Below are positions 1 to 64,000 of a DNA stretch of 64,000 nucleotides, piece after piece. Position numbers and translations under genes: made by a program. Positions within the stretch are counted from its first letter, which is position 1. Each line of letters opens with the position of its first letter. Source of the stretch: Fischerella sp. CENA71 (GTDB lineage Bacteria > Cyanobacteriota > Cyanobacteriia > Cyanobacteriales > Nostocaceae); NCBI GenBank assembly GCA_024239075.1, contig JANBVI010000032.1, forward strand, positions 109,891 through 173,890, read 5' to 3'. Under the pieces are notes generated by a model. It had not been told where the DNA came from and ran no database searches. It saw only the letters and a program-made list of their open reading frames with translations.

Positions 1-171
1 ACAAATTCTTTATGTAAAAACTATTACTGAGCAATCACAACAAATTTTTAGCTGTCTAGACTACTTGTTATAAAAACATTTATCAGAGGTTAATTTATTT
101 CAATCTGTAATTTTGTTGTTCAGCAAAATATGGGCTATTTGATTGCTAGCACTGTGCTAGTGCAATAACTG

Positions 172-417
172 TCACTTAGTAACGCAATACTGACAACTTT
201 GTTTTTTATCATCCTGGAAAAGCCCAAAAAAAAGGGGGAAGCTAACATTTTCTTCCCCCGTTCCCTGATGGTTATTCTTATTGATATCGTTGTCTGTCTT
301 GAGCCTGCGCCTTAGCATCTGCTGCTGTTTCTTCAATTGTCGTTTTCTTGCAGAACCGCCTTTACCTTTATCATTCCTCCCCTCTCGGCGAGGAGACTCC
401 CAGCTTTTTAGCCTCAT
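172..417 (-). CDS. possible small basic protein (81 aa), doubtful
   Basis: A short reading frame rich in Lys, Arg and Gln, with a plausible ribosome site (AAGGAAA) upstream of its ATG. I recognise no family. The argument against it is that a strong intrinsic terminator lies inside the last third of the frame, so transcripts would usually end before the stop codon. The true product may be shorter or frameshifted, or the transcript may be non-coding. Confidence 0.25.
   Translation of the reverse strand: MRLKSWESPRREGRNDKGKGGSARKRQLKKQQQMLRRRLKTDNDINKNNHQGTGEENVSFPLFFGLFQDDKKQSCQYCVTK
226..259 (-). terminator. intrinsic terminator (minus strand)
   Basis: A perfect 8-bp stem (GGGGGAAG / CTTCCCCC, positions 234-241 and 252-259) with a 10-nt loop. 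On the minus strand it is followed directly by eight T residues. It marks the 3' end of a short minus-strand transcript starting near 430. Confidence 0.7.
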
Positions 418-1049
418 AAAAATTTCCTTATCTGAACTAAAAACTCTAATTGTGATTACAAAATAAAACTTATATTTACCCTCTGCTTACAACCTGATTT
501 TACAAGTTGTAGTACTATATATAGTATAATTCATCTCTCTTAAAAGCGTCAAATTAAAATAAAATTTTTTAGATTAATCTATACTTGGTTTATGAAAATT
601 AAGTCAGAAATATCACTACAATACTAAGCTGGATCTGTTGTGTAAATTCCAGTCTTTAGCTGTTACATCTAGATTCACTTACTATTACTAAGCTGTTTTG
701 TCAGTAAAAATGACACAATAAGTTTTATCTAAAAAAGATTTGTATAGAATGTAACTTGACAAAAAAATCAATGAGTATGAAGTTTACACGCCCTAAGCAG
801 TATTCAAGATATCGCAGATGAAATCCGGGTAAAAACAAGATAATCACGTACGAGTCTATACTTTTATTTAATCAATAGCTTAATTCATATAAGCTTTATA
901 AATATTGTCTCAATTTCTGCTTCCGTAGTTCAGCCTGGAATGCGCTACTATGAAGCTCTGCTTGAGGTTGAGGTAGAGTTAGTATCGACTATAAATTTAA
1001 TTGCGATCGCAAGCCTGTATATTAGAGACTCCAACTAAAAAGAATTTAA
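418..1049. other. AT-rich intergenic region
   Basis: No convincing coding region, RNA gene or terminator was seen. The stretch is AT-rich with one HIP1 site near 1003, and ends at the left edge of the MITE. Confidence 0.5.
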
Positions 1050-1161
1050 GGCGTTGCTGAATAAGGGGATGATTTAGGCTGACACGGAGACGGGGAGATG
1101 CGATGACACGGTGATTATTTTTTATGCAAATTCCAAAATCATCCCGCAATTATGCAACGCC
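1050..1161 (+). mobile_element. 112-bp MITE, copy A
   Basis: A non-coding element bounded by inverted termini GGCGTTGC...GCAACGCC, with longer imperfect complementarity inside (GGGGATGATTT against AAAATCATCCC). It is identical over all 112 bp to the reverse complement of 55871-55982. No perfect target duplication was found around this copy. It has no transposase, so any movement must have used an enzyme in trans. I do not assign an IS family. Confidence 0.85.
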
Positions 1162-1229
1162 AAATTATAATCTTATACAGCCGCAACTTCTACATGATGT
1201 TTGCAGATGTTTTTTATTTACTATCTAAA

Positions 1230-1313
1230 TGGGCAGGAGGAGAATCGAACTCCTATGAGCGCAAGCTCGCCACATTTTGAGTGTGGTGCGTCTACCAGTT
1301 TCGCCACCCGCCC
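1230..1313 (-). tRNA. tRNA-Leu (anticodon CAA)
   Basis: The minus strand folds as a class II tRNA. The acceptor stem GGGCGGG pairs with CCTGCCC (one G-T pair). The anticodon stem CCACA/TGTGG carries loop CTCAAAA, giving anticodon CAA. A long variable arm and a T arm with TTCGATT follow. The discriminator is A and CCA is not encoded. Confidence 0.95.
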
Positions 1314-1915
1314 TTAATTGGCAACTTCACCATTATACTCAATTTTTTGATTTTGCAACAAGTTTGGCAAAAATTTTTTTGAGATGGCGTAAAACGAGCA
1401 AAAGATAACGCTCAGAGAGTGCAAAGGCATACACTCAGTCTTTATTCTCCATTTAGGACTGGCACAAAACTCACTACACAATATAAACCCTACGGTGAAA
1501 ATCAGAGTAGAGTGAGTGTTTGTGTAACTTCTGTCATTTTAAATCAAAATTTAATCTTTTCTTAAAAATTGCCAGAATACTGATATGATGTCTACATGCT
1601 AATAGACCACAAGCAGTTTTAGTAAATTTGACATCATCAGTTTTTATGCAACATTAAAGGTGCGATCGCATCAATATTATAAAATTAAGTCTATTGACTT
1701 CGCTAAAGATTCCACAGAATAGTAATTTTTGCTCGCCTGTCAATTTCATTGCAGGTATTAACTTAATTCTATTAAAACATTGGAACAATCGTGTGACCTT
1801 ACCGTCTAATTTCAGTTCTAAAACAGGTTCATCATTTCTTTAAGTTTTTCGGATAACACTGAGATTTATTCCGGATCTACTGAGATAAATCTGAAAATCT
1901 GTGCAAGTAAATTAT
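1314..1915. other. intergenic region
   Basis: About 600 bp between tRNA-Leu and the AMIN/serine-hydrolase gene. It holds one HIP1 site near 1664 and no supported gene. It presumably contains the promoter of the downstream gene, but I could not single out a clear -35/-10 pair. Confidence 0.4.
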
Positions 1916-3244
1916 ATGAATAACAAGATGAGATTACGCTTTTTATTACTGAGCGTCGTCAGTATTGTTTTGCTATCTTCTCCAATCAAAGCTGCTAGGT
2001 TGCAATCTTGGAACTTCGATCAGGCACGAAATCAGCTACATTTAACCACTGATTCTGGAGTTCAACCAAGAGCTTTTTTAATTCAAAATCCAACAAGACT
2101 TGTACTAGATTTACCTGGAACAAATCTCAATCGTGATACAGTTCGTCAAACTTTGGGTTCAGCAATCAAAGAAATTCGGATTGGACAAGTTGATGCTAAA
2201 ACTACGAGAATGGTAATTGAAATAGCTCCTGGTTATACAGTTTCTCCAGATAAATTACTGATTAAAGGAGATTCTTCTTCCCACTGGATAGTAAACTTTT
2301 CATCTGTTGAACGTGTAAATTCTAACAATTCATTTGAGCAAGTTGCAACTAATAAGTCTAGTGAAGAACAGTTTCCTATTCACATAGGTGATGCTTCTTC
2401 CTTTGTCGGAGGAATTCGTTTAGGTCAAGATATATCTCAGTTAAATACTCAAGTTAAAGCATTGATGGCTCGCTATAGCTATCTTCAAGCAGGGATGTTC
2501 TTTCTAGATTTAGATACGGGTAACTATCTAGATTTGAATGGAGAAAAGGTTTTTCCAGCTGCTAGCACTATTAAGTTTCCCATCTTAGTAGCTTTGTTTC
2601 AGGAAGTAGATGCGGGTAGAGTCAAACTGAATGAAACTTTGGTCATGCGTCGTGATTTGATGACTGGAGGTTCAGGAACATTGCAGTATAAACGCCCAGG
2701 AACTAAACTGAGTGTTTTGGAAACTGCGACTAAGATGATTACCATCAGCGATAACACCGCAACCAATATGATTATTGATCGTTTGGGTGGTAAGGCTAGA
2801 TTAAATCAGCGGTTTCAAAGTTGGGGACTGCAAAATACGGTGATTCGTAATCTCTTAGGCGACTTTAAGGGAACCAACACAACTAGTGCAAAAGATTTAG
2901 TTAGACTAAGTGCTTTGTTGAGTAATAATCAATTATTGAATGATGGAAGTCGTTCCCAAGCATTGGATATCATGCGTCGTGTCAAGAACAGAAGCTTATT
3001 ACCAGCAGGTCTTGGTAAAGGTGCGGTAATTGCTCACAAAACAGGTACACTTGGAATTATTCTTGGAGATGCAGGTATTATTCAAACATCCACAGGTAAG
3101 CGCTACCTAGCTGGAATCATGGTTCGCAGACCTTTTGGTGATAGAAGAGCAAAGTCTTTTATTAATCAAGTTTCTCGATTAGTTTATAGCTATATAGAAC
3201 AGAACAGTGTCAATGCATCTGCTACTGCGCCACAAAAACTTTAA
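1916..3244 (+). CDS. AMIN-domain serine hydrolase (class A beta-lactamase fold)
   Basis: A secreted, cell-wall-associated protein of about 442 aa. A hydrophobic signal peptide is followed by an AMIN domain (about residues 28-130), a module that binds peptidoglycan or targets the periplasm. A linker leads to a beta-lactamase/transpeptidase-fold domain. Active-site motifs are visible: SxxK as STIK (about 217-220), SDN (278-280) and KTG (375-377). The omega-loop region reads RNLLGDF, and I see no counterpart of the deacylating Glu166 of true class A beta-lactamases. A D,D-peptidase or slow acylating protein is therefore as likely as a resistance enzyme. A GTG at 1901 and an ATG at 1928 are other possible starts; no good ribosome site distinguishes them. 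Confidence 0.85.
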   Translation: MNNKMRLRFLLLSVVSIVLLSSPIKAARLQSWNFDQARNQLHLTTDSGVQPRAFLIQNPTRLVLDLPGTNLNRDTVRQTLGSAIKEIRIGQVDAKTTRMVIEIAPGYTVSPDKLLIKGDSSSHWIVNFSSVERVNSNNSFEQVATNKSSEEQFPIHIGDASSFVGGIRLGQDISQLNTQVKALMARYSYLQAGMFFLDLDTGNYLDLNGEKVFPAASTIKFPILVALFQEVDAGRVKLNETLVMRRDLMTGGSGTLQYKRPGTKLSVLETATKMITISDNTATNMIIDRLGGKARLNQRFQSWGLQNTVIRNLLGDFKGTNTTSAKDLVRLSALLSNNQLLNDGSRSQALDIMRRVKNRSLLPAGLGKGAVIAHKTGTLGIILGDAGIIQTSTGKRYLAGIMVRRPFGDRRAKSFINQVSRLVYSYIEQNSVNASATAPQKL

Positions 3245-3537
3245 CAGTTATCGCTTATCAGTTATCGAAGGTTAGGAGCAGTCTTTGACGATCGCAACAA
3301 TTTAGTTAATACCCCAATTACCAATTACCCATTATCGTTTGTTGGTTAGTTTGGCGATCGCCAATTCAAAATAAAAAATTAAAAAACGAAAGTCGAGGTA
3401 CACCAAACCTATAAACTGCAACAAGCAGAAAAAACTCTTTGAGGAGTCATGAGTCGATAGTCAAGTGTCAAGTGTCTCGATTTTTTCACTATTGACCATT
3501 GACTAATGACCAATAATTATCTGCCAAGGAGAACCAA

Positions 3538-3882
3538 ATGACAGACTTTCAAGATTTTCTGAGACATCAATATGTTTATGTAGCGACGGGAGAGTTTAAA
3601 CCAGGTAAGTTTGAAGAAGCCAAGCAGCTTTATGAACAGGCTGTCTCAATGTATACTAAGGGCTTCCAAAAAGCATATCTCCTGCAACAACCAGGGACTG
3701 ACAAAGGTATCGCGATTATTTTCTGGGAAAATATTGGTGATATGGAAGCAAACCACAGCGAAGCTTACCAAAATATCTTAAAAAAGATCAGTCACTTGTT
3801 TGCTCACAATCCAATCACATCTTACTATGAACTTGTTTGTGAAATTGAACCAGCTTTAGATCAACAACTTCCGGTTCACTGA
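3538..3882 (+). CDS. ABM-like small protein (dimeric alpha/beta barrel type)
   Basis: 114 aa with a good ribosome site (AAGGAG) before the ATG. The pattern VATGEFKPGKFEEAK, a central AIIFWEN strand and a helical stretch with alternating hydrophobics resemble antibiotic-biosynthesis-monooxygenase-type (ferredoxin-like) domains. Those act as small oxygenases, haem-related enzymes or ligand sensors. No catalytic residue can be assigned from sequence alone. It stands alone between intergenic repeats and is probably monocistronic. The substrate is unknown. Confidence 0.7.
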   Translation: MTDFQDFLRHQYVYVATGEFKPGKFEEAKQLYEQAVSMYTKGFQKAYLLQQPGTDKGIAIIFWENIGDMEANHSEAYQNILKKISHLFAHNPITSYYELVCEIEPALDQQLPVH

Positions 3883-4145
3883 GCAAAAAACTTTCAAAAA
3901 AATTTAGTGTGAGCGATTTCTGTAGATAGCGATCGCCCCATTTCTTAGCCCTTGTTTTCGGCTATGGTGGGCGATCGCTAAATTCACACAAAAACTTAGC
4001 ATGAAAAATTTTGAGTAATGCAAGCTATAGCTAGCCTTACTCAATTCAGCAGACTATTCTCTGAAAGTAGAGAAAAATCCTCAGTATAGTGATGTAATGA
4101 GGAGCGACCTCAAAAGCGTTTAGTGATCTCACCTGAGACCAAAAT

Positions 4146-4367
4146 CTAGGGAGTAGTAGTAGTGGTAGGAGAAGGACTAGCAGGTGTAGTGGTAGTGGTA
4201 GCGGGTGTAGTGGCGGTAGCGGGTGGAGTGGTAGTAGCGCCAGTATCACTGGGTTCGGCTGGAGTAGTGGTGCTGGTAGTAGAAGGTGTTTCACCACCAC
4301 CATTGCAAGCTCCGAGAGTAGCAGCTAGACCAAGTAAAAGAGCAAAACCAAAGATTTTTATTTTCAT
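4146..4367 (-). CDS. small Thr/Pro-rich lipoprotein
   Basis: 73 aa with ribosome site GAGGAG before ATG. A lysine-containing N terminus and hydrophobic core end in lipobox LGAC, so lipid attachment is expected at Cys21. The mature part is low-complexity, dominated by Thr, Pro, Ser and Ala, and resembles a disordered surface spacer. No enzymatic domain is present. The complementary strand also stays open over this repetitive stretch, but it has neither a lipobox nor a ribosome site. Confidence 0.8.
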   Translation of the reverse strand: MKIKIFGFALLLGLAATLGACNGGGETPSTTSTTTPAEPSDTGATTTPPATATTPATTTTTPASPSPTTTTTP

Positions 4368-4807
4368 AACTCCTCTGTCACCAAATGCGGCAAAAACTAT
4401 ATTTAGGCCTGTTGAATAAGATACCTCATTTGTTGCTTAATTTTAATAATTTTTAGGTTAGATATTTTAAAGTCAACTTTTTGCTTTTTAGTTTATCCTA
4501 GAAAATTAATTCTAGACATTCCAAGTCACTTAGCAAGGAAAAACTTTGAGAAACTATCTGTCCGAATCAACTTGGCACAGTACTAGTTTTTGCTCTAACT
4601 ACATTAAAATAAGTATAAATTTTTATAAGTACCCCGATTCTACCAAAAAAATAGCTTCTAGACAATCTCTTGCCGTTGCTACTTTGGATTGCCATACTTA
4701 CTAGGGATCGGGCATGGGCATTGGTTCTTCTCCTTTGTCTACCTGCTCTGTGTTTCCTTCACCCTGCTCTTTTATCCCAACTCACACAGAAAGATATCTA
4801 AAAAATT
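4368..4807. other. intergenic region
   Basis: AT-rich spacer between the divergent lipoprotein gene and the FtsL-like gene. Short open frames overlap the next gene and look spurious. It should contain promoters for both flanking genes; none stands out clearly. Confidence 0.4.
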
Positions 4808-5401
4808 ATGGCTGTTGCTCGCAAATCAGATGTTTCTGCAAAACGCAGTTGGTTCCAGCGAAATTCTCTGATGATCAAAAATTCATCCACATTCCAGCAA
4901 TCTAGATCAGCAGGAACTATCACAGACAAAACCTTCTCTCCTCCTGTTTTCTCTAGAATATCTAGGCGTGCGTCTGCCAAAAAACCAGTATCTACTTCTA
5001 CACCTGTCCCAGATTTAAACAAACAAGGAACTATTCCGATGTGGTTGTTACGCTTTTATGCCATCAATCGTTATTCAGGAATTGTGGCATTTGTGTTAGT
5101 GGCAACCACCCTGATAATTTATGGTTGGACTGTATATTCTCAACAACTTTGGAGTCAGTCATATCGGAAACTGCAAACCTTACAGCGAGATGAGCGACAA
5201 TTAACAACAACAATCGAAGTCCTAAAAAATAAAATGGCACAGGAAGCACAAACACCAGGAGCAGGATTAGTGTCACCATCTCCCGCAGGGGCAATTTTTT
5301 TGCCTCCAGCACCAGAGGATTCTAAATCGTCACCATCTACCACAACTACTCAATCAAACTTTCAACTACAAGAGCAAAACTCTGAACCCGTGGGATATTA
5401 A
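4808..5401 (+). CDS. FtsL-like single-pass membrane protein upstream of ftsI
   Basis: 197 aa. A long basic, Ser-rich cytoplasmic N-terminal part (about 1-85) precedes one transmembrane segment (about 92-110). A short leucine-containing coiled-coil-like stretch follows (QSYRKLQTLQRDERQLTTTI, about 118-138), then a Pro/Ser/Thr-rich tail. This topology, with the gene 83 bp upstream of ftsI and co-oriented, matches the position and architecture of FtsL in division clusters, where FtsL scaffolds FtsI/FtsW. FtsL proteins are too divergent for a motif-based call, so the role is inferred from order and topology. Confidence 0.65.
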   Translation: MAVARKSDVSAKRSWFQRNSLMIKNSSTFQQSRSAGTITDKTFSPPVFSRISRRASAKKPVSTSTPVPDLNKQGTIPMWLLRFYAINRYSGIVAFVLVATTLIIYGWTVYSQQLWSQSYRKLQTLQRDERQLTTTIEVLKNKMAQEAQTPGAGLVSPSPAGAIFLPPAPEDSKSSPSTTTTQSNFQLQEQNSEPVGY

Positions 5402-5484
5402 AGTCAATAGTTATTTATTGGTTGCTGGTTGATAGTTAGTGGGTAGAACAACCAACAACCAACAATCAACAACCAACAATAATT

Positions 5485-7311
5485 ATGCAAAAATCACCAA
5501 GTAGAAGAAGATTCAGAAATTCTCCGAAGACAGAATCACAAAAACGAGGGCGTCAGAGAACTAGACGAAGATTTCTACCTGCGTTTACCTTAAATAGCGA
5601 ACGGAAAACACCCAATCTTAAATACCGACTGCTAATTGTTTGGGCTGTATTAATTTTTGCTGGGTTAGGACTGAGCCTGAAATTGTATAGTTTGCAAATT
5701 GCACAAGGACCTAAACTGAAGGAAAAAGCGCGAAACCAACAAATGGTTAATTTGCGGCCTTTCGTACCTCGCCGCCAAGTTATAGACCGCAATCGAACTG
5801 TACTGGCCATAGACCGACCAGTGTATACTGTCTATGCCCATCCCAAACTATTTAGTAAATCTAACCAAAAAGTTGCAGAACTTCTGGCACCAATCGTAGA
5901 TAAAGATGTTACTGAATTAAAGAATAAATTTGACAATAAAAAAAGTGGTATTTTACTGTCGTCGGCAATGCCTGAAGAGATTGCCAATCAGATTTTTGCA
6001 TTGCGCCTCAATGGTTTAGAGTTGATTCAAAAATACTCTCGATTTTATCCACAACAAGATTTAGTGGCAGAAGTAGTTGGTTATGTTAATCTTGATCGTC
6101 GAGGTCAGGCAGGGGTGGAATATAGTCAAGAGAAATTATTAGAACGTTCCGTGCAAGCAGTGCGCTTAAGTCGGACTGGTAATGGTTCGTTGATGCCAGA
6201 TTATGCACCGGATGGATTTCCTCATTCTGAGGATCTACAATTACAACTGACAATTGATAGCCGCTTGCAACGAGTCGCTCGTGCTGCACTCAAAGAACAG
6301 ATGGATAAGTACAGTGCTAAACGTGGGGCGGTAATTGTCATGGATGCTTGGGATGGTTCCTTACTCGCATTAGCTTCTTTACCTAGCTACAATCCCAATG
6401 AGTATTCCAAAGCTGATATTTCGCTATTCAAAAACTGGACTGTAGCTGATCTCTATGAACCCGGTTCTACCTTTAAACCTCTCAACGTCGCGATCGCTCT
6501 CGAAAATGGTGTAATTACAGCTAACGATACTTTTAATGATTCAGGTTCGATTCAAGTAGGCGATCGCACAATCAAAAATGCCGAGAACAAAAGCTACGGA
6601 CGCATTAATATTGCCCAAATTCTTCAACATTCCAGTAACATCGGCATGGTGCAAATTATCCAACGTTTGCAGCCTTCTGTCTACTACGGTTGGTTAGAAA
6701 AATTAGGATTGGGACAAGCTGTGTCTACAGATTTGCCCTTTATCGTAGCTAGTCAACTCAAAAGTCAAGAAAAATTTATCGCTTCACCCATCGAACCAGC
6801 AACTACTTCTTTTGGTCAAGGCTTTTCCTTAACACCATTGCAACTAGTACAAATGCAGGGAGCATTAGCCAATGGTGGAAAATTAGTCACACCCCATGTC
6901 ATTAAGGGCCTGGTCGATAGCAAAAACCAAGTACATTATACACCAACAATACCCGAACCACGACAAATTTTTTCACCCATCACCACCCAACAAGTAGTAG
7001 AAATGATGGAAACAGTTGTGGATGAAGGAAGTGGGAAAGCCTCACAAATACCAGGTTATCGGATCGCAGGCAAAACTGGCACAGCCCAAATTGCAGGTCG
7101 CTCTGGAGGTTACGTCAGTGGTGCATATGTTACCAGCTTCTTAGGTATAATGCCAGTAGAAGCACCTAGATATGTAGTACTAGCTCTAGTAGACGAACCA
7201 AGAGGTGTCAATATATATGGTAGTACTGTCGCCGCACCTATAGCAAAAGCGGTCATGGAAGCATTAATTACCATTGAACAGATTCCACCAAGTCAAGCAA
7301 TGAGGCAATAG
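5485..7311 (+). CDS. ftsI: FtsI / PBP2-type class B penicillin-binding protein
   Basis: A 608-aa septal peptidoglycan D,D-transpeptidase anchored in the plasma membrane. An Arg-rich cytoplasmic N terminus and one transmembrane helix (about 47-67) precede the class B dimerisation domain, which includes RRQVIDRNRTVLA near residue 97. The transpeptidase domain has all three active-site motifs: S328-T-F-K331, S383-S-N385 and K530-T-G532. It lies directly downstream of the FtsL-like gene, probably in one transcript. Heptameric repeats flank it on both sides. Confidence 0.93.
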   Translation: MQKSPSRRRFRNSPKTESQKRGRQRTRRRFLPAFTLNSERKTPNLKYRLLIVWAVLIFAGLGLSLKLYSLQIAQGPKLKEKARNQQMVNLRPFVPRRQVIDRNRTVLAIDRPVYTVYAHPKLFSKSNQKVAELLAPIVDKDVTELKNKFDNKKSGILLSSAMPEEIANQIFALRLNGLELIQKYSRFYPQQDLVAEVVGYVNLDRRGQAGVEYSQEKLLERSVQAVRLSRTGNGSLMPDYAPDGFPHSEDLQLQLTIDSRLQRVARAALKEQMDKYSAKRGAVIVMDAWDGSLLALASLPSYNPNEYSKADISLFKNWTVADLYEPGSTFKPLNVAIALENGVITANDTFNDSGSIQVGDRTIKNAENKSYGRINIAQILQHSSNIGMVQIIQRLQPSVYYGWLEKLGLGQAVSTDLPFIVASQLKSQEKFIASPIEPATTSFGQGFSLTPLQLVQMQGALANGGKLVTPHVIKGLVDSKNQVHYTPTIPEPRQIFSPITTQQVVEMMETVVDEGSGKASQIPGYRIAGKTGTAQIAGRSGGYVSGAYVTSFLGIMPVEAPRYVVLALVDEPRGVNIYGSTVAAPIAKAVMEALITIEQIPPSQAMRQ

Positions 7312-7317
7312 TTAATG

Positions 7318-7396
7318 GTCATTTGTCATTTGTCATTTGTCATTGGAAAAAATTTTGGATTTTAATCTAAAATCTAAAATCCAAAATCTAAAATTT
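7318..7396. repeat. heptameric STRR-type repeats
   Basis: Three to four tandem copies of the heptamer GTCATTT, followed by tandem AAAATCT/AAAATCC heptamers. Similar heptamer spacers lie at 5430-5480 (AACCAAC type) and 43010-43070. Short tandemly repeated repetitive sequences of this kind are typical of heterocystous cyanobacteria. Confidence 0.75.
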
Positions 7397-7545
7397 CTTG
7401 TCTCCCTCTTGGGTAGAATATTTGAACTACTGCTTAATATTTTCTTTATAACTGTGGAAAGAGGTAGACAAAGCTACTAAATGAGAACCTAAGTGTATAT
7501 GAAATGTGAGTCATTAACACTGATTGCAAAGCAATTAAATCATCC

Positions 7546-8655
7546 ATGCAAAGCAACTTAGTAGAATTTCCTCACGCTTTTGCAGTGGGAGGAAGCGAGT
7601 ATATAGGAGTAACAAAAGCTACTAATTATCAATCTGCTGAACAACAATTTATAGAATTGCTGGCAATAGATAATTTAGACAAAAAACTGGAGAAAGAACC
7701 AACACTCAGAGGTGAGTTTGAAAATGCGCTTTTTGTGGCAATTAACGCCGCTTATCAAAATGATTCTGGTGCTGATGCGGCTCATTGCTTTCTCCAACGT
7801 ATACTTTACCGAATAAATCGCCTAAATTTATTTTGGTATGACGATTTACGGCACTATACGAATGAGCGATCGCTCTATTTATCTCAGGTACGCAATCAAA
7901 TAGAAACTGCTTGGCAAAAATGGGAACTTGACCAAATCGACGTGGTAGGATTACAAAAATTGAATGTCAAGCAAGCGCTTATTGAGCGTGCTGCTGAAGA
8001 TTTAGATCCACCGCTATCTCCAGAAAGCCGTTATCTGCGTGAACAAATGAGTGAGGCTGGCTATCGAAATTTGTTAGCTATTGCTTCATTTGACGGCTTA
8101 GTTGAAGGTAGTCGCCTTTCTCGCATTCTTGGCGGTACTGCTAATAAAGTGCAATGTACACTCATACGGGTACTGCTAGAAGAATACGGCAATGGTCGCC
8201 TCTCGCGCAAGCATTCGACATTTTTTGCTCAAATGCTGAATGAGTTCGGCATGAATACCGAACCAGAAGGATATTTTGACTTAGTACCTTGGCAAGTATT
8301 AGCTTGTGCCAACCACAACTTTTTGATGACAGAATGCAAGCGTCATTATCTGCGTTATGGTGGCGGATTAACATACTTTGAAGTGGCTGGCCCTGCGGCT
8401 TACAGAAATTATCTTGCAGCAGCGCAACGACTGGGATTGTCGGATGCAGCTATGGGTTATTGGGAGTTGCATATCCGTGAAGATGAACGTCATGGTCGTT
8501 GGATGTTAGATGATGTGTCTTTACCTTTAGCAGATATGTATCCTGATCTGGCGTGGGAAATAGTTTTGGGGTACGACCAAGAAAAAATCATGAGCGATCG
8601 CGCTGCTAAAGCTGTTGTGCAAGCTATACGTCAAGCAGAACAAACTGATTATTAA
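7546..8655 (+). CDS. iron-containing redox enzyme family (haem-oxygenase-like di-metal oxidase)
   Basis: 369 aa. A variable N-terminal half leads to a helical domain whose C-terminal part carries ELHIREDERHGRWMLDD (about residues 307-323). This metal-ligand pattern of Glu, His and Asp is typical of haem-oxygenase-like di-iron oxidase (HDO) proteins. Such enzymes bind two Fe or Mn ions and carry out oxygen-dependent chemistry on amino acids or fatty acids; the substrate here is unknown. It stands alone with non-coding sequence on both sides. The family call is fairly sure; the reaction is not. Confidence 0.75.
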   Translation: MQSNLVEFPHAFAVGGSEYIGVTKATNYQSAEQQFIELLAIDNLDKKLEKEPTLRGEFENALFVAINAAYQNDSGADAAHCFLQRILYRINRLNLFWYDDLRHYTNERSLYLSQVRNQIETAWQKWELDQIDVVGLQKLNVKQALIERAAEDLDPPLSPESRYLREQMSEAGYRNLLAIASFDGLVEGSRLSRILGGTANKVQCTLIRVLLEEYGNGRLSRKHSTFFAQMLNEFGMNTEPEGYFDLVPWQVLACANHNFLMTECKRHYLRYGGGLTYFEVAGPAAYRNYLAAAQRLGLSDAAMGYWELHIREDERHGRWMLDDVSLPLADMYPDLAWEIVLGYDQEKIMSDRAAKAVVQAIRQAEQTDY

Positions 8656-8762
8656 AAATCATCTCTGCAAGACGCTTAATACTTTTATTTACATTTTGCA
8701 AGCAAGTAGGTAAAGCATATGCCTTACCTACAGATATTCTATTTCCCTAATCTCACACACCC

Positions 8763-9458
8763 ATGAAAGAAATATTTTTTTGCCCAGAAGAATCTAATTT
8801 CTATTCAAATTGTTTAGAAAATTTTGCTCTCAGAAATTGTAAAAAATCTGAATGCATAGTTGAATTCGGCTCAGGAGATGGTAGCCCAGTCATCAATTCT
8901 CTATTGAGAAATAAATTTGATGGTATGGTTCAGGGATTTGAATTAAACACTTCTGCTTGGAAAGCTGCTAATTCAACAATTGACGAATACAATCTTGCTC
9001 ATAAATACGTCATTCACAACTCATCTTTTTTTGAATCCTCTCAGCCAGAAGCGGAATATTTAGTTGCCAATCCACCCTATATTCCTGCACCAGATAATGA
9101 TATTTACATGCCACTGTTATTTGGGGGTATAGATGGAGCTACAGTTACCAATGAACTTTTGTCCCTTGACTATGAAAATGTTGTACTTTTGATTTCTAGC
9201 TTTTCCAATCCCAAAAGTACAGTAGAACATGCAAAAGCAAACGGTTATTGTGTGAGTAATTTTTTGATTTTACCCTTGCAATTTGGCTATTATAGCTCTG
9301 AACCAAAAGTCAAAAAACACATCGAAGAATTACGCAAAAATAAAATGGCTTTTTATTCGGGCAATTATTATTTTTTGGCTGGTGTTTTATTCAAAAAATG
9401 TCAAGAAGTGAAAGTTGATTTATCTGATGAATTAATTCAAGCAATGACAAGTTTATAA
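8763..9458 (+). CDS. class I SAM-dependent methyltransferase with NPPY motif
   Basis: 231 aa. The SAM-binding motif VEFGSGDGSP (about 33-42) is followed by VANPPYIPAP (about 98-107). NPPY is the catalytic motif of N- or Q-directed methyltransferases such as PrmC/HemK and N6-adenine enzymes. The C-terminal half is short and not recognisable, so the substrate (protein glutamine, nucleic acid base or small molecule) stays open. It is convergent with the DUF3386 gene across a shared hairpin. Confidence 0.75.
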   Translation: MKEIFFCPEESNFYSNCLENFALRNCKKSECIVEFGSGDGSPVINSLLRNKFDGMVQGFELNTSAWKAANSTIDEYNLAHKYVIHNSSFFESSQPEAEYLVANPPYIPAPDNDIYMPLLFGGIDGATVTNELLSLDYENVVLLISSFSNPKSTVEHAKANGYCVSNFLILPLQFGYYSSEPKVKKHIEELRKNKMAFYSGNYYFLAGVLFKKCQEVKVDLSDELIQAMTSL

Positions 9459-9588
9459 AATCCTATAGCAATCCTATTTGATTCTTGAATCACTTGTATA
9501 TATAGGGAATAGGGAAGAAGAAATAAACCTGTACAAGTTTTTTAAAAAATTCAATGGGATTCCTAAATTACTTCTGAACAAAAAGCTC

Positions 9589-9611
9589 CCCGACTTATTT
9601 AATAAGTCGGG
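9589..9611. terminator. hairpin between convergent genes
   Basis: A perfect 9-bp stem (CCCGACTTA / TAAGTCGGG) with a 5-nt loop lies between two convergent genes. T-rich but broken tracts follow on both strands, so it probably acts as a bidirectional terminator. Confidence 0.55.
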
Positions 9612-9646
9612 TAGCTGATCTTTCAATTTTTACAACTCCTATCGAC

Positions 9647-10303
9647 TTAACCTGCGACAGGTTCTAACAACTGAATATTAGAAAAGATAAATTCTTGAGT
9701 TGAGGGTTGGTTTTTGGTATCGGTGCTGATAAACCGACGATTCATAATAAAATAATTGCCAACCTTTTCGTATTGATCGTCGAATTCGCTTCTACCACCT
9801 TTTTGTTCACCTGTTTGCGGATCGTGGTATACGGAATCATAGGTGTGAGATAAGTAGCCTTCCCCGGTTTCATGAACACTAAAGGTGTTAATTGTGACAA
9901 CAACACCGTGGATATGGCGGTGAACGAGGCTAACTATGTTATTGCGGACTTTGTATTTGTCACCTGTGGACTTACCACCAACTATAATTTCAACTGCGCC
10001 TGTTTCATCGGTTTCACCATAGCTAAAAGTATTTGCACTGTGGGTTTCTTCAAAGCTACGACGGACACGATGAATAGCGATTTCCCAAGCTTGGTGGCTA
10101 ATCGCCTGCTTGGCTTGTTCATCTTCTACATCAAACACTTCTGCTTTGAGATTACCACTAACCTGAATTTTGCCTGTAAACACCTGATCATCTTGTTTGT
10201 AAGTGATATCTGCGGTGTAGCCAGGAAAATTTTTATCCCAAGTGTATCGGTTTTCGTAGGCAGCCCGAAAGAGTTCTTGAGCAGATACTTGTGTTGCAGT
10301 CAC
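9647..10303 (-). CDS. DUF3386 family protein
   Basis: 218 aa with ATG start and a ribosome-like AGGAGAAACC upstream. The sequence matches my memory of the cyanobacterial/plastid DUF3386 family, including the ELFRAAYENRYTW opening and a long beta-rich body. There is no signal peptide, no transmembrane segment and no catalytic motif. Function is unknown. The gene is divergent from the GAF-LuxR regulator, with 107 bp between starts, so the regulator may act on this gene; that is inference from position only. Confidence 0.8.
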   Translation of the reverse strand: MTATQVSAQELFRAAYENRYTWDKNFPGYTADITYKQDDQVFTGKIQVSGNLKAEVFDVEDEQAKQAISHQAWEIAIHRVRRSFEETHSANTFSYGETDETGAVEIIVGGKSTGDKYKVRNNIVSLVHRHIHGVVVTINTFSVHETGEGYLSHTYDSVYHDPQTGEQKGGRSEFDDQYEKVGNYFIMNRRFISTDTKNQPSTQEFIFSNIQLLEPVAG

Positions 10304-10410
10304 TGGTTTCTCCTATATTTGTTAGATTATGTTAGTTTTTTAGCTTTGTTGCTATTAGTTAGCATAGAAGTAATTCTCAAGCCCGCCTAGTCCCCAAGTG
10401 GGTACACTCT

Positions 10411-11082
10411 ATGGTTAGTTCTCTCCACAGTTTACTTGATGCGATCGCCAAAGCTAATAATGAACAAGAACTACAACTTGCTGTGAAGAACACAGTCGGT
10501 AAGCATTTTGGTGTCGAACGTTGGGGTCTATATCTTTCTGATGACCTGTCTACAGCAGAGAATATTGAAGTGCAAAAAATTCCAGAGGTTTGTTTAGAGG
10601 GAAATCCGATTGGGCGCTATGTGGTTGAACGCCATGCACCTGCCCATGAACAATTGATTTTAGCACCAGGAGACTGGCAAGATATCTGCCCACGCCATGA
10701 TCACGCCCACGTCATGAGTGGGCCGATTGTCTGTGACGGACGTTTGGTAGGAACACTCAACCTCGCCCGCGCTGATGGTCATCCTCCCTTTGACGCAAAC
10801 GATTTAGCTGATTTGAGTGCTTTGTGTTTACATTTATCAGCCAAGCTTGCAACTCTCAGAGCAAAACCAAAAACCTTCAATTCCCCGTTAGTTGGTCGCC
10901 TGACACCACGGGAGTTAGAAATTGCTGAGTTGGTAGCTCAGGGATTAACCAATGGAGAAATTGGGGAAAAGCTGTTTATTACCCAAAATTCGGTGAAGCA
11001 AGCGTTGAAGAGGATGTTTCGTAAATTGGGGGTTTCAGCACGGGCGGAGATGGTGGCGAAGTTGCAGGATGTGATTTTATAG
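10411..11082 (+). CDS. GAF-domain LuxR-family transcriptional regulator
   Basis: 223 aa. An N-terminal GAF-like sensor domain (about 15-150) is followed by a C-terminal LuxR/GerE helix-turn-helix (about 162-222). The HTH shows the family signature LTPRELEIAELVAQGLTNGE and the recognition helix NSVKQALKRMFRKLG. It is a cytoplasmic DNA-binding regulator that probably senses a small molecule or redox cofactor through GAF; the ligand is unknown. There is no receiver domain. It has its own promoter region shared with the divergent DUF3386 gene and a terminator just after its stop. Confidence 0.88.
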   Translation: MVSSLHSLLDAIAKANNEQELQLAVKNTVGKHFGVERWGLYLSDDLSTAENIEVQKIPEVCLEGNPIGRYVVERHAPAHEQLILAPGDWQDICPRHDHAHVMSGPIVCDGRLVGTLNLARADGHPPFDANDLADLSALCLHLSAKLATLRAKPKTFNSPLVGRLTPRELEIAELVAQGLTNGEIGEKLFITQNSVKQALKRMFRKLGVSARAEMVAKLQDVIL

Positions 11083-11093
11083 TAAATAATCCC

Positions 11094-11118
11094 GGCGATT
11101 TTCAATCGCCAAGGCTTT
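11094..11118 (+). terminator. intrinsic terminator after GAF-LuxR gene
   Basis: Stem GGCGATT/AATCGCC with a 3-nt loop, 11 bp after the stop codon, followed by a T-rich tract (TTTTTTATTTT) a few bases further on. Confidence 0.6.
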
Positions 11119-11214
11119 TTTATTTTGAGCATATTATATTTTCAATCTTTATCTTTTGTGTCAAGCAAAAAGCGATCGCATCCTCACACCAAGACGCGAT
11201 CGCTCTATTTCATC

Positions 11215-11272
11215 GTTTGTAGTAAGGACTTTAGTCCTCAAATATTTAAGCGCTAAAGCGCTCACTACAAAC
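11215..11272. repeat. foldback repeat (GTTTGTAGT...ACTACAAAC)
   Basis: Outer 9-bp inverted repeats enclose two inner hairpins, AGGACTTTAGTCCT and AGCGCTAAAGCGCT. It sits just after the cysA stop and may end its transcript. A related foldback with the same outer ends is at 31060-31105, so this is a dispersed repeat family. Confidence 0.75.
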
Positions 11273-11280
11273 AATTTGTT

Positions 11281-12300
11281 TTAGGTTAAAGCATAAGCAC
11301 CGGAAAATACTTTTGCTTGCTTTGGTTTTACGTAGACACGCTGACCTTCTTGTAACTCAAGCTTACGGAACTGATCCCGGCTAAGGAATGCATTGATTCT
11401 TTCACCAGATTGCAAAGCTAACTCGGCTCGAATTTCCCAACCTAGATGAATGATGCGGTCAACAATTACAGAGGTAGTATCATCGCCGGCTTCTATTTCA
11501 ATCAAAACATCATGTGGGCGCAAAAATACTCTGTCGCTAGGAGAAACTTTACCTCTGTTAGGCGCAATACCTGCATTACCAGGTAAAACATTCACCGGGC
11601 CGATAAAGCTCATCACAAAGGGTGTAGCTGGGTTGTCATAGATGTAAGCTGGGCTACCAACTTGTTCAATTCGTCCCTGATTCATCACCACGATTTCGTC
11701 TGCAACTTCCATTGCTTCTTCTTGGTCATGGGTGACAAAGACAGTGGTGACATGGACTTCGGAATGGAGATTACGTAACCAGGCGCGTAAATCCTTGCGA
11801 ACTTTGGCGTCTAATGCTCCAAAAGGTTCATCTAATAATAGAATGCGTGGTTGCACAGCTAGCGCCCGTGCTAAAGCTACTCGTTGTCGTTGACCCCCGG
11901 AAAGCTGAGAAGGATAGCGATCGCCGAATCCCTTTAACTGTACCAATTCCAAAAGTTCCTCGACTCGTTGGCGAGTACGTTGTTTATTAGCTTTGCGGAG
12001 TTCCATTGCAAAGGCGATATTCTCTCGCACTGTCAGGTGTTTAAACAGCGCGTAATGTTGAAAAACAAAGCCAATGTTACGTTCCTGGACGCTGCGATGA
12101 GTAGCATTTTCGCCCACTAACCAAATTTGACCTGCATCTGGTATTTCCAACCCAGCAATCATCCGTAGTAAGGTGGATTTACCGGAACCAGAAGGCCCTA
12201 GTAATGCTACCAGAGATCCGGTTTTTATTTCCAAACTTACATCGTCAACTGCACGGAAATTACCATAGTGTTTAGAGACATTTTCAACTGCAATGCCCAT
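11281..12300 (-). CDS. cysA: sulfate/thiosulfate ABC transporter ATPase CysA
   Basis: 339 aa. This is the ATPase subunit that powers sulfate/thiosulfate import through CysT/CysW at the plasma membrane. The Walker A motif GPSGSGKST is at residues 35-43. The Q-loop, signature [15 protein letters not shown], Walker [13 protein letters not shown] and the H-loop [15 protein letters not shown] follow. The C-terminal TOBE-type domain (about 235-339) is of the CysA/PotA class. No permease or binding-protein genes lie nearby, so it is an orphan here. Molybdate or polyamine ATPases share the architecture, but CysA fits best. Confidence 0.88.
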
Positions 12301-12643
12301 AATTACTTGATTTTGCTTAAGTATCTGTATACGTAATTTTAACTACTGTTTGCCTAGCAATATTTAGTATTTTTATAAAAAACTAAACTTTACTGTATTG
12401 CTTGATACGAAAAATTCTAAATAAATATTTTATAAGATAGATTGCTAAAAACACCATAGTATGCGTGTGCGATTTGCTTGAAAATTTTAAAAAACAATCC
12501 CCGATCCCCAATTCAATTTGTAATTTTGACTACAACTATTTGTTACAAAAAAGTCCTCTATTGAGAGATTCACAATTGGAGGATTTATTAGATAAATTGC
12601 TAAGGAGTTGTTGTGATTCCTTGTAAGTGAAGGTTAGTCCTTC
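12301..12643. other. intergenic region between divergent genes
   Basis: AT-rich divergent promoter region for cysA (minus) and the multi-domain response regulator (plus). A short foldback (GTCCTCTATTGAGAGATT... with AATTGGAGGATT) occurs near 12550-12588. No further gene was seen. Confidence 0.4.
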
Positions 12644-14662
12644 ATGAAAATCCTGTTAGTTGAAGACGATCTTTCTATATGTGAATTTCTCTCGGCCACA
12701 CTAACTGCCTATCGATACACAGTCGATATTGCAACGGACGGTGAACTTGGTTTAGAATTAGCTCTTCAAGGAGAGTATAGTGTCATCTTGCTTGATGTTA
12801 TGCTTCCCAGACTCGATGGGTTGAGCATATGTCGTCAATTACGCGATCGCAGGTGTCAAACTCCTATCCTCATGTTGACAGCAAGAGACTCAGATGAAGA
12901 TATTATCATGGGTCTGGATTTGGGAGCAGACGATTATGTGACAAAGCCTTGCGAAGCTTCTCAACTTATAGCACGAATTCGTGCTTTGTCGCGTCGTCAG
13001 GTAAGTGCAATGTCTTGTTCTGTATTGGTGTGGGGAAATCTGTGTCTCAATCCAAACTTGATACAAGTAACCCATAAGCAACAACTCATTGCTCTTAGCC
13101 CTAAAGAATATAGCTTACTGGAGCTTTTTTTACGGCATCCTCAAAGGATCTTCAGCCGTAGCAACATAATTGATCATCTCTGGTCAATTGACGAATCTCC
13201 TACAGATGCTGCGGTGACGAACTTGATTAAAGACCTGCGACGTAAACTCAAGAATGCAGGGATGGTGGAAGAGCTAATCGAGACGGTGTATCGCTTGGGA
13301 TATCGGTTAAAGGTAGCGCCACAGGAAGAAAAACAAGAGGAAGCAGAAACAAAACAGCAGGAGCCAAGTGATCCAGAGCAAGAAGGCTTAGTACTGATTG
13401 AGGAGGCTAGACAGGATTTTCAGGCTTCCTTAGCAGAACGAATTAAAATTTTGGAAACTGTGGCGCGATCGCTCCAAGTTAATGATTTCGATTCTGTACA
13501 AACAGAGCGTGCTAAAGAGGAAGCACATAAATTGGCTGGTGCTTTAGGGACGTTTGGATATGTCAAAGGATCAGAGTTAGCGCGAGCGATCGAACACCTA
13601 TTTAGTAATCAATCTGAGTTGGGAGAGCAGCATTTTACCCAATTTCTGCAATTGCTAGCACAGTTGCAGCAAGAAATATTTGCTCTACCAAACACCCCAC
13701 CCACTCCCAAGGTCATGATTGTTGATGATGACCCAGTGCAGCTGAAAACACTAGCACTTCTGTTACAACCTTGGGGACTTGAGGTGACATGTGTTAGCAA
13801 TCCGGAGCAGTTTTGGCAAGTGCTAACTTCTACTGAGCCTGATCTGTTGCTGTTAGATTTGGAAATGCCTACCTTTAATGGCATTGAACTATGCCGTGTG
13901 GTGCGGCAAGATTTAAAATACGCAGATTTGCCGATTATTGTTGTTACTGCTCATACTGGTATTGACTCCATTCAACAAGTCTTTGCAGCCGGAGCGGATG
14001 AATTTATTAGTAAGCCGATTGTTGATCCAGAACTGGTAACTCGCGTGTTGAGTCGGATTGAGGGAGCCTCGCGAGTACAAGGAGCAAGATTAACTCGTAT
14101 ACAGCAACAACTACTGCGATCTCAGCAACAGCAATTGCAAATATCTCAAGGAAAAGCCAAGATAGATTCATTAACTCAAGTTGTGACTCGTTACCATTGT
14201 GATGAATTCCTCGAACAGGAATGGCAACGTCTGATCTATAAAAAAAATTCACTGTGTTTAATTATCTGCGATATTGATCATTTTCAAACTTATAACGATC
14301 ACTATGGCGATCAAGCCGCAAATAGTTGTTTGCAACAAATAGCTAATACCATTCGCCAATGCATTGACCCTAGTTATGATCTATTAGCGCGATCCGGTGG
14401 AGACGAATTTATGGTTGTTTTGTCAGATACAGACTTGGTTAGGGCGTTGCAGGTCGTAGAGCGAATTCAGCAAGCGATCGCAACTCTAAAAATTCCTCAT
14501 CAATGCTCTTCTCCCAATGGCTACATTACATTAAGTTTTGGCATCACAGGTGGTATACCAAGTCAAGATAAATCTTATAAAGATTTGATTGCGATTGCCA
14601 AGCAAGCTCTTTATACTGCAAAAGCAAGAGGATTTAATACCTACTGTTTATATTCGTTGTAA
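12644..14662 (+). CDS. hybrid response regulator: REC-wHTH-Hpt-REC-GGDEF
   Basis: 672 aa. A receiver domain (1-115, phosphoacceptor D51) leads to an OmpR-type winged helix (about 125-222), an Hpt domain (about 255-345, phosphohistidine H295 in HKLAG), a second receiver (355-470, D405) and a GGDEF domain (505-670, intact SGGDEF at 584-589). It can therefore combine DNA binding, phosphorelay and cyclic-di-GMP synthesis. The next gene, 107 bp downstream, is a giant sensor kinase in the same direction and is its likely partner. The proposed flow is kinase to REC/Hpt to REC to output. The kinase is truncated, so the circuit may be broken. Confidence 0.9.
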   Translation: MKILLVEDDLSICEFLSATLTAYRYTVDIATDGELGLELALQGEYSVILLDVMLPRLDGLSICRQLRDRRCQTPILMLTARDSDEDIIMGLDLGADDYVTKPCEASQLIARIRALSRRQVSAMSCSVLVWGNLCLNPNLIQVTHKQQLIALSPKEYSLLELFLRHPQRIFSRSNIIDHLWSIDESPTDAAVTNLIKDLRRKLKNAGMVEELIETVYRLGYRLKVAPQEEKQEEAETKQQEPSDPEQEGLVLIEEARQDFQASLAERIKILETVARSLQVNDFDSVQTERAKEEAHKLAGALGTFGYVKGSELARAIEHLFSNQSELGEQHFTQFLQLLAQLQQEIFALPNTPPTPKVMIVDDDPVQLKTLALLLQPWGLEVTCVSNPEQFWQVLTSTEPDLLLLDLEMPTFNGIELCRVVRQDLKYADLPIIVVTAHTGIDSIQQVFAAGADEFISKPIVDPELVTRVLSRIEGASRVQGARLTRIQQQLLRSQQQQLQISQGKAKIDSLTQVVTRYHCDEFLEQEWQRLIYKKNSLCLIICDIDHFQTYNDHYGDQAANSCLQQIANTIRQCIDPSYDLLARSGGDEFMVVLSDTDLVRALQVVERIQQAIATLKIPHQCSSPNGYITLSFGITGGIPSQDKSYKDLIAIAKQALYTAKARGFNTYCLYSL

Positions 14663-14769
14663 GTTAAAAATGTAAATTAAAAAAATATACTTTTTAGTTT
14701 TCCTATTTGGCACGGCTATAAAAACTAAATTCTACGAAAGCGCCAATTTTCTTGTGTAACAAATAGTAA

Positions 14770-17700
14770 GTGAACATGATCACATTCTTATCACACTTGA
14801 TTGTTGAAGCAGAGAAAGCGCGAGTTTTGGGTCAAGTAATTGCAGCAGAAGAATATTATGAGCAAGCGATTGACGCAGCGAAAGCAAATGATTCTTTAGA
14901 AGAAGAAGCTTTAGCGTTTGAATTAGCCGCTAAATATTATCTAGAACGCGGTAGACCAAGGTTTGCTCAGAATTACATGCAAGAGGCGCACTATGCTTAC
15001 ACACGCTTGGATGCAACAGCAAAAGTAAAGGAATTAGAAACAAAATATCCACAGTTACTATTTGAATTTTCATCAACTAACAGCAACACTTCTAAGCGCT
15101 CAAGCAATCCTCAAATCAGCAGTAGCTCATCGGTAGAAGATTTAAAACTACTAGAGACTGTTACTAGAGCAAATATAGCTATTTCGAGTGAAATTAACCT
15201 AGAACAGCTACTTAGAATCTTGATAAAAATCCTGATTGAGACTACTGATGCACAAACAGGCTATTTAATTTTGCCTTCTTCAACAAATTTAGAAAATGGG
15301 GAAGAATGGAAAATTGTAGCTTCTGGCATTATAGATACCAAAGCTAGCGCAGATACTTTGGAAAAACCTGTCTTCAAAATCAGTGTGCAGTCTATTCCCA
15401 TTGATGATCATCTCCCAAAATCAGTGATTAATGATGTCATTCACACTTTAGAAAATGTAATTGTGGATGATGCTAGCTGTGAGGATCAATTTATCCATGA
15501 TCCTTATATCCAAAAACACCGAACTAAATCTATCTTGTGTGTCCCACTGCTCAATCAAGGGAAACTGATTGGGATAGTATATCTGGAAAATAATCATACT
15601 AATGGAGTATTTACAAACAAGCGATTAGATATATTGCAATTATTATTTATACAGGCAGCAATTTCGATTTCTCATGCCAAAATATATAGCAAATTGCATG
15701 AGAGAGAAAAGCAATTACGGGCCAAGGAAAAGCGAGTAAATCAGATTCTCGATGCCATACCTATAGGGGTAACTGCACATGATCCCACAGGAAGATTCAT
15801 TTATAGCAATCTGAAAGCACAGGAATTACTTGGAATTCGAGATCCCATCGAAATCAAAACAGAGCAGCTATCAGAGGTTTTTCAAGTTTATCAAGCAGGA
15901 ACTGACCAGCTTTACCCCATCGAGCAACTGCCTCTTGTACGCACTTTTGCGGGTGAATCGGTAAAGATTGATGACATGGAATTGCGTCAAGCTGATCACA
16001 ATATCCCTCTGGAAGTTTTGACAGTTCCAATTTTTGATGAAACAGGCGCAATTATGTATGCGATCGCGGCTTTTAAGGATATTACCGAACGCAAACAAGC
16101 TCAAAAACTCTTAGCCGACTACAATCACACTCTCGAAACTCAAATTGCAGAACGGACAGAAAAACTACAGCAGCAAAACGAAATTTTACAAGCTTTGTTT
16201 GATCACATTCCTGTGATGTTGAAAATTCGTGATCAAGCAGATCAAACGTTAGTCATTAACCGAGAATATGAGCATGTTCTTGGTTGGACTTTAGACCAGA
16301 TACGAGATGTTGAGTGGTTGGCAAAGTGCTATCCCGATACAGAACAACGTCAACAGGTAGCAGAACATATTCAAGCGGCAACTGGAAAATGGCAGGATTT
16401 CAGAACTAGGTGTCAGAATGGTCGCTATATAGATACGACTTGGGCAAATATTCGCCTCAGTACAGGTCAAATAATTGGCATTGGACAAGACATCAGCGAT
16501 CGCAAGCAACTAGAAAAAGCTTTAAAAGCATCACAAGCGAAACTCAACGATATTCTTAACTCAGCAGGTGCTTCCATCGCTAGTTTCCGCGTTTATCCTA
16601 ACCGCACTTGGGAGAATGAGTATCACTCCCTCGGTTGTGAAGCTGTTTTTGGTTATACTCCCCAGGAATTAACTGGCGAACTTTGGTTATCACGAGTTCT
16701 TTCAGAAGATTTAGCAGCCATTACTGAACAAGCTTTTACAGCGATCGCCCAAGAACAAGCAACCACATTCGAGTATCGCTTTTATCACAAAAATTGCTCT
16801 TTGCGTTGGATTGCACACACATTAACCTCTCGTTGGGATCAAGCAGGGAATTGCTGGATCGTCACTATGGTTGGAGTTGATATCACTGCTCGTAAACAAG
16901 CCGAAATGGCGTTGCGAGAAAGTGAAGAACGATTTCGTGAGATTGCAGAAAATATCAATCAAATTTTCTTTGTCTGGTCTGCTAATTCCGAACAGTTTCT
17001 TTATGTCAGTCCTGGGTATGAAAAAATTTACGGATTGAGTTGTGAGAGCCTTTATCAAAATCCCAAATCTTGGCTCAATTTAGTACATCCAGATGACCTC
17101 AAATCAGTATGGGAATCTCTGAATCAACAGTCTCAAGGTAAGCCTGCTCGGCGTGAATATCGGATTATTAAATCCAATGGCACAATTCGTTGGATGTTTG
17201 CCGAAGTGTTTCCTATTTTTGATCCAAATGGAAACCTTTTACGCTACATCGGATTAACAGAAGATATCACTGAACGTAAATGCATTGAAGATGCTCTGCG
17301 CCAAAGTAAACAAGAATTTCGGACATTAGTAGAAAATGCCCCCGATATAATCTCTCGCATAGATCGAGACTATCGCTTCCGCTATATCAATCCTTGTGTC
17401 GAGACACAAACGGGCATTGCAGCAGCGCAATGGATCGGTAAGACTGAGTTAGAAATGGGTTTTCCTGAAACCGTGGTTAAATCATGGCACGCAATCTTAA
17501 ATCGCGTCTTTGAGACAAGACAAGAACAAATCTATGAAACCGAGTTTCCCTCTCCTCAAGGAAAACAGTATTGGTTTTGTCGCCTGGTTCCAGAATTGGC
17601 TGAAGATGGTTCGGTTGAGACTGTTCTGAACATTGGGCGCAATATTACCGAGCGTAAACGCACAGAAGAAGCCCTGCGAGAAAGCGAACAGTTTTTACGG

Positions 17701-19500
17701 AGTATATATGAAGGCACAGCAGCTGCGATTTTTATCGTTGATGTCCTAGAAGATGGCAGCTTCCGTTATGTTGACATTAACCCCGCCCATGAGTGGATGT
17801 CTGGACTTTTACCTTCAGAAATTGCTGGTAAAACCCCTGAGCAGATTTTCCCACCAGAGGATGCACAGGTGATTAGTGCGAGGTTTGTTACTTGCATCAC
17901 AAGTAGAAAACGCATCACTTATGAAGAACGTCTGGTAATCAGAGGCAAAGAAACTTGGTGGATGAATGTCTTAACTCCAATTAAAAGAAAAAATGGGCAG
18001 ATTTATCGTTTGATCGGCAGTGGTTTCAACATCACAAGACGCAAGAAGTTGGAGCATTCTTTGCGATCGCAAGCAGATCAGGAACGCTTGCTGATCACCA
18101 TTACGCAGCACATCCGCCAATCACTGGATTTAGAGCAAATTCTGGCGACTACAGTGATTGAGGTACAAAGAACTCTCCAGGTTGATCGAGCATTGATTTT
18201 CCGGTTAAATGAAGATGGTTCAGGACAGGTGATTAAGGAAGCTGTTGTTCCAGAGTATCCCGTTACAGAACAAATGCGCTGGCGCGATGAGGTTTTGCCT
18301 GATAGTTGTTATGATTTCTATCGTCAGGCTAAACCTCGCATAGTACCAGATGTGGCAATATATCATTGGTCGGCATGTCTGGCTGAGTTCTTGCAGCAAG
18401 CCAACGTCAAATCTAAAGTGGTTGCGCCCATTGTCCAAACCTTGGAAGATTCTTCAACTAGAGTTTGGGGATTGCTCATAGTTCATTCCTGTTCGGGCTA
18501 CCGCAAGTGGCGAGCATCTGAAGCAGAGTTTTTGCAGCAAATCAGCAATCAGTTAGCGATCGCCCTTGCTCAGGCAAATCTCTACCAGCAGTTGCAAACT
18601 GAACTAGCTGAACGCAAACAAACTGAAGCAGCTTTGCGCCAAAATCAAGCTCATCTGGCAATGGCTCAAAAGGTTTCCCAAATCGGTAGTTGGGAATTTG
18701 ATGTGAATAGCCAGAAGATGATTTGGTCACAAACAACATTTCATCACTGGGGAATAGAACCAGTCCAAGGTGAGCCAAGCTTTAGTGAACTACTTGAAAG
18801 AGTTTATCCTGAAGATCGAAAGGTTCTACAACAAAGCCTTGAACAGGCGTTCACCAAAGGAATTCCCTACGCTTTTGATCTACGAATAGTGTGGCCGGAT
18901 GGTTCAATTCGTTACCTAGATTCTCGTGCAGAGCCTGTGTTCAATGCACAAGGGCAAGTGATACAGCTGATTGGGACATCACTAGATATCACAGAACGCA
19001 AACAAGCAGAAGAGTATTTGCGTGAGAGTGAAGAACGTTTCCGTAAGGCCTTTGATGCTGCACCAATTGGTGTGGCATTAGTTTCACCACAAGGACAATT
19101 TCTTAAGGTGAATCATTCTCTGTGTGAAATTGTCGGATACACCGAAGCAGAAATGCTCAATCTCACCATCATGGAGATCACCCATCCCGATGATTTAGAG
19201 GCTGATTTAAAGGGCCTGCAAAAATTGTTGGCGAATGAGAGTCGTGTATATCAGGTGGAGAAACGATATTTGCATCAGCGAGGAGATACGATCCATACTC
19301 TCTTAAATGTATCGCTTGTCAAAGATCGACACAGACAACCACTGTATTTTATTGCTCAAATTCAAGATATTAGCGATCGCTATGAAGTTGATCGCATCAA
19401 AAATGAATTTATTTCGATTGTCAGTCACGAACTCCGCACCCCATTAACTGCCATCCGCGGTTCTGTGGGACTTTTAGAAACGGGTACCCTTGATAAGTAG
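14770..19500 (+). pseudogene. multi-PAS/GAF sensor histidine kinase, truncated in HisKA
   Basis: 1576 codons. A TPR-like N terminus (about 1-100) is followed by GAF (about 125-300), six PAS domains (about 310-1090), a second, phytochrome-like GAF (about 1105-1270) and two further PAS domains (about 1290-1535). The start of HisKA keeps the H-box SHELRTP with H1553. It then stops after LLETGTLDK, and the TAG stop is supplied by the inserted palindromic element. The dimerisation helix end and the whole HATPase domain are missing, so autophosphorylation cannot occur. No remainder of the gene exists beyond the insertion. GTG 14770 or ATG 14776 may be the start. Confidence 0.88.
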
Positions 19501-19732
19501 TTACTCAAAATTAATTACATAGTTTTGTCCAAATTCTCTGAGTATTTTTTCCAGAGATTCAACAAACGTTTGCCAGCTAGAATAAGCATCGAGCTCAATC
19601 CATTGATATTTAATAAATATCAATGGATTGAGCTCGATGCTTATTCTAGCTGGCAAACGTTTGTTGAATCTCTGGAAAAAATACTCAGAGAATTTGGACA
19701 AAACTATGTAATTAATTTTGAGTAACTACTTA
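19494..19732. mobile_element. 235-bp perfect palindrome, probable IS630-derived MITE, TA-flanked
   Basis: A 239-bp inverted repeat with 119-bp arms and a single unpaired base at 19613. The outermost TA on each side looks like a target duplication, leaving an element AGTAGTTACTC...GAGTAACTACT of 235 bp. Each arm encodes, reading outward, the same about 60-aa C-terminal peptide (ending GQNYVINFE), which I take to be the 3' end of a transposase. TA duplication is characteristic of the IS630/Tc1 group. Both ends are thus copies of one IS end. Confidence 0.8.
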
Positions 19733-19837
19733 ATATTGAGTTTTAAGTGGCACATTGATTTCATACTCAAGGCTGTCTTCCCTGATTGGGAGCATCTGGT
19801 ACTCATCGGATTTAAAGCTGAAACTATTAGAACTCAT
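19730..19837 (-). CDS. 35-aa open frame ending in the palindrome
   Basis: ATG at 19837 preceded by AGGTGA. The frame reads MSSNSFSFKSDEYQ... and its stop TAA overlaps the TA edge of the palindrome. It follows the minus-strand genes of the integrative element, 32 bp downstream of the 296-aa gene, so it may be the start of a further element gene cut off by the insertion. It is too short to assign a family. Confidence 0.35.
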   Translation of the reverse strand: MSSNSFSFKSDEYQMLPIREDSLEYEINVPLKTQY

Positions 19838-19869
19838 GTCAATCACCTAATTTTTACAAATCACCACAA

Positions 19870-20760
19870 TTACACTTGATTACGCTTGCTTATCAAGTCT
19901 TCCCTACCTAAAGCTTTAAGTTGCTTATCATAACCACCTCTAGCGAATGCGTCCCAAGTGCGATAGACACCCTCTACCGTGGCATATGCTTTACCAGCTT
20001 CACCTGCGAGTTGCAAAAGCTGATCGACAACTTCTACTCGATGCTGGACGACAGAATCATCAACTCCCCACATCCCTTTAAGCTGTAATGACTCTGGGAT
20101 GTTGGACTGATCAACGTTCAAATATTGCTGTTGAGCTTGTTGCTGCTCTTGCTTGGGCAGGATTCCGTAATAGCTCGCAAACGCTAGTAAGTCTTTACGA
20201 TTGACACGACCTGGATCGTTTGAATTCTGGAATTTTGTACCGAACTGCTTTTGTATTCTCGCTAAGACTTGTGCTTGCTGGGGTGTCACCTGTGACTCTG
20301 CCGTAGTAGGGTCAAAAGACTCTAAGTACTGCTGAAATTCCTCGTCGTTACCTGCACTATTTATGAGTCTGTGGACATTTAGAGGGTCGTAACCCATATC
20401 GCCTGGTGTGGTGATTTCGCCTGTCAGGACATCATCTGCCATAGTCCCGTCGTAGCGATTTGGGTTTATCCCTAACGCGGCCCTAGCTTGCGCTTTCATT
20501 TGTGCTTCAATGTAGCGCTGATGATGTTCTGTCATTTCCGCAGGATTGGCAACCACAAGTGTTTGTAATTGCTCATCCCAATAAGCCCCACTGTTTACAG
20601 TAGGTCTACTCGTGTAAACAGTTGGAGACTCATCATAGACATAATCTCTATCGCTCGTGTCATGAGATCGATCATCCCAGCTACCAGGATATGAAGCACT
20701 ACTGGCAATGTAGACACGCTCTCCATCTGTGTCTGTCGTCCAGCCTTCTTGTTGTGTCAT
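19870..20760 (-). CDS. integrative-element protein, unknown (296 aa)
   Basis: I do not recognise a family. The protein is hydrophilic and acidic, rich in Tyr, Asp, Gln and Ser in the first 60 residues. A Gln-rich segment (KQEQQQAQQQ) lies near residue 200, and a helical C terminus follows. It has no signal peptide or membrane segment. Its ATG overlaps the stop of the upstream gene by 4 nt (ATGA), so the two are translationally coupled. A structural or accessory role in the element is possible but not shown. Confidence 0.75.
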   Translation of the reverse strand: MTQQEGWTTDTDGERVYIASSASYPGSWDDRSHDTSDRDYVYDESPTVYTSRPTVNSGAYWDEQLQTLVVANPAEMTEHHQRYIEAQMKAQARAALGINPNRYDGTMADDVLTGEITTPGDMGYDPLNVHRLINSAGNDEEFQQYLESFDPTTAESQVTPQQAQVLARIQKQFGTKFQNSNDPGRVNRKDLLAFASYYGILPKQEQQQAQQQYLNVDQSNIPESLQLKGMWGVDDSVVQHRVEVVDQLLQLAGEAGKAYATVEGVYRTWDAFARGGYDKQLKALGREDLISKRNQV

Positions 20761-21461
20761 TTTGTGATTTCCTCAAAAAATTTCTGTTCTTCTATGGTCA
20801 TGTCTGGTGTGGGTGTGCTTTCTTTTTCCTGCACATCCTCAATTACCAATGGTTGGCTGTTTTTCTTTGTGCCGTAGCGCTCGATAGCTTGAGACGCCAC
20901 ATCATGAAAGGTGAGTTGATATGTGTCTGCTATGCGTTCAACCTCTTCTACAAGTGCCACCCTAAGCTCAACTTGGATCGCTCTCCTATGTCCCGCTGCT
21001 CTATAATCGTGGTCTTTCACAGGACACTCGCCTGTGATATTGTCACCAAATGGTATGAACTTCTGTTTATACGTGCGTTGTACACGTCCTGAGATGTCTT
21101 TGTGATGCCCATCAACCACGATTGACTTGTGTAGTGGGTGTATTACGCTGTAGCTGTACCATTGTGATCGGTGTAATGGCTCAGGTTTAGGAGGACGTAA
21201 CGAGTCTACGTCTCTGACTAATGCTTCAAGTGCCACAGCTACGACGCTAGACTTTTGCTTTTTGATGTAGTAATCAACTGTATTCCGCTTTTGAAAGCTG
21301 GGGTTATTCTCTGCCTTAACGGACTCTATCAGCTTCTTGTGGTGATCATCCTCCCATAAACCATTAAAGATACTGTAGATGTTGCTGGGAATTTCAAAAG
21401 CACAGACACAAGTAGGCTCGCTTGGTGGTTGCTCATCTTTAAACAGGATTGACTTACCCAT
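20757..21461 (-). CDS. integrative-element protein with RHH-like segment (234 aa)
   Basis: No family recognised for the whole protein. The C-terminal part (about 165-195) has a strand then two helices with the spacing of a ribbon-helix-helix DNA-binding domain (AIQVELRVALVEEVERIAD then FHDVASQAIERYG). This suggests DNA binding. It overlaps the upstream gene by 8 bp and the downstream gene by 4 bp, the middle of a tightly coupled trio. It might recognise the TGTACA repeats upstream of the trio; that is inference from location. Confidence 0.75.
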   Translation of the reverse strand: MGKSILFKDEQPPSEPTCVCAFEIPSNIYSIFNGLWEDDHHKKLIESVKAENNPSFQKRNTVDYYIKKQKSSVVAVALEALVRDVDSLRPPKPEPLHRSQWYSYSVIHPLHKSIVVDGHHKDISGRVQRTYKQKFIPFGDNITGECPVKDHDYRAAGHRRAIQVELRVALVEEVERIADTYQLTFHDVASQAIERYGTKKNSQPLVIEDVQEKESTPTPDMTIEEQKFFEEITK

Positions 21462-22176
21462 GTTGTGCCTCCTTAATCATCTGGGCCACAACTCTCTCAA
21501 TCTTGGGCATGAGTAAAGTAATGATTGCTTGCTCTTGGGCGTATACAATCGCCTCTAGCTGCTCATTGGTGAGATTTAGATATTGAGACACCAAGGCAGT
21601 ATTAAGGCTGGATGTACTGCGTGTAGAGTCTACTAAGTTGGCTTGTTGTTGTGCTTTAGCCTCTCTATGTCCAGCCAAAAGAATGTCTATTTGTTTGTCT
21701 GATGCGTTGTTATTATTCCATATCTGCCTTGCTTCCATTGCACACATTTCTTTGCCGTATGCTCTGATTCGTTGTGTGTCTGGTAAGTCATCATATGGGT
21801 TCTTATTAACCTTCCCGAACTCACGCTGATATTTGGATAATGCCTTCTCTGGCTGGTGAGCATTAATATCATCAACCATGAGGTCTGGCATAGCTGGAGA
21901 TATTGGGTGATCGTGATATCTTTCACGCATTCTTAGCAATAGTTGGGCATTGTCCTCATTACGAACTAACCCTTTACCATCTACCCACCTACCCTCACTA
22001 GGCTTCACTTCTGAGGTGGGTTGACTCGTTGTGTAGTCCCTAATCTCTTTACCTTTCTTTACATTATCTGAGGTGATATAAGCTCCAACTAGTTCATCAT
22101 CCAAGTCTTCAGAGTATATGGCGGATGTTCCCTTATGTGTGCGACTACCGCCTGTTGTCTTATCTTTCATACCCAA
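21454..22176 (-). CDS. integrative-element protein, unknown (240 aa)
   Basis: First gene of the coupled trio. It is hydrophilic. A disordered-looking N terminus (GGSRTHKGTSAIYSED) leads to a helical middle and a C-terminal amphipathic helix (LTNEQLEAIVYAQEQAIITL). No enzyme motif is visible. Transcription probably starts in the TGTACA-rich region just upstream. Codon choice and amino-acid composition look like its two downstream neighbours and unlike the flanking chromosomal genes. Confidence 0.75.
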   Translation of the reverse strand: MGMKDKTTGGSRTHKGTSAIYSEDLDDELVGAYITSDNVKKGKEIRDYTTSQPTSEVKPSEGRWVDGKGLVRNEDNAQLLLRMRERYHDHPISPAMPDLMVDDINAHQPEKALSKYQREFGKVNKNPYDDLPDTQRIRAYGKEMCAMEARQIWNNNNASDKQIDILLAGHREAKAQQQANLVDSTRSTSSLNTALVSQYLNLTNEQLEAIVYAQEQAIITLLMPKIERVVAQMIKEAQHG

Positions 22177-22276
22177 CCTTAGTACTGCTATACCTATCCA
22201 TTATCTCTGGTGTAAGTTATGGGTGGCAACTGTACCCCACAACTCATAACTATTATTGTGCTTAGGTTACAGCGTA

Positions 22277-22600
22277 TGTACATTTGTGAGAATGAGAACT
22301 ATTATCATTCATGTAGTCTCTACATAATGTACATGGGTATGATTTGTTACATCATTATCCTATGTATGTGTGACAGAAGTGTACAGCTAATGTACAGCTA
22401 TGACATGCATTCATACGATAGAGAGAGAGCAGCCGTATTTGTGCTTGGTCTTAGAAAGTTCAAATGTAAGCTGAATGAACCTCAATAGAGTCTTTTGCTC
22501 AATTTCAGTTAACTTATGAAATTCTGATTTGTACACCATATGTACCCCAAATGTGCTAGACCTTTTTAGTTTGCTTTTTAGACTTAGGTGCTTTTGTACA
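22277..22600. promoter_or_regulatory. cluster of six TGTACA palindromes
   Basis: TGTACA occurs at 22277, 22328, 22380, 22391, 22530 and 22595, with near copies between. Two of them lie in an 11-bp direct repeat (TGTACAGCTAA / TGTACAGCTAT). The cluster fills the 379-bp spacer upstream of the gene trio and the end of the next gene. It may be an operator array or iteron-type replication/partition site of the element. Confidence 0.5.
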
Positions 22601-23110
22601 CCCGAAACCTTTATTTTGTTTGTTTGACCGTGAAACAAAGAACGGGTACTTAAGCTTAAAAGAGAGATGCTTATGTTGTGTTTCGTGTTTTTCTAAAGCA
22701 CTACCGTCAAGTAATGGTTTTAGTATCTCCCCTTCTAAATACACAGTCATCGTGTGTAAAACGTATGGATTTAACAACACTAATACAGGGATAGCTTTAT
22801 GATCTCTTTTCCAGTACTCTACACGCAGCATTAATTTACTGTAATTAGTTTTTACCAATTCATTCGGAAGTTTTGAAATGTTCTCCAATAGTTGTTTTTC
22901 TGAAATAAAAGAGCATTGAGAATGCATAACCCCAGACTCTTCTAAAAAACAAAAATTGTGATACATCAACGCGCCAGCTTCACCATTATCAAAGTGCGCC
23001 TTAAGCCCTTCGTAGTCCTGAATAAAATGCTTGGGTATTACATTTTTCGCAAAATAATCAACAAAGCTGTAGCCCTTATCGCTATCATCTGGATTTAACA
23101 TTTTAACCAC
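22556..23110 (-). CDS. integrative-element protein, unknown (184 aa)
   Basis: No family recognised. The start reads MVKMLNPDDSDKGYSF. A middle part with aromatic and Leu residues contains VLVLLNPYVLHTMTVYLEGE, and the tail is strongly basic (SKKQTKKV), which suggests nucleic-acid contact. It lies 54 bp downstream of the primase-helicase gene and is probably co-transcribed with it, although a plus-oriented hairpin separates them. Confidence 0.7.
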   Translation of the reverse strand: MVKMLNPDDSDKGYSFVDYFAKNVIPKHFIQDYEGLKAHFDNGEAGALMYHNFCFLEESGVMHSQCSFISEKQLLENISKLPNELVKTNYSKLMLRVEYWKRDHKAIPVLVLLNPYVLHTMTVYLEGEILKPLLDGSALEKHETQHKHLSFKLKYPFFVSRSNKQNKGFGCTKAPKSKKQTKKV

Positions 23111-23133
23111 CTATGTTTATGTTGAATGTGTGT

Positions 23134-23159
23134 CCCCGGCAGTACACCGGGGCTTTTTT
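23134..23159 (+). terminator. plus-oriented intrinsic terminator between minus-strand genes
   Basis: Stem CCCCGG/CCGGGG with a 7-nt loop, followed on the plus strand by six T residues. Both neighbouring genes are on the minus strand, so it would stop antisense transcription running into the primase gene. On the minus strand it lacks a downstream T-run. Confidence 0.6.
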
Positions 23160-23164
23160 ATTGC

Positions 23165-25990
23165 TTAGTCTTGTGGCGTGACGTGGGTTAACAGATGTAA
23201 GGCAAAGCAGTATATGCCTTCTGTGGACACACCGTCTTTAATAATATGTACGCGAGCCATAGCACCCGTAGACCCTACAGTGAAACACTCAATGATGCCT
23301 GTTTCCTTCTTTGACGGGAAGCCAGGATAAGAGATTATGACCTCATCACCTGCTTTGTACGTCTTACCTTCGTATTCGTACTCAGACACTTCAGACACTT
23401 TCCGCGCACTTTCTACAGAAGTTTCCGAACTTTCCGCGACTTTCCGCGCACTTTCCGCACGCCTTCCGTCGTCTGTATTCCTTTCTACATCAGCATTCCA
23501 GGCATTTTTACCATCAGACTTTCCGCTTTTCCGCACACTTTTTGGGGAATTACTAAAAATATTTTTTCCACCCTTATGTGTCTCATTAGGTGATACTAAT
23601 GATCTATTGTTGTTCTCAGATGAGGAACAATTTTTTTCTATATGTTCTTTTTGCGCGGAAAGTGCGGAAAGTTCCTCTATATATTCTTCTTTATTGTTTA
23701 AAGAATAAGGGTTCTGGGCGTTTTCAGTGTGCGGAATCTTCGCGGAAAAGTGCGGAAAGTTGCGGAAAGTTGCTTTAGCCCTTATCACTGAGGGTCTAGG
23801 GAGTATGTCTGGTAGTTGTAATCTTTCCTCTCTAATGTCTTTTACCGTGCTACAGGCTAGTGAGGTTAGGTTGTATTTACCATATCCACTTTCTTCTATC
23901 CAGTTCGCACCTTCTAATGTGTCACATAGCTTGTATGCTTTTGTCTTCCCGCATTTGAAGGCCTCCATAATGTGCGTAACCTTGAAAGATTTATATAAAT
24001 CTCCATTAGCATTCGAGTCTAGCCATTCATACAAGGTGACGATGTTATTGAGGTTTAAATCATTGCTTGTTGTAAGCTTTCTTCGGAATATCTTAGACAC
24101 CATAGGGTATACAAAATCATAAACCTCAAAATCAACTTCTTTCTTGCCTAGTAGTAATGCTGTATTGGTTAACGTAATGTTCAACCGTTTAAGCATTCTA
24201 GACATGGTTGTCTGCTTTACTTCTATGTGGTCAAACAAAAGCTTTGCAAATTCCTCACTAAATGTAGGCAGTGGACTTTCAGCAGCTATTCGTATAGCTT
24301 CCCTGACTATCTCCACACTTTCGGGGTCTATATCCTCAAGTCTTTTTGGCTCAAGAGCGATTAAGGAATTCCACGCCGCACCCCTCATATATTCTTGATC
24401 CTCTGGCATTGGTGGCTCATTAAACCTACTCCTTATCTCATCTTCTGCTTCACCAAAAATTGAGGTTAGGGTTGCATCAGTAGCACCCATCTGTAAGCTT
24501 ATGGTTGCAGTCACTAGGAATTCAGTAGGGACAAATGTATCGTCCTCTTTTTCTAGCAATCTTAGGTTACATTGTCCTCTAGTGATTAGTTCCTTAAATA
24601 GCGTCACGACTAAAGGATCGCTAAATAGTGTAGACATCTCATCGACAAAAATTACTTTTCTGTCTAATACACTTCCCGAACGTTTTAACCATCCATAAGT
24701 TACGGCTGATAGTCTTTCTCTCGATTCTGGTGGCGTTAGTGATTCAATAGCATTCATCACTACAGACTTACCCGCCGATGTAGAGCCATTCCAGATATTT
24801 TGCTGTGCGCGTTCTACTCTGCCTGATAGTGTCCCTAGTGTAGATTGGAGTCCGAAATTAACATGGTCTTCAATGCCTACTATTCCTGCTTTTCTAACGA
24901 TTTCACCAACAAGTTCAAAGAATTTACCACTACTTAATAGCTTTTCAGCTTTAAGCCGTAAGTGCGGATCAGGCTTCCTTTTACTTGGTTTGTCGTTACT
25001 TTTCTTTTTCTGTAGTGCTAGATATTTCTTTTTAAAGTCAAGTGCTTTTTGCCCTAGCTCTATGTATATCTTTCTGGTGTCCGCGCCAAACTTCAATCTT
25101 TTTTTAAGATCGTCAACTTCGGCAATATATGCCTCTCGTGGGATTCTACTTGAAGCTAGCCACAGTAATTTGCGAATTAATAGAGCTTGATCAGATATAG
25201 AATTTACGCGTCTTAAAGCTTCTTTGATGAAGTCTTTAGGTGTGTGCGCTTTGTTTACTAGCTCCTCAAAATTTTCCTTGGTGTGTCCAGCTTTAAAGTA
25301 TTCCTCTGCTCCTGACTTCTTGTCGTTGTTGCATTCTGGAATAATTACAATTTTTCCTCCTGTCCACTCAGCCGCGTTAACCAGATTGTGGACTACTTGC
25401 GGATTGTGCCAGGCATCGTTATCAAAAAAGATAGTTAATTTAGAGTTCTGGGGTAAAAGCTTGTAGTGTGATACTCCAGCCATAGCGCCGCAAGCATAGC
25501 CATAATGGAAATTCAACACTAATGCGTCAAACATTCCTTCTGTAACACCTTGAGCATTCTCAGGCATCCAAACTTGAGAAGGTACGCGGTAAGGACTTTG
25601 ATATTTAATAACTCTTCCATTAGTGCCTACTTTGGGATAGTCTGGCCTGATCTGATAAAATCCTTTCCCAAAATCAAATAATAAGCCTACGTGATCTTGA
25701 GCGTAACCCGCTTTATCATTCAACTCTTGCAGTAGGTTATACACGCCTAACTCTTCCGCGTCCCTTCTGTACACGGACTTAAGTAGGTTTAACTCTTCCA
25801 TCTTGGCTATTTGCTCAGGAGTGAAGCCCCTACCAAGAATATGATTGTAGTCACAAAGCGCTAATGATGATAATTTATTGGAGTCTAAATCTGCTCTCAA
25901 GTCTTGATTGGTAAGATTTTCAGGCTCTTGTTGCTTAGTGCCGCGACGTGCGTTAGAATTAGCACTATAAGCGAATGTCTGTTTAACCAT
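23165..25990 (-). CDS. Toprim-domain primase-helicase-like replication protein
   Basis: 941 aa. The N-terminal third has Toprim-like motifs: VTEGMFDALVL (conserved Glu) and IFFDNDAW (Asp pair), as in plasmid/phage DnaG-type primases (DUF3854-like). A P-loop ATPase core follows, with Walker A GSTSAGKS (about 398-405) and Walker B KVIFVDEM (about 445-452), typical of element-encoded replicative helicases. A winged-helix-like region and a long Ser/Lys/Glu-rich tail with ESARKVAESSETSVESARKV repeats come next. It probably starts replication of the excised element. Ribosome site AAAGGATT precedes the ATG. The family level is inferred; the order of motifs is visible. Confidence 0.8.
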   Translation of the reverse strand: MVKQTFAYSANSNARRGTKQQEPENLTNQDLRADLDSNKLSSLALCDYNHILGRGFTPEQIAKMEELNLLKSVYRRDAEELGVYNLLQELNDKAGYAQDHVGLLFDFGKGFYQIRPDYPKVGTNGRVIKYQSPYRVPSQVWMPENAQGVTEGMFDALVLNFHYGYACGAMAGVSHYKLLPQNSKLTIFFDNDAWHNPQVVHNLVNAAEWTGGKIVIIPECNNDKKSGAEEYFKAGHTKENFEELVNKAHTPKDFIKEALRRVNSISDQALLIRKLLWLASSRIPREAYIAEVDDLKKRLKFGADTRKIYIELGQKALDFKKKYLALQKKKSNDKPSKRKPDPHLRLKAEKLLSSGKFFELVGEIVRKAGIVGIEDHVNFGLQSTLGTLSGRVERAQQNIWNGSTSAGKSVVMNAIESLTPPESRERLSAVTYGWLKRSGSVLDRKVIFVDEMSTLFSDPLVVTLFKELITRGQCNLRLLEKEDDTFVPTEFLVTATISLQMGATDATLTSIFGEAEDEIRSRFNEPPMPEDQEYMRGAAWNSLIALEPKRLEDIDPESVEIVREAIRIAAESPLPTFSEEFAKLLFDHIEVKQTTMSRMLKRLNITLTNTALLLGKKEVDFEVYDFVYPMVSKIFRRKLTTSNDLNLNNIVTLYEWLDSNANGDLYKSFKVTHIMEAFKCGKTKAYKLCDTLEGANWIEESGYGKYNLTSLACSTVKDIREERLQLPDILPRPSVIRAKATFRNFPHFSAKIPHTENAQNPYSLNNKEEYIEELSALSAQKEHIEKNCSSSENNNRSLVSPNETHKGGKNIFSNSPKSVRKSGKSDGKNAWNADVERNTDDGRRAESARKVAESSETSVESARKVSEVSEYEYEGKTYKAGDEVIISYPGFPSKKETGIIECFTVGSTGAMARVHIIKDGVSTEGIYCFALHLLTHVTPQD

Positions 25991-26383
25991 ACAATCCTTT
26001 GTTATTTAGTAGTGTGTGAACCGGATGTCTCTTTAACCAGATGTCTGTTTAACTAAATCAATCCTTTGTATGTGAGTAAGTAGGCATGAGCTTGTTAGGT
26101 TATTTTTTTGTTGTCCTCTAACGTTTTCAGACGTTGGAGGGCTATTGTTTTATGTGGAGTTTTTAGGTAATCAAGCAGGGTTTGCTCTCTTCGTATTCCC
26201 TGTAAAACTCACATACTACATAGAGATGGTTAGACTCTAGCGCTGTTTAGCTTTTGGTATCAACCTCTTAGTGTGGCGCTACCTTATCTCTACGGTATAT
26301 TCACTAAATCGCTGAAACCCTTGTGGTTGCAATTAGTTTCAAAAATATACTAACTATCTTTTTAACTGTGCCTAGTGGAGTAT
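25991..26383. other. spacer between integrase and primase genes, with duplicated leader
   Basis: Contains a partial tandem duplication of the primase 5' region. The block with GTTAAACAGACAT and CAAAGGATTG that spans the primase start recurs about 62 bp upstream (26036-26068), and a shorter third copy is at 26020-26036. A 10-bp near-perfect hairpin (CCTCTAACGT / ACGTTGGAGG) lies at about 26115-26140. No gene was seen. Confidence 0.5.
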
Positions 26384-27511
26384 TTATTTAGGCAAGTATT
26401 CAGGCAGCTTTAGACCACCAATTACACCAGCATAATTTTTGTACAACACATCTACACTGTGACCAGTGATAGTAGCCACCTCTACAGGTTTCATACCACT
26501 TTGTAGGGCATGAGATACGAATGTATGCCGACAGAGGTAAAACCTTCTATAAGGCACTCCAGCAGCATCTAATGCTGGCTTCCAGACACGGTTGATAAAG
26601 TTCTCTTCCTTGATCGCCTTACCTGTGGGTGAGGTAAAGATAAGCTCATCTGGTTCACCCTTTGGAAGCGATCGCAAGATTTCCGCAGCAGTACCCGTTA
26701 AGGGTACGGTACGAGATTTGTTATTCTTGGCTGCTACTTGCTTACCGTGGGTGATGCACTCCCCAATCCAAATATAGGTGTCACAAACATGTCTCCATCT
26801 CAGTCCTCTTGCTTCTCCCGATCGCAGTCCACTAGCTAGTGTGAATCGTACAAATGGTATGTAACGCTCAGGAATGTAGCTGAGGATAGATCGTATTTCA
26901 TCTACGGTAAAAGGTTTTGGTGGCTGTTTTGGGGGTACTTTAATCGACTGTATAACCGCCTTTAACTCATAGCTTTCAATATCAGCCCACCTCAGGCAAG
27001 CTTGTAGCAATAATAGTCTCTCTTTTATAACTCTTCGATTACATGAAACCTCCATAAATCTTATTAGTTTATAGATGTCTGATTCTAGTAACTCATCTGG
27101 TAACTTATCAGCTATCCCAACATCTTTGATTTGGCTCAATAAAGCTTGATATTTATGAATAGTACTAACAGAAACAGTTCTAGCCTTGTACTCTATGAAT
27201 CCACTAAGTAGTTGTTCTAAATCTATGATTTCAACTGTATGTTGTGGTTGTTTGTATCGTGCTAGAGACTCGTCAAAATTATCATGTTTGATATCTCTAG
27301 ATACTATGTTGGCTATCTTTTGGGCTTTTCTTCTATTCCAGTCGTTATCCTTTAGACCAACATGAAAAGCTAATTGTTTACTGTTGTAAGTAAATCGTAA
27401 TCTCAGTGATTTTCGTATTACTTCAACAGTAACTTTTGGTCTTTTATTTAGTTTGTTCTTAAACTTTGTTACCACATTAGTACTCCCACCTATGGTACTT
27501 TGTGGCTGCAT
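26384..27511 (-). CDS. tyrosine recombinase / phage-type integrase
   Basis: 375 aa. A basic N-terminal arm-binding region and a SAM-like core-binding domain (about 115-195) precede the catalytic domain. Catalytic residues are visible: Arg in SGLRSGEARGLRW, Lys in NNKSRTVPL, Arg in FYLCRHTFVSHAL, His in ITGHSVDVLY and the nucleophile Tyr in YKNYAG. The usual His two residues before the second Arg is replaced by Tyr/Leu context, as in many family members. The gene starts 29 bp from the broken tRNA-Ala, the usual position of an integrase next to its attachment site. It catalyses integration and excision of the element. Confidence 0.92.
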   Translation of the reverse strand: MQPQSTIGGSTNVVTKFKNKLNKRPKVTVEVIRKSLRLRFTYNSKQLAFHVGLKDNDWNRRKAQKIANIVSRDIKHDNFDESLARYKQPQHTVEIIDLEQLLSGFIEYKARTVSVSTIHKYQALLSQIKDVGIADKLPDELLESDIYKLIRFMEVSCNRRVIKERLLLLQACLRWADIESYELKAVIQSIKVPPKQPPKPFTVDEIRSILSYIPERYIPFVRFTLASGLRSGEARGLRWRHVCDTYIWIGECITHGKQVAAKNNKSRTVPLTGTAAEILRSLPKGEPDELIFTSPTGKAIKEENFINRVWKPALDAAGVPYRRFYLCRHTFVSHALQSGMKPVEVATITGHSVDVLYKNYAGVIGGLKLPEYLPK

Positions 27512-27540
27512 ATTAGCTCAGTGTTAGTGTCTTTAGACAA

Positions 27541-27579
27541 GGTGCGATCGCAGCGCTCTACCAACTGAGCTAATTCCCC
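27541..27579 (-). pseudogene. 5' half of tRNA-Ala (CGC), integration-site remnant
   Basis: The 39 nt read, on the minus strand, as acceptor 5' strand GGGGAAT, D arm GCTCAGTTGGTAGAGC, anticodon 5' strand CTGCG and loop ATCGCAC (anticodon CGC). The sequence then departs from a tRNA; the 3' anticodon strand, T arm and 3' acceptor strand are absent. The break is at the anticodon loop, a common crossover place for tyrosine integrases. Confidence 0.75.
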
Positions 27580-27620
27580 GATCAGTTGTTTGTTCCACTA
27601 ACAACCAACAATTTCCTATG

Positions 27621-28349
27621 TTAACACTCACCTGCGGTTGGTTGGCACTGTTTTTGTAAATAGACTTCCTGCACACGTTCTAGTTCTAAATCAGTCAGAT
27701 AATCTACAGTCCAATTTGCTAGACGTTGAAGCATATGGAAGGGGTAAGTGTTTGCTATACCCACAACTTGCATCCCAGCGCGTTTTGCTGCTTGGATACC
27801 AGCTGGGGTATCTTCAATTGCTAAACACTCACTTGGTTGTAGGTTCAACGCTGGATATGTTTGGTTGAGGCGTTCTACTGCTAATAAGTAACCATCGGGT
27901 TCTGGTTTACTTGTGGTGATGTCATCGCCAGCAACAATCACAGGAAAGTATTCAGTGAGTTTGGCACGTTCTAGAACGAGTTCTATTTCTTGACGAATTG
28001 CACCACTGACTAACGCTAAGTTTAAGTTGCGCGATCGCACTTGAAAGATTAAGTCATCCAAACCCGGATACAAAGGCAATTTTTCTAGTTTTTCTATTTC
28101 CAGCGCATATAACTTTGCCTTTTTTGTCAGCAGTTGAGTTAAGTATTGTTCACTCATAACTCTACCGCGACGAGTGAGTAAATCTTGAAAACAGGCGCGA
28201 TCGCTCCTACCCAGAGAAGCTTGGCGTTCATCTCGGCGTTGAGGTTGGAGATTTTCTTGAATCAGAATCTCATCAATAAGTTGTAGGTGGATCGACTCAT
28301 CATCAATGATGACGCCATTAAAATCAAATAGAACTGCCTTTAAAGTCAT
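27621..28349 (-). CDS. HAD-superfamily hydrolase (beta-phosphoglucomutase-like subfamily)
   Basis: 242 aa, Rossmann-type HAD core with a helical cap after motif I. Motifs: I FDFNGVIID (D9-F-N11), II LALVSGA (Ser), III Lys in SKPEPDGY, and IV IEDTPAGIQAA. Motif I normally has a second Asp (DxD) as general acid/base; here it is Asn11, so ordinary phosphatase or mutase activity may be altered. The gene is 9 bp downstream of the methyltransferase gene and probably co-transcribed with it. The substrate is unknown. Confidence 0.85.
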   Translation of the reverse strand: MTLKAVLFDFNGVIIDDESIHLQLIDEILIQENLQPQRRDERQASLGRSDRACFQDLLTRRGRVMSEQYLTQLLTKKAKLYALEIEKLEKLPLYPGLDDLIFQVRSRNLNLALVSGAIRQEIELVLERAKLTEYFPVIVAGDDITTSKPEPDGYLLAVERLNQTYPALNLQPSECLAIEDTPAGIQAAKRAGMQVVGIANTYPFHMLQRLANWTVDYLTDLELERVQEVYLQKQCQPTAGEC

Positions 28350-28358
28350 GCGTTTGTA

Positions 28359-29261
28359 TCAAACTGGAGATGGAAAACCCTGTAAATCGTTATTATCCAG
28401 TATGCTATGTGGTGAGGTTGAAGTATACTGTCGCATTGTTGTTTGCACAGTTTTTTCGGTTGTGTAAATTGGTTTTGTACCACTAGTTACCTGATTTGTC
28501 CACCACACATCCTGAGTTTGTACCGCTGCAAATCCTGCTGCAACCATCCATGCATCCACACTACTATTTGCATACTCACGAATATAAGGTTCTTCAAATA
28601 CATCATGAAGCCATTCTGTTTGACGTAGGGTCTTCTGGTTCCCATCTAAGATTACCACTTGTCCACCAACGCGTAATAAGCGAAATGCTTCACGCAGAAT
28701 CGCCTCAGAAATTGCTGTTGGAGTCTCGTGAAACAACAAACTCGCTGTTACTAAGTCAAAAGAGTTACTTGGCAATTTCGTATTTTCCGCACAACCATGT
28801 CGCCAGTGTATATGTAAATTCTCACTTTCGGCTTTATGAGTAGCTCTGACTAACATGTAAGGGGATAAATCTAAACCAATAACTTCGGCGTCAGGAAAAG
28901 CCTGCTTGAGCATTAATGTTGTCGAACCGGTACCGCAGCCTAAGTCTATGATCCGTTGCGGCACAACTTTTATCGCATCAATCAAAGCTTGACGTATCCA
29001 AGTTTCATTCGGTGGTAAAACGTATTGGGTAATAGCATCATAGCTAACCGCTGCACCAGAGTTGAGATATCCGCCCTCTATGCCGTGGAAATTTTGGCTA
29101 CTGTAGTAAGTAGGCATTATCACATCAGCGCGTCGAAAGCGATCGCTTTCTTTCTGCCAATCCACACTCTTGGCGTAACGCTGTAACTCTTCTTCATCGA
29201 TGAAAAGACTTACTACAGGTGATAAAAAGCGCTCCCAGATTGTATTATTACGAACCACCAT
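28359..29261 (-). CDS. class I SAM-dependent methyltransferase
   Basis: 300 aa. After an N-terminal helical part of about 95 residues, the methyltransferase core starts with RIIDLGCGTGSTTLML (motif I, about 108-123) and continues with EVIGLDLSPYML (motif II), FDLVTASLLFHE (motif IV) and LRVGGQVVILD (motif VI). This is the Methyltransf_11/25 pattern, common for small-molecule O-, C- or N-methylation. It is first in a two-gene unit with the HAD protein. The substrate cannot be read from the sequence. Confidence 0.85.
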   Translation of the reverse strand: MVVRNNTIWERFLSPVVSLFIDEEELQRYAKSVDWQKESDRFRRADVIMPTYYSSQNFHGIEGGYLNSGAAVSYDAITQYVLPPNETWIRQALIDAIKVVPQRIIDLGCGTGSTTLMLKQAFPDAEVIGLDLSPYMLVRATHKAESENLHIHWRHGCAENTKLPSNSFDLVTASLLFHETPTAISEAILREAFRLLRVGGQVVILDGNQKTLRQTEWLHDVFEEPYIREYANSSVDAWMVAAGFAAVQTQDVWWTNQVTSGTKPIYTTEKTVQTTMRQYTSTSPHSILDNNDLQGFPSPV

Positions 29262-29530
29262 AGGATTTTTGATATTTGATCAGCTTTTGAAGTTGTATCT
29301 ATAACATTCATTTTATTTACAAACTTTAATATATTTTTGTCGAAGCAGGTTTTTTATTGAGAAATCACATTGACATTCAGATTATTCTTGTACTACAAAT
29401 GTATTACTAAGCAACTACCTGGCAAAGGTAGCGATTTATGATTTCAAAAGTTATGATCAGTTATTTTTATAACTTATTGTCTTTTGTCAACAACTACCAA
29501 GCAAATACTAGCGAATAATTTTGCAAAAAT

Positions 29531-30712
29531 ATGCCTTACGAAAAGTTAGAAATATCCACAGCATCCCCTGTTTTATCTTGGGCAAATCACCCCTTGGGTT
29601 CAGAAGAAATCAAGATGGCAAAAAATGTGGCTTCACTACCATTTGTATTTAAACACGTGGCATTAATGCCAGATGTTCACTTAGGTAAAGGTGCCTTAGT
29701 TGGTTCTGTGATTGCAACCAAAGAAGCAATTATTCCTGCGGCTGTGGGTGTTGATATTGGTTGCGGTATGGCTGCTATCAAAACACCATTTCAAGGAGAG
29801 CAATTAGAAGGAAAACTCAAGAAAATTCGCTTGGATATTGAAGCAGCAATTCCTACAGGTTTCAACGACAATAAAGAAGTTGAAAAATCTGTAACTAATT
29901 GGCAAAAATGGCGAGAGTTTAAAGAGTTGCATCCAGGAGTACAAAACTTACAAGAAAAAGCGATGCGACAAATGGGTTCTCTCGGTGGTGGAAATCACTT
30001 TATAGAAGTTTGTCTCGATACAGAGAACCAAGTTTGGTTAATGCTGCATTCTGGTTCACGTAATATTGGCAATATGCTGGCACAGTCTCACATTAGTACA
30101 GCTAAAGAATTAGCAAAAATGGCAGGTAACAAATTACCTGATCCAGATTTAGCGTACTTTGTGGCTAATACACCAGAATTTCAATCTTATTGGCATGATT
30201 TACAGTGGGCGCAAGAATATGCACGTTTTAATCGCGATGTGATGATGGTGCGTTTCAAGCGCATTCTCGAGAAGCATCTAGCGGGTGGAAAGGCGACAAA
30301 ACCTTTATTAGAGGTAAATTGCCATCATAATTATGCTGAAAAAGAATTACATTTCGGTGAGGAAGTATATGTAACTCGCAAAGGTGCTGTTCGCGCTCAA
30401 ACAGAAGATTATGGCATTATCCCTGGTTCAATGGGGGCAAAATCCTTTATTGTAAAAGGTAAAGGTTGTGCTAATAGTTTCTGTTCTTGTAGCCACGGCG
30501 CTGGACGTTTATTATCAAGAAATAAGGCAAAAAATGTCTATACTCTTGATGATTTAATAGATCAAACAAAAGGCGTAGAATGTCGCAAAGATACAGGTGT
30601 TTTAGATGAAATTCCGGGAGCGTATAAACCTATCGAGCAAGTAATGGCAAACCAAGCAGATTTAGTAGAAGTTGTAGCTACATTGAAGCAAGTTGTTTGT
30701 GTCAAAGGTTAA
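29531..30712 (+). CDS. rtcB: RtcB family RNA ligase
   Basis: 393 aa. RtcB joins RNA 2',3'-cyclic phosphate (or 3'-phosphate) to 5'-OH ends using GTP and Mn. Metal-binding and catalytic residues are visible: C78 in VDIGCGM, H156 in GGGNHFIE, H173 in HSGSRN, and the presumed guanylylated His in CSHGAGR near residue 320. The length is typical of the shorter bacterial clade. It is an isolated gene with a terminator downstream. Whether it repairs or splices RNA in this organism is not shown. Confidence 0.92.
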   Translation: MPYEKLEISTASPVLSWANHPLGSEEIKMAKNVASLPFVFKHVALMPDVHLGKGALVGSVIATKEAIIPAAVGVDIGCGMAAIKTPFQGEQLEGKLKKIRLDIEAAIPTGFNDNKEVEKSVTNWQKWREFKELHPGVQNLQEKAMRQMGSLGGGNHFIEVCLDTENQVWLMLHSGSRNIGNMLAQSHISTAKELAKMAGNKLPDPDLAYFVANTPEFQSYWHDLQWAQEYARFNRDVMMVRFKRILEKHLAGGKATKPLLEVNCHHNYAEKELHFGEEVYVTRKGAVRAQTEDYGIIPGSMGAKSFIVKGKGCANSFCSCSHGAGRLLSRNKAKNVYTLDDLIDQTKGVECRKDTGVLDEIPGAYKPIEQVMANQADLVEVVATLKQVVCVKG

Positions 30713-30796
30713 GTCAGTGAACAGTTAAAAATTAACAATTAATATAATGAGAATTATATGATAACGATAACAGCTAACTGATTTATACGCAGAAAT

Positions 30797-30829
30797 AAAA
30801 ACCCGATTTCTTACAGAGATCGGGTTTTT
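30797..30829. terminator. bidirectional intrinsic terminator after rtcB
   Basis: A perfect 11-bp stem AAAAACCCGAT / ATCGGGTTTTT with an 11-nt loop. T-runs are present on both strands. It lies 84 bp after the rtcB stop. Confidence 0.8.
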
Positions 30830-30864
30830 GATATTTTTAACATAAAGATTCCCAAAGCACAGTT

Positions 30865-31008
30865 ATGACAATTAAACACAACAGAATAATTCCCAAAGGA
30901 ACAATGCACAAGATTAGGGAAAATTCCATCGAAGCAATTCGTCTATTTCAAGAAATGCAAGCACCCAAACAACTCGAAAAATTACAAAAAGCAATGGGCT
31001 ACTTTTAA
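30865..31008 (+). CDS. possible 47-aa protein
   Basis: ATG frame MTIKHNRIIPKGTMHK... with an amphipathic C-terminal helix (EAIRLFQEMQ...LEKLQKAMGYF). It lies just after the rtcB terminator, with no clear ribosome site. The helical end resembles the last helix of a TPR-type protein, so a gene remnant is equally possible. Confidence 0.3.
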   Translation: MTIKHNRIIPKGTMHKIRENSIEAIRLFQEMQAPKQLEKLQKAMGYF

Positions 31009-31059
31009 AAATGCTCAAATATTTTAGTATTCACTTCATGAATTATTAGCTTAATTAGA

Positions 31060-31105
31060 TTTGTAGTAAGCTCTTAAATTTAAGCACTAAAGTTCTTACT
31101 ACAAA
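31060..31105. repeat. foldback repeat, same family as 11215-11272
   Basis: TTTGTAGTAAG...CTTACTACAAA inverted ends around a degenerate inner part (GCACTAAAGTTC). It lies just beyond the parA stop and may end transcription of the minus-strand cluster. Confidence 0.65.
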
Positions 31106-31120
31106 CTAAATTTCATAGCT

Positions 31121-32017
31121 CTATGTATACATTCTGAGCTTTTGCAACAATTCTTGGGTTAACTGAGAAAAGGATTTAGAACCTGATGATTGAGGAGCAT
31201 TTAAAATAACAGGCATAAAACTATCAACAGCTTTTGCAACATTTACATCAACTGGAATTTGAGTTTGACATATTTTTTCTGCACCAAAGTCTTGATGAAC
31301 ACGTTGCATCACTTGTTTGTAGTATCTACCAGTTAACAAATTAGCATTCGACATTGTAAAGACAATTCCCAGCATTTGAATATCAATTTTAGCTTCGTGT
31401 TCGTGGCTTTCTTTCAACTGGGCTACACGTCTTTCTAATAACTGAATACCAACTACAGACAAAGGTTCAGGCTTCGCGGGAAGAATATAGAAATTACTAG
31501 TAGCTAAAGCACTACGAGTCAAAAGATTATATCCTGGAGCGCAGTCTAGAATAATAAAATCATATGCTTGACGCACGGGTTCTAAAACTTTACTCAACAA
31601 GACTCTTTCAAAACGATTCCAAATAGTTTCAAAATCTGTCACACCTAAATTAATCGCCTGATAGTGCAGCATTTCCGAAACTACAAATTCATCATACAAA
31701 TCAATATCTCCTGGTAACAAATCTAATCCTGGGAGATTACAAACCTGGGATTGAATGATGTCTTGAATTGTATGTTTTTGTTCTGGCTCTGGATTGATAA
31801 TTTGATCTATCAGATACCTAAATGTCTTTCTATGTTTCCGGCGCTTCGCAAACTCCATCGGCGACATGAGACTCAGTGTTGCACTAATTTGGCTATCTAA
31901 GTCCAGTACAAGTACTCGTTTGCCATGTTCTTTCGCTAAACAAGTTGCGATATTGACGCTGAGAGTTGTTTTACCAACCCCACCTTTCATATTTGCAGTT
32001 GCAATTACATATCCCAT
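31121..32017 (-). CDS. ParA/MinD-type ATPase
   Basis: 298 aa. Deviant Walker A MKGGVGKTT (about 10-18), A' LVLDLDSQISAT and Walker B FIILDCAPGYN are all present, as in ParA/Soj partition ATPases that bind DNA as dimers. No ParB gene or evident parS follows. It is the last gene of a five-frame minus-strand cluster (wHTH-like, AAA+, RNase D/Cas4-like, FtsK, ParA), 151 bp after the FtsK frame. It may position or partition the complex on DNA, or act independently. Confidence 0.85.
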   Translation of the reverse strand: MGYVIATANMKGGVGKTTLSVNIATCLAKEHGKRVLVLDLDSQISATLSLMSPMEFAKRRKHRKTFRYLIDQIINPEPEQKHTIQDIIQSQVCNLPGLDLLPGDIDLYDEFVVSEMLHYQAINLGVTDFETIWNRFERVLLSKVLEPVRQAYDFIILDCAPGYNLLTRSALATSNFYILPAKPEPLSVVGIQLLERRVAQLKESHEHEAKIDIQMLGIVFTMSNANLLTGRYYKQVMQRVHQDFGAEKICQTQIPVDVNVAKAVDSFMPVILNAPQSSGSKSFSQLTQELLQKLRMYT

Positions 32018-32168
32018 TTCTTAAATCCTTTGATCACGCATTCCCATCTAATTGACATAAACATTTTGTTGTTGAGCCAAAACTTTTGGTAATTTTAAGA
32101 TTTTCCGACTTGCGAAAATAATTATTGATTGGGCAGTCAGCATTATACCAGCGAGGGGCGCGTTTGGT

Positions 32169-33872
32169 TTATATAGAAGGAATTTGAATATTACTAGCAA
32201 ACAGACTTTGTAACCTCTGTAGTTTAGAACCAATCTGGTAAAGTAAATCACCTTTACCTAATAAATATGCAGCTGCTGTTTCTGTACCTCCCAGAATAAT
32301 TTTTGAATCTGCTTCACTCGCAGTACGTAAAGCGACTCGCCCTGGTAAATTTGAGCGAATAATCGGAGTTACTATTTTAGCTTCAGGGCGTTGAGTGGCA
32401 ATAATCAGATGAATTCCAGCTGCTCTAGCCATTGCACCCAATCGTTTAATATTTTGTTCTAATGCTGTGCGAATTTCTTTTTCTGCCATAAAATCGGCGT
32501 ATTCATCAAAAATACAGACAATCCGAGGTAAAGGTTGGCGAGAAATTTGGTTATATGTATTTAGATCAGCATATCCGGCTTTTTCAAACTGCTGGTAGCG
32601 AGTTTCCATTTCTGTTACCAGTTCATCCATTAATTCAATCGCGCGATCGCCATCTTTGACAATAGGCGCATACAACCATGACATCTGCTCAAACTCTGGA
32701 AATGTCACTCGTTTAGGATCGACAAGAGCGATTTTAAGGTGTTGTGTAGAATAACGATAGATCAGACTGAGAAGGAGCGATCGCAAAAATTCACTTTTAC
32801 CACTTCCTGTCGTACCCCCAACCAAAAAGTGACAAGTATTCGGGTCAGATAAATCAGCTTCTACTAACTCTCCATCTAAATTTATCCCGATGGCAATTTT
32901 CACTGGTGCTGTGGCAGCAAAAACCTGTGAGTTGATATAATCTGCAAACTTGGCAACTTGTCTATCTGAACGAGGTAAATCTATACTGACATAGCCAGCT
33001 TGAGGTGCAATGAAGGGAGGATTTGTCAATCCCAACTGCACTTGCAAATCTTTAGATAAGCGCAAAATTGAGTTAACACTCACACCTAAATGAGGTTTCA
33101 GTTTCACCCGGATAAAAGCTGAACCAACAGCACATCCCTGGTAGTCAACCATAATTTTAAAAGATTGCAGAGTTGCAACCAATTCTTCACCAATAGCATC
33201 AGCATTGAAAGATTTCTGACTCTCATTTTTAGAAGAAATATCTGGTGAGACAAAATAAGTTTGACACTTTTGTTTTTGTGGACAAATTTCACACAAATGA
33301 GGCTGAGTTGTCGGTGGTGGTGGATTTGGATGAGGTGGTTCCCATGTCAGCCATTGCTGCATTTGTTGTAGCTTATAAGGAATCAGCTGATGCACAGTAT
33401 TTTCTAATTCTTCCCAAGAATATTGATACTCTTTAAACTCTGGCAAAACACAATATACCGCTGAGTCAACAGGTACTTTCTTCTTTTGCCACAGCATATA
33501 ACTATAGAGTGCTACTTGGGCTAATTGTGCGGACGGATCTACAGGTTGATAGGTTTTAAATTCAACTACACAAAGGCGCTTGAGTTCAAAGTTGAATACT
33601 AAGCAATCAAATTCTCCGACTACTTTTTGTTTGGTTCCATTCGGTAAATCAAAATGATGCTCAAGTTTACGTTCTTCTGAGATAAAAGTGTTACTAATCA
33701 GCTTTTCTGCACTACAATAGCGGCGATTGCTCACCAGCAATTCTGCAAATTTGCGAATTAGTCCTTGTAATCCTTGCCAAACATTTAATAATGGTTGTGC
33801 TTGGTTAATATCTTTAGTGACAGCTTTTTCTAAATAATCAGAAAATTTAATTTGATAAAAAAGCTGCTGCAT
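32169..33872 (-). CDS. Cas4-like nuclease C-terminal half fused to FtsK/SpoIIIE motor
   Basis: 567 aa. The first 205 residues carry the second half of a PD-(D/E)XK/Cas4-type nuclease: D89 in GEFD, E104-x-K106 in VVEFKT, Q116...Y123, and a cysteine group C194-x2-C197-x5-C203. An FtsK-type DNA translocase domain follows, with Walker A VGGTTGSGKS (351-360) and Walker B IVCIFDEYADFM. The first Cas4 cysteine and the catalytic His are in the preceding frame (33924-34718). The two frames are in the same phase, with one TAA and 17 sense codons between that TAA and this ATG. It may be expressed as a separate chain or be the rear part of a disrupted 849-codon gene. Confidence 0.85.
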   Translation of the reverse strand: MQQLFYQIKFSDYLEKAVTKDINQAQPLLNVWQGLQGLIRKFAELLVSNRRYCSAEKLISNTFISEERKLEHHFDLPNGTKQKVVGEFDCLVFNFELKRLCVVEFKTYQPVDPSAQLAQVALYSYMLWQKKKVPVDSAVYCVLPEFKEYQYSWEELENTVHQLIPYKLQQMQQWLTWEPPHPNPPPPTTQPHLCEICPQKQKCQTYFVSPDISSKNESQKSFNADAIGEELVATLQSFKIMVDYQGCAVGSAFIRVKLKPHLGVSVNSILRLSKDLQVQLGLTNPPFIAPQAGYVSIDLPRSDRQVAKFADYINSQVFAATAPVKIAIGINLDGELVEADLSDPNTCHFLVGGTTGSGKSEFLRSLLLSLIYRYSTQHLKIALVDPKRVTFPEFEQMSWLYAPIVKDGDRAIELMDELVTEMETRYQQFEKAGYADLNTYNQISRQPLPRIVCIFDEYADFMAEKEIRTALEQNIKRLGAMARAAGIHLIIATQRPEAKIVTPIIRSNLPGRVALRTASEADSKIILGGTETAAAYLLGKGDLLYQIGSKLQRLQSLFASNIQIPSI

Positions 33873-33923
33873 AGTAGAGGCTATTTCTTCTATTTTTAAT
33901 TGAGATGCGCCAATTTTAAATAA

Positions 33924-34718
33924 TTATTTAAACTTTGCTTCATCAGCAGCTAATTTTATAAATTCATCTGCTAAATAATGAAATACATTACCAATACCAA
34001 GTTTATTATTTGATGGCATAAATAAACTATTGCCACCAAAATGCTGATGTAAATAAAATAGGCGAGGACACTCAAAAGCAACTCTGGCTTTAGTAGCAGA
34101 TAAAGATAAGTTTCTAGATAAATCTTTTGAGTCCTTTGAGGAATTAGACATATGCTCAAAAATATTACTGACAGTATTCGGATTACAAAATTCTAATAAG
34201 TGTCTATGTACAGCAGCTAAATATACTGTATCCATAGCTGCATAGTGTAGCTGCTTTTCTGTTAAAGGACGCTTTTTCCAATCACTTCCCTGTTCTTCCT
34301 TATTTACATCAGAAAAGTGACATAATTCAGTAGCTAATGTCTTGAGTTGCAAGTTAGATACTTCTAAAATACCTTTACCAATCTTTCTGGCTATTTTGAG
34401 AGTGCAAGTAACATTTTGTGCAGAATTACCGCCTAAATACTTTAAATCAAAACTAGCATTATGAAATACCTTTTCAATTTTAGGATTGATCATGATTTGG
34501 TTAATAAAGTGTAAAACCAAATTAGGCTTTCCTAATACATCAAGAATATAAGCAGATTTCCCTGAATAATCGTTAGGCTCTGTCAGTACCTGAATTAATG
34601 ACAATTTTGGATAATAAGTATGCCAATCTGCAATTTCTGTATCTAACCATAGAGTTGTATACAGTGCAAATTTTTCTATCTGCGTCCTAATTGCATGAGA
34701 TTCTTTCAGGTATTGCAT
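33924..34718 (-). CDS. RNase D-like DEDDy exonuclease plus Cas4-like N-terminal half
   Basis: 264 aa. The exonuclease domain (about 1-180) has the full DEDDy set: D26 and E28 in LDTE, D91 in NASFD, and Y159 and D163 in YAAMD. The C-terminal part, FECPRLFYL (C217) to GIGNVFHYLADEF (H247), matches the opening of Cas4/RecB-type nucleases: first Fe-S cysteine and motif I His. The remaining nuclease motifs are in the next frame after a single in-frame TAA at 33924-33926. It starts 10 bp after the AAA+ gene. It is either a natural split protein or the front half of an interrupted gene. Confidence 0.85.
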   Translation of the reverse strand: MQYLKESHAIRTQIEKFALYTTLWLDTEIADWHTYYPKLSLIQVLTEPNDYSGKSAYILDVLGKPNLVLHFINQIMINPKIEKVFHNASFDLKYLGGNSAQNVTCTLKIARKIGKGILEVSNLQLKTLATELCHFSDVNKEEQGSDWKKRPLTEKQLHYAAMDTVYLAAVHRHLLEFCNPNTVSNIFEHMSNSSKDSKDLSRNLSLSATKARVAFECPRLFYLHQHFGGNSLFMPSNNKLGIGNVFHYLADEFIKLAADEAKFK

Positions 34719-34728
34719 TAGCTAAACA

Positions 34729-36786
34729 TTAATTATTTTTATTGAGTAAACAAATTAATTGATCTTGTAATTTAGCCTTGGGATTAATAATTTTTACTTT
34801 ACGTTCTTGACATAATAAATCAATCAAGTATTGGATTTCAGTTTCATTTACAGAAGGGAACTGATGAACAGATTGTGAGATTAAAGTTAGTACACCCATG
34901 TAACTTTGGGTTATAACTAGATTGAACATAAATTCTTTAACTGGTCGTAAATCTTTTTTGCCATTTGTACCATTACTATCATCTCCATCAGGATCTTGTT
35001 TAGAAACAATTCCTAAATCCTGCAACAAAGCACATTTATGTAAAATTTCAGTTTCACGAGTTAAAGATTGCAGTTCCTGTAAAGTGATAGCTTTACCACC
35101 AAGTACCAATTCCTGAGCTATAGCAGAATTTACTAAGCTATGGTAAGTTGCTAAGTAATGAACTGAAGAAAGATTTGGCTTAATGTGATGATGATTTGTT
35201 CCTTTGAAAATTTGATTATAGATTTTATAACCAGCAAGTTTTGCATTTCCTACACTGCCAATTCTAATCAAATATAATTTTTGACAAATATTTTCTTGAA
35301 TTACTTTTTGATAAGCATTCATGATATGGAAAAAGCTTGTCATGTTAGCATCTTCTGTCCAAACTATTCCTATTCTGTCTTGCTTATTGGGTGTTTGATA
35401 ACTTAAAGAATAACTAGCGTATTTACCTTTGATCAGTTTTGGCTTAATTGATTGTATTTGTAATGCTTCTAAAGCCTCTTGTAACATCCTGATTAAGTCA
35501 GATGATGCTAAAAGGCATATCTTAGCTATCTTACTTTGAATTTTCTTAAGTTCCTGCTGCCATAGAAGCTGAAATTCTGCCTTCCGATCTATTATTAGTC
35601 TAGGTTCTACTTCTTTATCTTCATTCGGATTATTCCCTTTCAATAGATAAATTTTGTAGTTTTGATATTCTACTAGTCCCAAATTAATTACATTTCTAGG
35701 GTAAGTTTTTCCAGCAGGAAAATTTTTCTCTAATACATCTCGTTCTAATGGATAAATAGATGATTCTGGTCGAGTATTAGGTTGTTGATGTAGTGGTTTG
35801 AGAAGATAAGCCCAGATTGTTTCTGCCTGCTCAAGTGTAATTGGTTTTAACCTAATTAATTTATGAATTCCTGCTTTATCTGCTGGCTGAATTCTATTAA
35901 CGTGACGGTTCCATGTATTAGTAATAACACTAATGATTATTAAAAAATTTTTGAGATTTTCACCGTGAATAGTTGTGTTTACATCAAAAAAATGTTGTAT
36001 GTCAAGAAAACCATCTGCTAACTTAGGCATGGTATCTAAATTATCAAAACACAAAACTATGGGTTGAGTTTCTGTAGAAATTCTGCCAAAATTAGCTAAC
36101 ATACTTTTAGCTTCGTCTTCTGTTTCAATGCAGTATTTAACTTTTAGAGCTTGCATTGATTCTTCACTCAAGCAATCACCTCGTAACCACTCACAGGCTA
36201 GAGAATATAGTTCTGGATTGGTGAGGTCATGCAAAACTCCAAAAAACATATCAGGATTATATATACGTGCTGTTTTATAGGTTTCCTTGAGATGTTTGAT
36301 AAATTTTTGTCGATCACTTAGTAAAAATTCCCAAATACTATCATTAAAAAATCTTTGTTTGAGGTTATGTTTGGTGAAAGCAGACAAGCTTTTTAACCAC
36401 AAGATTAATTGAGATTCTTGTCGTTCCTCTGGAATTTGAATTAAGCTATCAACAGTACACCGAAGCACATGACGCCAAATATTACCACTATCAGCCCAGT
36501 CACAAAGTATGTAGACAAAAAAAGCTTTAGAATTCAAGGTCTGTTTTAGACGACCTAATAAATGACTTTTACCAGAACCTGGATCACCTGTGAGTAGAAT
36601 AGAACGACTGCGATGATCTATCATTACTAAATCTAGAAATTCTTCAATTTCACTAATAACCTCTCTATGAATAGAATCAACTGTAAGGGATGGGTTCTGT
36701 TTTTCCTCCCAAAAATTCATTGGTTTTATATTGATCAGGTTAAAAGGATTTATTTCACTTTTAATAATGTCGTCAATAGTTGCCAT
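34729..36786 (-). CDS. AAA+ ATPase of nuclease-translocase cluster
   Basis: 685 aa. The N-terminal AAA+ module has Walker A TGDPGSGKSHLL (66-77) and a Walker B-like VLCFDNLD near residue 245, with sensor-type IIISVIT after it. The long C-terminal half is not recognised; it contains a large Lys/Glu-rich linker and a winged-helix-like end. Overall it is like P-loop ATPases of defence or Orc/Cdc6-type loaders, but I cannot place it in a named family. It lies 10 bp upstream of the nuclease gene and 61 bp downstream of the 281-aa gene, so co-expression is likely. Confidence 0.8.
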   Translation of the reverse strand: MATIDDIIKSEINPFNLINIKPMNFWEEKQNPSLTVDSIHREVISEIEEFLDLVMIDHRSRSILLTGDPGSGKSHLLGRLKQTLNSKAFFVYILCDWADSGNIWRHVLRCTVDSLIQIPEERQESQLILWLKSLSAFTKHNLKQRFFNDSIWEFLLSDRQKFIKHLKETYKTARIYNPDMFFGVLHDLTNPELYSLACEWLRGDCLSEESMQALKVKYCIETEDEAKSMLANFGRISTETQPIVLCFDNLDTMPKLADGFLDIQHFFDVNTTIHGENLKNFLIIISVITNTWNRHVNRIQPADKAGIHKLIRLKPITLEQAETIWAYLLKPLHQQPNTRPESSIYPLERDVLEKNFPAGKTYPRNVINLGLVEYQNYKIYLLKGNNPNEDKEVEPRLIIDRKAEFQLLWQQELKKIQSKIAKICLLASSDLIRMLQEALEALQIQSIKPKLIKGKYASYSLSYQTPNKQDRIGIVWTEDANMTSFFHIMNAYQKVIQENICQKLYLIRIGSVGNAKLAGYKIYNQIFKGTNHHHIKPNLSSVHYLATYHSLVNSAIAQELVLGGKAITLQELQSLTRETEILHKCALLQDLGIVSKQDPDGDDSNGTNGKKDLRPVKEFMFNLVITQSYMGVLTLISQSVHQFPSVNETEIQYLIDLLCQERKVKIINPKAKLQDQLICLLNKNN

Positions 36787-36847
36787 GTTTAGATATTTGT
36801 GTAAAGAGCGAACTACATTTAGAGATTAGTAGTGAGTTGTAAAAATT

Positions 36848-37693
36848 TCAATTCACGATAATAAAGAATAGTGGTCCACAAATGTTTTGAGGAATTCCGG
36901 CTTCTATCTGTTCTGTGGTGTAGGCGTTAGCTTCTTGCAAGGTACTTAAATCTATTAGGTCTTTTGCTTGCAAACGATACAGCGCCTTATCCAAATCATC
37001 CCGTGATAATGGGGGTTGCAATTTTTGCCGCAAATGAAATATCGGCAAATAATTATCAGTTCCAAGCTCTTTATCTAATTTCTGGATGATTTCTAAAATT
37101 TCTTTATCACTGATATTGATAATCGTCTCAACACCTGACTCTGAACTCTCAGGTGCTGAAACAGATACTTGCTCTGGTATAACTTTCAGAGTTTTCCGCA
37201 AAAAGCGCAGGTAATTATTCAGTAGATCCAAGCTGATGTTTGCGGCTCCCTTGGGACTATAATCATCCCGCAAATACTCAATTCCGCGTTCAGTCAACCA
37301 AACCTCAGCTTTCGTCCTCTTAATTTTAAGTTCGACTTCAATCAATCCGCGATCGCTCAAATTTTTTAATATTGCGTCTCGTTCTACGGCTTTTGGTGAG
37401 GTAATCTTACTAGGATTGATTTTGCCTGAAGTTTGACTTAGCTTTTCTAAAACTTTACGTTCTTTATCTGTAATCGGTAATTCTGCTGAGTCAAGTTTCA
37501 GCAGTGCTTGACCAGGTGATAAAATCTTGACTGTTGCAATCTCACGCGAAAAATCTACTAGTTCGCGAGCGCCTAAATTTTGACATATCTTGTCTTTACC
37601 TTTGAAGCTTTGGAAAATGCTAGCACTAAGGCTTGACCGATAGTTAGAACATCCTAACAGCTTCAGTAAAAACTTTAATTCATTAGTATCCAT
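36848..37693 (-). CDS. winged-helix-like protein, first gene of the cluster
   Basis: 281 aa. Two segments have helix-turn-helix/winged-helix periodicity: about 75-140 (ITDKERKVLEKLSQ ... ILKNLSDRGLIEVELKI ... WLTERGIEYL) and about 200-265 (EILEIIQKLDKELG ... DLDKALYRLQAKDLIDL). It therefore probably binds DNA or serves as an adaptor. It has no enzyme motif or membrane segment. As the first gene of the cluster it may regulate it or load the ATPase. I know of no named family that matches. Confidence 0.75.
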   Translation of the reverse strand: MDTNELKFLLKLLGCSNYRSSLSASIFQSFKGKDKICQNLGARELVDFSREIATVKILSPGQALLKLDSAELPITDKERKVLEKLSQTSGKINPSKITSPKAVERDAILKNLSDRGLIEVELKIKRTKAEVWLTERGIEYLRDDYSPKGAANISLDLLNNYLRFLRKTLKVIPEQVSVSAPESSESGVETIINISDKEILEIIQKLDKELGTDNYLPIFHLRQKLQPPLSRDDLDKALYRLQAKDLIDLSTLQEANAYTTEQIEAGIPQNICGPLFFIIVN

Positions 37694-37889
37694 GCGACTA
37701 ATCTTACCTGTATCTGAATCAGCATTACTCTAGCTTGAATGGCAATAGTTGACACACCAATACCATCGTAGCGAGAATTAATGCTATCAGGCAAAGTGCT
37801 GTATTCTTTCTTTAAGGAAGCCCAAAAAATAAACTATCCAATTTTTTACTCAAGGTGATTTTTCCTCCTTGTCTTCCTTGTGTCCTTTA

Positions 37890-38837
37890 CTACCCCTGCA
37901 CCTGTCGCAATACCTCAAACCCCTTTCCTCTCAAACCCTTAGGTAACAAAGATAACCCTAACCCAGTCCACGCTTTTGCGTGAGAAAAAGACTTACCCGC
38001 GACAACTAATTCTCTACCTTTTTGAATTTCTCCTTTCTCAATCAGGCGCAAACCTAATAATAACTGTGTTTCTGCAAGACGCTGTAGCCTAACTTTCTCT
38101 AACTTCTGTGACTCAAATTTATAACTGCTTAAATATCGCAATTTATCCTGCAAATAAGGAATAGCGCGATTTATTCCTTGCTGTTCTGCATGTACTCGAT
38201 ATTCCATCAATAACTCTGGTAAATAATAACCCTTCTTATCTGCCAAAGCGAGGCGCACAAATAAATCATTGTCTTCGCAATTTTGCCAATTAGGCTGCAT
38301 AAACCCTAAATCTAACAAAGTTTGACGGCGAAATAAAGTTGCACCAATTTGGAAGCTTTGTTGAATAAAGACTATTTCTAATAAATTATCTACAATACCT
38401 GCTGCTAAATTTGCTCTACCCCAGCGACGAGAATTTTCTTGAGTTTTTACCTCATCTCTAATATTGTTAATATCAATAATCCAGTGATCAGTACCGACAA
38501 AATCAATACTATGATCTTGAGCTAAAATCTTAGCAGTATGTTCTAAAAAATCTGGTGTTAATCTATCATCATCATCAAACTTGATAAAATATTCACCTGT
38601 AGCAGCCTCAAAACCAGATCGCATGTTATTACTTTTACCGATATTTTGTGAATGTCGAATATATTTAATTCGTCTATCTGTGTATTGTGAAATTAATTTT
38701 GGTGTACCATCACAAGAACCATCATCACAGATGATTAATTCAAAATCTTGATAAGTCTGCTGTAGTACGCTGTCAATAGCAAAAGGTAAAAGTTTAACTC
38801 TGTTAAAAGTTGGAATACAAATACTAATTTTGGGCAT
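37890..38837 (-). CDS. family 2 glycosyltransferase
   Basis: 315 aa. The GT-A fold starts at once: ISICIPTFNRVKLLPFAIDSVL, then LIICDDGSCDGTP with the nucleotide-binding Asp pair, and FIKFDDDDRLTPDF with the DxD-type metal site. The C-terminal 100 residues are helical. It probably transfers a sugar to a polysaccharide or lipid carrier on the cytoplasmic face of the membrane. It is followed on the same strand by another GT-A-like gene, suggesting a small surface-glycan locus. Confidence 0.88.
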   Translation of the reverse strand: MPKISICIPTFNRVKLLPFAIDSVLQQTYQDFELIICDDGSCDGTPKLISQYTDRRIKYIRHSQNIGKSNNMRSGFEAATGEYFIKFDDDDRLTPDFLEHTAKILAQDHSIDFVGTDHWIIDINNIRDEVKTQENSRRWGRANLAAGIVDNLLEIVFIQQSFQIGATLFRRQTLLDLGFMQPNWQNCEDNDLFVRLALADKKGYYLPELLMEYRVHAEQQGINRAIPYLQDKLRYLSSYKFESQKLEKVRLQRLAETQLLLGLRLIEKGEIQKGRELVVAGKSFSHAKAWTGLGLSLLPKGLRGKGFEVLRQVQG

Positions 38838-38897
38838 ATTATCTTATCTGTGTTCGCTAAAAAAAATAGATTTCACAGTTTTATTTAAAAAAACAAA

Positions 38898-39917
38898 TCA
38901 AGCAATAGTTCTCTTAATTTTATTCATGAACTTTTTTAAAAAACGAATCGTTTTTTTTGTCATACTTGGTGGTTTAAATTGCTGTGGTTTCTGCTCTATT
39001 TGTTTCATAAATCGATAATATAAAAACTCTTCTCGATAACGAATTTCAACATCTTCTCCACAACATAGACGAGCAAAATCACTTGCAGGATAGCTCATAT
39101 AATGAATACGATGAATAGGTTTTAAACCTTCTTGATTGTAAAGAACATTTTCAATATTTATAAATGGATCTGCATTCGCACAGTTTCCAGTTCTATCTTT
39201 ACCATTAGGGCTAAGAGTGTAGTTAAATATAGAATATTTATTATCTATAGTCATGTAATTGAATAAAGCTGAACTTGACCACCAAAACTTTTGATTAATC
39301 CATTCAATTTCTCTTTGCTCAATTAGGCGATACATGAAATTATCTAATTCTTCACTTCCAAAGAGTCCCTGATGAGAAGCAAAAAAACTATTACAATGAA
39401 TTCTGGAACGTAATTTAGCTTCGGTAAGACTAGTTGCACTTGCTGCAAGTTTAAGATTAATATCTGTAGCGGCTTCAGGCTTATCATGTTCCCAATCATC
39501 AAAAACTAAATCGTAATTGTCTAGTTTTGTTAAGACATCATCAATTGGTTTCATAGCTAGGCTGTCAGCGTCATAAAATATGAATCTTGCAAAATCTCCA
39601 TCAAACGCAGCAAACTTTCTATGGACAAAACCTTTATACCAGCCAGGACGATTTAAATGGGATTCTTTAGCTCTGGGATGAGCATCCCATACTCGATTGA
39701 CAAAATCATCCCAACGTTGAATTGACTCCCAATTGTCAAAAAGACTGACATGAGGTCTAGATTTAATTTCTTCTGTAATTTTGTTTAATTGTTGATTATA
39801 GGGAATTATACAAACCGGGATTTCTGGGCTAATATTTCTTTCAATACTATTTAATAATGCAACTAATTGATCATAAACAACATCATTGGCAAGAGTATAA
39901 ATACCAGCTTTTTTCAT
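38898..39917 (-). CDS. Npun_R2821/Npun_R2823-type GT-A-like protein
   Basis: 339 aa. It matches my memory of a cyanobacterial family named after Npun_R2821/R2823. A GT-A-type start (GIYTLANDVVYDQLVALLNS) is followed by FIFYDADSLAM near residue 136, a DxD-like metal and nucleotide-sugar site as in family 8-type glycosyltransferases. The C terminus is basic. It is upstream of the family 2 glycosyltransferase gene and divergent from the family 4 gene. A glycosyltransferase role is likely but unproven. Confidence 0.75.
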   Translation of the reverse strand: MKKAGIYTLANDVVYDQLVALLNSIERNISPEIPVCIIPYNQQLNKITEEIKSRPHVSLFDNWESIQRWDDFVNRVWDAHPRAKESHLNRPGWYKGFVHRKFAAFDGDFARFIFYDADSLAMKPIDDVLTKLDNYDLVFDDWEHDKPEAATDINLKLAASATSLTEAKLRSRIHCNSFFASHQGLFGSEELDNFMYRLIEQREIEWINQKFWWSSSALFNYMTIDNKYSIFNYTLSPNGKDRTGNCANADPFINIENVLYNQEGLKPIHRIHYMSYPASDFARLCCGEDVEIRYREEFLYYRFMKQIEQKPQQFKPPSMTKKTIRFLKKFMNKIKRTIA

Positions 39918-40054
39918 ACGGAAAGACGATCTTGAGATTGAATTTATAAGTAGCTCAAATACATAGAGTTCAAGATGATGACATAAACTATGTCAACAAG
40001 TCATTCTATATACATCACTGTACTGTTCAATATTGTTCCCAAATAAATTCCTTT

Positions 40055-41326
40055 ATGAACATTTTGATGTTATCTTCTACTTTTCCTTATCCACCAACGC
40101 GGGGAGGAACACAGGTAAGAACGTTTAACTTACTCAAGTATCTTCGTCAACGCCATACTATTACTCTGGTAACTCAACGGGAAGCTGATGTCACAGATGC
40201 AGAGATTACAGAGTTACAAAATTGGGTAAATAATTTAGTTGTATTTAACCGTCCTCCTGATTTTGGAACTAGTGGCGGTATAGTAAAGAAAATTCAACGT
40301 TTCACTAAATTTTTGCGAGAAGGAATTCCGCCGAGTGTCTTAAATCGATATTCTGTGGAAATACAAGAGTGGATTGATAATTTTGTACAAGCAGGTAAAT
40401 GTGATGTTATTACCTGCGAACATACCGCTAATGAAATTTATATAAAACCCCATTTTAAAAAACAGGTAAGAACTATAATTAATGTCCATAGTTCTGTCTA
40501 TGGAACCTGTCGCAACCAACTAGAAATCGGGATTTCTGAAAATCCTTGGCGAGATAGAATCAACTTACCTTTACTACGACGTTACGAACAACGCTACTGT
40601 TCTAAATTTTCGGCGATCGCAGCAACAACACAAGAAGATAAAATTCAACTACAACAATTGAATCCCGATGCTGAGATTACTGTCATTCCTAATGGTGTGG
40701 ATTTAGAGTCATTTCCGTACCGCATCACAGATCCAGGAGGACATCGCTTAGTTTTTATCGGTGCGATGGATAATTTAGCCAACATAGATGCTGTCATTTT
40801 TTTCAGCAACAAAGTTTTACCAAAAGTTCAACAACGTTATCCCGATGCAACTTTTGATATCATTGGTTCTCGTCCTGTACCAGAAGTTTTAGCATTGCAA
40901 ACAAAACCAGGAATTACTGTCACCGGACGTGTACCTTCAATGGTAGAGTACTTGCATAAAGCCACTGTCTGTGTTGTACCGATGCGGACAGGATTTGGAA
41001 TTAAAAATAAAACCTTAGAAGCAATGGCTGCTGGTGTACCAGTAGTAGCAAGCGATCGCGGTTTAGAAGGATTAGCTGTAGATGGGGCAAATGTTTCACT
41101 CACCGCACTACGGGCAAATCATCCTGCTGAATATATTAGCGCCATTAGTCACCTATTTAGTAACTCACAACTACGAGATGAATTATCTTATAACGGTAGA
41201 CAATTAATCGAAAATGAATTTACTTGGGAAAGTGCAGGTAAACGCTACGAACAAATTTGTATTGATACATTAGAGCTAGAGTATAAACGTGTAGAAGGTA
41301 AAACTATAAAAAATCAACGTGCTTGA
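40055..41326 (+). CDS. family 4 glycosyltransferase (GT-B fold)
   Basis: 423 aa. The N-terminal Rossmann domain starts MNILMLSSTFPYPPTRGGTQ with the glycine-rich acceptor loop. The C-terminal domain has ITVIPNGVDLESF, LVFIGAMDN, and the donor-site motif FGIKNKTLEAMAAGVPVVAS with the E-x7-E-like arrangement. It is a retaining GT4 enzyme for exopolysaccharide or glycolipid synthesis. It is divergent from the two minus-strand GT genes, with 137 bp between. Confidence 0.9.
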   Translation: MNILMLSSTFPYPPTRGGTQVRTFNLLKYLRQRHTITLVTQREADVTDAEITELQNWVNNLVVFNRPPDFGTSGGIVKKIQRFTKFLREGIPPSVLNRYSVEIQEWIDNFVQAGKCDVITCEHTANEIYIKPHFKKQVRTIINVHSSVYGTCRNQLEIGISENPWRDRINLPLLRRYEQRYCSKFSAIAATTQEDKIQLQQLNPDAEITVIPNGVDLESFPYRITDPGGHRLVFIGAMDNLANIDAVIFFSNKVLPKVQQRYPDATFDIIGSRPVPEVLALQTKPGITVTGRVPSMVEYLHKATVCVVPMRTGFGIKNKTLEAMAAGVPVVASDRGLEGLAVDGANVSLTALRANHPAEYISAISHLFSNSQLRDELSYNGRQLIENEFTWESAGKRYEQICIDTLELEYKRVEGKTIKNQRA

Positions 41327-41346
41327 TTAGGTTTAAGCTATTGATG

Positions 41347-41724
41347 TCAGTAATAATTGCACACTAGTAGTTGTGTTACCATCAAATAAGCCGCTACCTT
41401 CGCCAGGATTGGCTTGTGTGTTACTAGCATAAAGACGCTGTAAACTAGCACGTTATCACTTGTTTCCTTGGCGATCAATTCATTGACTCGATCTAAGCAA
41501 GCATTTAGTCCAGCAGCAAACTCATAGCGAGTCATGGGGCGATCGCCATGATAAGTCTGATTGGGATAACCTGCAATGCAACCATATCTTTCCACCAAAG
41601 ATTGCAATGCACCGAATACCCAATCTGTAGATTGTACATTCCGCAGTTGAGATACTGATGTCACTTGCGCCATTGGATCATCAAAGGAAGTGAATTGATC
41701 TGATGCTGCTAAGGAAGGATTTGC
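41347..41724 (-). pseudogene. SLH-domain porin fragment
   Basis: The readable frame contains VTSVSQLRNVQSTDWVFGAL, LVERYGCIAGYP and MTRYEFAAGLNACLDRVNEL, the conserved SLH motif of cyanobacterial OprB-type iron-uptake porins. In-frame coding continues upstream of the ATG at 41673 to about 41724 (ANPSLAASDQFTSFDDP) and then hits a stop, so the signal peptide is lost. After RVNEL the porin sequence ends. The next bases in another frame read RASLQRLYASNTQANPGEGS, a different protein end. It is a rearranged remnant without the beta-barrel. Confidence 0.8.
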
Positions 41725-41892
41725 TCACACACTCAACGATAGAGCTGATTCAAAATACCTTTTTAATGTCATTAGTAAAATTACCATTTTGTACAAATTT
41801 ACACTTTCTCTTTCTGGGCAATATCTCAATAAGGGGAGTATAAAATAAAAAAATAATCAAAAAATCTTGCTAGATTTACTGAAAAATTAAGT

Positions 41893-42234
41893 ATGGTTAA
41901 CCGCCCACCAAACCCAGCCCCAAAACCATCTGCTGCAAACAAAACTAAAAAACGAATTGTCAAAAAACCTAAAACAATCGTCAAAACATCCCAAGTTCCC
42001 ACACCAAATTCTCAACCAGATGGGCGTCGGCTTCTACGTCGAAAAGTTAAGACTCAGCAAAATTCCTCTGGTTTGGCGTCAAAAGTGGCGATCGCCATCT
42101 TATTAGGTAGCGCTTGCTTAGTGGCGGCTTTTGCCTGGATTAGTATTGAATTGATGATCAATCCTGATAAAGTCACTTGGCTAAATCAACTTTTGCCTGC
42201 ATGGGTACAATCTGTCAGCCACGAGGAACAGTGA
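41893..42234 (+). CDS. small single-pass membrane protein, unknown
   Basis: 113 aa. A very basic, Pro- and Lys-rich N-terminal 65 residues are followed by one transmembrane helix (VAIAILLGSACLVAAFAW, about 67-84) and a short outer part. It resembles anchored small proteins of cyanobacteria of unknown function. It is monocistronic, preceded by the porin remnant. No catalytic residues are present. Confidence 0.7.
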   Translation: MVNRPPNPAPKPSAANKTKKRIVKKPKTIVKTSQVPTPNSQPDGRRLLRRKVKTQQNSSGLASKVAIAILLGSACLVAAFAWISIELMINPDKVTWLNQLLPAWVQSVSHEEQ

Positions 42235-42485
42235 ACAGTTATCAGTTATCAATAAACTAGCTTTTCGCTGATAACTAATTGGTAAGTGAATTAGTAAATT
42301 GACTATTTATTTGACTTGAAATTCTCTATGCTTTTATTAGTAGCGATCGCTAAACCTAGAGTGACACCAAGCTAGTGTACTGGTAGAGGCTGCCAATAAA
42401 TACAACTATGAATACCCAGAGTTGCCATATACCACTGGCATCTCTAAACAGTACTTGTCAGAGACGAGCTTTTTTTTAGGTGTTG

Positions 42486-42671
42486 TTATTCTTCAGTGTC
42501 AGTAGTTGCCTGTTTTTGCATCTTCAAGTTCTGCAACTGCTGTAACAGACAATCTACCTCTGCTTGCAGGTGCATAAATTTAACTTGTTGATCTACTTGA
42601 TTAAAACACTTCTCTAGCTTTGTTGCCCAAGCTGTATGGGATTGGCGTTCAGAAATACTAGATGTAGACAT
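42486..42671 (-). CDS. small coiled-coil-like protein (61 aa)
   Basis: 61 aa, mostly one predicted amphipathic helix with heptad-like Leu/Val spacing (VKFMHLQAEVDCLLQQLQNL). It has no other motif. The length, ATG start and composition look like a genuine small cyanobacterial protein; function is unknown. A GAGCTTTTTTTT tract just downstream, near 42465-42476, has the look of a plus-strand transcript end. Confidence 0.6.
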   Translation of the reverse strand: MSTSSISERQSHTAWATKLEKCFNQVDQQVKFMHLQAEVDCLLQQLQNLKMQKQATTDTEE

Positions 42672-43096
42672 TGCTTACTAAGTTATCCGTAACTCAACTC
42701 ACACCATCAAAGATATTATAATAGGAAAGTTTAAAGAATTATTAAAAAATTGTATAATTTTTCCTTTCCTTTGTAATTCCATCTTTCATGTGTAGTCAAT
42801 GACTGCACCAATATAACTTTGTTCCTCTGGAATTGTGGCTATTAGGTTGTTTGGGGTATGGGGTGTATTGGAAGTGTCAAAAAATGTGGCGCAAACCTTC
42901 CCAGAGATACATCTAAAACGATAAACTGACATTCTACGAATAATTTGTTTGTTGTATGGTTATTTGTCGTTTGGGTTTGACATGTGTTGTTTGTTAGTGA
43001 TTTATAAACAACCAACAACCAACACTCAACACCCAATACCCAACTACCAGCACCCAACACCCAAAAATATTTAACAATAACAAGCCCTGAAAACTC
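42672..43096. other. intergenic region with heptamer repeats before thrC
   Basis: From about 43005 to 43070 the sequence is built of CAACCAA/CAACACC/ACCCAAC-type heptamers. The rest is AT-rich. A long minus-strand open frame overlapping thrC is spurious. Confidence 0.5.
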
Positions 43097-44188
43097 GTGA
43101 CCTTGAGCCTGTCTGCAACTACATCTCATCGCCAACCTTGGCCCGGACTTATAGAGCAGTATCGCGATTACTTGCCTGTCAGCGAAGCAACGCCAGTTGT
43201 CACTCTGCTGGAGGGTAACACTCCTTTGATTCCAGCGCCTGCGATCGCCCAACGCATTGGCAGACAAGTACGTGTTTTTGTCAAATACGACGGTCTTAAC
43301 CCCACTGGTAGCTTCAAAGACCGGGGTATGACAATGGCAATATCCAAAGCCAAGGAAGCAGGAGCCAAAGCGGTAATTTGTGCTAGTACAGGTAACACCT
43401 CAGCAGCAGCAGCAGCCTATGCTCGCCGTGGCGGAATGCGTGCTTTTGTATTGATCCCCGATGGTTATGTAGCTTTGGGTAAATTGGCACAGGCACTATT
43501 GTATGGTGCAGAGGTACTGGCAATTAAAGGTAACTTTGACCGTGCTTTAGAAATAGTCCGCGAAATGGCTGAAACTCATCCAGTCACTTTGGTGAATTCA
43601 GTCAATCCTTACCGTTTAGAGGGGCAAAAAACCGCAGCGTTTGAAATTGTTGATGTCTTAGGTAACACTCCCGATTGGCTGTGCATTCCCGTGGGTAATG
43701 CGGGAAATATCACAGCATATTGGATGGGATTTTGTCAATATCATCAAATTGGGAAGTGCGATCGCTTACCCCGGATGATGGGTTTCCAAGCAGCTGGTGC
43801 AGCGCCCTTGGTAAAAGGAGAACCAATACCCCATCCAGAAACACTCGCCACAGCCATTAGAATTGGTAATCCTGCTAGTTGGGAAAAAGCCGTAGCTGTC
43901 AAATCAGCCAGTATGGGGAATTTCCATTCTGTCACCGATGATGAAATCCTCGACGCCTATCGTCTCTTAGCATCAGAAGAAGGAATTTTCTGCGAACCAG
44001 CCAGCGCTGCTTCTGTCGCAGGTTTGCTACAGGTTAAAGACCAAGTTCCCACAGGTGCAACAGTGGTTTGTGTCCTCACTGGTAATGGTTTAAAAGACCC
44101 AGATACAGCCATTAAACACAGCAACAGTCAATTTAAACAAGGTATCGAGGCGGAAGTTGACGCTGTAGCTGCGGCGATGGGATTTTAA
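43097..44188 (+). CDS. thrC: threonine synthase
   Basis: 363 aa; converts O-phosphohomoserine to threonine with PLP. The PLP lysine is in [11 protein letters not shown] (about residue 75). The phosphate-binding loop [15 protein letters not shown], the [16 protein letters not shown] region and the C-terminal [14 protein letters not shown] are typical of the class. GTG is used as start; it has no strong ribosome site, and no ATG lies nearby upstream in frame. It is monocistronic. Confidence 0.93.
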
Positions 44189-44204
44189 AGCGCTACGCGG
44201 AATG

Positions 44205-44360
44205 AAGAGGACAGGGGGACGCGGTGACGTGGTGACGTGGTGACGCGGTGAAAGTTTCTCTATCCTCATCACTGCGTCTTCCCTTCTTCATGTCCCCGCG
44301 TCTTCCTCTCTCCGTGTCTTCCCTTCTTCGTGTCGCCGCGTCTTCCGCTCTCCGCGTCTA
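44205..44360. repeat. GC-rich degenerate tandem repeats
   Basis: Tandem GACGCGGT/GACGTGGT units (about 44220-44252), then CGTCTTCC(C/T)-type units (CGCGTCTTCCTCTCTCCGTG) to about 44360. The two parts are partly complementary, so the region can fold back. It resembles the inner part of the MITE copies (ACACGGAGACGGGGAGATG) and is a common intergenic filler in such genomes. Confidence 0.6.
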
Positions 44361-44458
44361 AGATTTTTAATTCTCCACTTCTCACCCAGTATCTCTCACT
44401 ACAACCACAGACTTGCGGCACAATGTTATTTAAATCCAAGTGTGGGGAGTGAGCTTTA

Positions 44459-45472
44459 ATGGCTATTAATCTACAGCAAGCTTTAGAAGTCGGTAAATAT
44501 ATAGTTACCCAACGTGTAAAAGGTCGTAAACGTTACCCCTTGGTTTTAATGTTGGAACCTTTATTTCGTTGCAACCTCGCCTGTACTGGTTGTGGCAAAA
44601 TTCAGCATCCCACAGAAATACTCAAACGTAACCTAACTCCACAGGAATGTTTTGCAGCAGCCGAAGAATGTGGCGCACCCATAGTCTCTATTCCCGGTGG
44701 TGAACCACTGCTGCATCCTCAGATTGACGAGATTGTGCAGGGATTGATTGAGCGTAAAAAGTTTGTTTACTTGTGTACGAATGGCTTGTTACTAGAAAAG
44801 AGCCTAGATAAATTTAAACCTTCACCTTACTTAACATTTAGTGTACATCTGGATGGAATGCGAGATTGGCATGATCAATGTGTGAATCGCAAGGGTGTTT
44901 TTGACACTGCGGTGCAAGCGATACGTGCTGCTAAAGCCAAGGGATTTCGTGTGACTACTAACACTACTGTGTTTGAGGGTGTCGATCGCAAACAAATACA
45001 GGAGTTTTTTGATTTCCTCAGTACACTCAATATTGATGGAATGATGATTTCTCCTGGTTATAGCTATGAATGGGCGCCAGATCAAGAACATTTTCTCAAA
45101 CGTGAACAAACACGCGCCTTATTTAGAGAAATTTTAGCTCCTTACAAAGCAGGTCAGAAAAACTGGAACTTTAACCACAATCCACTCTTTTTAGATTTTC
45201 TCACTGGTGAGAAAGACTATGAATGTTCACCTTGGGGTAGTCCGAGCTACAGCGTTCTGGGTTGGCAAAAACCTTGTTATTTATTGAATGAGGGACATTA
45301 TGCGACTTTCCATGAACTAATGGAAGAGACCGAGTGGAACAAATACGGGCGTGCGAGTGGTAATCCTAAGTGTGCAGATTGTATGGTTCACTGCGGTTAT
45401 GAACCCACCGCTGCTACTGATGCTATGCAACCACAGAATTTAGTTCGTTCTATTGGCAGTATTTTTGGTTAG
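44459..45472 (+). CDS. hpnH: HpnH, adenosyl-hopene radical SAM enzyme
   Basis: 337 aa. HpnH joins a 5'-deoxyadenosyl radical to diploptene (hopene), the first step in extended hopanoid side-chain synthesis. The radical SAM cluster motif is CNLACTGC (C38, C42, C45), followed by [10 protein letters not shown] for SAM binding. The C-terminal auxiliary part has the [20 protein letters not shown] region and a Cys-rich end ([12 protein letters not shown]). The length and these motifs match HpnH. No other hopanoid gene is in the window. Confidence 0.9.
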
Positions 45473-45524
45473 AGTTTGTCGGGGCTTAATAAGTCCAAAG
45501 AGGGTTTTTGTCAGGATTTAGGTA

Positions 45525-45549
45525 GGGGCGTACAGCTAGCTGTACACCC
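45525..45549. repeat. palindromic hairpin around GTACAGCTAGCTGTAC
   Basis: A perfect 16-bp palindrome with flanking GGG/CCC extension. It is about 50 bp after hpnH and between convergent genes. It could act as a terminator-like stop, but no T-run follows. Confidence 0.55.
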
Positions 45550-45582
45550 TTATAGTAAATCCCATATGTATTCAGTCAGATA

Positions 45583-45831
45583 TCATCCCAATGCCAAAAG
45601 TTCTTCTATACCCAAAATATCGCGATCGCTAATAATCTCTGTTTTTGTGTGAAACGAAAAGTAGCGCTTACCGCCTTCTGTGTTCCATACCTGCTGTAAT
45701 ACAGGATCGGGAAATTTACCGCTATTGAGTTGAGTTAGTATAGGCGGCCACTTTTGGCTGAGTTTGCTAGCTTCACCAACGAAGAGCTTAAAATCACCAA
45801 TATGTGCGATCGCGTAGATGCCAGAAGACAT
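45583..45831 (-). CDS. small conserved protein, GIY-YIG-like (82 aa)
   Basis: The start SSGIYAIAHIGDFKLFVGEASKL followed by PILTQLNSGKF and LQQVWNTEGGKRYFSF has the order of a degenerate GIY-YIG fold: GIY strand, a YIG-like FVG, then an Arg/Leu helix. The usual catalytic Arg and Glu are not evident, so nuclease activity is doubtful. It is convergent with hpnH. Function is unknown. Confidence 0.6.
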   Translation of the reverse strand: MSSGIYAIAHIGDFKLFVGEASKLSQKWPPILTQLNSGKFPDPVLQQVWNTEGGKRYFSFHTKTEIISDRDILGIEELLALG

Positions 45832-45957
45832 AGTTATATCATGTTCGCTTGAACACTTATATTATCAGTTGAGGTCGGTAATTGGTAATTGGTAATTGGA
45901 ATATTACTATGTTCAATGCTCAAGCTTTATATCGTCAGCAATTAACCGGAATTGATA

Positions 45958-47385
45958 TTAAGAGTCCTTAGACATAACTGGAATTTTTATGATAAATTCA
46001 CTACCTTCCTCCAAGGCAGACATACATTGCAGTTGTCCACCATGTTTTTCAACTATGATTTCATAGCTAATAGATAATTCCAATTCCGTGATTTTACCAT
46101 TTGATTTAAGATTAAAATAGGGGTTAAAAAACTTTTGACCAACTCTTTCGGAGATTTTTACAGCGTTATTCGCTATACGAATTACTACTGTTTTAGAATT
46201 TAATAATTCTGTGCAAATACGAATAGTTGGTGATAAATAATTGTTTTTGTCTTTATGTCTATCTATTAACCATGGCTCATTAATTACTGGAAAAGCATCA
46301 ATTACATAATTAATAATATTCATGAAAACAAGATTCATTTGTTCTGGATAACACTCTACTAAAGGTAGTTTGGCATATTCCTTAATAATAGTAATATTTT
46401 GATCATGAGTCTTAGATTTGAGACGACTTTGCAAAATTATTAAAGTGCTATCAATACTTTCATGAAGATTAACTGATTTTTTTTCAGATTCTTCTGTAGA
46501 AAAATTGCGTAAAGCATGGATGAATTGTCTTATCCGATCAACCCCTGCTTTCATTGAATCTGTGAGTTTAGAAAGGTCGATAGTAATATTATCCAGTTCA
46601 ACTTGATTAATTACTCTTTGAATTTCTACTGTTGGTTCAGGATATTGCTGTTGGTATAAATTAATTAGCTGGAGTAGTTGTTGAATGTAACGGTTGGCAT
46701 GAATCAATTTTCCGGCGATAAAATTTGCAGGATTATTGATTTCATTGGCAATGCTGGAAACTATTTGCCTTAAGGCAGTTATTTTTTCATGATGTAATAA
46801 TTTAATGTCGATTTGCTGAAGTTCACGAGAATCTATGTTTGGTATTTTTGTTTGTTCCTGTGCTTGCTGTAAATGAAAAAGCGTTAAGGCATGAATTTGA
46901 GAATAGGCTAAAAGTAACTGCTGAAAATCGAGTAAGCAATACTTTTCTGATGCAGTTTTGACTATAATTGGTTCGTAGACAAATTCAGGCGATCGCTGCA
47001 AAGCTAAATTAGTTGCCTCCATCACAGAAGTTGTTTCAGATATGACAAATTCCTCTTCGATTTTAAAAATGTTGAGGAAGGTTGCAATGGGGCGATTTAA
47101 AAATAATTCTAAACTAAAAGGACGGCTCATATGTTCAAAAAACCTGCGCCGTGAAATCATCCCAACATATTGACGATTATTAGTGATAACCACTCCTGGT
47201 AGTAAAGGCTCATCTTTAAATGGTTTCACTAAGTCACTGCCGAAAAAATTCAGTTCAACTTCTATGTCCCACAAAGGCAAATCTTGCAAAGTTGAGTCTA
47301 TCTTCAACTTTAACTCGTCAGCATGTTTCAGCATATATTTACTCGGTCGAAATTCAATTTTTTCAGATACCGTCGAATTGTGCAA
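45958..47385 (-). CDS. histidine-kinase-like protein with degenerate active site
   Basis: 475 aa. The N-terminal CBS-like region (about 45-165) contains PGVVITNNRQYVGMISRRRFFEHM. HisKA-like helices (about 195-300) and a HATPase-like domain (about 340-470) follow. Each catalytic motif is changed: the H-box reads SIANEINNPANFI with N214 where GxAHEINNP has His; the N-box reads NIINYVIDAF; the G1 box reads ANNAVKI instead of DNGxG; the G2 box reads ITELELSIS instead of GTGLGLSIS. It has no membrane segment. It is probably a non-catalytic scaffold or allosteric partner rather than a kinase. Confidence 0.85.
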   Translation of the reverse strand: MHNSTVSEKIEFRPSKYMLKHADELKLKIDSTLQDLPLWDIEVELNFFGSDLVKPFKDEPLLPGVVITNNRQYVGMISRRRFFEHMSRPFSLELFLNRPIATFLNIFKIEEEFVISETTSVMEATNLALQRSPEFVYEPIIVKTASEKYCLLDFQQLLLAYSQIHALTLFHLQQAQEQTKIPNIDSRELQQIDIKLLHHEKITALRQIVSSIANEINNPANFIAGKLIHANRYIQQLLQLINLYQQQYPEPTVEIQRVINQVELDNITIDLSKLTDSMKAGVDRIRQFIHALRNFSTEESEKKSVNLHESIDSTLIILQSRLKSKTHDQNITIIKEYAKLPLVECYPEQMNLVFMNIINYVIDAFPVINEPWLIDRHKDKNNYLSPTIRICTELLNSKTVVIRIANNAVKISERVGQKFFNPYFNLKSNGKITELELSISYEIIVEKHGGQLQCMSALEEGSEFIIKIPVMSKDS

Positions 47386-47784
47386 ACAGCAGTTTGCAAA
47401 TATTTAGTGCTGAATAATCAAGAAGTTTTTCAATCTCACTGAAATACCATTGCAATACTAGGTTTCATATGCAATATATTCACCAGATAATTACTGAAAG
47501 CAAGTTGGATACAGTGTAATTAAATACACAAATACTTAAAATCTTTGAAAAGCTTGTTTGAATTTTGGTAGCTTTTTCTCAATAATAGTAGTACTACCCT
47601 GGTACTTTTTGAATAGTATTATAGATCGCGGCAAAAATTAAGTACAAAAACAAAAATTTTATATTCTTAAGTAAATTTTCTCGCTTTTACTCGTTTATAG
47701 TCGCCAAAATCCTAAGTTTCTGAAAGCAGTTTCCACAATTCATAATAAATATAGCTCTTAACTAATTAAAGCTACGCAGTTATC
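47386..47784. other. AT-rich divergent intergenic region
   Basis: About 400 bp between the divergent kinase-like and MBL-fold genes. It must contain both promoters. I see no gene and no clear hairpin. Confidence 0.4.
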
Positions 47785-48564
47785 ATGCTATTAACATATT
47801 TAGACAGTAATAGTTGGCTAGTTGAAATCGCAGATAAACGGATACTCATTGATCCTTGGCTGGTAGATAAGTTGAGTTTTGGCAACCAAGATTGGTTTTT
47901 TAAAGGTTATCGAACTCAAGATCATCCTATTCCAGAAAATATTGACTTAATTTTGCTGTCTCAGGGGCTGGAAGATCATGCCCATCCACCAACACTCAAA
48001 CAACTTGACCATAATATTCCAGTCGTAGCTTCTCCTAATGCTGCTAAAGTTGTACAGCAGCTAGGTTACACCCAAATAACAGTGCTTGCTCATGGTGAAA
48101 CCTTTACCTTAGATACAAGTGTAGAAATCAAGGCAGTTCCTGGTTCACCCATCGGCCCCACTTTGGTAGAAAATGGTTATATCCTCAAAGAGTTGTCAAG
48201 CAACTTGACTATTTACTACGAACCACACGGATATCATTCTCCGTTGCTACAAGCAGCAGATCCCATTGATGTTGTCATTACTCCACTTGTTGACTTGACT
48301 TTGCCCATATTTGGATCATTTATCAGGGGTGGTAAAAATGCTCTCGAATTAGCTCAATGGTTGCAACCCCAAGTTATGCTACCCACAGCAGCAGGAGGTG
48401 ATGTGACGTTTGTAGGATTTTTGACAAATTTCTTGCAAACTAAGGGAAGCATTGAGGAATTTCAGGCGTTATTGGCGAAAAATAATCTTTCTACTCAGGT
48501 GATAGAACCTAAGTCAGGCGATCGCATTGAATTGCAATTACAGAAAAAGGGTGCAGGGGTGTAA
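47785..48564 (+). CDS. metallo-beta-lactamase-fold protein, metal motif degenerate
   Basis: 259 aa. The layout follows MBL-fold (UlaG/YycJ-like) hydrolases: LLTYLDSNSWLVEIADKRILIDPW, then a motif II position reading LLSQGLEDHAH instead of HxHxDH. The first two metal His are Ser and Gly; DH is kept. The later His appears in EPHGYHSP. Normal two-metal catalysis is therefore unlikely without compensation. It is 3 bp upstream of the transaldolase-family gene, clearly coupled. Confidence 0.75.
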   Translation: MLLTYLDSNSWLVEIADKRILIDPWLVDKLSFGNQDWFFKGYRTQDHPIPENIDLILLSQGLEDHAHPPTLKQLDHNIPVVASPNAAKVVQQLGYTQITVLAHGETFTLDTSVEIKAVPGSPIGPTLVENGYILKELSSNLTIYYEPHGYHSPLLQAADPIDVVITPLVDLTLPIFGSFIRGGKNALELAQWLQPQVMLPTAAGGDVTFVGFLTNFLQTKGSIEEFQALLAKNNLSTQVIEPKSGDRIELQLQKKGAGV

Positions 48565-48567
48565 TTC

Positions 48568-49203
48568 ATGGCATTATATTTAGACTCGGCGATCGCATCG
48601 GAAGCGGAAATGGCCAAGCACATGGGTTGGGTGAAGGGTATCACTACAAATCCCACACTCTTAGCTCAAAGTGATACCCCACCAGAGGAAACGCTGAAAA
48701 AATTAGTTACCTTGACAAACGGGCCGCTTTACTATCAATTAACAGCCTCTAATTTTGATGGGATGGTGCAAGAGGGAAAAAAGGCTTTTGAGATTATTGG
48801 TGAACAGACAATACTGAAAATACCAGCCACCCCATTAGGATTTGAGGTAGTAGCTCAATTATCACCCCAGATTACCTGTTCAGTGACGGCAATTTACAGT
48901 GCTTCCCAAGCAGCAGTAGCAAAAGAAGCAGGTGCAAAAATAGCGATCGCTTACGTCAACCGTGCTACTCGTTTGTTGGGTGATGGTATTGCTTTAGTGC
49001 GAGAAATGGCAAGTATCCTTGCTGATAGTAAAGTTGAGATTTTAGCTGCTAGCATCAAATCACCCCAAGAAGCAGTCGCTTCTTTACAAGCTGGAGCGCA
49101 CCATCTGACTTTACCATTGGCAATGTTGCAAGCTATGGCAACTCATGAGTTATCACACCAAACAGTAGAAGAGTTTGCTCAAAATGGAATTGGGCTAATA
49201 TAG
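48568..49203 (+). CDS. transaldolase family / fructose-6-phosphate aldolase-like
   Basis: 211 aa, the length of the short TalC/FSA group rather than classical transaldolase. The TIM-barrel opening MALYLDSAIASEAEM, GITTNPTLLAQSD, the Schiff-base Lys in ILKIPATPLGFE (about residue 90), CSVTAIYSASQA and the AYVNRATRLLGDG phosphate-binding part are visible. It cleaves or forms sugar-phosphate C-C bonds. It is translationally coupled to the MBL-fold protein (3-bp gap), suggesting joint regulation; the link in function is unknown. Confidence 0.88.
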   Translation: MALYLDSAIASEAEMAKHMGWVKGITTNPTLLAQSDTPPEETLKKLVTLTNGPLYYQLTASNFDGMVQEGKKAFEIIGEQTILKIPATPLGFEVVAQLSPQITCSVTAIYSASQAAVAKEAGAKIAIAYVNRATRLLGDGIALVREMASILADSKVEILAASIKSPQEAVASLQAGAHHLTLPLAMLQAMATHELSHQTVEEFAQNGIGLI

Positions 49204-49487
49204 TTAGGCATTAGGAACCGCTACGCGATCGCACCATATATTATCTTGAGTTTGAGTAGTGCGATCGCCTCTACAACATCATCATCCAACCTCATACCAT
49301 TTTGGATTTTGGACTTCGTCGTGAGCGCTACTTCGACAAGGCTCAGTACAAGTCAGTCGAACGATTTTAGATTTTGGATTGAGAAACTCTTTGTGCATAA
49401 GAGTTCTATGAATCTATCTGTCGCATTCTTTTTTCAAATTGGTATCAGAAGTTCACTTTTCAAGCTTTAAGGTTCACCATCCGAGTT

Positions 49488-49676
49488 GAGAACAAGAAAC
49501 TTCTCACCTGAAACGAGAAATTTCTTATCTGAAACAAGAAACTTCTCATCTGAAACGAGAAATTTCTTATTTGAAACAAGAAACTTCTCACCTGAAACAA
49601 GAAACTTCTTATCTGAAACAAGAAACTTTTCACCTGAAACGAGAAACTTCTCATCTAAAAGGAGAAACTTCCCCTT
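49488..49676. repeat. 21-bp tandem repeat array, about nine units
   Basis: Unit GAAAC(A/G)AGAAA(C/T)TTCT(C/T)A(C/T)CT, eight full copies plus diverged ends. Each copy holds the palindrome AGAAATTTCT or near form AGAAACTTCT. The unit length is a multiple of three and of seven, so both strands stay open across the array, but there is no convincing start or ribosome site. It lies about 95 bp upstream of hemJ. Confidence 0.85.
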
Positions 49677-49769
49677 CCCTCTTCTGTTAACACTTCTTTA
49701 TTTGTGATCCTCATTCCCATCAATTGCCGTAACCTGGATATTTGAGAGCAGAAACACAGGTTAGAACTC

Positions 49770-50354
49770 ATGGCTTATTCTTGGTTTAAAGCATTTCATA
49801 TTATTGGTGTCGTCGTTTGGTTTGCGGGACTGTTTTACTTAGTGCGTCTTTTCATCTATCACATCGAAGCTGAACAAGAACCAGAACCAGCAAAGACGAT
49901 ACTAAAAAATCAGTATCAAATCATGGAAAAGCGCCTCTACAACATCATCACCACTCCAGGAATGCTGGTGACGATAGCTTGTGCGATTGGTTTACTAGTG
50001 ACGCAACCAGAGTTTTTAAAGCAAACTTGGTTGCACTATAAACTTGGATTTGTGGCACTTTTACTTGTTTATCATCATTACTGCTCCCGTTTGATGAAAC
50101 AGTTGGCAGAAAATAGATGCAAATGGACAAGCAAACAGATGCGGGCGATGAATGAAGCACCAACTGTCTTGCTAGTGGTGATTGTGATGTTGGTTGTCTT
50201 TAAGAATAGTTTGCCCACAGACTTGACTGCTTGGGTGATTTTTGGCTTAGTACTTTTGATGGCGGTGACAATACAGCTTTACGCCAGAAAGCGCAGACTT
50301 GATAAAGAAAAGCAAGTTGCAGAAATGACACAGATTCCTCAACAGCAAGCTTAA
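49770..50354 (+). CDS. hemJ: HemJ protoporphyrinogen IX oxidase
   Basis: 194 aa with four to five transmembrane segments. HemJ oxidises protoporphyrinogen IX to protoporphyrin IX for haem and chlorophyll, in the membrane. Family marks are the opening WFKAFHIIGVVVWFAGLFYLVR with the haem-ligand His near residue 10, the YNIITTPGM segment, the LHYKLGFV segment with Lys, and HYCSRLM. The length is a little above the usual core. It is monocistronic and preceded by the 21-bp repeat array. Confidence 0.92.
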   Translation: MAYSWFKAFHIIGVVVWFAGLFYLVRLFIYHIEAEQEPEPAKTILKNQYQIMEKRLYNIITTPGMLVTIACAIGLLVTQPEFLKQTWLHYKLGFVALLLVYHHYCSRLMKQLAENRCKWTSKQMRAMNEAPTVLLVVIVMLVVFKNSLPTDLTAWVIFGLVLLMAVTIQLYARKRRLDKEKQVAEMTQIPQQQA

Positions 50355-50417
50355 TGGAATTGTATAAATTTATGATTTGACTTGGTGTCTTCGTGAGTCC
50401 ACTTGCCGTCTTGGACG

Positions 50418-50575
50418 CCAGGTGCTTTATGCCGGGGAACCCGTCCAACGCAGTGGCTCCGCTTCCCGTCACGTAGACGCCCTTGGGCGGCTTCCCGTAA
50501 GGGTAGGCAAGGTGGCGTAGACGCGTAAGCGGTGAGCCAGTGCGGTGGACGGGTTCCCCGGCATAAAGCACCTGG
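50418..50575. repeat. large foldback repeat, 42-bp arms
   Basis: Arms 50418-50459 and 50534-50575 match as inverted copies at 40 of 42 positions; the outer part is CCAGGTGCTTTATGCCGGGG. The 74-bp loop holds GC-rich short inverted repeats (CCCTTGGGCGGCTTCCCGTA). It is GC-rich in an AT-rich genome. It resembles highly iterated palindromic elements of filamentous cyanobacteria. Shadow frames across it are not real genes. Confidence 0.85.
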
Positions 50576-50709
50576 CGAACCCGAAGGGCTTCTCGTAGAG
50601 TACCCGTAGACGCAAAGCGGCTTCTCTTAGAGTAGGGTGGTGAATAAAAATTTGTTTTTGAACCACATAGACACTAAGACACAAAGAAAAACTGATTACA
50701 AGATCAAGA

Positions 50710-51573
50710 ATGCTAAATCAATCATTATTTACCAATAGAATTGCTTTACTGGCTACAAAGCATCAAAAAGAAAAAGTAATTGCTCCCATTTTAGAAGCAG
50801 AATTAGGAATAAAAATTATAGTTCCTGATGATTTTGATACTGATGTTTTTGGTACATTTACTAGAGAAGTAAAGCGTCCAGGGAATCAAATTGAAGCTGC
50901 AAGATTGAAGGCGAAAAAAGTTTTAGAACTAACTGGTGAAAAATTAGCGATCGCGAGTGAAGGCAGTTTTGGCCCTCATCCTGAAATTCCTTTTATTTCC
51001 AGTAATCGAGAAGTTGTCATTTTATTAGATCAAACACATGATTTAGAAATTATTGGTGAAGAATTATCTATCAAAACTAACCATAATCATTTAGTTGTGG
51101 AAAGTGTTGATCAAGCCTTACAATTTGCTCAAAAAGTAGGTTTTCCTGAACATGGTTTAGTAGTCATGTTTGATGAATTACCAAAAGATAGCAGTGAAGT
51201 GATTAAAGGAATTATTACAGAAGCAAAACTTATTGAAGCTGTAAATTTTGTCCTGAAAAATTCTCCAACAGGCAAAGCGCATATAGAAACAGATATGCGG
51301 GCAATGTATAACCCTACACGCATGAAAAATATAGAACAAGCCACGCATAATTTATTAAAAAAAATTAATAACCGTTGTCCAAAATGTTCTACCCCCGGCT
51401 TTGAAATCAACAAAAGAATTAGGGGCTTACCTTGTGCATTGTGCTATCTACCAACTTCCTTGACTCGCGCTGTTATATATGAATGTCAAAAATGTGGTTT
51501 TACTCAAGAAGAATTATTTCCAAATGGGAATGAATACGCCGAGCCAGTAAATTGTAATTATTGCAATCCATGA
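50710..51573 (+). CDS. DUF6671-like protein with Cys-rich C terminus
   Basis: 287 aa. The body starts NRIALLATKHQKEKVIAPIL and includes KLAIASEGSFGPHPEIPF and the mid-motif TDMRAMYNPTRM. The C-terminal 60 residues hold Cys pairs (CPKC, CALC, CQKC, CNYC), a probable double zinc ribbon. This fits my memory of a bacterial family of unknown function (DUF6671). The tight TDMRA and NPTR motifs suggest an enzyme active site. A small downstream frame overlaps its stop by 4 nt. Confidence 0.75.
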   Translation: MLNQSLFTNRIALLATKHQKEKVIAPILEAELGIKIIVPDDFDTDVFGTFTREVKRPGNQIEAARLKAKKVLELTGEKLAIASEGSFGPHPEIPFISSNREVVILLDQTHDLEIIGEELSIKTNHNHLVVESVDQALQFAQKVGFPEHGLVVMFDELPKDSSEVIKGIITEAKLIEAVNFVLKNSPTGKAHIETDMRAMYNPTRMKNIEQATHNLLKKINNRCPKCSTPGFEINKRIRGLPCALCYLPTSLTRAVIYECQKCGFTQEELFPNGNEYAEPVNCNYCNP

Positions 51574-51728
51574 ATGATTTAGGCATCACTGACAATGAAT
51601 TATGCTTACTTGTTGCTTGTTACGCCGTCTGTGTAGAAGCCGCTTTTGAGTCTGCGATAGATTTTAATCGGGTGATAGTGGCTTTACGAATGCGATCGCT
51701 TTTGCGATCGCCCTTTGTAGAGACGTGA
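51570..51728 (+). CDS. possible 52-aa protein coupled to the DUF6671-like gene
   Basis: ATG overlaps the previous stop (ATGA). The frame reads MNDLGITDNELCLLVACYAV, then a helix-like stretch, and ends after RSPFVET. The first 40 residues look protein-like, with alternating hydrophobic and acidic residues; the end runs into a HIP1-containing palindrome (CGATCGCTTTTGCGATCG) and may not be original. No family is known. Confidence 0.4.
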   Translation: MNDLGITDNELCLLVACYAVCVEAAFESAIDFNRVIVALRMRSLLRSPFVET

Positions 51729-51779
51729 TGAATCGCGTCTTGTATTTATACGTTTTGTGCGTTTTGTCCGTATTTGTTA

Positions 51780-52388
51780 TCAGTCAATCGAAATCACAGG
51801 CGAAGTATTTCCCCATGTTCCAGTAAACACAAATGTATCTAAAGGCTTGCGCTGACGGGGAGCAAAATCACGCTGTCGGTATTGTTCTGGTAATGCTTCA
51901 TGATCGCCTTGATAACCAATTGCGATCGCTGCTACTGGTTCATAGCCTTCGGGAATATTGTACAATTCCCGTGCCTTAGATACATCAAAGCCTGCCATTT
52001 GGTGGATAAATAAACCCAACGAAGTTGCTTCGATTGCCAAACTACAAGCTGCTGCACCGACATCGTGAAATGCATGACGGTTTTCAGTGTGATTTTTCTC
52101 AAAGTAAAGTTTTGCTACCGATAGCATCAAGATAGGTGCATGTTGCGCCCAAACTTGATTTCCTTCTGCAAGACAACTAAGCAAACGTTTGAATTCTTCA
52201 GGATTTTCCTGAGTTGCAACGATGAAGTGCCAAGGTTGTTCATTAAAAGAAGAAGCAGCCCAGCGCGCAGCTTCTAGTAAACTCAAAAGTTTTTCTTTTT
52301 CAACTGGCTGTTGGGAAAATGCCAAAAGACTCCAGCGTCGTTGTAGCAACTCATGAATTGGATATTGGGAATTAGCAGGCTTTTCCAT
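51780..52388 (-). CDS. nitroreductase family protein
   Basis: 202 aa, FMN-dependent NAD(P)H oxidoreductase fold. FMN-binding RRWSLLAFSQQPV (about 15-27), EAARWAASSFNEQPWHFIV (about 49-67) and the later EGYEPVAAIAIGYQGD are all family marks. The substrate is not defined; such enzymes reduce nitroaromatics, quinones or flavins. It stands alone on the minus strand, divergent from the haemagglutinin-type gene with 92 bp between starts. Confidence 0.88.
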   Translation of the reverse strand: MEKPANSQYPIHELLQRRWSLLAFSQQPVEKEKLLSLLEAARWAASSFNEQPWHFIVATQENPEEFKRLLSCLAEGNQVWAQHAPILMLSVAKLYFEKNHTENRHAFHDVGAAACSLAIEATSLGLFIHQMAGFDVSKARELYNIPEGYEPVAAIAIGYQGDHEALPEQYRQRDFAPRQRKPLDTFVFTGTWGNTSPVISID

Positions 52389-52480
52389 AGTTTACTATCC
52401 TACAAAATCAATATCTTCGACTCTGATATCCTAGATAGTACTTAATAGTTGTGCCACTGCTATGGAGCTAGGGAGAGAAA

Positions 52481-55261
52481 ATGACTAGTTTTGGGAGTAG
52501 TCGTTTGACTCAGTTTTTGGGTGTGGCGATCGCAATCACACATATTTTCTCTGCAAATTATGCAGTTGCCCAAATTACTGGCGATCGTACTTTACCGAAT
52601 AACTCCAATGTCACCAAAGAAGATAATACCTTCAACATCACAGGTGGAACCCAAGCGGGTAGCAACTTATTCCATAGCTTTCAAGAATTTTCTCTGCCCA
52701 CTGGTAACACGGCTTTTTTCAACAATGCAACAAATATTCAAAATATCCTGACAAGAGTCACAGGTAGTTCAATTTCTAATATTGATGGTTTAATCAGAGC
52801 TAACGGTACAGCAAACCTGTTTTTGATTAATCCCAATGGCATTATTTTTGGTCAAAATGCACGTTTAAATATCGGTGGCTCGTTTTTAGCAACTACAGCC
52901 AGTAGCTTTAAATTTGCTGATGGTAAAGAATTTAGTGCTGTACCAAATAACACAGCTACAACTTTACTAACCGTCAGTGTACCGATTGGTTTGCAATACG
53001 GCAGCAATACCGGAAATATTCAAGTACAGGGTTCTAATTTACAGGTATCTCCTGGCAAAACTCTAGCACTTATAGGTGGCAATTTACAGGTTAATGGAGG
53101 ACAAATATTAGCCCCTGGTGGTCGAGTTGAATTAGCAGGAATTGCAGAAAATAATCATATTGGACTCAATCCGAATGATTCATTTCTGAGTTTGAGGTTT
53201 CCTAATGACGGGCAAAGAAAAGATGTATATTTAAACAACGCTGCCCAAGTTAGTGTTCTTGCTGGTGGTGGTGGTAGCATTGCTATCAATGCCCGGAATT
53301 TGAATCTGTCGGGTGCAAGTACGGTACAAGCAGGGATAGCATCAGGAAAAGGTTCTGTTGATGCAAAGGCGCTGGATATTGATATTAATGCCACAGAGGC
53401 AATTAATGTTGATGCCAGTATTATTTCTAATACAGTGCAGACAAAAGCTGTAGGCGATAGTGGCAATATTAATATCACTACTGGGTCGCTGGCTTTGACA
53501 AGTAACGGTCAACTGAGAACCACAACTTCTGGACAGGGAAATGCTGGCGACATTAATATATTTGCCCGTGATACGCTTCTTTTTGACCGAATGCGTAGTG
53601 ATTCCTCTACTGGCACATACACCACAGTCGATTCACAAGCCGTGGGTAATGGTGGTGACATAAATATCACAACCGGATCACTCTTTGTCAAGAATGCTGC
53701 TGCAATTCTGGCTAGAACAGAGGGACAAGGAAATGCAGGCAATATCAATATAGCTGCTCGTGATACAGTTTCCTTTGATGGCGTCAGTTTCAATCTAGCA
53801 AACATTAGCGGCGCTGCTAGTTCTGTTGGCTCAACAAGCGTATCCAATGCTATAGGCAACGGTAGTACTATCACCATCACAACCGGGTCACTTTTTGTGA
53901 CCAATGGCGCTCGATTGATTGCCAATACCTTTGGACGCGGTAACGCAGGTAACATAAACATACAGGCTCGCGATCGCGTTGTCTTTGACGGTTTTGGTCT
54001 GAATGGCTATTCTAGCGGTGCGGTCAGCAGTGTAGAAAATACAGGTATAGGTAAAGGTGGCAATATTAACATCACTACTAAGTCACTGAGTATCAGAAAT
54101 GGTGCTGTTGTGGGTGCGAGGACTCGTGGCAAAGGAGATGGGGGTAATATTATCCTTAATGCTAAAACTTTAGAAGCTACTAACGGTGGACAAGTTTTTA
54201 CTACTAGTTTTAGCAGCGGCAAAGCAGGCAGTATTACTCTCAATATCACCGATAGTGCTACTCTTGCTGGTACAGACCCCACCTATGTGACTCGACTTAG
54301 CCAATACACTCCAGTTATAGTTCCGAATGTCAGCCCTAGTAGTGGACTGTTTGCTAATACTTCTAGTACTTCCACAGGTCAGGGAGGAGAATTAATAATT
54401 AATACTGGCAAGTTAAATATTCGCGATCAGGCGCAGGTAACGGTTAGTAGTGCAGGATCGGGAGTTGCAGGTTCCTTAAAAGTCGATGCTGACTCAATTC
54501 GTCTTTTGAACCAAGGCAAAATTAGTGCAGATACTAGAGGCGGTGCAGGTAATATTAGGCTGCGATCGCACGACCTGATCTTAGGTAAAAATAGCAGCAT
54601 TACTACTAATGCCACAGGTAGCAACACTATCGGTGGCAACATCAATATTGATACTGATGTTCTCGCTGCTTTTGCCAACAGCGATATCAGTGCTAATTCT
54701 GTTAATTTTTTTGGTGGTAAAGTCATAATCAATACTCAAGGTATTTTTGGTATCCAGTTCCGATCCTCACCAACCCCAGACAGCGACATCACCGCCACAG
54801 GTGCTAGTCCAGAGCTAAGTGGTACAGTGCAAATTAATACACCTGATGTTGACCCCAGCCAGGGATTAGAACAGCTGCGCGTCAATCTCATTGATGCTTC
54901 ACAACAAATTGCTACTGGCTGCAAAAGAGATGACAAGCAAATAAGGGGATCATTTATTGTTACAGGACGTGGAGGTCTACCATCTAGTCCCACAGAACCG
55001 TTAATTACTGATCAAGTCCTAAGTGATTGGATATTACTTCCTGAAGCAAATCAAAACCAATCTAGAAGCAGACTTGAGGAACAACAAAGCCAAGAAGACA
55101 ACTCTATAAATCCCCCGACTCAGATTGTGGAAGCTCAAGGCTGGATAATAAATCCCGATGGTGAAGTGGTATTAGTCGCAACTACACCGACTTTGACTCC
55201 TCACAGTTCCTCATTCACTCCTGTATCTTGTACTAACCTGAGTTCGACACCATTTCTTTGA
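52481..55261 (+). CDS. TpsA-type filamentous haemagglutinin / S-layer-like exoprotein
   Basis: 926 aa. A signal peptide (about 1-31) precedes a two-partner-secretion (haemagglutination activity) domain (about 35-160), with conserved NITGGTQAGSNLFHSFQEFS, NILTRVTGSSISNIDG and ANLFLINPNGIIFGQNA. A right-handed beta-helix of repeated GN(A/G)G(N/D)INI units (NAGDINI, NGGDINI, NAGNINI) fills 270-740. The C-terminal region has IATGCKRDD and EAQGWIINPDGEVVLV, typical of cyanobacterial members. It is probably exported through a TpsB porin; none is in the window. Ribosome site GGGAGAG precedes the ATG. Confidence 0.9.
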   Translation: MTSFGSSRLTQFLGVAIAITHIFSANYAVAQITGDRTLPNNSNVTKEDNTFNITGGTQAGSNLFHSFQEFSLPTGNTAFFNNATNIQNILTRVTGSSISNIDGLIRANGTANLFLINPNGIIFGQNARLNIGGSFLATTASSFKFADGKEFSAVPNNTATTLLTVSVPIGLQYGSNTGNIQVQGSNLQVSPGKTLALIGGNLQVNGGQILAPGGRVELAGIAENNHIGLNPNDSFLSLRFPNDGQRKDVYLNNAAQVSVLAGGGGSIAINARNLNLSGASTVQAGIASGKGSVDAKALDIDINATEAINVDASIISNTVQTKAVGDSGNINITTGSLALTSNGQLRTTTSGQGNAGDINIFARDTLLFDRMRSDSSTGTYTTVDSQAVGNGGDINITTGSLFVKNAAAILARTEGQGNAGNINIAARDTVSFDGVSFNLANISGAASSVGSTSVSNAIGNGSTITITTGSLFVTNGARLIANTFGRGNAGNINIQARDRVVFDGFGLNGYSSGAVSSVENTGIGKGGNINITTKSLSIRNGAVVGARTRGKGDGGNIILNAKTLEATNGGQVFTTSFSSGKAGSITLNITDSATLAGTDPTYVTRLSQYTPVIVPNVSPSSGLFANTSSTSTGQGGELIINTGKLNIRDQAQVTVSSAGSGVAGSLKVDADSIRLLNQGKISADTRGGAGNIRLRSHDLILGKNSSITTNATGSNTIGGNINIDTDVLAAFANSDISANSVNFFGGKVIINTQGIFGIQFRSSPTPDSDITATGASPELSGTVQINTPDVDPSQGLEQLRVNLIDASQQIATGCKRDDKQIRGSFIVTGRGGLPSSPTEPLITDQVLSDWILLPEANQNQSRSRLEEQQSQEDNSINPPTQIVEAQGWIINPDGEVVLVATTPTLTPHSSSFTPVSCTNLSSTPFL

Positions 55262-55870
55262 AGACACAAGGTTGGCTTGAGGAACCCTAGTCGATAACTG
55301 TCTCCCCAATCTACGCAATTTTAGGTTTTTGGCTAACACCAAGCGTATTGAGGTGTAAACTGTTTATTACTTATATATCAATGCAATATATTGATTTTTG
55401 TACCCTAAAAATCAATTTTACTAAATCAGCCCTATGATAGATGTGAATCTTAAAATACCAGCAATCTAAGTGTTAAAAAAGCTACTTTTCTTATAACGTC
55501 AAAATAATAAATGTATCAGTTTTAACTCAGCATCAAAAGTTATAAATTTTACTAATATAAGTATTAATTCTTAAAAAAATGTCAAAAAAATAACATCTAT
55601 TTTAGACTTTTTTCATAAGTTAAGTAGTTAATATTTCCTTAAAAATTGGTTAATAAACCTGATGACTACTTACTTTTACCCATGTGAGCATAATCAAAGT
55701 TTCTAAAAACAATATCAATGGGTAACAAAAAAAGTTTATCCGGAGGTAAAAATTAGAATAATGTAGTTCACAGAAACTACGATGTCATGTTCAGCAATAG
55801 TTGGTTGCTGATTATTATTTTCACAAGCCGTACATGTTCTTTTACTAGTATTAGTACGGCTAAAATTGTT
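55262..55870. other. AT-rich intergenic region
   Basis: About 600 bp of AT-rich sequence with no convincing gene. It ends in AAATTGTT (55863-55870), the left copy of the target duplication of the following MITE. Confidence 0.5.
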
Positions 55871-55982
55871 GGCGTTGCATAATTGCGGGATGATTTTGGA
55901 ATTTGCATAAAAAATAATCACCGTGTCATCGCATCTCCCCGTCTCCGTGTCAGCCTAAATCATCCCCTTATTCAGCAACGCC
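55871..55982 (-). mobile_element. 112-bp MITE, copy B, with 8-bp target duplication
   Basis: It is the exact reverse complement of 1050-1161 over 112 bp. It is flanked by perfect 8-bp direct repeats AAATTGTT (55863-55870 and 55983-55990), the signature of a transposition insertion. Termini GGCGTTGC/GCAACGCC are inverted. It has no coding capacity. The perfect identity to copy A and the intact target duplication point to recent movement. It lies 35 bp upstream of the MHYT gene and could alter its promoter. Confidence 0.9.
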
Positions 55983-56017
55983 AAATTGTTAACAAAAATT
56001 TTTTTGATACATAAAGA

Positions 56018-56758
56018 ATGCAAACATCTTACAATCTCACTTTTGTTGTACTCTCAATCCTTGTAGCAATAATTGGTTCCTATGCTGTACTGGGTATTTT
56101 TCCTACGCATACCCAGGGAGAAAATGAAACTAGATTTACAGCATTAACTACAGGTATATTGATGGGTCTTGGTATCTGGACAATGCATTTTATAGGAATG
56201 AAGGCTTTAAGCACAAAGGAAGAGATAAATTATGACATTTTAGTTACTACTTTATCAATTTTACCAGCAGCACTTGGAGCAAGTCTAGCATTTTACACAC
56301 TTATTCCTAAAAAGATGAAACCTCCTTCTCAAAAGCGTTTATTCATAAGCGCTTTAATTCTGGGTATCAGCATTTCAATTATGCATTACACAGGAATGGC
56401 AGCAATGATGATGTCTGCAAGAATTAGCTATAATTCTTTTCTCGTCATATTATCTATTATCATTGCTTTTGCTGCATCATACATATCACTGAAATACTTT
56501 ACTGTTTTAAGATTTTCACATCATGGTAATGTAAAAAAACAAACAAAATTTGTTCCAGCCATACTCATGGGTTTAGCAATTTCATCAATGCACTATACAG
56601 GAATGTTCGCTACAAATTTTATTCCAGACTATACAGTTAGTAAACATTCTTCGCTCTTACTAAACGAGTACTCTATGTATGGTCTCGCATTTTATTGTGC
56701 ATTGATGCTAATTTTGGTTTCAGTGGTTGTTGCAGTCACAGTCACAAAGACAAATTGA
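56018..56758 (+). CDS. MHYT-domain membrane sensor
   Basis: 246 aa with seven predicted transmembrane segments. Three conserved motifs are present: MHFIGM (about 53-58), MHYTGM (about 122-127) and MHYTGM (about 187-192). These are proposed to bind a copper or other metal and sense O2, CO or NO. Most MHYT proteins carry a C-terminal signalling domain (GGDEF/EAL or kinase); this one stops after the last helix, so it is a stand-alone sensor module. Its ATG lies 35 bp downstream of the MITE. Confidence 0.9.
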   Translation: MQTSYNLTFVVLSILVAIIGSYAVLGIFPTHTQGENETRFTALTTGILMGLGIWTMHFIGMKALSTKEEINYDILVTTLSILPAALGASLAFYTLIPKKMKPPSQKRLFISALILGISISIMHYTGMAAMMMSARISYNSFLVILSIIIAFAASYISLKYFTVLRFSHHGNVKKQTKFVPAILMGLAISSMHYTGMFATNFIPDYTVSKHSSLLLNEYSMYGLAFYCALMLILVSVVVAVTVTKTN

Positions 56759-57016
56759 GTGCGATTTGGGTGCATCTTTGAGACTGGATTGATTTTTAAA
56801 GTTTTTAATCTATCTACACGATTGGTAGTGTCTTAAGATAAGCAGGTATAATACTTTTATTTTGCTACTACACTAGACCACCTGAAAAATGTGCGATCGC
56901 AGATGTGTGAGGCAAAATCAATCTCTATGCTAACTATTGAATTTTGCACTTACCAAACTAACACTTAGTCTATTAATGTAATGATATTAGACAGTTATTA
57001 AATTCTAAAAAAATTC

Positions 57017-57499
57017 ATGATATATCGAGTGCTAGGTATTGGTCGGCAATTTATTCTGTTGGCTGTGATTTGCTCGTTTATTGCTTCGCTCGCTGTTCTC
57101 ATTTACGGTACTTGTCAAACATACAATGCAATTTTTCAGGCGATATTTGAAGGGGGAATTTCCAGCAACGGTGCAAAAAAATTGGTAGTGTCGCTTGTAG
57201 AAGTAATTGATTTATTTTTGCTGGGAACAGTATTTTATATTACAGCTTTAGGATTGTATGAATTATTTATTGATGATCGCATTAAAGTGCCAGAATGGCT
57301 GGAAATCCATAGTATTGATGATCTCAAAAGCAAGTTGATCAGTGTTATTGTTGTGCTGTTGAGCGTGTTATTTTTAGGACAAGCGGTTTCATGGAATAAT
57401 AATTCCAATCTCCTCCCTTTCGGAGCAAGTGTTGCATTAGTGATCGCCTCTTTAACTTATTTTTTAAGTGGAAAGAACAAGAAGTTTAGAGGAGAGTAA
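57017..57499 (+). CDS. YqhA (UPF0114) family membrane protein
   Basis: 160 aa with three to four transmembrane segments (about 10-30, 60-85, 108-128, 135-152). The arrangement and VEVIDLFLLGTVFYITALGL segment are typical of UPF0114/YqhA inner-membrane proteins of unknown function. It is monocistronic. Nothing in the neighbourhood suggests a role. Confidence 0.75.
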   Translation: MIYRVLGIGRQFILLAVICSFIASLAVLIYGTCQTYNAIFQAIFEGGISSNGAKKLVVSLVEVIDLFLLGTVFYITALGLYELFIDDRIKVPEWLEIHSIDDLKSKLISVIVVLLSVLFLGQAVSWNNNSNLLPFGASVALVIASLTYFLSGKNKKFRGE

Positions 57500-57757
57500 A
57501 TAAGCCTTGCTAAAGTTTAAGCCTTGGCTAGCTTCTATTGGTTGTCTGGCTATATAAGTTGTCAAGGCTTGAGGTGTGGCGATCGCATCATCCAAGTTTT
57601 TTGTTGAAATGCTTGCTTGGTTTTTACCCCAGCCTTACCCCAGTTGTTTCCTAAAACTACTCAAAATCACCCTAAACATTTTCCCAATTTTTGGAAATCA
57701 ACCATACCATCAAATTAAAAAAGGGCTTAAAAGTCCTGAAACAGTTACATTTTTTGA

Positions 57758-57829
<72 letters not shown>

Positions 57830-57912
57830 ACATTCACAGAATCCCATCATACCAAAATTTAATAGAGAATTACACCCCCAAAAGCATAAATATTTTTGGG
57901 GATGAGTAGAAA

Positions 57913-58503
57913 CTAAATTTTTACTTCATCAGCGAAACTTTGCCAGCGAACAAAGTGAAATGGACCAGCCACAGATCCCCAGATATGTTCATCAGTTTCA
58001 GGATCACGTCCCCGATCAAGGCTAATAAATTTTTCTTCATTAATCTCAAATTCACTATCAAGGTAAGTTTTGTAACCTTTACGAAAGACAATACAGGCTT
58101 TTCCTGGCTCTACCCTACCTTTGAAGCCATTGCCAGTCCATTCTACAATCATGTTGCAGCCTGGTAATTTTTCCAAATCATCGACGCTTAGTGTTTTGAG
58201 ACGTTCGGTATTACGAGATGCACCGTAGAATCTTTCTTCTTCTTTAACAGTATAGTTTTCGATCAGAATGTGATCCTCTGTACTCAGCAACTTTAAAACC
58301 CGCATCCGATAGGGATCATTAAGCATGTAATCGTAAGCTTGCTCCACAAAAAAACTTACCCCCGATAGCAACTCTGAGGGAAGGGGACGCATACACACAC
58401 GGATATGAGCGTAAAAAGGTGGATTTTCAAAAGCTTGTTCTTGATTGCTAAAGTCTGCTGCCATTAAGCGGGCTAAGGTAGCAATATCTGTAGAGCTAGT
58501 CAT
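57913..58503 (-). CDS. cpcT: CpcT/CpeT phycobiliprotein chromophore lyase
   Basis: 196 aa. CpcT attaches phycocyanobilin to Cys-153/155 of the beta subunits of phycocyanin and phycoerythrocyanin, in the cytoplasm. Family features include the early LARLMAADFSNQEQAFENPP, the RPLP segment, FVEQAYDYMLNDPYRMRVL, GCNMIVEWTG, and the beta-barrel end WGSVAGPFHFVRW. The length matches the family. It is alone, not in a cpc operon, as is common for cpcT. Confidence 0.9.
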   Translation of the reverse strand: MTSSTDIATLARLMAADFSNQEQAFENPPFYAHIRVCMRPLPSELLSGVSFFVEQAYDYMLNDPYRMRVLKLLSTEDHILIENYTVKEEERFYGASRNTERLKTLSVDDLEKLPGCNMIVEWTGNGFKGRVEPGKACIVFRKGYKTYLDSEFEINEEKFISLDRGRDPETDEHIWGSVAGPFHFVRWQSFADEVKI

Positions 58504-58837
58504 TACAAAAAATACACTTGTTGTTAATATTTATCTGCGAGTATTTTAAAACTTTGAGTACGCTTTCCCATATCTTGCTTGAAGCTGATTGTGTCAACTA
58601 CTAAAAACAGTCGCCATAGGGCATTGGGAAACTTTAAACGGACATGGAGAGACTGTAAGACTACAAAGCACGCCAGTTTCTGTGAAGTGTCAAGCAATCC
58701 TCGCTCATGCACGGACGAGCAGGTATGTCAATCATACCAAGCTCTGTAGCGATCGCTTCCAAATAATTGGCGATCGCGGTAGAAGCTGGATGACACTTCT
58801 AGAATCTTGGCTCATGTCGCTGCTTCTGGTAGTTTTG
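58504..58837. other. intergenic region with a possible gene remnant
   Basis: On the minus strand 58661-58798 is open for 46 codons, uses HIP1 sites in coding-like phase and reads AIANYLEAIATELGMIDIPA; it starts after a TAG and has no proper start. It continues in the same phase as the DOPA-dioxygenase gene after two stops. It may be a decayed C-terminal segment or chance. Confidence 0.3.
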
Positions 58838-59203
58838 TTAAGTTGTCCCAAGCTGTTGGAGAAAATTGATGTTTAATTCTAGTTTCTCTCCTAACCATAG
58901 AGCATGGTTTGTATGATCTTTCACATCATCCCCCGTTTCAGGATGGACAAGAATATCCAATCCTTCACGATTGAGCATTAACCAGGGAACAACTTTGCTA
59001 AACTGTTCCGGAGAGAATGCAACTTGATACATCGATTTTGGATGTGGGCCAATAGGTTTATCGTGCCAACGTCCAAGCATCACATCAAAATTACTCAACC
59101 CTTCGCGTACACGTGCAGCCGTTTCACGAGTTGCGGTATCGAAGTAAACATGCGCGTGAAAACCAGTGATTTTAACGTTATCTTGTTGAGCTTCTTGCAT
59201 CAC
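58838..59203 (-). CDS. DOPA 4,5-dioxygenase family protein
   Basis: 121 aa. The family marks ITGFHAHVYFD (His pair near 15-17), the central GPHPKSMYQVAF and the LDILVHPETGDDVKDHTNHALWLG end (His residues for metal) are present. Members in plants and fungi open the catechol ring of DOPA; bacterial substrates are mostly unknown. It lies 65 bp upstream of comEC's end (same strand), possibly co-transcribed. Confidence 0.85.
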   Translation of the reverse strand: MMQEAQQDNVKITGFHAHVYFDTATRETAARVREGLSNFDVMLGRWHDKPIGPHPKSMYQVAFSPEQFSKVVPWLMLNREGLDILVHPETGDDVKDHTNHALWLGEKLELNINFLQQLGTT

Positions 59204-59268
59204 TTTTATTCCACTTTAGTAATTTATAAAAGAAGGGAACAGGGAATCCCGTTCCCTCTAAATAACAT

Positions 59269-61605
59269 TTATAATACCGAAGTTTTATTTTCGGTTGTCT
59301 GGATAAATGGCTCAAACTCTCTTTGAGGAGTCCATTGGATTGCTCCATCTTTTCCTGTAAAGTATAGTTTGGTTTGACCTTGGCTAATTTCTGACACAGC
59401 TTTTTGATCAATATTTGCGCTAGTGGCGATCGCTACTTGTGGTTGCAATGTCGTCACAAGTTCTTTTAAAGATTCGCCAGAACACCATAAAACTTGTGGA
59501 CGGGGTATTCCTCCTGTTTGTACTAATTGACGTACTTCTGTAGATTTAAAATCACCTACAATTAACCAAGATTGACCTTGAATTTGTATTTGTAATATTG
59601 GTGATTCTTGATTAATTAATTGAGCAATAATGACATCGGTAGTAACTGTTTGACCTACAGGTAAAGCTTGGTAAACTCCCTTTTGTTTTTGTACTTCTTG
59701 TTGAATTACCTGACTAATGAGAAGATTTTCAGAAGTGGGAGCATAATCATAGAAAAATTTGATTGGTAGATTTTGCATCACTTCTAACCAACTATTGTTA
59801 TTACCTTTCTGTTGAAAACCTGATGCGATCGCCCAATCAATTTTATTTATTCCCTGTTGTTGCAAAAACGGTAATATTGTAAATCTTCCCGTTCCTTCAT
59901 CGCCACTATTAATCAGTGTCACTTTACCTTGATTTTGCACAACAATGACGGGTTGAGCATCAGCTGCTAAAACCGTAATCCGAAATAATGTGTTAGAAGA
60001 ATACCAAACCGGAATCAATACCAAACCAAAAGTAATAAAAAAGGCAAACCACCACCGTTTTTGCCACCAATTTATCAACCAAACTGATATTATGAGTCCA
60101 TAAATAGCAAATAATTGCCAAATACCAATTTTCCCGACTGCATAAGAATTTCCTGGAAGATTGCTAAAAAAATCTACTAAATTGATTAACCAATCACTAG
60201 GGTAATTTAAAACTCCAGCTACAGTACTACCAGCATCTGGAACAACCAACGCAACAACTGCACTAATAATTCCACCTATACTAATAACTGAAATTAAAGG
60301 TGTACTAATAATATTTAAGAAAAGACTATAAGTTGGTACAACTCCAAATACAAACAGTTGGAGTGGTAAAGTCCAAATCATTGCAGCGAGAGGAACAGCA
60401 ATTAAAGAAGCGATCGCTGGTGGTAGCCATTCCAAACGTTGAGTCAATGGTGGAACTGTAACTATTAATCCCAGGGTTGCTAAAAAACTTAACTGGAATC
60501 CTAAATCCCAAATCCACAAAGGATTAAATAATAATAATATAGTTGCAGCAACTAGTAATGACCCCAGTTGTTTGACTTTGCGCTTTAACCCTAAAGCAAT
60601 TAAAGCTGCAAATCCCATAATTACAGCCCTTAATACCGCAGGTTGGAAGCCTGTTAAACAGAGAAAAACAAGTAAAGCTAAACTACCAAGGGTTATTTGT
60701 GTTGATTTTTTAAAGCTTTTTGTCAACCCCAGTATTACACCCAAAATCAACGAAGTTTGAAATCCAGATGCTGCTAAAGCATGAGCTAAACCAGCTTGGA
60801 CAAAAGTATCACGAATATCATAAGGTAAATCAACAGCTTTGCTACCCAAGACCATTGCACTCACAAGTGGTCCTGCTGGGATACCTAATAATTTAACTTG
60901 CGATCGCACAATCCTTTCTCTAATTTGCCACCATCCCCATGAAGGTTGTTCTTCATCCAACACATTTACCAATCGTCCCACCAAACCAGCAAATGCGCCT
61001 TCCTGTTGCAGATATTTCTGAAAATCAAAAGCGCCAGGGTTGGATGGTGGTTTTGGTTTATATAAAATCCCAGTAATTGCTACTTCTTGGCCAGGGTACA
61101 ATCCAGTAGCCTGAAGTATAGGCACTGTGACATACAATTTACCCGTCACACCTTTACCTAAACCTACTGGACTCTTATCATTTTTAACTTCATCTAGCTT
61201 AGTTGCTTCTAACCAGAATTGTCCCCTTTGGCTACGAGTGAGTCGTGGTGTACTTATCACCTCACCCCGCACAATCAAAAGTTGCTCTTGATTACTATTT
61301 TCTGGTGGGACAAATTTACTAATATCGTTTACCCCTGCTTGGGGAACACGCAAGGGAAAATGTAAGGTTGCTAGCAACCCCACTACCCCAGCAATTAACC
61401 ATACTCTGAAGTGGGGGATATTAGATAATTGTGGTGCTGTCTTGCTTTTTGCTAGAACTTTTTGTAACCTTAAGCGTCGTCTTTGCAAAAAAACTGCTAT
61501 CACCACACTGAGAAGCAGTATCCAAACTCCACCCCAAGGAATTGCTGTAAACAACAATCCAAGAATATAGCTAAGACAAATAATTACACCACTGATTTGA
61601 ATCAT
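59269..61605 (-). CDS. comEC: ComEC/Rec2-type DNA-uptake channel, MBL part degenerate
   Basis: 778 aa. ComEC carries single-stranded DNA across the inner membrane in natural transformation. An N-terminal transmembrane pair and OB-fold-like DUF4131 region (about 100-215) precede the multi-helix Competence domain (about 240-530, with ALAASGFQTSLILGV). The C-terminal metallo-lactamase-like domain (about 545-778) keeps the start (VQNQGKVTLINSGDEG) but, where a zinc motif SHxDxDH is expected, it reads IASGFQQKGNNNSW. The periplasmic nuclease-like activity is therefore likely absent. Confidence 0.88.
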   Translation of the reverse strand: MIQISGVIICLSYILGLLFTAIPWGGVWILLLSVVIAVFLQRRRLRLQKVLAKSKTAPQLSNIPHFRVWLIAGVVGLLATLHFPLRVPQAGVNDISKFVPPENSNQEQLLIVRGEVISTPRLTRSQRGQFWLEATKLDEVKNDKSPVGLGKGVTGKLYVTVPILQATGLYPGQEVAITGILYKPKPPSNPGAFDFQKYLQQEGAFAGLVGRLVNVLDEEQPSWGWWQIRERIVRSQVKLLGIPAGPLVSAMVLGSKAVDLPYDIRDTFVQAGLAHALAASGFQTSLILGVILGLTKSFKKSTQITLGSLALLVFLCLTGFQPAVLRAVIMGFAALIALGLKRKVKQLGSLLVAATILLLFNPLWIWDLGFQLSFLATLGLIVTVPPLTQRLEWLPPAIASLIAVPLAAMIWTLPLQLFVFGVVPTYSLFLNIISTPLISVISIGGIISAVVALVVPDAGSTVAGVLNYPSDWLINLVDFFSNLPGNSYAVGKIGIWQLFAIYGLIISVWLINWWQKRWWFAFFITFGLVLIPVWYSSNTLFRITVLAADAQPVIVVQNQGKVTLINSGDEGTGRFTILPFLQQQGINKIDWAIASGFQQKGNNNSWLEVMQNLPIKFFYDYAPTSENLLISQVIQQEVQKQKGVYQALPVGQTVTTDVIIAQLINQESPILQIQIQGQSWLIVGDFKSTEVRQLVQTGGIPRPQVLWCSGESLKELVTTLQPQVAIATSANIDQKAVSEISQGQTKLYFTGKDGAIQWTPQREFEPFIQTTENKTSVL

Positions 61606-61720
61606 GAGACTATATGTAAAAAAATTAGCGCCTCACGCCTTGAATTAAACTAAGTATAAATGTAAAAAAGTCCACATAAGTGGACTTGAAATACTTGATT
61701 GCGATCGCCCTTGCTTGATT

Positions 61721-62263
61721 CTACTCAACATCTGAACAATTTCGTTTGCTTTTCACCTGGTAAGTAACTTGCACTAATCCAGAGTTATAGTTTTTCACAT
61801 CTTGTAATTCCAGTGGAGTCTCTATGCTTGGATCTTTCACAATGAGGGGAATACCGTCCCCAAGAATAATTGGGTGGATTGATAGAATTAGCTCATCAAC
61901 AAAACCATGTTTCATAAAATCATGAATAGTCTTGCTTCCTCCCACTAGCCATATATCACCACCAGGAGATTGACGTAGTGTACTGATGAATTCCTGTAAA
62001 TCACCTCCTACAAATTGTACGTTCTCGTCGGTTTGACCAGATAAGCTTGTAGATAAAACAATACCTTGCTTATCTTTGTAAGGATATTCACCAAAACCAA
62101 GTAATTGCTGATAAGTTTTATTACCCATAATCACTGTATGAATTTGGGTAATAAACTCGCCATAACCATAGTCTTGATCAGTAAATAACCAATCCACATC
62201 ACCTGATGTTCTCGCGATATATCCATCAAGACTGGAAGCAATATACAACCTTATTTTTCGCAT
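61721..62263 (-). CDS. dihydrofolate reductase-like (RibD C-terminal) protein
   Basis: About 180 aa from ATG at 62263 (MRKIRLYIASSLDGYIA). A longer frame to 62323 would overlap the upstream gene and lacks a family match. The core includes SLDGYIARTSGDVDWLF, VIMGNKTYQQLL, GGDIWLVGGSKTIHDFM and ELILSIHPIILGDGIPL. This is the RibD-C/DHFR-like reductase fold with NADPH. The substrate is unknown; it is not the classical DHFR. It lies 5 bp after the DUF4079 gene. Confidence 0.85.
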   Translation of the reverse strand: MRKIRLYIASSLDGYIARTSGDVDWLFTDQDYGYGEFITQIHTVIMGNKTYQQLLGFGEYPYKDKQGIVLSTSLSGQTDENVQFVGGDLQEFISTLRQSPGGDIWLVGGSKTIHDFMKHGFVDELILSIHPIILGDGIPLIVKDPSIETPLELQDVKNYNSGLVQVTYQVKSKRNCSDVE

Positions 62264-62268
62264 GAACT

Positions 62269-62748
62269 TTAGAAAGACATACCCAAATTTAATCCCAGTA
62301 AAGCGTGAACTAGCATCAGACACAGTGCAGTGCTACCCAAGTATGCATGAAGTGCGCGTAAACTAGGTTTATTACCACCGAACTTACTTAAAGAAATTAC
62401 ACCGTTGATCCCCAGCAATAACAGCAAAATTGAACCAGTCCAAAAGTGAGGACTTTCAAAAATTGGGTGGTGCTGCATTACCAGGGATAACACTCCCCCC
62501 GTGTAACCCAACGCCATAAATAAAAACATCCACGGTGCAAGTTTGCGATGCTCACTGCGACTTTTCAACGTAACTTCTTTATCTTCAGCAAGTCGTCCTC
62601 GCCAACCAGTAAAGCCAACAAAACTACCCATAACAAAAATGACAATCCCCATCATCGCCGGATGTCCCCAATGTACAATCGGTTCGGGAACTCCTAAAGA
62701 ACGGAACCAAGCTGCTATAGGTTCTAAAATCTCAGTCAAATTCAACAT
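62269..62748 (-). CDS. DUF4079 membrane protein
   Basis: 159 aa with four predicted transmembrane helices and conserved His residues (VHWGHPAMMG, EHRKLAPWMF, MQHHPIFESPHFW, LHAYLG) that look like haem-type ligands of a cytochrome b561-like fold. This matches cyanobacterial/plastid DUF4079. It is upstream of the DHFR-like gene (5-bp gap) and downstream of glyQ (62 bp), all on the minus strand. Confidence 0.85.
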   Translation of the reverse strand: MLNLTEILEPIAAWFRSLGVPEPIVHWGHPAMMGIVIFVMGSFVGFTGWRGRLAEDKEVTLKSRSEHRKLAPWMFLFMALGYTGGVLSLVMQHHPIFESPHFWTGSILLLLLGINGVISLSKFGGNKPSLRALHAYLGSTALCLMLVHALLGLNLGMSF

Positions 62749-62810
62749 TTATATTTCACAGCCTTCTCATAGCGAAACGGTACTACCAGTTACTTTGCCA
62801 AAAATACCAC

Positions 62811-63716
62811 TCAAACATCTGCCGTTTTCAACAATGGAAAACCTAACTTTTCTCGCTGTTCCACATACATTTGTGCCACCTTACGTGCCAAATGTCGAAT
62901 TCTGCCAATGTAGCGAGTCCGTTCCGTAACAGAAATGACACCTCTTGCATCCAATAGATTAAACGTGTGCGAACACTTCATCACATAATCTAAACTGGGT
63001 AAAACCAACCCTTTCTCTGTTAATTGTTGCGCCTCTTGCTCATACATATTAAATAGAGTCAGCAGCATTTCTGGATTAGAGGCTTCAAAGTTATAAACGC
63101 ATTGCTCTATCTCGCCTTGGAGGTGGACATCACCATAAGTAATGTTGTCTGTCCATTGGATCTTAACCATAGCCTCCACTCCTTGGAGATACATCGCTAA
63201 ACGTTCCAATCCATAAGTAATCTCAATCGAGACTGGACGACAATCGATTCCTCCACATTGTTGAAAGTAGGTAAACTGAGTGATTTCCATACCATCTAAC
63301 CACACTTCCCAACCAGTACCCCAAGCACCTACAGTTGCATCTTCCCAGTTATCTTCCACAAACCTAATATCATGCTCTTCCGGACGGATACCCAAAGCTC
63401 TTAAAGAATCAAGATAAATTTCTTGAATGTTCTCAGGGGAAGGTTTAATCAGTACTTGGTACTGATAATAGTGTTGAAATCGATTTGGGTTTTCACCATA
63501 TCGTCCATCAGTAGGACGACGACAAGGTTCAACATAAGCTACAGCCCAAGGTTCTGGTCCTAATGCTCTTAAAAATGTGTGGGGGTTTTTGGTTCCTGCG
63601 CCCTTCTCAATATCATACGGTTGAGCAATCAAACATCCGTGTTGACCGCCAGGTCTCTCTGAAAGAGACTCGCTCCAAAATTTGTGCAAAACCTGTATCA
63701 CAGACTGAAAATTCAC
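62811..63716 (-). CDS. glyQ: glycyl-tRNA synthetase alpha subunit
   Basis: 301 aa. GlyQ is the catalytic subunit of the bacterial alpha2-beta2 enzyme that charges tRNA-Gly. Conserved parts are [53 protein letters not shown] and [20 protein letters not shown], which together make the class II active site. Full length. The beta-subunit gene glyS is not in the window. Confidence 0.95.
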
Positions 63717-63826
63717 AACAATCCTTCCATAAAGTCAACATAACCTAACCCATTGTTGCTTAAAGTCGTTATTACAAGCAGCTTTTAAGCCTTAAAAAAA
63801 TGAAGAAAAAATTTTTTGCAATGTAG

Positions 63827-63855
63827 TTGACAAAGATTAGGAGAGTAGCTACTAT
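63827..63855 (+). promoter_or_regulatory. strong sigma-70-type promoter
   Basis: TTGACA (63827-63832) and TACTAT (63850-63855) with exactly 17 bp between, on the plus strand, pointing off the right edge. It is divergent from glyQ. Confidence 0.7.
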
Positions 63856-64000
63856 AAGAAAGTGCCAAAACGAGCAAGGCGCTGCAAAGCGAAGGCATCG
63901 AAGGCATCCGAACCTTGAAAACTGTATAGTTTGAAAGCATTATACACGAAATAGCCTACGTCAATCAACAAATAGACCAAGGCTGAGGTCAAAAAAGAAG
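63856..64000 (+). other. probable rRNA-operon leader (partial)
   Basis: Downstream of the promoter there is no reading frame. The sequence includes GAACCTTGAAAACTGTATAG, a box typical of rRNA leaders and spacers in cyanobacteria, and ends with GAGGTCAAAAAAGAAG, a sequence like that just before an rRNA gene. The rRNA itself would lie beyond the window. Confidence 0.4.

Follow-up and report, generated by a model that had tools for sequence, protein, structure and literature searches.

An in-frame TAA codon in the nuclease-translocase gene of a predicted defense operon in Fischerella sp. CENA71

The third gene of a conserved operon in Fischerella sp. CENA71 is interrupted by an in-frame TAA codon. 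We consider it likely that this is a recent, lineage-specific nonsense codon, by which the system is probably disarmed or crippled. The gene is located on the minus strand of a 64,000-nucleotide stretch of contig JANBVI010000032.1 (assembly GCA_024239075.1, positions 109,891 to 173,890), hereafter the window. The genome that holds the window is a 7.47 Mb assembly in 95 contigs, with a completeness of 99.91%.

The intact gene would produce one protein of ~850 residues, combining an RNase D-type 3'-5' exonuclease, a Cas4-like PD-(D/E)XK nuclease, and an FtsK-alpha/FtsK DNA motor. In the proposed mechanism, the HTH protein and the AAA ATPase of the operon, with their variable recognition part, would sit on invading DNA. 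The FtsK motor would pump this DNA, and the two nuclease domains would cut and trim it. The stop itself is ordinary, a plain example of the breaking of a defense-type gene, and the exchange of a cassette in the two upstream genes (see below) merits more attention than the stop.

The interrupted frame and its domains

The minus-strand frame from 34718 to 32169 has 850 codons and two stops, the TAA at codon 265 and the terminal codon 850. The open reading frames on the two sides of the TAA share one phase (Table 1), and the TAA is separated by 17 sense codons, a distance of 51 bases, from the ATG at 33872. Over their full length and free of gaps, both halves align with a single 849-codon gene of Westiellopsis prolifica IICB1, at 96% protein identity, and the join of the two frames is therefore not due to chance. 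The preliminary description of this DNA had proposed that one TAA splits a single RNase D-Cas4-FtsK frame. This is borne out by the shared phase, the two stops, and the whole sister gene, and the coordinates, the phase and the 17 sense codons given there were all re-derived as correct.

Table 1. Positions of the interrupted gene, its domains, the other operon genes and the flanking genes in the window
Feature	Position	Strand	Basis
In-frame TAA, codon 265 of the 849-codon frame	33924-33926	-	Reading-frame translation, sister alignment
Upstream ORF, 264 aa: RNase D-type 3'-5' exonuclease domain and first ~60 residues of Cas4-like domain	33924-34718	-	PF01612 1.9e-29
Downstream ORF, 567 aa: rest of Cas4-like domain, FtsK-alpha, FtsK motor	32169-33872	-	PF01580 4e-37, PF17854 1.6e-7, best Cas4 model 1.4e-6
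DNA_pol_A_exo1 (RNase D-type) domain	34197-34700	-	Residues 7-174 of intact sister protein, projected onto window
PDDEXK_1 / Cas4-like nuclease domain, TAA inside	33261-34106	-	Residues 205-486 of sister protein (1.7e-11 there), projected
FtsK-alpha domain	32973-33224	-	Residues 499-582 of sister protein, projected
FtsK/SpoIIIE motor	32385-32915	-	Residues 602-778 of sister protein, projected
Operon gene 2, 685-aa AAA ATPase; close relatives often diverge strongly in first ~420 residues	34729-36786	-	
Operon gene 1, 281-aa probable winged-HTH protein; last ~70 residues vary with gene 2	36848-37693	-	Weak HTH_45
Flanking ParA-like gene, conserved edge of the site, outside the system	31121-32017	-	
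Flanking glycosyltransferase-like gene (candidate, from sequence reading), other edge of the site in many relatives	37890-38837	-	

The domains of the gene are well conserved. PF01580 and PF17854 are matched in all 36 aligned relatives, and also in the downstream chain of the window, and PDDEXK_1 is matched in 32 of the 36. DNA_pol_A_exo1 is found in 36 of 36 full-length relatives, while some other relatives are without it. In the RNase D part, Asp91, Tyr159 and Asp163 are present in all 76 relatives that match the gene end to end, and Asp26 and Glu28 in 74 of them, with a gap in the other two.

The TAA divides the motifs of the Cas4-like nuclease. Cys217 and His247 are located before it, and Asp371, Glu386, Lys388, Gln398, Cys476, Cys479 and Cys485 after it. 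The preliminary description had placed the motifs in the same way, its numbering in the downstream frame (D89, E104, K106, Q116, C194, C197 and C203) differing from that of the full frame by 282. Cys217, His247, Asp371, Lys388 and the three late cysteines are found in all 76 end-to-end relatives, Glu386 in 72 (with Asp in the remaining four), and Gln398 in 74. The four conserved cysteines of Cas4 enzymes bind an Fe-S cluster. By analogy with these enzymes, Cys217, Cys476, Cys479 and Cys485 are putative Fe-S ligands.

In this strain, translation would end inside the nuclease domain, and the 264-residue upstream product keeps the whole RNase D domain. The second piece, if it is restarted at the ATG at 33872, would contain the motor and most of the nuclease, lacking the first cysteine (Cys217) and the conserved histidine (His247). 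With the stop inside the nuclease and these two residues cut off, the strain has probably lost the nuclease as well as its coupling to the motor, which would leave the system disarmed or crippled. Relatives that have no RNase D part (G164, G179 and the Pseudanabaena plasmid described below) start at about residues 188-205, before Cys217. The working core therefore seems not to begin at residue 283, the possible restart, and these starts argue that the nuclease needs the segment that holds Cys217.

The pairing with the anti-SD sequence before the ATG at 33872 is weak (-1.5 kcal/mol), in agreement with the weak signal in the preliminary description, although it is stronger than that at 7 of the 9 other starts scored. 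This start context is a point in favor of a functional split, in which both chains are made and associate into a working nuclease-translocase, as is the retention of catalytic residues on both sides of the stop. On the other hand, the break is inside one nuclease domain. Moreover, the stretch from the stop to the ATG has only two bases different from the intact sister gene, so that no start signal has visibly evolved. A promoter or terminator was sought at the split, and nothing convincing was found there.

Codon 265 in relatives, selection and assembly quality

The closest gene, that of Westiellopsis prolifica IICB1 (survey label G003), reads through codon 265. The window genome and this genome appear to be sister lineages, as judged from identity and not from a tree. 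In the first alignment, which had 28 relatives (L008 was left out by a motif filter, and L003 is the window itself), a sense codon was observed at position 265 in all 28, including L014 and L015 with a shortened RNase D part. In all 80 named loci, the best 80 of 165, a choice in which intact copies are over-represented, codon 265 and both its flanks are occupied by residues. In 76 of these best 80 there is one open frame that matches the gene end to end. The other four (L125, L135, L143 and L151) match in part, due to a shortened start or a contig end, and their frame still spans codon 265. The type of residue at this position is variable. No conserved stop or two-gene form at codon 265 is present among the best 80 of the 165 loci.

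A wider search covered 386 genomes from the phylum and found the Cas4-like domain (E values up to 1e-10) at 41 places in 39 of them. The Cas4-like match contains a stop at three of these places, one being the window and the other two additional, partial copies of G124 and G005.

The preliminary description had offered a nonsense mutation, a natural two-chain protein and stop readthrough as explanations, and had named an alignment of homologues as the means of choosing among them, with a continuous codon at position 265 indicating mutation. That alignment has now given a sense codon in 28 of 28 relatives and a frame that runs through in 80 of 80, which supports the nonsense mutation. None of the 80 named loci is split at codon 265, as a natural two-chain protein would be. 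Position 283, that of the possible restart, is Met in 45 of the 76 end-to-end relatives, Ile in 19, Leu in 11 and Val in one, and by this distribution Met283 is an ordinary residue rather than a kept start.

Programmed readthrough of the TAA would yield the full protein, and the frame is indeed open and constrained on both sides. The stop is absent from the relatives examined, however, and there is thus no conserved recoding site. A TAA followed by T is a tight stop context, and the TAA of the window is followed by T. Readthrough is highly improbable in view of these observations.

The codon changes since the split from G003 were polarized with G093 and G062. Downstream of the stop, the window branch has 5 nonsynonymous and 20 synonymous changes and the Westiellopsis branch 5 and 17 (14 unresolved). 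Upstream of the stop, the numbers are 6 and 5 for the window branch, and 4 and 4 for the Westiellopsis branch (9 unresolved). The downstream changes are far from the 75% nonsynonymous that was assumed for neutrality (p ~1e-8), and with the same assumption, as a rough bound, at most about one third of the window branch can have been relaxed. No relaxed selection is visible downstream of the stop on the window lineage. Three readings are compatible with this: a recent mutation, pieces that still function, or a wrong base.

The second of these possibilities speaks against a nonsense loss, as the two pieces, both of which stay constrained, could still work. A functional split is nevertheless quite improbable, given the absence of any split at codon 265 among the best 80 of the 165 loci and the poor conservation of Met283.

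The third possibility is a sequencing or assembly error, in which case the TAA would be due to a miscalled base and the strain would have an intact gene. The genome is a draft, and apart from codon 265 the frame is without a lesion, in addition to the lack of relaxation. However, among the 20 Westiellopsis ORFs that are matched in the window at more than 75% identity (a filter that left out the AAA gene, at 71%), 16 are intact and collinear. Two of the other four match long proteins in part, and stops are found in the last two, a 136-codon ORF and the nuclease-translocase gene. The assembly as a whole is not rich in errors, and a sequencing error is less likely than a nonsense codon; we regard it as rather unlikely. 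The 136-codon sister ORF is matched at 54382-54789 with two internal stops, and is another broken gene in the window.

Shortened copies are also found elsewhere. By a hand count, 97 of 199 related genomes have a clear relative, with FtsK paralogues at or below 44% identity and G156 (a match to the FtsK part only) left out. In 79 of these at least 97 genomes, the frame at the match runs for 830 codons or more without a stop, and in 18, one of them that of the window, it is shorter; these are counts among the matches listed, from which weak, low-scoring fragments are missing. The RNase D part is truncated or partly deleted in G005, G111 and G157, and is absent in G164 and G179. Seven genomes (G060, G068, G094, G104, G081, G065 and G017) have 3' remnants only; that in G065 is at a contig end, yet it has three stops in the piece. 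In G161 and G033 the gene is broken in or before the FtsK part, and in G167 it starts at a contig end. In G182, a genome of low quality (71% complete), there are breaks at 179/203 and 267/312, the latter by a frame change and a deletion, near the site in the window but by a different lesion. A stop at codon 265 is found in none of the 17 other short-frame genomes, in the pieces that reach this codon. The gene is often shortened or broken, in many ways, and the lesion in the window is one of them.

In G048 (L033 4884-12076), the FtsK part carries an insert of about 7 kb, and residues 629-635, which are matched to either side of it, may represent a short target repeat. This insert raised the suspicion of an excision element as the cause of the interruption; the window has no insert. 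A second intact copy in the window genome was rejected, as the FtsK-bearing gene and the AAA gene were each found once. An extra match to the RNase D part (L002) belongs to a separate 306-codon exonuclease-like ORF.

The operon, its site and an exchanged cassette

The three genes of the operon have the same direction, with the winged-HTH gene first, the AAA ATPase gene second and the nuclease-translocase gene third. The ATPase gene is located upstream of the nuclease-translocase gene in 77, and the HTH gene in 71, of the best 80 of the 165 loci, and most of the loci that miss one of them are interrupted by the end of a contig. In L063 and L067, additional HTH and AAA genes precede a single nuclease-translocase gene, as if several recognition modules served one effector.

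The flanking ParA gene is present in all five genomes of the genus, and the operon only in the window and Westiellopsis prolifica IICB1. In G004, G001 and G002, the homology to the window begins at 32172, in the final codon of the nuclease-translocase gene. A divergent ParA-like/ParB-like ORF pair (named from sequence) occupies the site in G004 and G002, and G001 has other genes. The different genes in these genus-mates show that gene sets are exchanged there. In six other genomes (L034-L038 and L043), a ParA-like gene is located near an FtsK remnant.

A phage origin was considered and rejected: 163 phage records were matched, none of which covers 80% of the query, and the 20 matches listed are confined to residues 475-849. 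Likewise, none of the 248 plasmid records matched reaches 80% cover, the best being that from Pseudanabaena, at 75%. The conjugative plasmid pPSE7367.01 of Pseudanabaena sp. PCC 7367 carries a like three-gene set (L166 5099-10058), in which the genes of a hypothetical protein and a P-loop NTPase are followed, in the order of the operon, by an FtsK gene that lacks the RNase D part (residues 205-844 matched, 59%). The first two genes were placed by annotation and order, not by sequence comparison.

There is a large difference in conservation along the operon. The DNA identity between the window and Westiellopsis is 60-81% from about 36.9 to 35.5 kb, and mostly 94-98% through the first part of the HTH gene and the nuclease gene. 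A comparison of 67 operons gave 34 pairs with at least 90% identity in the Cas4/FtsK part, one of which (L112-L139) is two identical contigs of one assembly. Residues 1-420 of the ATPase are less than 70% identical in 14 of the 34 pairs, from 7 of 13 clusters. In those 14 pairs, residues 1-200 of the HTH protein are 71-96% identical and the whole nuclease 88-97%. A stricter cut (whole ATPase below 65%) leaves 7 pairs from 3 clusters and removes the window pair.

The last ~70 residues of the HTH protein track the first 420 of the ATPase in identity (r = 0.95), as compared to r = 0.15 for the first 200 residues of the HTH protein, with pairs that are not independent. The end of the HTH gene and the start of the ATPase gene are adjacent in the DNA, and one recombination tract can thus explain the linkage. 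An exchangeable recognition module would produce such a pattern, which suggests this function. The ATPase and the HTH C-terminus are thereby indicated as the likely target-recognition part of a predicted anti-invader class, of which no experimental test was found in the literature searched.

A further reading connects the cassette to the stop. In it, the HTH C-terminus would form, together with the N-terminal part of the ATPase, an exchangeable recognition cassette different from that of the sister, and the stop in the nuclease would have been selected because the new specificity hit the strain's own DNA (autoimmunity). We consider this unlikely; if true, a defense system has been caught just after its disarming. 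For the nonsense codon itself, the sister genome keeps a near-identical intact nuclease-translocase gene, and the need for one continuous chain can therefore be tested.

Comparison with known systems

The literature search found no paper that joins RNase D, FtsK, Cas4 and cyanobacteria. The nuclease has a PD-(D/E)XK core and four conserved cysteines in common with Cas4. The cysteines of Cas4 are arranged, as here, with one early and three late in the sequence. The gene differs from Cas4 by its fusion to the RNase D and FtsK parts, and the downstream chain of the window falls short of the curated Cas4 model, with a TIGR00372 score of 26.4 bits against a cut-off of 65.

FtsK-alpha and the motor are shared with FtsK/SpoIIIE translocases, and solved FtsK chains match the family profile (2e-64). 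A housekeeping FtsK was rejected, with a PRK10263 score of 150.2 bits against a cut-off of 1566 and with nuclease domains carried by the gene. Among the PADLOC models, the FtsK part of the window scores best with SspH of the DndFGH/SspFGH systems (9.3e-65). In the part of PMC10853773 (Rakesh, Aravind and Krishnan, 2024) drawn on here, DndH has ~1700 residues and eight domains, and its REase is preceded by SWI2/SNF2, TRD and inactive methylase domains. The gene in the window is not DndH, as it has 849 codons, other nuclease partners, and no SWI2/SNF2, TRD or methylase domain in the Pfam scans.

The same part of PMC10853773 predicts "HerA/FtsK capture" defense systems, with an Orc/CDC6-type AAA+ ATPase and a HerA/FtsK motor. 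These also combine one inactive and one active REase with wHTH domains, the AAA core being separated from the C-terminal wHTH by the inactive REase as an insert. Some of the systems described there have FtsK-alpha, and some include a DndG-like protein with several wHTH domains that evolves rapidly. In some, the FtsK part is fused with a 3'-5' exonuclease.

The AAA gene of the window matches AAA_16 (4.8e-8, 34.1 bits, cut-off 32.6). Its score with the orc1/cdc6 model is 13.9 bits against a cut-off of 181.3, and the best solved chain has an E value of 0.12. The HTH gene has an HTH_45 match with an E value of 0.011, below the family cut-off. Three of the six listed features of HerA/FtsK capture were found in the operon, and none was tested and failed.

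The kind of system observed here is already predicted in print (PMC10853773). As far as the class is described in that part of the paper, the operon shares with it the FtsK motor and the FtsK-alpha domain, an AAA+ ATPase gene and a probable HTH gene, and a REase-fold nuclease with its active-site residues kept in the sequence, the copy in the window being cut by the stop. With a subset of the class, it also shares the fusion of a 3'-5' exonuclease to the FtsK part. By these sequence features, the operon is a probable member of the predicted HerA/FtsK capture class, with a predicted role in defense.
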